IMG/VR virus record: IMGVR_UViG_3300044971_004151
Span: 1-33,283 of that record
Strand: one strand, 5' to 3'
DNA from: a virus
DNA: 33,283 bases
The notes below the pieces were generated by a model, which worked only from the letters and a program-made list of their open reading frames with translations, had not been told where the DNA came from and searched no databases. Positions 1 through 33,283 of this stretch are shown here, piece by piece. Position 1 is the stretch's first letter, and each line of letters starts with the position of its first letter. The position numbers and the translations under genes are program-made.

Positions 1-1
1 A

Positions 2-115
2 CATAAGGCTTTCTTAGCAACCAAAGAGCCAAAAGATGAATATTCTCCTGGAGAATCTAAAGGTGAACCACATGCTGGAATTCTTTTCAAAGAATCAAAA
101 AAGAACAAGAAATGA
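2..115 (+). CDS. C-terminal end of an unknown protein (5' end outside window)
   Basis: An open frame runs in from the left edge and ends with TGA at 113-115, giving 37 residues. The tail is hydrophilic and lysine-rich (ends KKNKK). Its stop overlaps the ATG of the next gene in the form ATGA, which supports real coding and translational coupling. Too little is visible to name a family. Confidence 0.6.
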   Translation, partial: HKAFLATKEPKDEYSPGESKGEPHAGILFKESKKNKK

Positions 116-429
116 ACAATATATTATTATTTGAGGATTTCCTCCAGGAGCTAAGCCTTTCGGATGACATACAAAAGAGAATCAAGGAGTGGATGGCTAA
201 TAACGAATCAGAATTTGATTTTAAAGACGATAGCAGCTTTGAGGAAAATGCGGATACGGTAGTGGATGACTGTATGACTGATCTAAACATAAACAAATCT
301 CTAAAGAGTGATGTTAAGGATTTCATGCAGAATCAGATGGACTTATCCGACGGCATATCTGTTATCATGAGTCCGGAAAAAGAACTTAACCTGAATCCTA
401 TCGACCAGGTTCAGAGATTCCAATATTAA
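112..429 (+). CDS. Small acidic helical protein with N-terminal LFEDF motif
   Basis: 105 residues, family not recognised. It looks helical and acidic, with no membrane segment or signal peptide. The N terminus, MNNILLFEDFLQELS, matches the pattern [FY]-x-[ED]-F-x-x-E that also opens the protein encoded at 9215-10036. It resembles the T4 capsid-targeting leader MKTYQEFIAEA. That likeness is my inference; if correct, the protein would be packaged in the prohead and its leader removed. The start overlaps the preceding stop by four bases and the thioredoxin gene follows 12 bases downstream, so the three probably share a transcript. Confidence 0.7.
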   Translation: MNNILLFEDFLQELSLSDDIQKRIKEWMANNESEFDFKDDSSFEENADTVVDDCMTDLNINKSLKSDVKDFMQNQMDLSDGISVIMSPEKELNLNPIDQVQRFQY

Positions 430-441
430 TAAACAAGAACA

Positions 442-738
442 ATGGAAAATTTAAAAGAAAAAATAGGTGAAGGAATTCACCTGGTAGATTTTTGGGCTGA
501 GTGGTGTTCGCCCTGTAAGACCTTAACACCGGTCATTTCAGAATTGCAAGAGAAGTACGAAGGTAAAGCTGGCATTCATAAAGTGAACGTTGACGAAAAT
601 CCCGAATTAACAAAAGAACTTGGTATAAGATCTATACCAACGGTTATCATTTTCAAGGACGGGCAGGAGATGGAAAGAATAGCTGGAGTTAAGGAAATCT
701 CACTATATGATGAAAAAATCAAAGCTTTCTTGAACTAA
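442..738 (+). CDS. trxA: Thioredoxin
   Basis: 98 residues, slightly shorter than E. coli TrxA. The redox site is WCSPCK with cysteines at residues 22 and 25; serine replaces the usual glycine of WCGPC. The cis-proline loop RSIPT (Pro66) and the FKDGQE turn are also present. There is no signal peptide, so it acts in the cytoplasm. By family it is a dithiol reductant for enzymes such as ribonucleotide reductase; phage thioredoxins can also serve as polymerase processivity factors, but no polymerase is in view. It sits between a small unknown gene and the Ro60-like gene. Confidence 0.95.
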   Translation: MENLKEKIGEGIHLVDFWAEWCSPCKTLTPVISELQEKYEGKAGIHKVNVDENPELTKELGIRSIPTVIIFKDGQEMERIAGVKEISLYDEKIKAFLN

Positions 739-760
739 TCACGAAACTTTTTTAATTCGA

Positions 761-806
761 GGCTCATATAATCTTGGTAACTAAAAATTCCAAATTTATA
801 TGAGCC
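761..806 (+). promoter_or_regulatory. Inverted repeat spanning the promoter and start codon of the Ro60-like gene
   Basis: GGCTCATATAA at 761-771 and TTATATGAGCC at 796-806 are perfect 11-base inverted arms. A second 4-base stem (TTGG 774-777 with CCAA 790-793) lies inside. The left arm contains a TATAAT at 767-772 suitable as a -10 box. The right arm contains the ATG at 800-802. On a read-through transcript from the thioredoxin gene the start codon would be buried in this hairpin. On a transcript begun near 779 it would be free. It could equally be a protein operator. Confidence 0.65.
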
Positions 807-2260
807 TTATTTCTGCCTTAAGAACTGAAGACAGACTAACCGAAAATGGTATGGTCACAAATTCAACTTCTCTTAATTCATGCTTGGATTTCTTCTTCCA
901 AGCGGGTGCATATAGAAAAGCGGAAGAGTCTGATATCATAGCTTCTTTTTCTGCAGCATTTGCACAGGATCAACTAAGAGCTCTAAAGATTCTTTTCTGG
1001 GCTAGAGACGTCAGAGGCGGAGCAGGCGAGAGAAGAGTATTTCGTATTTGCATTTCACATCTTGCCAAATATCACTTACCGTATTTAATGGCTAATCTTG
1101 ATGTCATTGCAGAGTATGGCAGATGGGACGATTACTTGGTTCTATTGGGGATGCAGAATGATAAGTTATCTCAGGAGGTATCCGGCCTCATTCTTAAATC
1201 TATCAAGGAAGATAGAAATGCACTTGCTTCTAAGTGGATGCCTAGAAAGGGCACTATTGCCAACCAGCTTCGTAAGAGATGGAGAATGACACCAAAGGAG
1301 TACAGAAAACTGCTAGTTGAAACCAGCAATGTGATTGAAACCCATATGTGTGCTAAGGAGTGGACAAAGGTAAACTACTCACAGGTTCCTTCCGTGGCTG
1401 CTGCTAGATACACAGGAGCATTCATGAAGAATGATATGACCAGATATAGAGAATATCTTGTAGCTCTGGCAAATCCATCTCTTTATGAAGAAAATGTCAA
1501 AGTGAACGCATCTGCTGTTTATCCTTATGACGTTGTGAAGACTCTAAGAAGAGGAGTAGAAGAATTGGCAGTAGAACAATGGAAAGCTCTTCCTAATTAC
1601 CTAGAAGGTAACACTAAGATGATTCTTCCGGTTGTTGACGTGTCGGGTTCTATGGGATGCTCGGTATCTGATGGCAGCACATTGACCTGTATGGATGTTG
1701 CTATCTCTTTAGGGCTTTACATCTCCGAAAAAAATACTGGTGCTTTCCAGGACGCTTTTATCACATTCTCTGAGAGACCACATCTTCAATACCTAAAGGG
1801 AAATCTGAAAGAGAGGTTCGACCAGTTGGAATCAGCTGAGTGGGGTATGTCAACTAACCTAGAGTCAGTTTTTAATCTTATCCTAGATAAGGCTAAATCA
1901 GCAAATCTTGATGCTAGCGAAATGCCTCATCAGGTTATGATACTTTCGGATATGCAGTTTAATGAGGCTATCACAAATCCTTCTTTAACAGCTCACAGTA
2001 TGATTCGTGAAAAGTATGAAAAATCTGGTTACTCTATGCCAGAGATAGTTTTCTGGAATCTGCAATCAAGAGATAGAAACGTACCGGTTAGATTCGATGA
2101 GGCTGGCACTGCTTTAATCTCAGGATTCTCACCAGCTATTTTAACTTCCCTATTGAATGGAACAGGTATCACTCCGGTTTTAATTATGGACGAGACATTA
2201 AATAAACCAAGATATTCAAAAATTTCTTTGCCTAGTACTGAAACTTTTGATAACAACTAG
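800..2260 (+). CDS. Ro60/TROVE-like protein with vWA domain (DUF2828 family)
   Basis: 486 residues. The N-terminal two thirds is a helical repeat region with the DUF2828 signature RDVRGGAGERR (about residues 69-79). The C-terminal third is a von Willebrand factor A domain with an apparently intact metal site: D280-x-S282-x-S284 (DVSGSM), T352 and D384. This architecture parallels the Ro60/Rsr RNA-binding proteins (TROVE plus vWA), which hold misfolded or Y RNAs; the RNA role here is inferred from that resemblance. The start is the ATG inside the inverted repeat at 761-806. Immediately downstream lie a tandem structured RNA and a tmRNA, so the neighbourhood is RNA-themed. No signal peptide or membrane segment. 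Confidence 0.85.
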   Translation: MSLISALRTEDRLTENGMVTNSTSLNSCLDFFFQAGAYRKAEESDIIASFSAAFAQDQLRALKILFWARDVRGGAGERRVFRICISHLAKYHLPYLMANLDVIAEYGRWDDYLVLLGMQNDKLSQEVSGLILKSIKEDRNALASKWMPRKGTIANQLRKRWRMTPKEYRKLLVETSNVIETHMCAKEWTKVNYSQVPSVAAARYTGAFMKNDMTRYREYLVALANPSLYEENVKVNASAVYPYDVVKTLRRGVEELAVEQWKALPNYLEGNTKMILPVVDVSGSMGCSVSDGSTLTCMDVAISLGLYISEKNTGAFQDAFITFSERPHLQYLKGNLKERFDQLESAEWGMSTNLESVFNLILDKAKSANLDASEMPHQVMILSDMQFNEAITNPSLTAHSMIREKYEKSGYSMPEIVFWNLQSRDRNVPVRFDEAGTALISGFSPAILTSLLNGTGITPVLIMDETLNKPRYSKISLPSTETFDNN

Positions 2261-2262
2261 GA

Positions 2263-2268
2263 TATAAT
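2263..2268 (+). promoter_or_regulatory. -10 box before the tandem structured RNA
   Basis: TATAAT lies just after the stop codon of the Ro60-like gene. Initiation 6-8 bases downstream would place the RNA start near 2275, a few bases before the first repeat arm at 2283. No convincing -35 hexamer is visible, so the call rests on the perfect -10 and on the structure it precedes. Confidence 0.4.
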
Positions 2269-2276
2269 ATCTAAAT

Positions 2277-2370
2277 AAATAAGGAATCGTTTCAGCAAAA
2301 AAAATAATAAATTACAACGATTGATTATCACGCCAGAGATCGCAAGATCGAAGGCAAAAAAACCGATTCC
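2277..2370 (+). repeat. Structured RNA module, copy 1
   Basis: It begins AAATAAGG and carries the shared TTTCAGCAAA box at 2290-2299 plus a GNRA-capped inner hairpin. An alternative pairing exists: AATCGTT at 2285-2291 is exactly complementary to AACGATT at 2316-2322 as well as largely to the 3' arm at 2364-2370, so the module could switch between two folds. Confidence 0.6.
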
Positions 2371-2394
2371 GTTTTATTTTTCAGATAAGCATAG

Positions 2395-2458
2395 AAATAA
2401 GGGATTGTTTCAGCAAATTAAAAAACTATACACTTTCAAATGTAAAAACCACAATCCC
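2395..2458 (+). repeat. Structured RNA module, copy 2
   Basis: Shorter relative of copy 1, offset by 118 bases at the 5' arm. It begins AAATAAGG and has the same TTTCAGCAAA box at 2408-2417. The closing stem is GGGATTGT with ACAATCCC (8 bp). Its inner hairpin is TACA (2429-2432) with TGTA (2441-2444). It lacks the GNRA hairpin of copy 1. Confidence 0.6.
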
Positions 2459-2465
2459 GTTCCAC

Positions 2466-2495
2466 AAGACCCAGATGTAAAAGTCTGGGTTTTTT
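2466..2495 (+). terminator. Terminator of the structured RNA
   Basis: The stem ACCCAGA (2469-2475) with TCTGGGT (2484-2490) and an 8-base loop is followed by six T. It separates the structured RNA from the tmRNA. Confidence 0.75.
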
Positions 2496-2499
2496 CATA

Positions 2500-2505
2500 T
2501 ATAAT
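2500..2505 (+). promoter_or_regulatory. -10 box directly before the tmRNA
   Basis: TATAAT ends five bases before the mature tmRNA 5' end at 2510, just after the terminator of the preceding RNA. This gives the tmRNA its own likely promoter and a start at or very near the mature 5' end. No clear -35 element is seen. Confidence 0.4.
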
Positions 2506-2509
2506 GAAC

Positions 2510-2873
2510 GGGGATGTTAATGGCATTGACGTGCAACGGAAGTTCTTTGAGATGATGCAGGCAGTGTTAGATGGAAACACTTTAAATACCTATCAAAACT
2601 ATAAATGACAACTCTTACGTAGAGTCAGCTGAGTTTGCTCTTGCAGCCTAAGCTACGGGTCGGTACGACCTAGGAACAGAAAGTACCCAGAAGCTGTACA
2701 CAGCAAACCCGAAGAAATCAGACATCTGATGGATTCACTGACTAACGCTGAAGTCAGATCAAAAAATACAGCAAAAACAGTTTGTACGGAGTTCTGATAA
2801 ACCGATACTAAGCCTGTGAATGAGTCCTCTGCGCTTGTTGAGACGGACCCGGGTTCGACCCCCGGCATCTCCA
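2510..2873 (+). ncRNA. ssrA: Phage-encoded transfer-messenger RNA (tmRNA)
   Basis: About 364 nt. The acceptor stem pairs GGGGATG (2510-2516) with CATCTCC (2866-2872), with discriminator A2873. The T-arm is intact: stem CCGGG/CCCGG around loop TTCGACC (2849-2865). The 5' segment has the tmRNA-like GGCATTGACG. The tag reading frame at about 2604-2651 encodes NDNSYVESAEFALAA then TAA and ends in the ALAA degron recognised by ClpXP. The exact resume codon is uncertain. CCA is not encoded (bases 2874-2876 are CTA). tmRNA with SmpB frees stalled ribosomes and tags the unfinished protein; a phage copy would supply or replace this with its own tag. The tag is longer than the usual 10 residues. Confidence 0.92.
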
Positions 2874-2875
2874 CT

Positions 2876-2900
2876 AAAGGGAGCAAATTGCTCCCTTTTT
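2876..2900 (+). terminator. Terminator after the tmRNA
   Basis: GGGAGC (2879-2884) pairs with GCTCCC (2890-2895), flanked by AAA and five T. It begins three bases after the tmRNA 3' end. Confidence 0.85.
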
Positions 2901-2922
2901 ATTTGAAACTTTTTTTAGACAG

Positions 2923-2935
2923 GTATATAGAATAC
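2923..2935 (+). promoter_or_regulatory. Candidate promoter element GTAT-N5-ATAC
   Basis: GTATATAGAATAC lies 15 bases before the next ATG and contains a TATA-type -10. An ACTTTTTTT tract is upstream. Similar GTAT...ATAC elements precede genes at 11896, 12735, 16464 and 32359. Confidence 0.4.
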
Positions 2936-2950
2936 TAAACTTAAAACAAA

Positions 2951-3343
2951 ATGATTTATTTATTTGCAATTTTAGCCTTGACTATAGCAGTCATAGTGGG
3001 CTACCAGATTTACTCAGCTGTATCCAGTGATCAAAAAAAGATCAATCACGATACGGAAGACGAGACACCCGTTTCTGATAACGAGGGTTTCCATATTGAA
3101 ACTGAGCCTGCTCACATCGAATGGCAATCTACAGCTACCACTGAGGAACCAATTACCTACACGATGGCTGGTACAACAGTAACACAAGCTGTTGAAGTAA
3201 AAGAAGAAAAGCCTAAGAAGAAAAAGAGCTACTATAAGAGAAAAGACAAGAAATCAAATGGTGAAAAGCCAGCTCCTAAAATGAAAGCAGCTCCTAAGAA
3301 GGGAAAGAAAAAAGGTGGTAAGGATAATTTGCTATTAAGCTAA
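2951..3343 (+). CDS. Membrane-anchored protein with acidic middle and lysine-rich tail
   Basis: 130 residues, family not recognised. Residues 1-20 form one hydrophobic segment (a membrane anchor or uncleaved signal). Residues 25-75 are acidic and rich in Thr and Glu. From about residue 85 the chain is dominated by Lys, Pro and Ala (KPKKKKS, KKGKKKGG), like histone tails or other nucleic-acid-binding tails. The gene stands alone between a promoter-like element and a terminator. A basic tail on a membrane anchor could bind DNA, RNA or acidic lipids; this is inference from composition only. Confidence 0.75.
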   Translation: MIYLFAILALTIAVIVGYQIYSAVSSDQKKINHDTEDETPVSDNEGFHIETEPAHIEWQSTATTEEPITYTMAGTTVTQAVEVKEEKPKKKKSYYKRKDKKSNGEKPAPKMKAAPKKGKKKGGKDNLLLS

Positions 3344-3363
3344 TCTTAAAGATGAAATTACAT

Positions 3364-3387
3364 AAAAGTCCTTTGGGGCTTTTTTTG
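3364..3387 (+). terminator. Terminator after the lysine-rich membrane protein
   Basis: AAAGTCC (3365-3371), loop TTTG, then GGGCTTT (3376-3382) followed by a run of T. Confidence 0.8.
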
Positions 3388-3397
3388 TGGTCTTATG

Positions 3398-3793
3398 TTA
3401 ATTCCTTATCTTCAGAAGAAAATCAATCTCGTATGCTGAGCATGTTATATCTTCTAGATGCTTATCCATTTCTATCAAATAGTTTATGAAAAACAAATGC
3501 ATGGATTGGTTTACAATAATACCTGCTATTTCATTCACACTGGATTCATTGATCATTTTTACTGGTATTATCACAACACCATTAGATAAGGATATCGGTG
3601 TGGCATAGTCCGAGAAATCTATCTTGTCGCAGTTTTCCAATAGGAAAGAATATCTTGATGGGTCAGATGTCTCTATTATGCTGAGTGCAGAGTCTACTCT
3701 GGATCTTAGAATCTCATCTTCATCTGCTATTATGATCTGTGAAGATGCGTTTATACTTAAGAACAGTAACGCTAGAGTAATTACATTGCGCAT
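3398..3793 (-). CDS. Exported protein resembling a metallopeptidase-like family with a degenerate metal site
   Basis: 131 residues. A signal peptide is clear: charged start, hydrophobic core LALLFLSI and cleavage after NASSQ near residue 19, so it is exported. Residues 84-100 read SVNEIAGIIVNQSMHLF. They are placed like the active helix of small HExxH-type proteins, but the first His and the Glu are replaced by Asn and Gln (N95, Q96, H99). A Cys and two Glu follow downstream. If that comparison is right, it is a non-catalytic relative. It faces the preceding plus-strand gene and is not part of the signalling operon. Confidence 0.75.
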   Translation of the reverse strand: MRNVITLALLFLSINASSQIIIADEDEILRSRVDSALSIIETSDPSRYSFLLENCDKIDFSDYATPISLSNGVVIIPVKMINESSVNEIAGIIVNQSMHLFFINYLIEMDKHLEDITCSAYEIDFLLKIRN

Positions 3794-3870
3794 TTTTATG
3801 GTTAATTTTTTTAATCAGGGGCTGAGTTATACCCCCCGCCTAGTTTTTTATATATCGATCTAAATGGCAA

Positions 3871-3900
3871 TAAAAAAAGGGACCCTAAGATCCCTTTTAT
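3871..3900 (-). terminator. Terminator of the signalling operon
   Basis: AAAAGGGA (3875-3882) and TCCCTTTT (3891-3898) form an 8 bp stem with an 8-base loop. Read on the minus strand it is followed by a T-rich run, and it lies 20 bases after the last gene of the operon. Confidence 0.75.
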
Positions 3901-3919
3901 TCATTTAAGATTCTTTCTC

Positions 3920-4474
3920 TTAAGATTCCTTCTCTTCTGTGTAGTGGCCCTCGTCTGTTTCAGACCCTGATTGATCATCCGCTAAAACATCAACCTCCGG
4001 GATTGGTTCTTCGTAAGGCAAAGGTTCCTCGTATGGAACTGGTGCTTCTGTGTAAACTGGCTCAGCTACTGTTTCTTCTTTTCTAATGATAACGACTGGC
4101 CCCTGAGGAGGTCTTGGAGCTGTTGGATATTCACTTACATTCGATAAGCTATTTCCATCCTCCTCGTCAACCTTTTGAATTAACATTTTGTCTCTATCCT
4201 CAGAATTGAACCAATAGTCAACAACCTTATTCAAATTACCCACGAAGGCTCCGAATAAAATCAACAACATTTCTTTCCAGTTCTCAGCAATTTCAATCTG
4301 AAACATAACTGCCATATTGATACCGAAAATTATGAAAAAGAACAAGAATAAGATAATCCCTGTAATCTTCCATCTATTCGATTGCATCTGCTGAAGCATA
4401 AAATAGAAACGATTTTTATCCTCCACCTTAACATAAGGTGTTTCCCCAAATAACATTCTTTTTAATCTACTCAT
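3920..4474 (-). CDS. Two-helix membrane protein with proline/glutamate-rich tail (holin-like)
   Basis: 184 residues from the ATG preceded by the A-rich tract typical here; a longer frame from 4519 would overlap the upstream gene. Two hydrophobic segments lie at about residues 36-58 and 67-87. After the second comes VGNLNKVVDYWFNSEDRDK, like the FYFGSS-type end of three-helix phage holins. Residues 115-184 are a disordered tail with repeated PYEEP units and many acidic residues. It is the last gene of the signalling operon, 16 bases after the coiled-coil membrane protein. A role as effector or holin is inferred; there are only two clear helices and no experimental parallel is known to me. Confidence 0.8.
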   Translation of the reverse strand: MSRLKRMLFGETPYVKVEDKNRFYFMLQQMQSNRWKITGIILFLFFFIIFGINMAVMFQIEIAENWKEMLLILFGAFVGNLNKVVDYWFNSEDRDKMLIQKVDEEDGNSLSNVSEYPTAPRPPQGPVVIIRKEETVAEPVYTEAPVPYEEPLPYEEPIPEVDVLADDQSGSETDEGHYTEEKES

Positions 4475-4490
4475 TTTTTTATTTTTTTGT

Positions 4491-5174
4491 TTATTTATCT
4501 TTGTTAGGACTTGCTCCATATTTAACCCCTAGAATAGTTCCAACGATACTGAAGCTATTTGTTAATAGAATACCAAACATATTACTCCAAGTGGAACCAA
4601 TAATATCCGTATCCATTCCTATTGTCATGGAATAAACGTATATGCCAGTCGTAATACACCCAACACCTATGATTACATAAAGAGCAACCCTAACAATATT
4701 ATTTATTAACTCAAACTGAGTTTTCTTTTGTATTAAATCCAAATTGTTTTCCGCTTCGTTTTTAGCGTTTTCTGCAATGACCCTTGCTTGTTCAGATTGT
4801 TTCATCGCATCAACAAGCTCAGCACCTATCTTTTCATTTTCTTTTTTCCATTCAAGAAGTTCTGAGTTTTGGCTTTCAATTTGATTCTTTTGGTCCTCCA
4901 TACTTGTTAGAGTATTCTGGAGTTCCTCCACCATTCTTTGATTTTCTTCATTTAGCTCAGTTAAGTCTTTGTTCTGAACTTGTACCTGTTTAGTTATCTC
5001 CAAACGTTTACGTCTAGTTAACCCATCCTTTTCAATACAAGTTTTAAGATACTCTTTAAACTCTTCGTCGTCTTGAGCGTCTATCAATTTAGTGATATTA
5101 CCTTCAAGACCGATGTTCTTGGTCTTGAAAGTTTCAAGCAATATCTTCTTTGTATCTTTATCTAGAACAATCAT
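4491..5174 (-). CDS. Coiled-coil protein with two C-terminal membrane helices
   Basis: 227 residues. A small N-terminal region of about 50 residues is followed by a long coiled coil (about 55-150, rich in Glu, Gln, Asn and Lys). Membrane helices lie near 162-182 and 198-218, and the end GTILGVKYGASPNKDK resembles the C terminus of holin-type proteins (GxxxGxYxGxS). Its ATG shares one base with the stop of the receiver gene upstream, so the two are made together. The cytosolic coil could dock the receiver and pass a signal to the membrane; this is inference from order and architecture. Confidence 0.85.
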   Translation of the reverse strand: MIVLDKDTKKILLETFKTKNIGLEGNITKLIDAQDDEEFKEYLKTCIEKDGLTRRKRLEITKQVQVQNKDLTELNEENQRMVEELQNTLTSMEDQKNQIESQNSELLEWKKENEKIGAELVDAMKQSEQARVIAENAKNEAENNLDLIQKKTQFELINNIVRVALYVIIGVGCITTGIYVYSMTIGMDTDIIGSTWSNMFGILLTNSFSIVGTILGVKYGASPNKDK

Positions 5175-5605
5175 TACTTATAAACTTTGAAAGGAGCAGT
5201 TCTATTTCTATACCCGTCGTAGTCCTTTTTAAATTCCTCGAGTCTTGGTTCGATATCATCAGACTTAATAATCCAAAACTGAGCACCAGCCTGAAGAGCT
5301 TTAGCTTGTTCTTCAGGTTCGTTACTTGAAGAGATAATACCAATTACCACGTGGTTACCATATTCAAAGTTAACCTTACGAATGAGCTCAATACCATCAA
5401 AGGATGAACCTATAATGTTTAAATCCACAAACACACACTCGGGTCTTCCGTTTGGATCTTTTTGCCAGTCAGCAAATAGCTTGGCAGCTTCATCAGAGCT
5501 ATTTAAACTCTTCAATGACAGTGTAATGTCCAGCAGTGAGCAGCTATCTTCAAAAACTAGATGAAAAAGATTTTCATCGTCGACTAATAAAATTGAATCT
5601 ATCAT
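5174..5605 (-). CDS. Stand-alone response-regulator receiver domain
   Basis: 143 residues, a single CheY-like domain with no DNA-binding output. Conserved residues are present: acidic pair D9-D10 (LLVDDEN), phospho-acceptor D61 in VFVDLNI, switch Ser near residue 92 (IISSS) and K114 (IIKSDD). It lies eight bases after a histidine kinase gene and overlaps the coiled-coil membrane gene by one base. The likely output is therefore protein-protein, perhaps to that neighbour, rather than direct control of transcription. Confidence 0.92.
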   Translation of the reverse strand: MIDSILLVDDENLFHLVFEDSCSLLDITLSLKSLNSSDEAAKLFADWQKDPNGRPECVFVDLNIIGSSFDGIELIRKVNFEYGNHVVIGIISSSNEPEEQAKALQAGAQFWIIKSDDIEPRLEEFKKDYDGYRNRTAPFKVYK

Positions 5606-5613
5606 TTTTTTCT

Positions 5614-6936
5614 TTATTTTATTTTTATTTTCATCCTGGTCCCACTTTCAATTTTTTCACAACTCAATTTAAAACCATGTTCTTCTAATATTGCAACACA
5701 TATGTTCAATCCAAGACCCTTCTCGTCACCAGTGACATCAGCCTTCTTTGAATATTTTGTTAAATGTTTTTCAAATTGTTTTTGTGAGAATCCTCTGCCG
5801 TTGTCCTCAACTATTAAATATTCTTCCTCGTTATATATTTTAACCTTTTTAGATTCGCTATCGTTATATGACAAGCCATTCTTAATTAAGTTCTCAACCG
5901 CGTTACAGAATAAAGTCTCATTTACTTCCAGGTCACCCAAGTTAGCTATCTCAACCTGTGAACTATATGAATTTGGTGATACGTATTTCCAAATCAAATC
6001 TTTAGCGTTAACCACAGATTTATTTAATACAACATTTTGTTTAACAAGATTAGTGAATTCATATACACTCTTATAAACTCTCTGGGTATGACTCAATCCC
6101 TCTTTAACCATCTTAAGTGCCCCTTCGATCTTTAATCTTTGGATGTCCTCAGCGGTTAATCTTTTTTCTAATGAACTAATACCCCTTGGCATATATGTGT
6201 TGATACCTGAGTGCATGTCATGCCGAATGATTCTTGCCGCATGCTCCAAATAGCTGTTCTTCTTAGCAATATCATTAATCTGTTGTTCAATTTCAACATC
6301 TTGTACATTTATTCTTTTTCTCTGTAAAACAACAGCTAACATTAAACCGAACAAAACTAAAACACCTAAAGAGCTATAGAGATATTTCTTTAAGGTTTCT
6401 CTTTCTTTTTCTAAATCAGTTTTCTCGTGTATTAAGTTTCCATTCTCATCTGTTAAGTCACCAGTCTCCAAAGTTAAACCAATAATATTCTTTTCTTTAC
6501 CTAATGAACCGATTGTATTTTCTTTGGATTTAATAAGTTCTTCATTTCTAACCGCTTGAGCCAATAGTGAATCTCGCTCAGCAGTAAGTTTAGCAAGTTT
6601 ATTATCAATTTGAGCTAATATATTTTTCAAATTTTCTTTAGGTAAATCACTATATGAATTTGGTAAATCTTCCATGAATTTAACATCCTCAGTGATACTT
6701 GCTAAATCCCCCGCTGAAAGTTTAGTGACATCAACAGGTTCTGGCTCTGGTTCTGGAGAAACCCAAGTGGTAATAATTTCTTGTATACTCATAGCAGAAA
6801 CTTGTAAAGTATCCAGATCATCATTTGTCCACGATGTGTCTATCGCATCAACGATAGTATCTTTATAACTAACTTCTTGCGAATATGAACTTGATGTCAC
6901 AAGGATAGCTGAAAGTAAGAGTATCATCTTTTTCAT
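5614..6936 (-). CDS. Exported-sensor histidine kinase
   Basis: 440 residues. A cleavable-looking signal peptide (1-20) is followed by a periplasmic region with a PEPEPEP hinge (61-67) and a coiled coil (about 100-185). One membrane helix lies at 187-205, then a linker. The kinase core has an atypical H-box, RHDMHSGINTYMPRG (phospho-His candidate H239), an N-box VENLIKNGLSYN, a G1 box DNGRG and a G2 box GLGLN. The core is closely similar to the kinase encoded at 7535-9124, so they are sister genes with different sensors. It overlaps the upstream gene by four bases and precedes the receiver. It probably senses an envelope state and phosphorylates the receiver. Confidence 0.93.
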   Translation of the reverse strand: MKKMILLLSAILVTSSSYSQEVSYKDTIVDAIDTSWTNDDLDTLQVSAMSIQEIITTWVSPEPEPEPVDVTKLSAGDLASITEDVKFMEDLPNSYSDLPKENLKNILAQIDNKLAKLTAERDSLLAQAVRNEELIKSKENTIGSLGKEKNIIGLTLETGDLTDENGNLIHEKTDLEKERETLKKYLYSSLGVLVLFGLMLAVVLQRKRINVQDVEIEQQINDIAKKNSYLEHAARIIRHDMHSGINTYMPRGISSLEKRLTAEDIQRLKIEGALKMVKEGLSHTQRVYKSVYEFTNLVKQNVVLNKSVVNAKDLIWKYVSPNSYSSQVEIANLGDLEVNETLFCNAVENLIKNGLSYNDSESKKVKIYNEEEYLIVEDNGRGFSQKQFEKHLTKYSKKADVTGDEKGLGLNICVAILEEHGFKLSCEKIESGTRMKIKIK

Positions 6937-7538
6937 TTCTTTAATAAGTTTTTATTTTTCCAAATCCTTTGTTCATATAATCTAAGCTCTTTTTCAAAAT
7001 CTTTAAATTGAATACCTTTAAAATAGTCAACAGCGGGGTAATATTCTTGATTATATTGTTTTTTTAATTCATTCCAATATTCATATTCCTTTGGAGTCAT
7101 TCTAATCAATTGAATTGTTTCTCCATAATCAATGCTGGTCATGTTGTAATCGTCTAGGTTTATGAAGTAGATGGAATTGTAAGGTGGGATTGTGTATACC
7201 AAACTTGGTCCAGCCGCCAACTCAAATAATATAAGATTAATTTCATCCGCCCATTTGTAAGTTGTGTCAGCAACATATTGAATACTATCAACCGTACCGT
7301 TAAGTTTAGTTACCGCGTTAGTTAAACTGTCAATCTTTTTATTTTGTGCCAGTATTTTTTTATTCTGTTCTCTTATAATTTTTCTTTGAGTATCGATTAC
7401 CTTATTAACATCTAAAGATTGCTTGATAGTTAAAATAACAACAGAGTCACCCTTATAGATTGTTTGAATTGGGTATTTTAACTGTCCCGTAGTAACAGCG
7501 GAAATCATTAAAAAGATTAAGGTTATTAGTGTTTTCAT
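6933..7538 (-). CDS. Secreted coiled-coil protein between the two kinases
   Basis: 201 residues. Signal peptide MKTLITLIFLMISAVTTGQ, then a short segment YKGDSVVILTIKQ, a coiled coil (about 45-85, with REQNKKILAQNKK) and a C-terminal region rich in Tyr, Lys and Glu. No lipobox and no later membrane helix. It overlaps both kinase genes by four bases, so it is co-translated with them. Its exported coil parallels the periplasmic coil of the 5614-6936 kinase, and a ligand or co-sensor role is plausible. The signal-plus-coil plan also resembles spanins; I cannot separate the two from sequence. Confidence 0.8.
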   Translation of the reverse strand: MKTLITLIFLMISAVTTGQLKYPIQTIYKGDSVVILTIKQSLDVNKVIDTQRKIIREQNKKILAQNKKIDSLTNAVTKLNGTVDSIQYVADTTYKWADEINLILFELAAGPSLVYTIPPYNSIYFINLDDYNMTSIDYGETIQLIRMTPKEYEYWNELKKQYNQEYYPAVDYFKGIQFKDFEKELRLYEQRIWKNKNLLKK

Positions 7539-9124
7539 TTGAATTTAATTTTCATTTTAGTTCCTATTTCGTTTTTCTCACACGTAATTTGAAACTTATG
7601 TTCTTCCAAAATTGCCACACAAATATTTAATCCTAAACCAGTCCCTGATTCTTTCTGACCCTCTTTTCTTGTGTAAGGCTTAGATAAATGATTGAAATCA
7701 TCCTGGGTAATTCCTCTACCGTTATCCTGTATATAGATTGTGTTTTCGTCTGAATAGAGCTTAACGAATTTTGAATCCGAATCGTTATATTTTAAACCAT
7801 TTCTGATCAGGTTGTCTAGTGCAGTACAGAACAGAGGCTCGTTTACTTCTATGATTGGTAGAGTGTCGTCTAGTATAACCTGACTAATGTAAGCTGTAGA
7901 TGACAGATAATCATGCAGTATGTACTTAATGCTGCATTCAGCTTTATTCAGAACAACATCCTTTTTAACCAGATTGGTGAACTCGTAAACACCTTTATAA
8001 ACTTTCTGAGAATGTTTAAGACCCTCCTTAATCATTTTAAGTGGGGCTTCGATTTTAAGATTAGTAATATCCTCTTGTGTCAATCTCCTTTCCAATGAGT
8101 TAACACCTCTTGGCATATAAGTGTTAATCCCGGAATGCATATCATGTCTTAGTATTTTAGCGGCGTGTTCTAAATAGGTGTTTTTCTTTTCAATCTCCTT
8201 TTTTTGTTCGTAAGATTGGGTGACGTCTGTAGCAATTTTCATAACACGATAAATCTTGCCGTCAGTGCCAATAATAGGATTGTAAGTGGCTTGTAAATAA
8301 ACTAAAGACCCATCTTTTTTAACTCTAGAGATCTCACCAGAAAATAACATTCCCGCCCTTAATTTTTCCCAAAAGAGGGAATAGTCTTCACTTTTTTCAT
8401 ATTCAGCATCTATAAAAATTCTATGATGCTTTCCAACTACCTCATCCTGTGAGAAATATCCCATAGTTTCTAAAAACAAATTGTTAGCAAAAATAATGTT
8501 TCCGTCTAAATCAAACTCAATAACAGCATTGGATTTGTTGATAGCATTCATTCTATTACGAATTTCTGCTTCTTTTTTCTTAAGCTCCGTGATGTCTTGC
8601 CTGATAGATGAAAAACCATCTAATCTCCCATCAGTTCCAAATCTTGCCCTGATGTATGTGTCAACGTAATATAAACTGCCATCTTTGGCTTTATTAGTTA
8701 CCACGTCATTCCATATCTCACCCTTCATAACCGTCTCATACATCTTACCCCAATATCCATCAGCTTGTGTTCCAGAATTAACTATTGAGTGGTCCTTCCC
8801 GATTACTTCTTCAAGCTTCCAACCTGATACTTGTTCAAACTTATCATTAACATAAGTTATTTTACCTTTCCTATCTGTAATCGATACGATTGCCGCCTTA
8901 TTAATAAATTTATCTGTCTCGTCAAGTCTTTTAGTTTGGCTTTCCCTTACCTCTCTGATTATTAAGTAAAAGAGGGGTACGAAAAGAAGAAAGCAGGAGT
9001 ATTCTATCCCTCTTGTTAATCTTGTTGACTCTGTAATCTCGAATAAAACTGCTGTTTTAATAATAAAAAAAACAGACATGATTAATGAGCTGAGAAATAA
9101 ATATACTTTTGTTTTTTTATTCAT
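7535..9124 (-). CDS. Membrane PAS-PAS histidine kinase
   Basis: 529 residues. Two membrane helices (about 7-30 and 42-60), then two PAS domains (about 66-180 and 185-305; each ends with the D[IV]T motif, RQDITELKKK and ATDVTQ). The kinase core has H-box RHDMHSGINTYMPRG (H327), N-box LDNLIRNGLKYN (N438), G1 DNGRG (from 467) and G2 GTGLGLN. All catalytic boxes appear intact. PAS domains commonly sense redox state, oxygen or small molecules. It is the first gene of the operon; upstream on its strand TATATAAT precedes the ATG by a few bases. The core nearly duplicates that of the second kinase. Confidence 0.95.
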   Translation of the reverse strand: MNKKTKVYLFLSSLIMSVFFIIKTAVLFEITESTRLTRGIEYSCFLLFVPLFYLIIREVRESQTKRLDETDKFINKAAIVSITDRKGKITYVNDKFEQVSGWKLEEVIGKDHSIVNSGTQADGYWGKMYETVMKGEIWNDVVTNKAKDGSLYYVDTYIRARFGTDGRLDGFSSIRQDITELKKKEAEIRNRMNAINKSNAVIEFDLDGNIIFANNLFLETMGYFSQDEVVGKHHRIFIDAEYEKSEDYSLFWEKLRAGMLFSGEISRVKKDGSLVYLQATYNPIIGTDGKIYRVMKIATDVTQSYEQKKEIEKKNTYLEHAAKILRHDMHSGINTYMPRGVNSLERRLTQEDITNLKIEAPLKMIKEGLKHSQKVYKGVYEFTNLVKKDVVLNKAECSIKYILHDYLSSTAYISQVILDDTLPIIEVNEPLFCTALDNLIRNGLKYNDSDSKFVKLYSDENTIYIQDNGRGITQDDFNHLSKPYTRKEGQKESGTGLGLNICVAILEEHKFQITCEKNEIGTKMKIKFK

Positions 9125-9165
9125 TGGATTATATATTCGAATCTTTTAAAATACGGGTCCCCTAA

Positions 9166-9195
9166 TAAAAAAGGACCCGTAAGGATCCTTTTTAT
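9166..9195 (-). terminator. Terminator after the LFEDF protein gene
   Basis: On the minus strand AAAGGATCC and GGGTCCTTT pair around TTAC, with a T run after it. A competing stem (ACGGGTCC with GGACCCGT, 9153-9180) overlaps it. It isolates the signalling operon promoter from the upstream gene. Confidence 0.75.
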
Positions 9196-9214
9196 CTGAG
9201 TTGGGTGGATTTTT

Positions 9215-10036
9215 TTATTCTCCTTTGGAGTACATCATATCACTAAGGATTCCCTTACTTTTTAGATATTCCATATATGCGTTTTTGATCATTTCTTGAT
9301 CCTGATTGATCTCAGATGCTATTTTAGAAATTGCAGTTTTTTGTGCTTTTTTAATATCTGAAAATATAGGTGATGCAGATCTTAAAGAATTTATTAAAGT
9401 GAACACCTTCATACCAGTTTTAAGTTCCGATTCTTTTTTAGATTTCCTTTGCTCGGCCGCTCTGTCCAATACATCCATAGCCTTGTCTCTATTCTGAGTG
9501 AAAGAAGGATCCTGTATTGCATTCGCTGCTATACCGGCTAGTTCTGATGGACTTTTACCTTGGAATCTATTGAAAGCTTTTATTAGCTTAGGGTAAATAG
9601 CTTCGCTCGAATCGTCAGTTATTCCATTTAGAAGATTTACGAATTTTTTAGTCGTTCTTATAGCTGTCGTAAAAGAATCTAATCCTATAGCATCAGAGAA
9701 AGCTGGCAGAGTGATTTTGAAAGCTCCTGATGCTCTATCGTTCATACCAAATTGGTCTATGCCTGGTATCATAACGATGTATTTAGTAGTTTCTCCTTCC
9801 GCCTTACCCAAAGCTCTCAGGTATATTGCAGCCAATTGCTCAGGCGTAAGAATTTGGAAATCCCTAGCAAAAGCTGCTTTTTCTCCTGAAGTTAATTCCA
9901 CTTGCAAATCCTCCTCTGAATCAGCGGAGCTTAAATCGGATTCGTATAAAAAACCCTGGATCATTTCCTCATAAACTTTATTCACTAAAAGTTCTATAGA
10001 GAAATCTTCAAAAAGTTTAATTTTTCTATTTTTCAT
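9215..10036 (-). CDS. Protein of unknown function with capsid-targeting-like N terminus
   Basis: 273 residues, family not recognised. The N terminus MKNRKIKLFEDFSIELL carries the FEDFxxE pattern shared with the protein at 112-429 and resembling the T4 capsid-targeting leader. The rest is soluble and mostly helical: an acidic stretch (30-50, SSADSEEDLQVE), a central region with EQLAAIYLRALGKAEGE and a basic region near 195-205. No membrane segment. It has its own terminator and a promoter-like TATATAA seven bases before the ATG. Divergent from the homing endonuclease. A virion or prohead protein is one possibility. Confidence 0.8.
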   Translation of the reverse strand: MKNRKIKLFEDFSIELLVNKVYEEMIQGFLYESDLSSADSEEDLQVELTSGEKAAFARDFQILTPEQLAAIYLRALGKAEGETTKYIVMIPGIDQFGMNDRASGAFKITLPAFSDAIGLDSFTTAIRTTKKFVNLLNGITDDSSEAIYPKLIKAFNRFQGKSPSELAGIAANAIQDPSFTQNRDKAMDVLDRAAEQRKSKKESELKTGMKVFTLINSLRSASPIFSDIKKAQKTAISKIASEINQDQEMIKNAYMEYLKSKGILSDMMYSKGE

Positions 10037-10126
10037 GATTTATATATCCGATCAATTAATGAAAAATTATCTGAGATGTGTGTAAAAATAGTATTTTTCT
10101 GTTTAGCGGGAGAGGATATATACAGT

Positions 10127-10930
10127 ATGTATTACGCTTATGAACACTACAAAAAAGACACTGATCAGATCTTTTATGTTGGGATAGGAAAAATAGATGA
10201 GGACAAATATCAAAGAGCATACTCCCTCGCGAAAAGAAACCCACATTGGCACGCCACTGCCAAAAAATATGGATTTGATTACAAAATAGTTTTCGAATCC
10301 GAATCAAGGGAAGAGGTTTGCAACAAAGAAATCGATCTGATTTTAAAATATGGAAGGAAGGATCTTGGAACAGGCCCACTAGTTAATAAAACAACCGGAG
10401 GAGAGAAGACGTTTAAAATGTCAAAGGATTCGATATTAAAAATTTTAGAAACGAAAAGAAAAAATGGGTCAATGGAGATAATTTCACAAAGAGCGAGAGA
10501 AAGAATGTTAACTAATAATCCATGGAAGGGTAAAACTCATGATGGGTTCAACAAAAAGGAGGTTTATCAATACGAAGCATCGACTGGTGTTTTTGTTGAA
10601 AAATATAAATCTATAAAAAGTGCTACAAGTGCAATGGGATTTTCGTCTGATAAGGTCATCGGCAAATGTTTAAGAGGTGAGAATCAAACCGGAGGTGGAT
10701 ATATCTGGTACTACGAATACCAAGGCGAAAAAGTTGATCGAATAAGAAGAGGAATAGCTAAGTATCAGCTCCAGCCAGTTATTGAAGTCGATCAATATGG
10801 GAATATTATTAATGAATGGGAATGTATTTCGGATGCAGCTCTAGCAGCTGGTGTTACGCCCTCCGCGACGAGCCAAGCAATCCGTAAAAATGTACTTTGC
10901 AAGGGAAGAAAATTCAAAATAAAAGCCTAG
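10127..10930 (+). CDS. GIY-YIG homing endonuclease with NUMOD repeats
   Basis: 267 residues from the ATG at 10127, where the family begins (MYYAYEHY, then IFYVGIGK); an ATG at 10076 would add 17 residues with no family match. The N-terminal nuclease half has the modified GIY-YIG pair, a Arg-containing helix (RNPHWHATAKKYG) and the metal-site Glu in CNKEIDLILKYG. The C-terminal half holds DNA-binding NUMOD modules: VYQYEASTGVFVEKYKSIKS and a second one from about residue 220. These are free-standing selfish nucleases that cut phage DNA lacking them. The stop codon lies inside a bidirectional terminator. TATATA just upstream suggests its own promoter. Confidence 0.88.
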   Translation: MYYAYEHYKKDTDQIFYVGIGKIDEDKYQRAYSLAKRNPHWHATAKKYGFDYKIVFESESREEVCNKEIDLILKYGRKDLGTGPLVNKTTGGEKTFKMSKDSILKILETKRKNGSMEIISQRARERMLTNNPWKGKTHDGFNKKEVYQYEASTGVFVEKYKSIKSATSAMGFSSDKVIGKCLRGENQTGGGYIWYYEYQGEKVDRIRRGIAKYQLQPVIEVDQYGNIINEWECISDAALAAGVTPSATSQAIRKNVLCKGRKFKIKA

Positions 10931-10950
10931 AGTTTTAATTCTAGGCTTTT
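10921..10950. terminator. Bidirectional terminator between convergent genes
   Basis: AAAAGCCTAGA (10921-10931) and TCTAGGCTTTT (10940-10950) are perfect 11-base inverted arms with an 8-base loop, flanked by A and T runs on both sides. It serves the homing endonuclease gene (+) and the endolysin gene (-). Confidence 0.9.
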
Positions 10951-10976
10951 ATTTATGTTTAATTTATAATTCTGAA

Positions 10977-11813
10977 TTACTTGAGCAAGTTATAAAACTT
11001 AGATGTTTTTTCAATTCTATCAGGTAGTCCATGTGTGCCACCATTTACTCTTTTGGTAACGGAAGTAATCGATGCTGCATCTACCCCCTTGTCGCACAAA
11101 GCCCAAAGATTGTTCTTTGAAAAAAACCATGCTGCTGACATGAGAGAATATTTAGTTGCAACTAGATCCGGGTTTGCCACGACATCGTCTTCAACTAATT
11201 TATCGAAAGCTTCGTAATTGCTTTTGCCAGTCAGCTGGATCGCCCCCCTCCCCTTATAGCGATAGCCGTCTCCTGAAGCCTCGTCACCATTACCCATTCT
11301 TGAGGAATAAACTCTATTCGCAATTTTTTCGGGCTGTTTGGCGTAGGATTCACTAAGATTACCCGGGAAATATTTTCCGAATATTTTCTTAAGGCCATCA
11401 GCTGAGTAGTTCAAATTTTCTTGTAAAATCTTGAAGTTTCCCGATTCGTGTGCACATTGACCTAATATGTGGGCCAATCTAAGTGTGTTTGTAATTCCAA
11501 ATTTCTTAGCCGTGTCTGGAATTTGAGCAATTACAGCGTCAGGAACATGACCTTTTAAAGCTGCCAATTTAAAATCGCTTGCAGGAACTCCCACCACAGG
11601 AGCAGATTCCGCTACAGCATTTTCAATAGGGGCTATCCCTAATTTTTGAAATGTAGCAGCTCCTGCTATACCGTCAGCAGCCAATCCCATTTTAGCTTGC
11701 CATTCTTTAAGGACTTTCTCAGTGCCTGGACCGAAATTACCATCCGCGGTAATTCCCAATGCGGTCTGAAGTTTAACAACCTCAGGACCTTTAGAACCTA
11801 GTTTAAGTAACAT
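10977..11813 (-). CDS. Endolysin: peptidoglycan-binding domain plus GH19 glycosidase
   Basis: 278 residues. Residues 1-60 are a PG_binding_1 domain (GSKGPEVVKLQTALGI, with the DGNFGPGTEKVL and DGIAGAATFQKLGI repeats). A linker leads to a chitinase class I/GH19 domain (about 85-278). The catalytic Glu is likely E123 in AHESGNF, with a second acid at E178 in GNGDEASGDGYRYKGRG; the family motif KGRGAIQLTGKSNYE follows. GH19 endolysins cut the glycan backbone of peptidoglycan. There is no signal peptide, so release needs a holin; the nearest candidates are the membrane proteins at 3920-5174 or 14155-14541. Confidence 0.95.
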   Translation of the reverse strand: MLLKLGSKGPEVVKLQTALGITADGNFGPGTEKVLKEWQAKMGLAADGIAGAATFQKLGIAPIENAVAESAPVVGVPASDFKLAALKGHVPDAVIAQIPDTAKKFGITNTLRLAHILGQCAHESGNFKILQENLNYSADGLKKIFGKYFPGNLSESYAKQPEKIANRVYSSRMGNGDEASGDGYRYKGRGAIQLTGKSNYEAFDKLVEDDVVANPDLVATKYSLMSAAWFFSKNNLWALCDKGVDAASITSVTKRVNGGTHGLPDRIEKTSKFYNLLK

Positions 11814-11878
11814 AATATTAATTTTTTCTTTATTTATCTCTAAAGTTCTTTTTTACTACGGAATCTTTTCTTATTTTT

Positions 11879-11893
11879 GTATAAAATCAATAC
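11879..11893 (+). promoter_or_regulatory. Candidate promoter element GTAT...ATAC
   Basis: GTATAAAATCAATAC ends two bases before the ATG at 11896 and contains TATAAA as a possible -10. A T-rich tract lies upstream. If used, the transcript would have almost no leader. Confidence 0.4.
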
Positions 11894-11895
11894 TT

Positions 11896-12327
11896 ATGAA
11901 CTCAATTGGAAGAAAAAGATTATTTTTCAAATGGTTAAAATACTGGAGAAACCTCAAGAGATCCGCAATAGGATATCAGTTAGAAACAACTGATGAGGAC
12001 AGGATCATGATCAAGGCCGTTAAGATAATGGTCAAGAGAAAGGATATAAGGATCTTCTATTCCCCACTCTCCCATTCGGTCTATATGCAAACTCCGGATC
12101 ACAAGTATACAATAATATTTAACGAATACGAGATCAGGATTGCTAATCACAAATTATTTCTGTCCACTAAAATAGCCCCTAAGATAGGCGACCAGCTTAT
12201 GATGCTAGGCAGGGAAAGAATAGAAAAAGAGATGAAATCTGTAGAGGCGGAGGTTAGAAAGAATGAATTTAAGTTCTTACAGGACCTAACAAAATTTTTA
12301 GAAACAGATGAAGAAGACAGCAAATAG
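11896..12327 (+). CDS. Small protein of unknown function with basic N terminus
   Basis: 143 residues, family not recognised. Basic, aromatic-rich start (RKRLFFKWLKYWRNLKRS), a predicted beta-rich middle (about 45-100, with IRIFYSPLSHSVYMQTP) and a helical charged C terminus. No clear membrane helix. Its last 20 bases overlap the methylglyoxal synthase gene in a different frame, so the two are coupled. Confidence 0.75.
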   Translation: MNSIGRKRLFFKWLKYWRNLKRSAIGYQLETTDEDRIMIKAVKIMVKRKDIRIFYSPLSHSVYMQTPDHKYTIIFNEYEIRIANHKLFLSTKIAPKIGDQLMMLGRERIEKEMKSVEAEVRKNEFKFLQDLTKFLETDEEDSK

Positions 12328-12697
12328 TTTTAAGAAAATAGCAATCGTAGCCCACGACGGTAAAAAAGCTCAGATGGTTTCATTTATTATGCATCATTTG
12401 AACTTCTTTGGCAGAGAAGACCTGCTGCTGTATGCAACCGGAACTACTGGTAAGCACGTGGAAGAAGCGGGGGTAAGAGTAAAGAAACTACTATCCGGTC
12501 CACTTGGCGGCGATGCCCAGATAGCACAGATGGTTTCCTTGGGAGAACTGGACCTTGTGATATTCTTTAGAGATCCCTTGGGTATGCACCCGCACGAGCA
12601 GGATGTCCAGATGCTAATGAGACTTTGTGATGTGCACGAGATACCACTAGCAACAAACCCAAGCACTGCTAAACTATTGATACAAAATCTAATTTAA
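12308..12697 (+). CDS. mgsA: Methylglyoxal synthase
   Basis: 129 residues; E. coli MgsA has 152, the shortfall being at the C terminus. Family residues align well: AIVAHDGKK (H16, D17), YATGTTGK (residues 42-49), SGPLGGDAQIAQ with the catalytic Asp at 69, FFRDPL and PHEQDV (H96, D99). The enzyme turns dihydroxyacetone phosphate into methylglyoxal and phosphate in the cytoplasm. In a phage it would drain glycolysis, free phosphate or make a reactive aldehyde; which of these matters is unknown. The start overlaps the previous gene by 20 bases. A weak hairpin and T run follow the stop. Confidence 0.93.
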   Translation: MKKTANSFKKIAIVAHDGKKAQMVSFIMHHLNFFGREDLLLYATGTTGKHVEEAGVRVKKLLSGPLGGDAQIAQMVSLGELDLVIFFRDPLGMHPHEQDVQMLMRLCDVHEIPLATNPSTAKLLIQNLI

Positions 12698-12698
12698 C

Positions 12699-12719
12699 AA
12701 GAACTTTTCGTTCTTTTTT
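12699..12719 (+). terminator. Weak terminator after methylglyoxal synthase
   Basis: AAGAAC (12699-12704), loop TTTTC, GTTCTT (12710-12715), then four T. The stem is short and AT-rich, so read-through is likely. Confidence 0.5.
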
Positions 12720-12730
12720 AGTATAATACT
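12720..12730 (+). promoter_or_regulatory. Palindromic -10 element before the thymidylate-synthase-fold gene
   Basis: AGTATAATACT is a perfect palindrome around one base and contains TATAAT. It ends four bases before the ATG at 12735. Same GTAT...ATAC pattern as at 11879, 16451 and 32348. Confidence 0.45.
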
Positions 12731-12734
12731 CAAG

Positions 12735-13511
12735 ATGAGAGCCTTTCAATACCCTTCAGCAGCAATAAAGGACACTAAAGAGTGTCTCATTAACCATGGA
12801 TATGTCGTAAAGACCGAAAGATGGCAGGGTATACCTTCTCCAGATGATATGTTTGAATTACTAGGACATTCTTTGAGGTTTGTGATTCCAGAAACGGAAG
12901 ATGTACTTATAGAAGAAGTGAGACCAAATCTACCATGGGCGAAAGAGCATTTTGAAGAAAGAGTTAGCGGGCTACCCCTAAATCCGCCACCCTCCCACGT
13001 TAGATGGCCATTTGCCCAGAAGTCAAATGAACAATTCGGGGGAAATGAAAAATTTAGCCACAGCTACCCAGAGAGAATTTGGCCAAAATTTACATCAGAT
13101 AGCTCTAACGAAATAATGGGTGGAATAAGATACGATTACGGGGATTTCAACGATGTAGTGGATCTGATGGAGAGAGAACCTTTTACAAGACAAGCATTTC
13201 TTCCTATTTGGTTTCCCGAGGATACAGGATCTGCTCACGGAGAAAGAGTACCATGTACTATAGGATATCACTTCATTAGAAGAGGCGACCATATGCACAT
13301 AGTTTATTATATTAGATCATGTGATTACATCAGACATTTTCGAGACGATATCTATTTAGCCTGTATGAAATTATATTGGCTTTTAGATAGACTCAAAGAA
13401 AAAGATTATGAAGCATGGAAAGACGTGAAGCCGGGATGGTACACTATGCACATTACTTCTTTACACTGTTTCAATAAGGAGAAGGGTATTTTAAAACAGT
13501 CTAGATTATGA
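12735..13511 (+). CDS. Thymidylate-synthase-fold protein, possible pyrimidine hydroxymethylase
   Basis: 258 residues, similar in size to thymidylate synthase and dCMP hydroxymethylase. The C-terminal half has TS landmarks: nucleophile C174 in RVPCTIGYHF (TS: PPCHYGFQ), phosphate-binding RSCD at 194-197, then HFRDDIYLA where TS has PFNIASY, and MHITSLHCF near the C terminus. The Asn that reads dUMP in TS is replaced by Arg/Asp here. dCMP hydroxymethylases carry Asp at that site, so a changed base or cofactor use is plausible. The N-terminal third is unlike TS. A true ThyA is encoded at 29620, so this copy likely has another job. The link to modified bases is inference. Confidence 0.75.
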   Translation: MRAFQYPSAAIKDTKECLINHGYVVKTERWQGIPSPDDMFELLGHSLRFVIPETEDVLIEEVRPNLPWAKEHFEERVSGLPLNPPPSHVRWPFAQKSNEQFGGNEKFSHSYPERIWPKFTSDSSNEIMGGIRYDYGDFNDVVDLMEREPFTRQAFLPIWFPEDTGSAHGERVPCTIGYHFIRRGDHMHIVYYIRSCDYIRHFRDDIYLACMKLYWLLDRLKEKDYEAWKDVKPGWYTMHITSLHCFNKEKGILKQSRL

Positions 13512-13575
13512 TGGATTCATTAATCATCTAATTGGTATAGTCAATATTTTAGTCAATAAGTAATAATATAAAGTT

Positions 13576-13854
13576 ATGATGGAGAAACACAAAACGGAAT
13601 TCAAGCAGGTCATAGAGCCAAGCGAGAGTCTAATGGTATCTTATAGAAAGCTATTTAATAGAAATCAAAGCAAGTGGATGAGGAGATCAAAGCTGGAGCT
13701 CTCTGATTTAGGAAAGGATTTTATCTGGGAGGATAAGACCTACACACTGGAAGGAGCTATAGATGCGATGAATATGCTCGTCAGAGAGACAGAGTCTAAT
13801 AAATACTATAGAGTTCACTCCGACCTGGTAACTGCAGCTTTCGGATTATCTTAA
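13576..13854 (+). CDS. Small conserved-looking protein of unknown function
   Basis: 92 residues, soluble and mixed alpha/beta. Contains DFIWEDKTYTLEGAIDAMN, a pattern I associate with small phage proteins of unknown role. Two ATG codons are adjacent at the start. The leader holds a direct repeat AGTCAATA (13539-13546 and 13551-13558) and a TAATATAA -10-like element ten bases before the ATG. Confidence 0.75.
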   Translation: MMEKHKTEFKQVIEPSESLMVSYRKLFNRNQSKWMRRSKLELSDLGKDFIWEDKTYTLEGAIDAMNMLVRETESNKYYRVHSDLVTAAFGLS

Positions 13855-13867
13855 AAAAAATTTCAAA

Positions 13868-14089
13868 TTGATTAAGTTCACCATACAAACAAACAATCCC
13901 AAAACTCATATAGAGGCTTGTTCTGTCGTTGATTATTTCAGATGTAATATTCTTAAGGAAAGGATGGGAAATCCTGGGGATGTCTTTTATGCTGAGTTCG
14001 TTCTAGAAAGCAGCGAGGAATGTTTTGAGATATTATCAGCATTTCCAGGAATCTCTGTTTTTATGGACCCCCTGAATACTCTTCGATAA
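13868..14089 (+). CDS. Small protein of unknown function, TTG start
   Basis: 73 residues (MIKFTIQTNNPKTHIEA...). The only suitable start is a TTG at 13868, 13 bases after the previous stop. Predicted alpha/beta with two Cys in the first half and one near the end. No ribosome binding site beyond an A-rich tract. Coding is supported by spacing and by a residue mix like that of its neighbours. Confidence 0.6.
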   Translation: MIKFTIQTNNPKTHIEACSVVDYFRCNILKERMGNPGDVFYAEFVLESSEECFEILSAFPGISVFMDPLNTLR

Positions 14090-14154
14090 CATCCATTTTT
14101 TCAGCTCTTTCTTAATATATAGTAGGATCATTTAGATCTAAAATTACTATTAAG

Positions 14155-14541
14155 ATGATGCCAGAGAACAAAAACGAATCCGTGCTTATAAGGCAGGTAC
14201 TCGAAGAGTTACAAAAGATGGGTAATAAAATGCCCAATGGGGAACTAAAAGTGTTAGAAAAAAGCATAGACGAGATGAGGGATTCACAGAAGTCAATGAA
14301 GGAGGATCTTTCCGAACTTAAGAAGAAACTTCTGGATCCATATGACGGCGTTATAGTAAGGGTCAACGAAAACACTAAATTCAGGATGCAGGAAGAGGAT
14401 AGGTTCGAGGACTATATGAAAATAAATGTCGATGTTCAGGATCTTAAAAAGTGGCAGAGCGGAATAAACAAAGCCATGTGGATTATATTCGGTGCGTTAA
14501 TAGCAATAGCGGTAAAAGTTATTTTTAACACGAGTGTTTAA
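14155..14541 (+). CDS. Tail-anchored coiled-coil protein (XhlA/hemolysin-like)
   Basis: 128 residues. A coiled coil (about 25-65, EKSIDEMRDSQKSMKEDLSE) is followed by a short linker ending LKKWQSGINKAMW and a single C-terminal membrane helix (about 108-124). This plan matches XhlA-type phage proteins that help holins, but the match is by architecture only. The promoter region has an interrupted inverted repeat: CTTAAT and AGTA upstream (14112-14125) against TACTATTAAG just before the ATG. Confidence 0.8.
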   Translation: MMPENKNESVLIRQVLEELQKMGNKMPNGELKVLEKSIDEMRDSQKSMKEDLSELKKKLLDPYDGVIVRVNENTKFRMQEEDRFEDYMKINVDVQDLKKWQSGINKAMWIIFGALIAIAVKVIFNTSV

Positions 14542-14555
14542 AAAAAATATCAGAC

Positions 14556-14876
14556 ATGCAGGAAGAAGAAAGCTACTCTCTCGACTACCTTCTTCAATTA
14601 ACGAAGACTGACAGAGACACGTTCTGGGAGATCCTTTATTCCTCAGTCAAGAAAGCTATAGATAATTGCGAATCTACCGCAACAATATTCCAGGTAGAAT
14701 CTGAGACTTCCGATGGCAGTGAGATAACAGCTATAACACTAAGCGAAAATCAATTCGATGCTCTTTTGGAAAACTACCTTCATTATTCTGAAAATAATGA
14801 GGACTATGAAAAATGCATCGAAATAAAAGGTGTCATAGAGGAATATAAGAAAACAAAAGGTTATAAATCATGGTAA
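14556..14876 (+). CDS. EYEKC-motif protein 1
   Basis: 106 residues, unknown function. The C-terminal segment LHYSENNEDYEKCIEIKGVI shares the pattern L-x-Y-x-E-x(2-4)-[YF]-E-K-C with the next two genes, which suggests tandem duplication of a short helical module. The N-terminal half is different and likely independent. Overlaps the next gene by seven bases. Confidence 0.75.
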   Translation: MQEEESYSLDYLLQLTKTDRDTFWEILYSSVKKAIDNCESTATIFQVESETSDGSEITAITLSENQFDALLENYLHYSENNEDYEKCIEIKGVIEEYKKTKGYKSW

Positions 14877-15076
14877 CCGATGAGAATAGGAAAAAGTACA
14901 CAAATACCCTAGCTCTCTTCACCGATATAAGTAGGAGCAAAGGCAAAAACTTTTCCGCCGAAGCGATAAAGGAATGTATTAAATCCTTAGAATACTTCGA
15001 GGAATATGAAAAATGCATGATCCTAAAATTTATAATGGATTCCAGTAAAACTAACGAGGGTGGAAAAATTAAATAG
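14870..15076 (+). CDS. EYEKC-motif protein 2
   Basis: 68 residues, unknown function. Basic N-terminal half, then the motif LEYFEEYEKCMILKFIMD. It overlaps the genes on both sides (7 and 17 bases), so the three are translated as one coupled set. Confidence 0.75.
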   Translation: MVTDENRKKYTNTLALFTDISRSKGKNFSAEAIKECIKSLEYFEEYEKCMILKFIMDSSKTNEGGKIK

Positions 15077-15302
15077 ACAAATATTCGAGAATACTATCCA
15101 TACAATGAAAAAATATGGATCCTCGGAATTTTTTAAAACATATTCACAGGGAGTAATAAGAAAAAGAAACTCGATAAAGAATACATTATTAGAATATTAT
15201 GAATCAACTGAGGAATTTGAAAAGTGCAAATTCGTAGTTGATTTTTTTTGTGAGATAGAGGATTCCCTAAAAAAAGGGAAACAAAAGAAAGAAACGATCT
15301 AA
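15060..15302 (+). CDS. EYEKC-motif protein 3, GTG start
   Basis: 80 residues from a GTG at 15060, inside the end of the previous gene. The motif appears as LEYYESTEEFEKCKFVVDFF; the C terminus is lysine-rich. Third member of the tandem set. Function unknown. Confidence 0.75.
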   Translation: MEKLNRQIFENTIHTMKKYGSSEFFKTYSQGVIRKRNSIKNTLLEYYESTEEFEKCKFVVDFFCEIEDSLKKGKQKKETI

Positions 15303-15326
15303 AAAATAAACAATAAAAAACAAACT

Positions 15327-16058
15327 ATGAAAAAAATTAAATTATTTCTTTTTGCTCTATTGAGCTTATCAACATTGGTCGGGTTCTCACAAGTTGATAC
15401 CATCATTGTAACTCCAAATTCACCTTCATATTTACTTTTACAGTTTCCCGATTCATTAGGTTTCAATGCTAAAGTGTCAGTTAGACAGCCAGCACCTAGT
15501 AATCCAACATATGAGTGTGGTGTCCCTAACGTTACATTAGAATCGGATATGACACCCATAGCTATTGCCATAGTCTATAGTGACGATGCGGCTACTCAAT
15601 GGATAAGTACCCAGTTCCTGTTTAATCTGCCTTATAATGGGGATTCTTTGGATTTCTGTGTAAATTATCTAGGGGAGTGTTCTTGTTTTATAGACCCTAT
15701 GTATGATACAGACGGTGATGGTATTATATGTAACACTATGTGGAACTCTATACCAGATACAATTCCAAATGATATAGTAGGTGCATGGATTTATAAATTA
15801 CAATGTACGACTGATGTATCTGAATTAACTAATAACATTAAGGTTTGGCCAAACCCTGTATCAGGTGTGATTAATGTTACAACCCCATCTAATAGTGGAA
15901 ACATTAAGGTTATGTCAATCGACGGTAGATGTGTTTATCAAAACAAATATACCTCAAGTTTAGTAAGGATAGACTCGTCTGAGCTAGATCAAGGAACCTA
16001 TGTGATTGTAATAAATGATTCAACAGGGAAACTATATACAACAAATATAGTAAAATAA
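15327..16058 (+). CDS. Secreted protein with type IX secretion C-terminal sorting domain
   Basis: 243 residues. Signal peptide 1-21 (MKKIKLFLFALLSLSTLVGFS). A central region of about 140 residues, family unknown, has clustered Cys (CVNYLGECSC) and a calcium-loop-like DTDGDGIICN (127-136). Residues 168-243 fit the T9SS type A sorting domain: KVWPNPVSGVINV, IKVMSIDGRCVY, SSELDQGTYVIVI and a basic end. T9SS cargo crosses the outer membrane of Bacteroidota and is often fixed to the cell surface. A phage gene encoding it would place a phage protein on or outside the infected cell. Downstream, 12 bases away, is a small acidic gene. Confidence 0.88.
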   Translation: MKKIKLFLFALLSLSTLVGFSQVDTIIVTPNSPSYLLLQFPDSLGFNAKVSVRQPAPSNPTYECGVPNVTLESDMTPIAIAIVYSDDAATQWISTQFLFNLPYNGDSLDFCVNYLGECSCFIDPMYDTDGDGIICNTMWNSIPDTIPNDIVGAWIYKLQCTTDVSELTNNIKVWPNPVSGVINVTTPSNSGNIKVMSIDGRCVYQNKYTSSLVRIDSSELDQGTYVIVINDSTGKLYTTNIVK

Positions 16059-16070
16059 AAAACAATAAAA

Positions 16071-16391
16071 ATGGAGAATAACATCGAAACACAAGTGAAC
16101 GAAATGGAACAAGTAAGCATGAACGCAGAACAACAAGCTAGATTAGGTCAAGCTGAATGGTGCTTCCAATTTGACGACGGGGAGCCAGTAATCTTTGCAT
16201 GGAGCAGGGAGGAAGGTGACGTTGGCGATTTCGTTCTAAACGTTCCTGCTATAGCTGGAACAGCTGCAACCTTCAAGTGTCCTAATACAGGAAAAACTTT
16301 CTCTATCGTAGTAAGGGAGATGAGTGAGGAGACAAAGGCAGATAGAGATAAAATGTTACAAGAAGAGTCTGCGGAATCAGAAGCGAAGTAA
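16071..16391 (+). CDS. Small acidic protein of unknown function
   Basis: 106 residues, soluble, Glu-rich at both ends with a predicted beta core (WCFQFDDGEPVIFAWSREEG; ATFKCPNTGKTFSIVV). The two Cys could form a pair. It starts 12 bases after the T9SS cargo gene and ends at a strong terminator, so it shares that transcript. No family recognised. Confidence 0.75.
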   Translation: MENNIETQVNEMEQVSMNAEQQARLGQAEWCFQFDDGEPVIFAWSREEGDVGDFVLNVPAIAGTAATFKCPNTGKTFSIVVREMSEETKADRDKMLQEESAESEAK

Positions 16392-16407
16392 TACAAAACA
16401 ATCCATG

Positions 16408-16435
16408 AAAAGTGCTTATCTATAAGCACTTTTTT
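16408..16435 (+). terminator. Strong terminator
   Basis: AAAAGTGCTTAT (16408-16419) and ATAAGCACTTTT (16422-16433) are perfect arms, followed by more T. It excludes a GTG start at 16434 for the next gene. Confidence 0.9.
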
Positions 16436-16450
16436 GTGGGAAATAAATAG

Positions 16451-16458
16451 GTATATAC
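16451..16458 (+). promoter_or_regulatory. Candidate promoter element GTATATAC
   Basis: Five bases before the ATG at 16464 and just downstream of a terminator, so a new transcript must begin here. Same motif class as at 12720 and 32348. Confidence 0.45.
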
Positions 16459-16463
16459 TGATC

Positions 16464-16898
16464 ATGAAGAATTCTTATTATTTCACAGTTGATGTTACGT
16501 CAAACAAAAAAAGCAATCCGGAAGATCTGGAGAGCACAATAAATCTGCTCGAAGCGGATTCTAAGTCTAGCGATTTATTAGAGCCCATACTAAACAACAT
16601 ATCACTCAATTTTCAGAATTACATATCCATCAACATAGAGGATGAAGAATTCCCGGTTAATTACTCAGATCAGGTAGAGGAGATATGCAGCCTTCTCGAA
16701 AAATTTCTTCCTGGAGGATGCACAGTAGATTCGAGAATAGAGTGGGGATCCGATATGGATGATTTCAATTTACTATGGTTCCGAAATAAAGACTCGTGGG
16801 AATCCTCCGAGGTAGAAAATGACCTTAGAAATTACGGGGAAAGTGATTGGGACGAGGATGGCTACAGCGAGGATGACACCAAGGAGTCTTATTGGTAG
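16464..16898 (+). CDS. Acidic protein of unknown function
   Basis: 144 residues from the ATG at 16464; a longer frame from GTG 16434 would begin inside the terminator. Soluble and strongly acidic, ending in SDWDEDGYSEDDTKESYW. The middle has VDSRIEWGSDMDDFNLLWF. It could mimic nucleic acid or bind a basic partner, but nothing in the sequence settles that. Confidence 0.75.
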   Translation: MKNSYYFTVDVTSNKKSNPEDLESTINLLEADSKSSDLLEPILNNISLNFQNYISINIEDEEFPVNYSDQVEEICSLLEKFLPGGCTVDSRIEWGSDMDDFNLLWFRNKDSWESSEVENDLRNYGESDWDEDGYSEDDTKESYW

Positions 16899-16938
16899 GC
16901 CAACGATTTAGACTGGATAATTTAATAAAGCCCTAACA

Positions 16939-16964
16939 ATATAATAGTAAGAAACCTATTATAT
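16939..16964 (+). promoter_or_regulatory. Inverted repeat with embedded -10 before the LpxH-like gene
   Basis: ATATAATAG (16939-16947) and CTATTATAT (16956-16964) are perfect 9-base arms with an 8-base spacer. The left arm contains TATAAT and the right arm ends five bases before the GTG start. Same plan as the repeat at 761-806: -10 in one arm, start codon at the other. Confidence 0.5.
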
Positions 16965-16969
16965 AAGTT

Positions 16970-17686
16970 GTGGAAAAAATTGATTCTCTTTTTATTTCTG
17001 ATGTTCATCTAGGCAGTAAAGGATCTAATGCCGAATACTTAAGAAAAGTACTTAAGAAGTACAAATTTAAAAAGCTTTTTATAGTTGGAGATTTCATTGA
17101 CGGATGGCTTTTAAAAAAAAGACACCACTGGCCTGAAAATCACACTAAGGTTCTCAAAAAGATACTATCGCTATCCAAAAAAGGGGTAGAGGTCAATTAC
17201 ATAACTGGTAACCATGACGATTTCTTAAGAGAGTACGTTCCGCTTAATTTTGGTAATATCCACGTCACAGACGAGGCTTTCTACAATGGATTTTTCATAA
17301 CGCATGGTGATTTGTATGATCCGATAGTTAAGTATGGTAAATTCATATCTGTCCTTGGTGCTTGGGGATATGAATTAGTTATAAATATAAACAAGGTAAA
17401 TAATAGGATCCGTCTCTTTTTAGGAATGCAGCCATCTTCATTTTCTAAATTCGTAAAAGACTCCGTTAAAAAAGCAGCTAAGTATATTGGTCACTTTGAA
17501 GAGACGCTAACCGACGCTGCTATTAAAAAAGGATGCACTGGCGTTATATGTGGTCATATACACACTCCACAGGATAAAATGATAGACGGAATTAGATATT
17601 TAAACTGTGGGGATTGGATAGAAAATAATTCTTATATAATTGAAAAATCTGGTATATTTGAAATAAGAACCTTTGAGAATGTTTAG
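16970..17686 (+). CDS. LpxH-like UDP-diacylglucosamine pyrophosphatase / metallophosphoesterase
   Basis: 238 residues, GTG start. All five calcineurin-type metal motifs are visible: SDVHLG, GDFIDGW, GNHDD, HGD and GHIHTP. Length and the GDFIDGW/RHHWP features fit the LpxH-like group that acts on lipid A precursors at the inner membrane; a different phosphoester substrate is also possible. It overlaps a glycosyltransferase gene by eight bases, so the pair may alter lipopolysaccharide or another surface glycan. Confidence 0.88.
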   Translation: MEKIDSLFISDVHLGSKGSNAEYLRKVLKKYKFKKLFIVGDFIDGWLLKKRHHWPENHTKVLKKILSLSKKGVEVNYITGNHDDFLREYVPLNFGNIHVTDEAFYNGFFITHGDLYDPIVKYGKFISVLGAWGYELVININKVNNRIRLFLGMQPSSFSKFVKDSVKKAAKYIGHFEETLTDAAIKKGCTGVICGHIHTPQDKMIDGIRYLNCGDWIENNSYIIEKSGIFEIRTFENV

Positions 17687-18392
17687 TCTGTCCGTTGTAA
17701 TACCATGCAAAAATGAGGGTGAGGATATAACTATCCTGCTTGATGATCTTTGTAATCAGAGATGGGTTAGAATAAATGATATTATAGTAGCAGATTGTTC
17801 CACCGATAACACCAGATCTATAATAGATCTACATTTCAAAAGAGATAGTTTTCAGGGAATAAATTGTAAAATAGTACAGGGTGGACTACCCGCAGAGGGT
17901 AGAAATAAAGGATTCTCCCTAGTTAGTGACTCCGAATATGTCGTTTTTATAGATGCTGACATGAGGATAAAGAATGGATTCTTACTGCACGATCTCATCC
18001 AGAAAATGGAGGATAAAGAACTAGATCTGACTAGCTGTAGAGTCAGAAGTTTCGACGGTAAATTTAATTGGCTGTATAGATTAAAGGATCTGTCACATAT
18101 GATAACAGGCTGGTCATCTCCCTTTGCCATCGGAGGATTCATGCTATTCAGATCCGAATCTTTCTCTAATTTAGGTATGTTTGACGAGGAAATAGTATAC
18201 GCTGAGGATTACTACCTAAGCAAAGAGGTAGACCCTAAAAAATTCTCAATCCCATTTTGGGCCATCGTTTACACTTCCAGTAGAAGATTCTCCAAGAAAA
18301 AACCAATATGGATGATTAAGATGGCCATAAGAAGTTTCCTCAATCGCAATAACAAGGAATTTTTTATGAGGGACTGGGGATACTGGGACTGA
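17679..18392 (+). CDS. Family 2 glycosyltransferase
   Basis: 237 residues from the ATG at 17679, which overlaps the upstream stop as ATGTTTAG; a TTG at 17673 is the alternative. GT-A fold features: SVVIPCKNEGED at the N terminus, IIVADCSTDNT, the nucleotide-sugar metal site FIDADM, and a late EDYYLS that fits the catalytic-base position. The C terminus is basic (KKKPIWMIKMAIRSF), consistent with membrane association. The LpxH-like partner points to a lipid-linked acceptor. Confidence 0.9.
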   Translation: MFSLSVVIPCKNEGEDITILLDDLCNQRWVRINDIIVADCSTDNTRSIIDLHFKRDSFQGINCKIVQGGLPAEGRNKGFSLVSDSEYVVFIDADMRIKNGFLLHDLIQKMEDKELDLTSCRVRSFDGKFNWLYRLKDLSHMITGWSSPFAIGGFMLFRSESFSNLGMFDEEIVYAEDYYLSKEVDPKKFSIPFWAIVYTSSRRFSKKKPIWMIKMAIRSFLNRNNKEFFMRDWGYWD

Positions 18393-18397
18393 AGCTA

Positions 18398-18793
18398 TTA
18401 AGCTTTAGAACTTTTAGCTTCTTCCACTATTTTCATATCGCCATTTCTGTCTATCATCAGAAGATTATATTCTACTAATCCAAAATGGTCCAGATGTTCC
18501 AGTACTGTTTCAGAAAGAAATGGCTTGCAGGAATAGATGTCGAATTGAAAATCACCAGGAGTTACAGAGTCCCATATGTGGATAGAGGCATGTGAGGTTG
18601 AAAGAACTATCGTACCTGTTATTCCTTCGTTTCCTGGGTGATCGCAGTAAACAGAATTTGGTCCTGCTAGAACTTCCATGTCTACTTTATGTACAAGATC
18701 TATAAGCCACTGGTCTAATACTTCTGTGCTCTTTGTTGGATTGTTAATTTTTCCTTTTACTAATAGGTGTTGGTGGAAAGGTTCAAACTTCAT
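18398..18793 (-). CDS. speD: S-adenosylmethionine decarboxylase-like pyruvoyl enzyme
   Basis: 131 residues, size of the class 1B (SpeH) proenzymes. Key residues: self-cleavage Ser S67 in STSHASIHIW (family: ESHxSIHTW), H72 and C89 in DIYSCKPF. The Glu before the cleavage Ser is Thr here. By family it cleaves itself to form a pyruvoyl group and decarboxylates AdoMet for spermidine synthesis. Some phage relatives decarboxylate arginine or ornithine instead. No spermidine synthase gene is in the window. It is the only minus-strand gene after 11813 and converges with the glycosyltransferase gene; its promoter region is shared with the divergent nuclease gene. Confidence 0.85.
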   Translation of the reverse strand: MKFEPFHQHLLVKGKINNPTKSTEVLDQWLIDLVHKVDMEVLAGPNSVYCDHPGNEGITGTIVLSTSHASIHIWDSVTPGDFQFDIYSCKPFLSETVLEHLDHFGLVEYNLLMIDRNGDMKIVEEAKSSKA

Positions 18794-18822
18794 TTTTAAA
18801 AATTTTTGATAAATACTATATT

Positions 18823-19476
18823 ATGAAAAAATACACACTATTTATCTTTTTATTTTTCATACCTTTTTTATCTGCAGCTCAGGTATTGCAATGGGATACT
18901 GTAGTCTATAATAATGGATACGCTTCTTATTTTTCTAATAAGTATAGGAATCCAGTTATGGTAACTTATAAACTCTATAAAGGTGGAGGTCCCTGTAAGA
19001 GGGACGGTTTCTCATTTAAGAACGATCTTAAAATACCTGCTGCTACAACAAAGGAGTATCTTAAAAGCGGATACGATAAAGGGCATCTTGCAAATGCTGA
19101 GGACTTTGCCTTCAACTGTGAGCTTGATGAATTAACTTTCAGATATTATAATTGCGTTCCGCAGAGACCTGAGCTTAATAGAGGCATGTGGAAGGTAACC
19201 GAGGAGGAGATTAGAAGGATATCTCAGAAGGATTCTCTTCTTGTTATCTGTATAAACGAATTTAGACCTGGTTATAGCATGATGGGTGGGGTTTCCGTGC
19301 CAACCGATTGTATAAAGATAGCAAGATCTCTTTCAAACGGTGAGACCTATGTGTCTAGGACATTCGTGAATTCATCTAGTCCATCCCAGTTTGAATTGCC
19401 AAAAAATTACCTGGAAAGATATTATCATCTCAGTTTTTCGGATTTAAAAAGGAAACTTAAATTAGTTTTGCACTAA
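18823..19476 (+). CDS. Secreted DNA/RNA non-specific endonuclease
   Basis: 217 residues. Signal peptide 1-19 (IFLFFIPFLSAAQ). The core has the NUC family catalytic motif as DKGHLANAED (general base H88; usual form DRGH), then NCVPQRPELNRGMW with the metal-binding Asn in the NRGxW segment (N119). These Ser-rat-type nucleases cut single- and double-stranded nucleic acid. Export means it works in the periplasm or outside, so it is not for digesting host chromosome inside the cell. TACTATATT lies just before the ATG as a short-leader promoter. Confidence 0.88.
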   Translation: MKKYTLFIFLFFIPFLSAAQVLQWDTVVYNNGYASYFSNKYRNPVMVTYKLYKGGGPCKRDGFSFKNDLKIPAATTKEYLKSGYDKGHLANAEDFAFNCELDELTFRYYNCVPQRPELNRGMWKVTEEEIRRISQKDSLLVICINEFRPGYSMMGGVSVPTDCIKIARSLSNGETYVSRTFVNSSSPSQFELPKNYLERYYHLSFSDLKRKLKLVLH

Positions 19477-19486
19477 TTATATAGGC

Positions 19487-20215
19487 ATGAGAATAGTAGC
19501 TATATCAGATACACACACCAAGGAAAGAGAGCTATCCATACCTAATGGAGACATATTGATCCATGCTGGTGATTTTACTTATAAAGGTAGAAAGGAAGAG
19601 ATAAGCGATTTCCTTGACTGGTTTCTTGATCTGCCACACAAGCACAAGGTATTTATAGCTGGAAATCATGACGTTACACTAGACCCTTATATTAGGGGCA
19701 CGAGACAGAGCTTCTTCGGGGAGGATGACGATTCTCACTGGATACATTCAGATTTCTTTGCTAGGATAAGGAAAAACAAAAACGTCCACTACCTGGACAA
19801 TTCCGGGGTTAACATAGAAGGATTGAATTTCTGGGGATCTGCTGCTACCCCTACTTTTGGGTATGGCTGGGGGTTTAACTATGATAGAGGTCCTATGATA
19901 GACGCTATTTGGGAAAAGATGCCAGAAAATACGGATATCCTTATAACTCACGGACCACCCTTTGGGATACTAGATGCTGTAAAATATGGATCAGACATCG
20001 GTGTTGGGTGCAGCAATTTATCAGGTAGGATCTCTGAAAGAAATATAAAAGCTCACTTTTTTGGCCATATACACGAATCTTATGGTCATGTTTTGGATAA
20101 CGGTACTCATTATTTTAATTGTTGCTCTCTGGACGAGAGTTACTATCCATCTAATATGCCATGGGTACTGGAGGTGGAGAATGGCGAGATTGTATCTTAT
20201 AGCAACAGGATTTAG
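19487..20215 (+). CDS. Metallophosphoesterase of the MPPED type
   Basis: 242 residues. Motifs in order: ISDTH, HAGDFT, GNHDV, THGPP and GHIHES, all needed for a two-metal calcineurin-like site. The GPPxGILD stretch and overall length fit the MPPED1/MPPED2 group (cyclic nucleotide phosphodiesterases in the characterised members) rather than LpxH. Substrate unknown. Ten bases after the nuclease gene and no signal peptide. Confidence 0.88.
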   Translation: MRIVAISDTHTKERELSIPNGDILIHAGDFTYKGRKEEISDFLDWFLDLPHKHKVFIAGNHDVTLDPYIRGTRQSFFGEDDDSHWIHSDFFARIRKNKNVHYLDNSGVNIEGLNFWGSAATPTFGYGWGFNYDRGPMIDAIWEKMPENTDILITHGPPFGILDAVKYGSDIGVGCSNLSGRISERNIKAHFFGHIHESYGHVLDNGTHYFNCCSLDESYYPSNMPWVLEVENGEIVSYSNRI

Positions 20216-20253
20216 ATAAAAGGAAAGATATATAGTTAAATAAAAATTTAAAA

Positions 20254-20703
20254 ATGGGAAAAGTTTTGACATTTGAGGATTTCTCCAAAAAGAATCCATC
20301 ACTATCAGGAGAAAAAAACAATGCTGCATTAGAAGGTCACACACACGATACCGAATTAAAGCATTATATGTTTTTTCAGAATCTATCAACAGTTAAACAT
20401 TATCTAGAGGAGATAATGGCTATGGATAAAAATAAAGTAGATGCCCTACTGTCAGCTGGTCACGATTGGGCTATCGACCATCTTTCAACTTCAACAGATG
20501 ACCTCGCAGAGGTTACAAACTGGCTAAGAGGAGAAATGGAAGAGACAGCAGAAGAACCGATGGGTGCTGAAGTTATTTCTACCGAATTTATAACGGAGCC
20601 TGCTGAAGACGAGAAAACAGAATTGGAGATGATGGACGACGAAAAAGAGGAAGAAGAGGATGAAAAAGAAGACGAAGGGGAAGGCGAAGAAGACGAAGAA
20701 TAA
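20254..20703 (+). CDS. Protein with FEDF start and very acidic tail
   Basis: 149 residues, unknown. The start MGKVLTFEDFSKKN shares FEDF with two other proteins here but lacks the later Glu. A central domain (about 25-95) contains LEGHTHDTELKHY and SAGHDWAIDHLSTSTDD. From residue 115 the chain is nearly all Glu and Asp. The DNA coding that tail also reads as a lysine-rich start of a 49-residue ORF in the +1 frame (20660-20809). AGATATATAG upstream may be its promoter. Confidence 0.8.
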   Translation: MGKVLTFEDFSKKNPSLSGEKNNAALEGHTHDTELKHYMFFQNLSTVKHYLEEIMAMDKNKVDALLSAGHDWAIDHLSTSTDDLAEVTNWLRGEMEETAEEPMGAEVISTEFITEPAEDEKTELEMMDDEKEEEEDEKEDEGEGEEDEE

Positions 20704-20809
20704 TTTTACCCCCTGGGGTAATCTTTATGCCTATGACAACTACGTCACCTCTGTCAAGAGATTGATCTTAGAGTCACCCAATAATACAGATATAAAAAAA
20801 CCGGAGTAA
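20660..20809 (+). CDS. Overlapping 49-residue basic protein, or frameshifted C terminus of the acidic protein
   Basis: An ATG at 20660, in the +1 frame within the acidic tail of the upstream gene, opens a 49-residue frame. Its first 13 residues are mostly Lys. The rest, NNFTPWGNLYAYDNYVTSVK and RLILESPNNTDIKKPE, has the look of a folded protein sequence. The stop sits inside the following terminator, a usual place for a real stop. Either it is an independent overlapping gene or the two frames are joined by frameshifting to give a longer acidic protein. A palindrome at 20706-20721 (TTACCCC, CT, GGGGTAA) lies just after the upstream stop. Confidence 0.55.
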   Translation: MKKKTKGKAKKTKNNFTPWGNLYAYDNYVTSVKRLILESPNNTDIKKPE

Positions 20810-20822
20810 TCCGGTTTTTTTT
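20794..20822 (+). terminator. Terminator
   Basis: AAAAAACCGGA (20795-20805), loop GTAA, TCCGGTTTTTT (20810-20820). Very strong. The stop of the overlapping ORF is within the loop. Confidence 0.9.
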
Positions 20823-20858
20823 GTGGAATAAAATAGTGGAATCCGAATATGATACTAC

Positions 20859-21497
20859 ATGGAGACAAAATTCGGAGACACCTTCTTTGAAAGTATGGAA
20901 AAATTAATAAACCGTCAAAGATGGTATTGGAAGACTTGGGACTTTTTCAGATATGACATACCAAGATTTTTCCGTAATTTTTGGTTGTTCCGTAAGAACT
21001 TATGGAATCACACTTGGTACAATGGCGATGGATCCATCTTGCCTTGGGTGAAAACTGCGGTTGATGATATGGCCTGGAGGATTGAAAAAAACGGGCATGA
21101 GGTTGAAGAAAGTCGTATGAAGAAAGTTGCAAAGATGAGACGGCTATCTTATTTGATTGATGTGTGTGTGAATGACTCGTTTATTGAGGAAGCTGAGAAA
21201 GAACTTGGGTTTGAGTACGTTTATCGGGACTTTGAGTTTGAAGAGATTGAAGGCAGGACTTACGATAATCCATTAGGTGAGAAGAACGAAAAGTTATATC
21301 AACTTAAGGATAACGAAACCCCGGATCAAAAAGAAAGGAACGAGAGACTCCTTAAGAGATCCCACGAGATACAAAAGGAATACTGGGAAGAGTTATGCGC
21401 AATTATCAAAGGTCCTGACTATGATGCAATGAGAGCTTCTGGTGAAGATTGGGATGTGAAGTACGACGGAAGTGATTTAAGAGCTTGGTGGGATTAA
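20859..21497 (+). CDS. Conserved-looking phage protein of unknown function
   Basis: 212 residues. Aromatic and Arg-rich N terminus (RRWYWKTWDFFRYD-like, then RFFRNFWLFRKNLWNHTW), then VDDMAWRIEKNGHEVEESRMKK, a pattern I associate with phage proteins of unknown role. The rest is helical and highly charged. No membrane helix despite the aromatic start. GAATATGATAC lies close before the ATG. Confidence 0.8.
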   Translation: METKFGDTFFESMEKLINRQRWYWKTWDFFRYDIPRFFRNFWLFRKNLWNHTWYNGDGSILPWVKTAVDDMAWRIEKNGHEVEESRMKKVAKMRRLSYLIDVCVNDSFIEEAEKELGFEYVYRDFEFEEIEGRTYDNPLGEKNEKLYQLKDNETPDQKERNERLLKRSHEIQKEYWEELCAIIKGPDYDAMRASGEDWDVKYDGSDLRAWWD

Positions 21498-21533
21498 AAA
21501 ATTAAACAATGAGTAAAAATTAAATCGAAAATT

Positions 21534-22445
21534 ATGGTTAGAATAATTAGCACACATTTGGGTGATCCGAGGTTCATATATTACCAAAAGATGTTATTAG
21601 ATAAATTCATAAGTGATGAATTTGAATTTATCGTTTTCGATGACAGTGACAACACCCGAAATAGCTTCAATAAAAACACAGACAGCTCCGGGAATTACGG
21701 ATCGGATAGCGTGGAGAAAATATGTAAAGATTTATCAATTAGAAGAATATCTGTTCCAATAAACGTGCACGATAACCCATCTCTTGTACATAAAGACCCC
21801 AGATTTATAAATAACGACCCCTGTGGGTGGTGCGCAAATTCCGTTCAGTTTTCGGTTAATTGGTGCTTTGAGAATCTTAGTGATGATGATATAGTTCTGA
21901 GTATAGACGGGGACATGTTCCCAATAGCCCCAGTTGATTTGATTTCTTTTTTGAGTAATTACAGCTTAGCTGGAGTCTCACAGCAAAGAGATGAAATTGA
22001 ATATGTTTGGAATGGTATATTTATATTTAAGATTGGAGAAATAGACAAAGAATTTTTCCAATGGAGTCCAATACCTAAATGTGACGTTGGAGGTATGATG
22101 AGCTACTATCTACAGAAAAATCCAACATATAGAAAAATACTCCATCTTTGGTCTATGACATGGAACACCGAAAGAATTGTAAGTGTAAATGATCAGGGTG
22201 TGCCGCCGCATATAGTAGATTTTTTACGGGATCTGGACTATCAAATACCTGATCCTATTTTGGAATTCTCAAAAAAAGATCCCAGAAATATAAATAGAAA
22301 CGGCGAGGAGTTATTCTTTTCCGAAATATATCACCCGGGATTCCTCCACTATAGGGCATCGGGAAATTGGGATGGTTACAATTCACACGAGAAAAGAAAG
22401 AATATGTTATTTAATTCTTTTGATTTAATATTGAAAAATGAATAA
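21534..22445 (+). CDS. Glycosyltransferase-like protein
   Basis: 303 residues. A DxD-like metal and nucleotide-sugar site is visible as VLSIDGDMFP (about residues 121-130), with a hydrophobic strand before it as in GT-A enzymes; a Cys-rich stretch NDPCGWCANS comes earlier. The late segment YHPGFLHYRASGNWDGY may form the acceptor site. Precise family uncertain. It overlaps a small membrane protein gene by eight bases, which may be a partner for moving lipid-linked sugars. Confidence 0.7.
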   Translation: MVRIISTHLGDPRFIYYQKMLLDKFISDEFEFIVFDDSDNTRNSFNKNTDSSGNYGSDSVEKICKDLSIRRISVPINVHDNPSLVHKDPRFINNDPCGWCANSVQFSVNWCFENLSDDDIVLSIDGDMFPIAPVDLISFLSNYSLAGVSQQRDEIEYVWNGIFIFKIGEIDKEFFQWSPIPKCDVGGMMSYYLQKNPTYRKILHLWSMTWNTERIVSVNDQGVPPHIVDFLRDLDYQIPDPILEFSKKDPRNINRNGEELFFSEIYHPGFLHYRASGNWDGYNSHEKRKNMLFNSFDLILKNE

Positions 22446-22779
22446 CTGGATTCAAGGGATTCTTTGGGGTATAATAGCTCAGATCTGTACTTTCTATCAA
22501 TTTCAAGGTCCATTTAAATACCAATGGATGAGAGATAATATATGGATCCTGTTGTTAGGCGGGATACCAGTATCTTTCTTTTATATGTCATCGGTGAAGC
22601 ACCTAACATTGGCTTTCGGTGGGGAACTTTGGCCAAGCCGACTAATAGGATTTGTTATAGGTGTTACCGTCTACACTTTCATGTCGATAGCTCTCTTTGA
22701 CGAGCCACTGAAAACTAAAACCCTTATATGTTTGGGACTAGCTTTTTTAATTCTAATGATACAGCTTTTTTGGAAATGA
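22438..22779 (+). CDS. Small four-helix membrane protein (half-size DMT/EamA-like)
   Basis: 113 residues with four hydrophobic segments (about 5-20, 33-50, 65-85 and 94-112). Features such as GGIPVSFFYMSSVKHLTLA and LFDEPLKTKTLICLGLAFLIL resemble half of a drug/metabolite transporter of the DMT superfamily. Such small proteins work as dimers and may move sugars or lipids. Coupled to the glycosyltransferase-like gene upstream and overlapping the next start as ATGA. Confidence 0.75.
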   Translation: MNNWIQGILWGIIAQICTFYQFQGPFKYQWMRDNIWILLLGGIPVSFFYMSSVKHLTLAFGGELWPSRLIGFVIGVTVYTFMSIALFDEPLKTKTLICLGLAFLILMIQLFWK

Positions 22780-23228
22780 GAATTGTAATTTTAACTTTAT
22801 TCCTCCTTCTCCTGTCTGAGTTATCTTTTTCTCAGACTTGCTTATACAAGGGCAACTCCACCTATTCTTCTGATTGTATAGGGAAAGTGTCTGCTGATAA
22901 GATTTACATCGGTCCGGGAGCTTACCCATCCAATTGTAAGTACACATTTACGAGTTCGCAAATATATCTAGGGAATTCAACTTATTCATCTGACCTTATT
23001 TATAGGATCAATGAAAATAAAGTTTATCTGGTTATAAACGGTAGATCACATCTTATCTATACAATATACGGAAATAGGATTTACCTAGGGGATACCCACG
23101 TATCGAGCCAATGCATTTATACGGTTAAGGACAACAAAGTTTACCTTTCTGATAGCTCCTGCTGTATTGCTTCTTTTGATGGTCCGGTTAGCATTTTCGT
23201 CATAGCCTGTATACTGGGGCCTTACTAA
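22776..23228 (+). CDS. Secreted protein of tandem beta repeats
   Basis: 150 residues from the ATG that overlaps the previous stop (ATGA). Signal peptide 1-20 (MRIVILTLFLLLLSELSFSQ). Then about five repeats of 20-24 residues with the pattern x-x-[KR]-[IV]-Y-[IL]-G-N-S-x-Y-S-S-D (DKIYIGPGAYPSNC, SQIYLGNSTYSSD, NRIYLGDTHVSSQC, NKVYLSDSSC). A hydrophobic Cys-containing tail ends the protein. Probably a small beta solenoid or propeller outside the cytoplasm. Function unknown. Confidence 0.8.
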   Translation: MRIVILTLFLLLLSELSFSQTCLYKGNSTYSSDCIGKVSADKIYIGPGAYPSNCKYTFTSSQIYLGNSTYSSDLIYRINENKVYLVINGRSHLIYTIYGNRIYLGDTHVSSQCIYTVKDNKVYLSDSSCCIASFDGPVSIFVIACILGPY

Positions 23229-23241
23229 TAAAAATAGAAAC

Positions 23242-23736
23242 ATGGAAAAAGAACCGGTTTATAAAATTTCAAAATCAAAAAAAGATCAAATAAAGGACGA
23301 GATCACAGATCTTAATATCAAAATGCTCCGTGATGGAGGTATGGTAATGAGATCCACCTGGATATGCATGACGAAGGACCTCGGCGTTCATAATAATGCT
23401 TTCGGTGGAATACTTCTATCACACGTGGATGAAATAGCAGCTTTCTTTGCTTCCGAGATATGTGACACCCCATTTATGGTTACAAGATCACTAGCAAGCG
23501 ATTTCTTAAAACCGATGAAGGTTGGGAATGTCATAAAAACTTACTGCGGGATTGAATCAATAGGTAATACCTCAATCACCGTTTTAGTTGAGATGAGAAA
23601 ATATAATCTCCGGAATGATGCGGAGATTGTCTGCCTAAGAGCTAGAGCAACTTTCGTTAGAATAGACGGTGAGGGCTCAGCTATACCAATTTCAGAAGCA
23701 ATCAAAGAAAAATACGTAACAAGAGTTAAAAAGTAA
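23242..23736 (+). CDS. Hotdog-fold acyl-CoA thioesterase
   Basis: 164 residues. The hotdog signature NAFGGILLSHVDEIAAFFAS (about residues 52-71) carries the GG turn and catalytic Asp of YciA-type acyl-CoA thioesterases. Later strands MVTRSLASDFLKPMKVG and ARATFVRIDG fit the fold. It would hydrolyse acyl-CoA to free acid and CoA. Rare in phages; possibly acts on host membrane lipid precursors. Six bases before the sigma factor gene, so co-transcribed. Confidence 0.88.
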   Translation: MEKEPVYKISKSKKDQIKDEITDLNIKMLRDGGMVMRSTWICMTKDLGVHNNAFGGILLSHVDEIAAFFASEICDTPFMVTRSLASDFLKPMKVGNVIKTYCGIESIGNTSITVLVEMRKYNLRNDAEIVCLRARATFVRIDGEGSAIPISEAIKEKYVTRVKK

Positions 23737-23742
23737 AAGATA

Positions 23743-24303
23743 ATGAACATCTCACAAGAGGAATGCCTGGAGCTGATAGAAAAGTGCAAAAAAAAATGCA
23801 GGAATTCGGAGGAAAGACTCTATAAAATCCTAAAGGATACAATTCATTCGGTATGTAGAAAATATGCGGGTGATCAACAGGAAGCTGAGGATATTGCGCA
23901 GGAGTGCTTTATAAAAGTATTTACAAAAATCGGTGAGTATAGAGGTGATGGTTCCTTTCAAGGCTGGGTCAGAAGGATAGCAGTTAATCTTTCCATTACT
24001 GAATACACCAAAAGAAGAAAGATTGGCATACATGAAAACATTGAGAGCAGATTTGATATCCAAGACGACTCATTTGCTGAAATAGATTTCGGATGTACAC
24101 AGGAAGAGATAGTCCAATTTATAGGGGATCTGCCAAAGGGTTATGGGCAAGTTTTAAAACTTTATTTCTTGGACGGGTATAAGCATAAAGAAATATCCGA
24201 GATGCTTGGAATAAGCACGAACACTTCAAAGACCCAGCTTTTAAGAGCAAGAAATGCAATCAGAAAAAATATGGAGAAAAAGGGATACTTTTTTAACTTT
24301 TAG
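23743..24303 (+). CDS. ECF-type RNA polymerase sigma factor
   Basis: 186 residues. Region 2 has the core-binding AEDIAQECFIKVFTKI and the -10-reading segment GSFQGWVRRIAVNLSITEY. Region 4 ends with HKEISEMLGISTNTSKTQL, the helix-turn-helix for the -35 site. Region 3 is absent, as in ECF factors, and the look is that of Bacteroidota ECF proteins. It may direct the host polymerase to the short-leader promoters described here. No anti-sigma gene is next to it. A 143-base gap follows with no clear gene. Confidence 0.93.
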   Translation: MNISQEECLELIEKCKKKCRNSEERLYKILKDTIHSVCRKYAGDQQEAEDIAQECFIKVFTKIGEYRGDGSFQGWVRRIAVNLSITEYTKRRKIGIHENIESRFDIQDDSFAEIDFGCTQEEIVQFIGDLPKGYGQVLKLYFLDGYKHKEISEMLGISTNTSKTQLLRARNAIRKNMEKKGYFFNF

Positions 24304-24446
24304 ATCTTTATAAAAAAGTCATCGTTAAAGTCAGTTGTCTACATAATAGGAGCAATGGCTGTTATTAAAGCTCACAGGAAACAATAAGACACTTTGAGCA
24401 TACAAAGATAATAACGCAGGAGGTATAAAACAATTAATCTAAAAAT

Positions 24447-24716
24447 ATGAGGAAAGAAAGAATGGAGCTTTTGAATTCGGAAGGTCCAATATTGGTAACA
24501 GAAAAAATTGTTACTTATAGGATAGTAGACCAATTTAAGGAGGTGATAGCACATCTTAGCGAATCTGAGATGCAAGATTTTATTCACGGTGACATGAGGC
24601 TGATTGACTCAGAGGGTAGAGATTTTAAATACTCGGAGTATCCAGGTTCTATGAAACCGAATCTTAAAAAGCTAGACGAATTTATTGGTATTAACACAAA
24701 CGGAAAAATTTACTAA
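24447..24716 (+). CDS. Small protein of unknown function
   Basis: 89 residues, soluble, charged. Contains TEKIVTYRIVDQFKEVIAHL and YSEYPGSMKPNLKKLDEFIG. A GGAGG sequence lies about 20 bases before the ATG, too far for a normal ribosome site. Ends one base before the AAA ATPase start, so coupled to it. Confidence 0.7.
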   Translation: MRKERMELLNSEGPILVTEKIVTYRIVDQFKEVIAHLSESEMQDFIHGDMRLIDSEGRDFKYSEYPGSMKPNLKKLDEFIGINTNGKIY

Positions 24717-24717
24717 G

Positions 24718-25689
24718 ATGAAAAATAGAAGAATTAAAGAACTATTAGAGGAGCATGATATTATGTTAACTCCAGATGAGCGCACTGTTGATAAAGAGGG
24801 GACAAGCTCTTTCTCGCATTGCCAGTGGTCTATTTTGACAAATGACGAATTTGCACCTGCTCTATCTACAGTCAAAAAACTTCCGGCTGGGCTCTATGAG
24901 ATAATATGGAATCAATCCATGGGACAGGCCACCTTCAAGAAGCAGGCTATGAATATAGACGAGCTCTATCATCTGCCGTCTCCTGAGATACAGTCCATTC
25001 TAGACGACATCCAAACTTTCTGGAATAAGAGAGACCAGTACAAGAAGTACAACTTTGTTCACAAAAGAGGAATTCTACTATGGGGAGAACCCGGATGTGG
25101 AAAGTCCGGCATCATTCAACTCTGCGTTAAAAGTTTAATTGAGAACGAAGGCGGTATAGTCATCAATATAAAGGACGAAGATGATTTTCGATTCTATGTC
25201 GACAACATATCAACATTGAGAAAGATTGAGCCCGAGAGACCCCTTATCGTTATACTCGAGGACATTGATGCTTTGGCTGGCGAGGACAGATACTCAACCA
25301 CTAAGCTACTTAATGTGCTTGATGGTGTCAAGCAAATAGAGAACGTTGTCTATATAGCAACAACTAACTATCCTGATAAATTAGAGGAAAGAATTAGCAA
25401 TAGACCATCCAGATTCGACAGAAGGTTCGAGGTGCATATGCCCTCAGCAGAGATAAGAGAATCCTATATAAAGAAGAAGCTTTCCGAGGAGGATCTAAAG
25501 AAAATCGATCTGAATGAATGGGTGGAGTTCTCGGAAGGTATGTCGCTTTCACACTTGAAAGAACTAGTGGTTTCCGTTGTGGTAATGGGAAAGGATTTAG
25601 AGGAGGCTAAGAACTCCCTTCTTGACATGAAGGAATCACCAAAGATCAAAAAGAAAATGCCTAAAATAGGGCTTAATTCAAAAAAATAA
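24718..25689 (+). CDS. AAA ATPase (BCS1/FtsH-like ATPase core)
   Basis: 323 residues from the ATG at 24718; a TTG at 24685 would overlap the upstream gene. An N-terminal domain (1-85) precedes the AAA module: Walker A GEPGCGKS (123-130), Walker B LIVILEDID (176-184), sensor 1 in ATTNYPD (N217) and arginine finger region NRPSRFDRR. A lysine-rich C terminus follows. Such proteins form hexamers that remodel or unfold proteins. The next gene, starting on the shared TAATG, encodes an HExxH peptidase, so the pair may act as a two-chain ATP-dependent protease. That pairing is inference. Confidence 0.92.
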   Translation: MKNRRIKELLEEHDIMLTPDERTVDKEGTSSFSHCQWSILTNDEFAPALSTVKKLPAGLYEIIWNQSMGQATFKKQAMNIDELYHLPSPEIQSILDDIQTFWNKRDQYKKYNFVHKRGILLWGEPGCGKSGIIQLCVKSLIENEGGIVINIKDEDDFRFYVDNISTLRKIEPERPLIVILEDIDALAGEDRYSTTKLLNVLDGVKQIENVVYIATTNYPDKLEERISNRPSRFDRRFEVHMPSAEIRESYIKKKLSEEDLKKIDLNEWVEFSEGMSLSHLKELVVSVVVMGKDLEEAKNSLLDMKESPKIKKKMPKIGLNSKK

Positions 25690-26306
25690 TGGATAAAAAA
25701 ACAGAAGCATTTATCTCTTTTGTTAAAGAGGAATGTAAAAAGAACTCCGTTATATTCAAGCCATACAAGAGATCTTATATCAAGTTAACAGATGATATAA
25801 AATGCGGTGGTTTTTTCGACGATGGATCTGATCCGAAATTAAGAAAGGCAACATTAGCATTTGCTCAGGGCAGAGAAGATTTCATAGAGTTAATGGTTCA
25901 TGAATATTGCCACATGACTCAATGGATAGATGGGATAGAACTATGGGACGTAAGTGCTGATTCTTTGACCGTCGTAGATGAGTGGTTATCCGGTGTGGAT
26001 CACCCGGACGAATTAGTAGAGGTCTCTTTAAATAACTCAAGAGAGCTAGAACTCGATAACGAGAAAAGATCCGTTCAGATGCTTAAGAAATGGAATCTTC
26101 CTGTTGATACAGCTCTTTACACCAAGAAGGCTAATGCTTACGTGCTCTTCTACAACTATATGAAGATCAGCAGGAAGTGGTCAAATCCCGACAATGTCCC
26201 TTACAGAAATAAAAATATACTAGAGGCTATGTCGGATAAGTTCGATATGGATTATGAAAATTTATCCGAAGAACTCATTGAGCTTTTCAAAAAAGAAAAA
26301 ATATAA
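25689..26306 (+). CDS. HExxH zinc metallopeptidase
   Basis: 205 residues. The zinc motif is MVHEYCHMTQW (H71, E72, H75). A third ligand may be the Glu in NSRELELDNEKRS, about 70 residues later. No signal peptide or membrane helix, so cytoplasmic. Family not recognised beyond the zinc motif. Its ATG overlaps the stop of the AAA ATPase gene and its own stop overlaps the next start, so the three are coupled. Confidence 0.8.
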   Translation: MDKKTEAFISFVKEECKKNSVIFKPYKRSYIKLTDDIKCGGFFDDGSDPKLRKATLAFAQGREDFIELMVHEYCHMTQWIDGIELWDVSADSLTVVDEWLSGVDHPDELVEVSLNNSRELELDNEKRSVQMLKKWNLPVDTALYTKKANAYVLFYNYMKISRKWSNPDNVPYRNKNILEAMSDKFDMDYENLSEELIELFKKEKI

Positions 26307-26611
26307 TGGCAAAAACAAAGAGGCAGATACTGAATGAACTGCTATCTCCGATAGTAGATAACAGAAGAAGTGGAAAAACAACACTTCTTAAAATGGGGAT
26401 TGACAACTACGACAAGCCCTTTGCTCTTATCTGTAGATCCTACCAAACGGGTAAAGAGATAACAAGCAATCCAAATTGTCTTTACGTGACTCCTTTTTCT
26501 CTGGATGCACTCAAGGGATTCAAAGGACCGGTTATTTACGATCAGGAATTTGTATACGACTACATCCAACAGGTCCTAAACGAGATTGATGAAAGATGTA
26601 TAACGAAATAA
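26306..26611 (+). CDS. Mini P-loop-like protein
   Basis: 101 residues. IVDNRRSGKTTLLKMGI resembles a Walker A loop, but Asp sits where the first Gly is expected. A possible Walker B is PVIYDQEF. It is about half the size of a full P-loop NTPase, so it may be a degenerate or regulatory domain. Coupled to the metallopeptidase gene by a one-base overlap. Confidence 0.7.
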   Translation: MAKTKRQILNELLSPIVDNRRSGKTTLLKMGIDNYDKPFALICRSYQTGKEITSNPNCLYVTPFSLDALKGFKGPVIYDQEFVYDYIQQVLNEIDERCITK

Positions 26612-26612
26612 T

Positions 26613-26996
26613 ATGAATCCAATTAGATTACAATATTGGCAATTTCTAAAGGACAATCCTGGGTCTTCATTGACTTTCAATGATTGGAGTGATCTAGGAG
26701 AATCCCAAAAGAAAGAAAGAATAGAGGATAATATGGATAGAGTTGAATTGGCTTACCAGAGGTACCGAGACCACTTTGCAGGATATGGTGATATACCATT
26801 AAAAGACTGGTTTACCCACGAGGCTTTAACAAACGATGAGTTTTGTGAGAGGTGGGCCAAGGATTGCACAAGAGAACTAACCTATGAAGAGAGATGGAAC
26901 ATACTACTGGAAAGAGATGGGCCACTTGGTTTAAACCACGATAGGATAGAACAACAAGTAGAAAAAGAAACACCAAAAAGAATATTAACACCATGA
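26613..26996 (+). CDS. Helical protein of unknown function
   Basis: 127 residues, Trp- and Arg-rich (QYWQFLKDNPG, FNDWSDLGESQ, ERWAKDCTRELTYEERW). Soluble. One base after the previous stop and overlapping the next start as ATGA. No family recognised. Confidence 0.75.
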   Translation: MNPIRLQYWQFLKDNPGSSLTFNDWSDLGESQKKERIEDNMDRVELAYQRYRDHFAGYGDIPLKDWFTHEALTNDEFCERWAKDCTRELTYEERWNILLERDGPLGLNHDRIEQQVEKETPKRILTP

Positions 26997-27595
26997 CAAC
27001 AGTAAAAATTAAAAGCGGAGACTGGGAGGTTGAAGCATCAACCACCAAACATTTTGAATATCCAGACGATACCCGTAGATTTATAACATCAGCAATTGAT
27101 TCTGCGGTTAAGAACTACATCGAACCAAAAACAACAATCAAGCAATCGGACTTGGACATTAGGGATAACCAGATTGAGCTATTGAAGGAAGATTTGGAGT
27201 CTGTGCACATGTATTTAGACACGCAAGGCGTTCCAAGGAAAGACGAAATGGGAGAGGCCTACTCTATAGTTGGCAGAATAAAACAAACGGAAAAAAGATT
27301 CTTCCGTACCCTATCCGAGATTGAGTCATCCTATCTTAAAATGGAGAGCAAGAAAGTGGATCCCGATACAGTGGATAAACTTCTAGAAGCTCAGAGAGGA
27401 AACTGCTATGTTGCTGTACTTACCAAAACAAGAGACGAGGAGATAGCTAAAGCAGCGGGAAATGCTCCAGAGCCAGGGGGAAATTGGAAAGAATATTACC
27501 TGCAAGGTAACAATTCAGACGAAACAATCGAATCACTGGATGATCTTAAAAGAGATCAGGGGCAAGAAATAGAATTAAGAGCAGACTCAGAATAA
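26993..27595 (+). CDS. Helical protein of unknown function
   Basis: 200 residues. A short beta start (VKIKSGDWEVEASTT) followed by long charged helices (about 45-135), then an acidic C terminus. It overlaps the upstream gene by four bases. It ends 49 bases before a homing endonuclease gene, so the latter may have inserted after it. No family recognised. Confidence 0.75.
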   Translation: MTTVKIKSGDWEVEASTTKHFEYPDDTRRFITSAIDSAVKNYIEPKTTIKQSDLDIRDNQIELLKEDLESVHMYLDTQGVPRKDEMGEAYSIVGRIKQTEKRFFRTLSEIESSYLKMESKKVDPDTVDKLLEAQRGNCYVAVLTKTRDEEIAKAAGNAPEPGGNWKEYYLQGNNSDETIESLDDLKRDQGQEIELRADSE

Positions 27596-27644
27596 TATAT
27601 AAGATATGTCATTTGGGGTTTTGTATTTTATCTAAATTTATAAT

Positions 27645-28340
27645 ATGGTAGGCGTATATAAAATAACTTCCCCTTTAGGTAAAATATACATAGGGTCCTC
27701 TAATGATATAGGTAATAGATTCCGTTCATATCATAATCTAAAGTGTAAATCTCAAAGAAAATTATACAACTCCTTGAAAAAATATGGAGTAGATTCACAC
27801 CTATTTGAGATCGTAGAAGAATGTGAGGTAGAAGTACTATTGGAAAGAGAATTGTATTATGGAACAAAATACAAGGTTCTTGATAAAAAAAGAGGATTAA
27901 ACTGTAGGTTACCCAAGGCTAAAGAAGGATATGTTTATATGGGTGATGAAACTAAGAAAAAAATTGGCGAAAGTAACAAAAAAATAAACACTGGAAAAAA
28001 ACACGCCTATTATAAGTCATCTTTAAAGAAGCTAACGATTGATCAAGTTAAAGAAATAAAATTATTATTATTTCAAAATAACCTTACACATAAGGAAATT
28101 GGGGATCTGTACGGAGTAGTCCGAAAAATAATAAGCAATATAAATATAGGTAAAACTTATTCTTATGTGGATAAGGATATTGATCTATCTAGCATTAAAC
28201 ATACCTATGTTAAATTAACTGAAATGGAGAGAGACGAAATTAAAATGCTGTACGATAGAGGATTATCACAAAATAAGATTGCTATTAAGTATAAAGTTGG
28301 GCAGCCTCATATATCTAGGGTTTTAAATAATAAAAGATAA
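27645..28340 (+). CDS. GIY-YIG homing endonuclease with HTH modules
   Basis: 231 residues. Canonical GIY-YIG motif as VGVYKITSPLGKIYIGSSND, catalytic Arg in NRFRSYH and Glu in ERELYYGTKYK. A NUMOD3-like stretch DETKKKIGESNKK and two helix-turn-helix segments follow (NNLTHKEIGDLYGV; RGLSQNKIAIKYKV), the second near the C terminus. Unlike the nuclease at 10127, it has the classic motif. It is free-standing between intact genes; more AT-rich than its neighbours, consistent with recent arrival. TTATAAT directly before the ATG. Confidence 0.92.
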   Translation: MVGVYKITSPLGKIYIGSSNDIGNRFRSYHNLKCKSQRKLYNSLKKYGVDSHLFEIVEECEVEVLLERELYYGTKYKVLDKKRGLNCRLPKAKEGYVYMGDETKKKIGESNKKINTGKKHAYYKSSLKKLTIDQVKEIKLLLFQNNLTHKEIGDLYGVVRKIISNINIGKTYSYVDKDIDLSSIKHTYVKLTEMERDEIKMLYDRGLSQNKIAIKYKVGQPHISRVLNNKR

Positions 28341-28362
28341 AATTTTAAAAAAGGAGTGTACT

Positions 28363-28707
28363 TTGTCCGGAGGATTTTTTGATTATAAGCAGTGGGAGAT
28401 ATCCCAGATTGCGGATTCTATTGAGAGAATAATAGAGAACAGCGGTCGAAAGAAGACCAAAGAGGAATTGAAAGATGAGAGCTGGAGGGGACCCGATTGG
28501 TACGAGAAGTACCCAGAGGACCTTTACCACCATAAGTATCCTGATGAGGTTATCGAGAAATTCAAGGAGGGATTAGAGATCATAAGAAAGGCTGAAATCT
28601 ATGCACAGAGAATAGATTGGCTGGTCTCTGGTGATGACGGTGAGGAGTCCTTTCTCAGAAGACTCGATCAAGATCTTAAAAATTTAGAAAATAATAAAAA
28701 TGAGTAA
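28363..28707 (+). CDS. Conserved-looking small phage protein, TTG start with clear ribosome site
   Basis: 114 residues beginning MSGGFFDYKQW, with YAQRIDWLVSGDDGEESFLRRL near the C terminus; I recognise this as a common phage and bacterial protein of unknown role. The TTG start is supported by AAGGAG six bases upstream, one of the few good Shine-Dalgarno sites in the window. The stop overlaps the cREC gene by eight bases. Confidence 0.8.
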   Translation: MSGGFFDYKQWEISQIADSIERIIENSGRKKTKEELKDESWRGPDWYEKYPEDLYHHKYPDEVIEKFKEGLEIIRKAEIYAQRIDWLVSGDDGEESFLRRLDQDLKNLENNKNE

Positions 28708-29137
28708 AGCTAGAATTTACCTGGATGACGTGAGAACCCCTCTACCAAATCCAACAACTCACGACGTTCCGGAATGGACGGTGGTTAGAAGCTACGATGA
28801 GTTCGTAGAGAAGGTAACCGAGATTGGTTTAGAGAATATTGATTTAATCTCACTAGACCATGATCTTGGTGATAGTGCCATGAAAGAGTGGCACACCAAT
28901 GTCTACCACAACTTCAAATTGGACTACGACAACATAACGGAGAAGACCGGGATGGATTGCACCAAATGGTTGGTTGAGAAGTGGATGGACGGTGCTCCTG
29001 TTTGTACCGTGATGATTCACTCAGCAAATGCAATTGGATCTGCTAATATGATGGGTTACATCAATAACTATAGACACATTAATAGATTGGAACAGAACTG
29101 CTCAAGATGGGTGGTTCCTCATAGCTCAAGCTGGTAA
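28700..29137 (+). CDS. Cyclic-phosphate-processing receiver domain (cREC) protein
   Basis: 145 residues. Signature features: IYLDDVRTP at the N terminus, IDLISLDHDLGD (about residues 48-59) and VMIHSANAIGSANM. These mark the cREC group of receiver-like domains, predicted to act on cyclic phosphate RNA ends or related substrates rather than in phosphorelay. It lacks the later receiver Lys in the usual place. Together with the HAD protein at the window end it hints at RNA end processing. Confidence 0.82.
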   Translation: MSKARIYLDDVRTPLPNPTTHDVPEWTVVRSYDEFVEKVTEIGLENIDLISLDHDLGDSAMKEWHTNVYHNFKLDYDNITEKTGMDCTKWLVEKWMDGAPVCTVMIHSANAIGSANMMGYINNYRHINRLEQNCSRWVVPHSSSW

Positions 29138-29147
29138 ATTAAAACTT

Positions 29148-29336
29148 ATGCAAAGAAGAGAACTAACCTGGGACGAGCAGGTGCAATGGGTGATGCGAAA
29201 CACCAACGTCGAATTAGAAAACCTCTATATCGTAGAGGAGATTGCTAAACCAACTACTCCGACACATATAATCGAAACATCGATTAACGACAGGACAGTA
29301 ATCACATACGAGTACAATAATGTGAACTTGAATTAA
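29148..29336 (+). CDS. Small protein of unknown function
   Basis: 62 residues, soluble. Begins with MQRRELTWDEQVQWVM and ends in a Thr/Asn-rich stretch. Ten bases after the cREC gene, likely in the same transcript. Confidence 0.65.
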   Translation: MQRRELTWDEQVQWVMRNTNVELENLYIVEEIAKPTTPTHIIETSINDRTVITYEYNNVNLN

Positions 29337-29344
29337 GGTAACAT

Positions 29345-29623
29345 ATGATTATGAAAACACCGATACAACAACTCAAAGATAACTACTACCTAATGAGTGA
29401 AAGTGAATTTCACTATTGGGTGTCTCGAAACATGGAAACTTTATTAAAAGCAGAGCGTGACATGATAGTAAAAGCATATAACCGTGATGTAATAGACGGA
29501 ATACAAAATTGGTTTATAAGTGACGGAGAGAAATATTATAACCTACATTACAGGGGAGAAAATAAGGGGATAGAATATAAATCAGAACCAGATCAAAACT
29601 ACACATTCGAAGACGGAGTATGA
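29345..29623 (+). CDS. Small protein of unknown function
   Basis: 92 residues, helical (KAERDMIVKAYNRDVIDGI). ATG codons lie at 29345 and 29351; either may be used. Its TGA overlaps the thyA start as ATGA, so it is coupled to thyA. No family recognised, though I have seen similar small proteins in phages. Confidence 0.7.
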   Translation: MIMKTPIQQLKDNYYLMSESEFHYWVSRNMETLLKAERDMIVKAYNRDVIDGIQNWFISDGEKYYNLHYRGENKGIEYKSEPDQNYTFEDGV

Positions 29624-30714
29624 ACAGCCTAGATAAACAATACACAGCACTCCTTCAAGACATTCTTGATAATGGAGTAGAAAAGAAAGACAGAACAGGT
29701 ACTGGTACCCTATCAGTATTCGGTAGACAAATCCGTCATAATATGAAAGATGGATTTCCTGCTTTGACCACAAAAAAAATCTATTTTAAGGGAGTAGTGA
29801 CTGAGCTTCTTTGGTTTTTAAGAGGTGATACAAACATCAAATACCTTGTTGATAACGATTGTCATATTTGGGATGGTGATGCTTATCAAGGATATCTTAA
29901 ACGAGTTGGTAATGGATTAGAGCCAGCAACCAAAGAAAGATTTATTGAAATGATAAAGAATGGTGAAGAAAGCCGAGTTGATGCAAATGGTTGGAGAATA
30001 GGTGAATTAGGTCCTGTGTATGGTAAACAATGGAGAAATTGGAAAACATTCTTTACACAAAAAGAAGGCACAGATCAAATCGAAAACTTAATCAACAACC
30101 TTAAAACAAATCCAGACTCAAGACGATTAATGGTTAATGCTTGGAATGTAGGAGAATTAGACCAAATGGTTCTTCCACCTTGTCATTATGGATTTCAAGT
30201 TTATACAAGAGAGTTGAGTGAAGATGAGAGATATGATTTATGTGCAGCACAGAAAAGCAAAATGACTGCAATATCAGAAGAAGATTATATTAAATATAAT
30301 ATCCCAACCAGAGCAATCTCTTTAATGTGGAATCAACGTTCAGTAGATACATTCTTAGGTTTACCATTCAACATTGCTAGTTATGGATTGCTACTTGAAA
30401 TCATTGCTAAGGAAGTTAATATGGTTCCTGATGAATTGATTGGTAACTTAGGTGACACTCATTTGTATAACAACCATATTGAACAAGCCAAGGAACAGAT
30501 TGGACAACCTATATTTGAAGAATCACCAATGTTATACCCTAACGGCCCTATGAATGAAGGCATTAAAAAACAAATAATGGTTGGGCATACAAGAAAACCA
30601 TATCCACTACCAACATTGAAGATTGAACATAGTAGTTTAGACCCTGTTGAATTAGTTTATAAATTAGAAAACTACCAATCCCACCCAGCAATTAAAGCAC
30701 CTTTATCTAATTAA
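29620..30714 (+). CDS. thyA: Thymidylate synthase
   Basis: 364 residues, longer than the 264 of E. coli ThyA because of two insertions: one near 86-127 after HIWDGD and one near 196-231 after GFQVYTREL. Catalytic site intact: C188 in LPPCHYGFQ, RSVD at about 240-243, N251 in PFNIASY for dUMP recognition and GDTHLYNNH. It converts dUMP to dTMP using methylene-tetrahydrofolate, providing thymidine nucleotides. Its codons look more AT-rich than those of flanking genes, suggesting separate acquisition. It coexists with the divergent thymidylate-synthase-fold protein at 12735. Confidence 0.97.
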   Translation: MNSLDKQYTALLQDILDNGVEKKDRTGTGTLSVFGRQIRHNMKDGFPALTTKKIYFKGVVTELLWFLRGDTNIKYLVDNDCHIWDGDAYQGYLKRVGNGLEPATKERFIEMIKNGEESRVDANGWRIGELGPVYGKQWRNWKTFFTQKEGTDQIENLINNLKTNPDSRRLMVNAWNVGELDQMVLPPCHYGFQVYTRELSEDERYDLCAAQKSKMTAISEEDYIKYNIPTRAISLMWNQRSVDTFLGLPFNIASYGLLLEIIAKEVNMVPDELIGNLGDTHLYNNHIEQAKEQIGQPIFEESPMLYPNGPMNEGIKKQIMVGHTRKPYPLPTLKIEHSSLDPVELVYKLENYQSHPAIKAPLSN

Positions 30715-30730
30715 AAAATAATTTATTAAT

Positions 30731-31024
30731 ATGGTACACTTTTTAAGAAACAAAATCAACCACACAATTATAGAGTGCGAGGTCTATAAAGACGATTTAA
30801 GCGCGGGAACTAACATTGAAAATTACTCAATGATGTTGATTGACTTGCACAATAATGATTTACGTTATCCATTTATCAATGACATATCAGAATTGGACCA
30901 GATTAGAGGTTGGTGGTGGGAAATGGCCATGGATAGTGGGGATTACAAATCAATAGACGACTTTGTTAAGGAGAAGTTTATGACAGTTGCAAAGAAATAC
31001 GATTTGAATTACGTAACTGATTAA
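30731..31024 (+). CDS. Small protein of unknown function
   Basis: 97 residues. Begins MVHFLRNKINHTIIECEVYKDD; WWWEMAMDSGDY in the middle is distinctive. Soluble. Sixteen bases after thyA. Confidence 0.7.
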   Translation: MVHFLRNKINHTIIECEVYKDDLSAGTNIENYSMMLIDLHNNDLRYPFINDISELDQIRGWWWEMAMDSGDYKSIDDFVKEKFMTVAKKYDLNYVTD

Positions 31025-31037
31025 AAAAAATCACACC

Positions 31038-31289
31038 ATGGCAAAGAAATCTCCAACGACTAAGATCCACGTCAACCAGCACAATATCAGATCCAATAAG
31101 ACAAAGGGTACTGATTTACCGGTGATCACAATAAAGCAGGGCAGAACTAACACTTACTGCAATGCTGTCGAGATTCTTGGTCCTAGTAAAATAATTTACA
31201 GTGGTTCAGGTTGCGACACTAAAGCACTACTGGGATGTGGAGCTAGGGTTGTAATAGAAACAGAATCTGAAATTAAAATCATAGAATAA
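31038..31289 (+). CDS. Conserved-looking small beta-rich phage protein
   Basis: 83 residues. The pattern THxxKIHVNQHNIR... DLPVITIKQGRTNTYCN... CGARVVIETE resembles a widespread phage protein of unknown role. Beta-rich with four Cys. One base before the next gene. Confidence 0.75.
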   Translation: MAKKSPTTKIHVNQHNIRSNKTKGTDLPVITIKQGRTNTYCNAVEILGPSKIIYSGSGCDTKALLGCGARVVIETESEIKIIE

Positions 31290-31290
31290 A

Positions 31291-31473
31291 ATGCCAGACA
31301 TTAAGGATCTAAGAAAAGAAGAAATGGAGGAGATCATAGATTTCTATTATTCGATTGAAGAATCAGGTCATATCTTCTACGGTGACAACACAGAGCTAGA
31401 AGGTCCATTCAAGAAGATAATGGAAGGCATAGAGGAGATAAGAGCAATTCAAAACAAATACTGGAGTTACTAA
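31291..31473 (+). CDS. Small acidic protein of unknown function
   Basis: 60 residues, helical and acidic (DLRKEEMEEIIDFYYSIEES). One base after the previous stop, so coupled. Confidence 0.65.
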   Translation: MPDIKDLRKEEMEEIIDFYYSIEESGHIFYGDNTELEGPFKKIMEGIEEIRAIQNKYWSY

Positions 31474-31484
31474 TAATATCAATA

Positions 31485-31688
31485 ATGAACGGGAAAAAAG
31501 AAGCGGGTACCTTCAATTATGTGAAGACCCATGAGGCTATTCGGAACATCGAATACCTAACAAAAAGATTTAAAAGAAATAGAATGTCCACAGAGAGGTA
31601 CATCATGGAGGTTAATCAGAACCTAGCCAACATGACTACTCAGAGGAACTATATGGAATATCTAAAGGGCATAGGGCAATTAAACTAA
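31485..31688 (+). CDS. Small basic protein of unknown function
   Basis: 67 residues, basic and helical (RNIEYLTKRFKRNRMSTERY). Its TAA is immediately followed by the TTG start of the next gene. Confidence 0.65.
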   Translation: MNGKKEAGTFNYVKTHEAIRNIEYLTKRFKRNRMSTERYIMEVNQNLANMTTQRNYMEYLKGIGQLN

Positions 31689-32102
31689 TTGGAAGACAAG
31701 AAGAAATATCCGGATAATGTGGTATGGAGCGAGGATAGAGGATTCTATCCAAGCAAGCTGGCCTACGGAAGCAACGTTGGTGCTCCTGCCATAATACCGG
31801 AGGATATCTCTTCGTGGAAAAACGAGAAGATACTCAAGGCCAATTCCTACTATAAGAAGAAATTCGATGAGCTATTGGATGAGTATAAGAAGTTACAGGA
31901 AGAGTTAGAATGGAATAAAATAGTCTATTCATCAAGCTACTCATTTCAGCCAATACCAGGTGAGAGATATTATCTATACATTAGAGAAAACGGGGAGACA
32001 TTTCTATCTATTATCGATCCAAGTGAATGGAATAAGACCCACATAGGAACATTTATTTTAGATTCAGATAACAAATGGAAAAAAACGCAAAATCCAAAGT
32101 AG
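31689..32102 (+). CDS. DUF2452 family protein
   Basis: 137 residues from a TTG at 31689. The family hallmarks are present: PDNVVWSEDRGFYPSKLAYG, YGSNVGAPAI and DISSWK at the N terminus, a helical middle (FDELLDEYKKLQEELEWNK) and a beta C terminus with FLSIIDPSEWNK. DUF2452 proteins occur in many phages; the role is not known to me. Confidence 0.85.
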   Translation: MEDKKKYPDNVVWSEDRGFYPSKLAYGSNVGAPAIIPEDISSWKNEKILKANSYYKKKFDELLDEYKKLQEELEWNKIVYSSSYSFQPIPGERYYLYIRENGETFLSIIDPSEWNKTHIGTFILDSDNKWKKTQNPK

Positions 32103-32161
32103 GAGATAAAGCCTATAAAATAAAGGGTGTTAAATTAAATAAAAATTAATATTTTTGAGAT

Positions 32162-32326
32162 ATGAAAATAATAGCTTTCTTCATGGTCTGTATGGCTTTG
32201 GTCATCATCTGCATTGGAATAATTATACTGGGCGAGTGGATTAGAGTCAAACGGCCTAATTCGGTATTTGTCAAATGGTGGGATAAACACATAGCGACAC
32301 ATGTTGACGATAGTTTAGATATTTAA
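32162..32326 (+). CDS. Small single-helix membrane protein
   Basis: 54 residues. A membrane segment at about 3-24 (IIAFFMVCMALVIICIGIIIL) [short form: IIAFFMVCMALVIICIG] is followed by a basic patch (RVKRP) and a short soluble tail with WWDKHIATHVDD. Below the usual size cut-off for ORF lists. It begins 12 bases after a likely untranslated AT-rich stretch. Confidence 0.65.
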   Translation: MKIIAFFMVCMALVIICIGIIILGEWIRVKRPNSVFVKWWDKHIATHVDDSLDI

Positions 32327-32347
32327 GAAACATCTTTATTGATCAAT

Positions 32348-32356
32348 GTATAATAC
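32348..32356 (+). promoter_or_regulatory. Candidate promoter element GTATAATAC
   Basis: Contains TATAAT and ends two bases before the ATG at 32359, so a transcript from it would be essentially leaderless. Identical nine-base core to the element before 12735. Confidence 0.45.
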
Positions 32357-32358
32357 AC

Positions 32359-32559
32359 ATGAATAAATTTCAGATAAGATTTAGAGACATAGATCCGGAT
32401 ACGGGACTTACCTCTCAGGATATATTAATAGCACAATGCGAGGGTGAAGAAATGTCTAAGTGGGTAAAGCAATCAATAGAGAAGGAATGGTACAGTGAGA
32501 ACGGTCCACAGGATCCGAATAGAGAGTTCTATATTTTGGACTGCTCTATTAGTCTCTAG
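32359..32559 (+). CDS. Small protein of unknown function
   Basis: 66 residues, soluble (MNKFQIRFRDIDPDTG; ending REFYILDCSISL). Likely alpha/beta. Preceded by a near-leaderless promoter element. Confidence 0.65.
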   Translation: MNKFQIRFRDIDPDTGLTSQDILIAQCEGEEMSKWVKQSIEKEWYSENGPQDPNREFYILDCSISL

Positions 32560-32579
32560 GATAGATATAGTAAAAAATT

Positions 32580-32732
32580 ATGAAAAGAATAGAAAAAGTA
32601 ACTTTCGCAATTGTGACAGGTTTAGCCTTGGTATTACTAATAGGCATTTTAACCTCCTGCGTATCTAAGCATCAGAAGTGTGCGGCTTACGATAAAGATA
32701 AGACCCATGAGTGCTGCGGGGGAAGCAAATAA
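32580..32732 (+). CDS. Small lipoprotein
   Basis: 50 residues. A signal sequence with lipobox LTSC (Cys27) predicts lipid attachment after export. The mature part is only about 24 residues and Cys-rich (QKCAAYD, HECCGG). Too short for standard ORF lists. It overlaps the next gene by 26 bases in another frame. Size and lipobox are also compatible with an outer spanin, but there is no inner spanin beside it. Confidence 0.7.
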   Translation: MKRIEKVTFAIVTGLALVLLIGILTSCVSKHQKCAAYDKDKTHECCGGSK

Positions 32733-32871
32733 TAAATCTTGGGTTAGATTTCCGAATGAGAGCTGCTTTGAGGAAATTAATTTAGATCTCTCCGAATTTA
32801 AACCCGATCAGGAATTTGAAGATGAGACCTTTGGCTGGTATAAGGAAATTTACATCTCAGTTAGAAAATAA
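32707..32871 (+). CDS. Small acidic protein of unknown function
   Basis: 54 residues from the ATG at 32707; a GTG at 32680 would add nine residues and deepen the overlap with the lipoprotein gene. Contains NESCFEEINLDLSEFKPDQE. Soluble. Confidence 0.6.
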   Translation: MSAAGEANNKSWVRFPNESCFEEINLDLSEFKPDQEFEDETFGWYKEIYISVRK

Positions 32872-32885
32872 AAGAGTATCTTGAA

Positions 32886-33283
32886 ATGAAGATAATATTT
32901 TTGGATCACGACGGAGTCCTCTGTCTCAGTAATAACTGGGGATCAAGAATGAAGAAACAGGCTAAGTGGGGAGGCAGAAAGTTATCTATGTCGCTCAAAG
33001 AAATTCCTCTTGAGTATAGATTTGATAACTTCGACAAGAAAGCAGTAGAGACTCTAAACGATATTCTTGATTTAACAGGAGCTGAGATAGTGGTTTCATC
33101 TGACTGGAAGGCCTGGGCTACAGTAGAGCAGATGGGAGACTATTATGAAATGCAAGGCATTAAAAAGAAACCAATTGCATACACTAAGAACCTAGGACAA
33201 TGCAGCTTTCAAGATACGAAGTCTTTCATTTGGTCTGTAACATATGATCTAGAGCAATCTAGATACGTGGAAATCACGCAATA
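32886..33283 (+). CDS. HAD-superfamily phosphatase, cut by window end
   Basis: 132 residues visible. Motif I is IIFLDHDGVLCLS (nucleophile D7; second Asp D9) and motif II is VVSSDWKAW. This is the layout of HAD domains found in phages and in RNA-repair (Swiss Army Knife) proteins, which remove terminal phosphates. The third and fourth motifs lie beyond the window. Fits with the cREC gene as part of a nucleic-acid end-repair set; substrate unknown. Confidence 0.85.
   Translation, partial: MKIIFLDHDGVLCLSNNWGSRMKKQAKWGGRKLSMSLKEIPLEYRFDNFDKKAVETLNDILDLTGAEIVVSSDWKAWATVEQMGDYYEMQGIKKKPIAYTKNLGQCSFQDTKSFIWSVTYDLEQSRYVEITQ

What the first reader, a model, noticed from the sequence alone, without database searches (positions are those of the whole stretch)
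2276..2495. Tandem structured RNA with compensatory changes beside a Ro60-like gene
Two modules (2277-2370 and 2395-2458) share AAATAAGG, a ten-base TTTCAGCAAA box and a closing stem. The stems differ at two base pairs and both stay paired, which points to selection on RNA structure. The unit has its own -10 box and terminator and directly follows a DUF2828/vWA gene related in architecture to Ro60, whose known partners are Y RNAs encoded nearby. It may be a phage Y-RNA-like partner.
Basis: partly seen in the sequence, partly recalled or inferred. Interest (0 to 1): 0.78.

Follow-up and report, generated by a model that had tools for sequence, protein, structure and literature searches.

The report
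Y-RNA-like partner of phage Ro60
Beside a phage gene whose product is predicted to fold like the human Ro60 autoantigen lies a pair of small structured RNAs; the same RNA element accompanies this gene in very different phages and closely resembles both bacterial Y RNAs and an RNA class thought unique to social amoebae.

Summary
Window 2275-2495 holds two modules, each a 7-bp end-closing stem followed by a [U/A]CAGCAAA box, plus a terminator and a promoter-like site. The interval is not coding. The element belongs to an undescribed RNA family. Across 24 modules the stem is always paired and 5 of 7 pairs covary; a 47-module set gives 7 of 7. In 40 related jumbo-phage records the RNA is in 17 of 18 with DUF2828 (the 18th is cut) and 0 of 22 without. 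It recurs next to DUF2828, or inside tRNA arrays, in phages of Gram-negative and Gram-positive hosts. The DUF2828 protein is predicted to have the full Ro60 fold. Long-loop members carry tRNA-like domains; in Enterococcus phage PEF1 two places match the Rfam Y RNA model YrlA below its cut-off (E 5e-8, 1.6e-4). The Rfam model of Dictyostelium Class I RNA, reported as unique to social amoebae, also finds these modules below its cut-off (best E 2.6e-6). No binding or transcript has been shown.

The parts
800..2260 (+). DUF2828 + DUF7788 protein (486 aa), predicted Ro60 fold (helical-repeat part plus vWA domain)
   Evidence: Pfam PF11443 and PF25043; AF2 pLDDT 81.8; Foldseek and VIA best matches are Ro60/TROVE
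2240..2268 (+). promoter-like site of the RNA: GAAACTTTT (2240-2248) and TATAAT (2263-2268), the first box inside the end of the DUF2828 gene
   Evidence: same motif at 743 and 2905 and, in similar form, upstream of the RNA in several relatives; resembles a site in phage PAU
2283..2370 (+). module 1: stem 2283-2289/2364-2370, box 2290-2299, variable loop with an inner GCAA-capped hairpin
   Evidence: R1 66.1 bits (training member)
2401..2458 (+). module 2: stem 2401-2407/2452-2458, box 2408-2417, short A-rich loop
   Evidence: R1 64.3 bits (training member); RF01414 17.0 bits, below cut-off
2467..2495 (+). intrinsic terminator hairpin with T run
2510..2876 (+). phage tmRNA (tag DNSYVESAEFALAA), a tRNA-like neighbour
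   Evidence: Rfam RF00023 76.8 bits; ARAGORN 2510-2874

Best explanation
The window carries a two-module Y-RNA-like noncoding RNA that works with the neighbouring Ro60-fold DUF2828 protein. Each module is a handle for that protein: a short stem joining the two ends, starting at an almost invariant G (AAGG...CCUG), followed by a conserved unpaired CAGCAAA box. The loop beyond the handle is a variable effector part. In the window it is a hairpin (module 1) or nearly unstructured (module 2); in other phages it is a tRNA mimic as in YrlA. By analogy with Rsr-Y RNA in Deinococcus, the RNA would gate the RNA-binding surface of the Ro60-like protein or tether it to a partner such as a nuclease or RNA-repair enzyme, and so serve quality control, repair or protection of tRNA-like RNAs during infection. 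Shown here: RNA family, covariation, linkage to DUF2828 and to tRNA genes, predicted Ro60 fold, tRNA-like domains in some members. Inferred: binding, expression, effector role.
For: Covariation: 24 modules, 168/168 cells paired, 5/7 pairs with double changes, slid controls at most 58%; RNAalifold finds the same stem unaided; 47 modules 99.7% paired, 7/7 pairs covary, CAGCA in 47/47. Linkage: 17/18 versus 0/22; modules beside DUF2828 and on its strand in 23/23 distant uncultured loci with a usable flank, two of them only with weak scores; 13/16 cultured or named DUF2828 phages at E<=0.1, next to DUF2828 in Listeria, Staphylococcus, Enterococcus, Aeromonas and Mycobacterium phages, or between tRNA genes in KVP40, S13 and Munch; unplanned validation with G064. 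Independent model: RF01414, built from amoebae, has its best hit within 1.5 kb of DUF2828 in 18/29 records, 2.1 expected, P 1e-16. Protein: VIA Z 17.8-13.8 to ten Ro60/TROVE/Rsr entries over 380-416 residues, next vWA-only Z 12.3 over 171. Y RNA architecture: tRNA inside a module in G064; T-arm, capped acceptor, D-arm order in PEF1, dune and S13; YrlA model E 5e-8 and 1.6e-4 in PEF1. RNA-repair neighbours: RtcB in Listeria LP-048, RNA ligase in CBB and Munch.
Against: No transcript, binding or phenotype data. The first modules were found with searches that required a stem, and A5 was fitted to the model, so the pairing percentages are inflated; location and the RF01414 results are independent of that. 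In several phages (KVP40, Munch, CBB, DLP_6) the best modules lie far from DUF2828, and CPX, phiM19 and Alsa_1 gave no R2 hit at E<=0.1. The box does not resemble, as far as I recall, the Ro60-binding sequence of vertebrate Y RNAs. The window's own loops show no tRNA mimicry, and window modules match no Y RNA model.
Confidence: 0.78

Rival explanations
1. The RNA is a cis-acting element of the DUF2828 gene, for example an autoregulatory leader or tail through which the protein controls its own mRNA.
For: It lies directly upstream or downstream of DUF2828 on the same strand in most loci.
Against: It has its own promoter-like site and terminator in the window, lies on either side of the gene in different phages, and occurs far away inside tRNA arrays in KVP40, S13 and Munch.
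Confidence: 0.08
2. The RNA belongs to the tRNA/tmRNA genes, as a spacer or processing signal of phage tRNA arrays, and its link with DUF2828 is indirect.
For: A tmRNA follows in the window; modules lie 1-7 nt from tRNAs in Munch and the 735-kb phage and between tRNAs in S13.
Against: DUF2828-lacking relatives with the tmRNA (L160, L161, L162, L170) have no module; T4, T5 and phiKZ give no hit better than E 0.37; many modules have no tRNA nearby.
Confidence: 0.07
3. The RNA is a trans-acting antisense RNA or a sponge, with the CAGCAAA box pairing to host or phage mRNA; the DUF2828 protein is at most its chaperone.
For: The box is unpaired and almost invariant, like a seed.
Against: The same box is kept in phages of unrelated hosts, which would hardly share one mRNA target; it is always attached to the end stem, which suggests recognition by a protein.
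Confidence: 0.07

Closest known systems
Bacterial Y RNA YrlA (Rfam RF02553) with Rsr, the bacterial Ro60
   Same: RNA gene next to a Ro60-fold protein gene; stem joining the ends; modular effector loop; tRNA-like domain in several members, in PEF1 matched by the YrlA model (E 5e-8, 1.6e-4); RNA-repair or tRNA neighbours.
   Different: Matches are below the YrlA cut-off of 69 bits; the window's own loops are not tRNA-like; the protein is DUF2828 rather than TROVE by sequence; a CAGCAAA box defines the handle; two or more modules in tandem are common.
Dictyostelium Class I RNA (Rfam RF01414)
   Same: Short end-joining stem with an invariant first G, flanks AAG...CUG(U), conserved motif [C]CUUACAGCAA next to the 5' stem and variable rest, as described in PMC7919456; below-threshold matches up to 37.1 bits, E 2.6e-6.
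   Different: Below the curated 41.5 bits; window module 2 scores only 17.0; phage modules are tandem and beside DUF2828 or tRNAs; the reported partner in Dictyostelium is Rnp1A (RRM), and a DUF2828 partner there is untested.
Vertebrate Y RNAs (RF00019) and Ro60
   Same: Stem built from the ends, variable loop, partner with the same predicted fold (VIA Z 17.8 to 1yvp).
   Different: No Rfam match to Y_RNA; the binding motif differs as far as I recall.

Membership tests
Ro60/TROVE protein | ring of helical repeats followed by a vWA domain (Ro60 fold) | tested here: met
   on a predicted model: ten Ro60/TROVE/Rsr entries are the top VIA matches, Z 17.8-13.8 over 380-416 residues; Foldseek E 8e-8
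Ro60/TROVE protein | TROVE sequence family | tested here: not met
   Pfam gives DUF2828 and DUF7788 only; the profile finds TROVE chains only at E 0.06
Y RNA (as a functional kind) | encoded with a Ro60-type protein gene | tested here: met
   17/18 versus 0/22 records
Y RNA (as a functional kind) | stem formed by 5' and 3' ends enclosing a variable effector loop | tested here: met
Y RNA (as a functional kind) | binds the Ro60 protein | not testable with these tools
   needs protein-RNA binding data
YrlA (RF02553) | reaches the curated score (69 bits) | tested here: not met
   best 47.8 bits in PEF1; no match in the window
YrlA (RF02553) | tRNA-like effector domain | tested here: inconclusive
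   present in PEF1, dune, S13 and G064 modules; not seen in the window modules
Dictyostelium Class I RNA (RF01414) | reaches the curated score (41.5 bits) | tested here: not met
   best 37.1; window 17.0
Dictyostelium Class I RNA (RF01414) | end stem with invariant 5' G, AAG...CUG flanks and UUACAGCAA-type motif next to the 5' stem | tested here: met
   A2 and A5 column counts; definition from PMC7919456
Dictyostelium Class I RNA (RF01414) | DUSE promoter element, found in Dictyostelia | not tested
   not expected in a phage

The most novel reading that the evidence does not exclude
Phage DUF2828 RNAs, bacterial YrlA-type Y RNAs and the Class I RNAs of social amoebae are one RNA family that shares a stem-plus-CAGCAA handle for Ro60-fold proteins. 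Amoebal Class I RNAs, tied to multicellular development and of unknown mechanism, would then be Y-RNA-like partners of a DUF2828 or other Ro60-like protein.
Probability: 0.4. Interest if true: 0.95.

Novelty: new variant of a known kind. Interest (0 to 1): 0.88.

Why it matters
DUF2828 'Ro-like' genes occur in at least 681 sequenced phage records, and no RNA partner turned up in the papers searched. This work gives them one, with a simple sequence code that can be mutated and tested. It ties the phage system to Y RNAs through a predicted shared protein fold and tRNA mimicry. It also offers a concrete hypothesis for the mechanism of Dictyostelium Class I RNAs, which PMC7919456 reports as confined to social amoebae.

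Tried and rejected
blastn of the region against phages gave only a promoter-like match in PAU. A loose TTTCAGCAAA pattern scan was mostly chance; its L143 hit next to tRNAs was not pursued. A tmRNA-leader reading was dropped because relatives with the tmRNA and no DUF2828 lack the RNA. Coding was rejected. PreQ1 riboswitch (13.3 bits) was rejected as weak. A conserved inner structure of module 1 is not supported: RNAalifold on A2 finds only the closing stem, and the module-1 alignment A8 was not folded separately. Papers on DUF2828, and on Ro60 together with Dictyostelium, gave nothing useful. Avesson 2011 and Chen 2014 are not held. Control records Bxz1 and T5 under their RefSeq numbers were not held; T5 was found as AY543070.

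Full report
WHAT IS THERE. Stems are GGAATCG/CGATTCC and GGGATTG/CAATCCC. Both modules share AAATAAGG and TTTCAGCAAA. Each folds far better than shuffled sequence (z -4.3 and -3.8). The interval is not coding: in L001, 94% identical in the neighbouring protein, indels shift the only open frame. The GAAACTTTT...TATAAT pair in front of the RNA also precedes two genes of the window and, in similar form, the RNA in several relatives.

HOW THE FAMILY WAS FOUND. L001 was the only relative found at first. A RimK-like gene upstream in its contig pulled 46 viral loci, mostly jumbo phages. Tandem modules appeared directly downstream of DUF2828, or one small gene further on, with different stems such as GGAATCT/AGATTCC, GGCTTC/GAAGCC and GGTTTC/GAAACC. 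Twenty-four modules aligned well. All 168 pair cells of the 7-bp stem are paired and five of seven pairs show double changes; sliding the partner drops pairing to at most 58%. RNAalifold finds the same stem without help. A caution: the first searches asked for complementarity, so the percentage is partly built in. The positions and the later profile hits are not.

LINKAGE TO DUF2828. A covariance model (R1) searched 40 whole records. Strong hits lie in 17 of 18 records that have DUF2828 and in none of 22 that lack it (Fisher P 2e-10). In the exception the gene is cut by the contig end. Records with the tmRNA but no DUF2828 have no module. R1 and the refined R2 also found modules next to DUF2828 in distant phages, upstream in most, downstream in others, on the gene's strand. 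Among 50 intended control records the strongest hit, G064, turned out to have DUF2828 next to the modules, an unplanned validation.

CULTURED PHAGES. Of 16 cultured or named DUF2828 phages, 13 have R2 hits at E<=0.1. They lie beside DUF2828 in Listeria LP-048, Staphylococcus 6ec, Enterococcus PEF1, Aeromonas LAh_6 and Mycobacterium Rumpelstiltskin. In KVP40, S13 and Munch they lie between tRNA genes. T4, T5, phiKZ and PAU give nothing better than E 0.25. DUF2828 is already annotated 'Ro-like RNA binding protein' in mycobacteriophages, and RtcB or RNA ligase genes are near it in Listeria LP-048, CBB and Munch.

THE PROTEIN. The AlphaFold2 model (pLDDT 81.8) matches Ro60 of Thermus phage phiLo, human Ro60 complexes, the Ro autoantigen crystal structures and Deinococcus Rsr over 380-416 residues (VIA Z 17.8 to 13.8); the next entry, a vWA domain only, has Z 12.3 over 171 residues (Foldseek E 8e-8). 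By sequence it is not TROVE. So it has the Ro60 fold by prediction; RNA binding is inferred.

LINK TO Y RNAS. Some modules have long loops. In G064 a tRNA-Thr sits inside the module. In PEF1, dune and S13 the loop reads T-arm, capped acceptor stem, D-arm, a permuted tRNA-like order. Two PEF1 places, one inside a module found by R2 and one with the same stem-and-ACAGCAA form, match the Rfam YrlA model at E 1.6e-4 and 5e-8, below its cut-off. YrlA is a bacterial Y RNA with a tRNA-like domain, encoded with the Ro60 homologue Rsr (PMC7790460). The window modules carry plain loops.

LINK TO SOCIAL AMOEBAE. Rfam's Dictyostelium Class I RNA model matches modules below its cut-off: window 17.0 bits, several at 25-31, best 37.1 (E 2.6e-6) in a 735-kb phage, six bases upstream of a tRNA. 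In 18 of 29 DUF2828 records its best hit lies within 1.5 kb of DUF2828; 2.1 are expected (P 1e-16). Kjellin et al. (PMC7919456) define Class I RNAs by an end stem with invariant G, AAG and CUGU flanks and an 11-nt motif beside the 5' stem, and report none outside Dictyostelia. The phage modules meet these descriptions but not the curated score. Common descent and convergence on a similar protein surface both remain possible.

VERDICT. Expression, binding and function remain to be shown. The likely role, quality control or repair of tRNA-like RNAs during infection, rests on analogy and on the tRNA and RNA-repair neighbourhood.

Noticed in passing
window 2510-2876: Phage-encoded tmRNA; relatives carry tmRNAs with a quite different tag (EVEYAYAA, EEVELAVAA).
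   Followed up: partly
window 5174-9124 (minus strand): A response-regulator-like protein, a histidine-kinase-like ATPase and a PAS-domain kinase-like protein close together: an apparent phage two-component signalling set.
   Followed up: no
window 23743-24303: Protein that looks like an ECF-type sigma factor by eye; no family search was run.
   Followed up: no
L159 19350-20458: The homologue of window gene 12735-13511 is interrupted by about 1.1 kb in this phage and in L171; possibly an intron or homing element.
   Followed up: no
L158 2356-4031: DNA polymerase gene that seems to be interrupted by an intein-like insertion.
   Followed up: no
L017 2107-2175: Pistol ribozyme above its Rfam cut-off (42.8 bits), about 380 bases upstream of the RNA modules and DUF2828.
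   Followed up: no
L004, L007, L009, L017 at the 3' end of DUF2828: Below-threshold alpha_tmRNA matches at the same place in four loci (E 0.0009-0.025).
   Followed up: no
L179 20953-21021 and L190 20625-20690: Additional modules inside tRNA arrays of phages that already have the pair next to DUF2828.
   Followed up: partly
L187 20668-20864, L179 15981-16160: In one clade the second module encloses a 110-180 base multi-hairpin domain of unknown role.
   Followed up: partly
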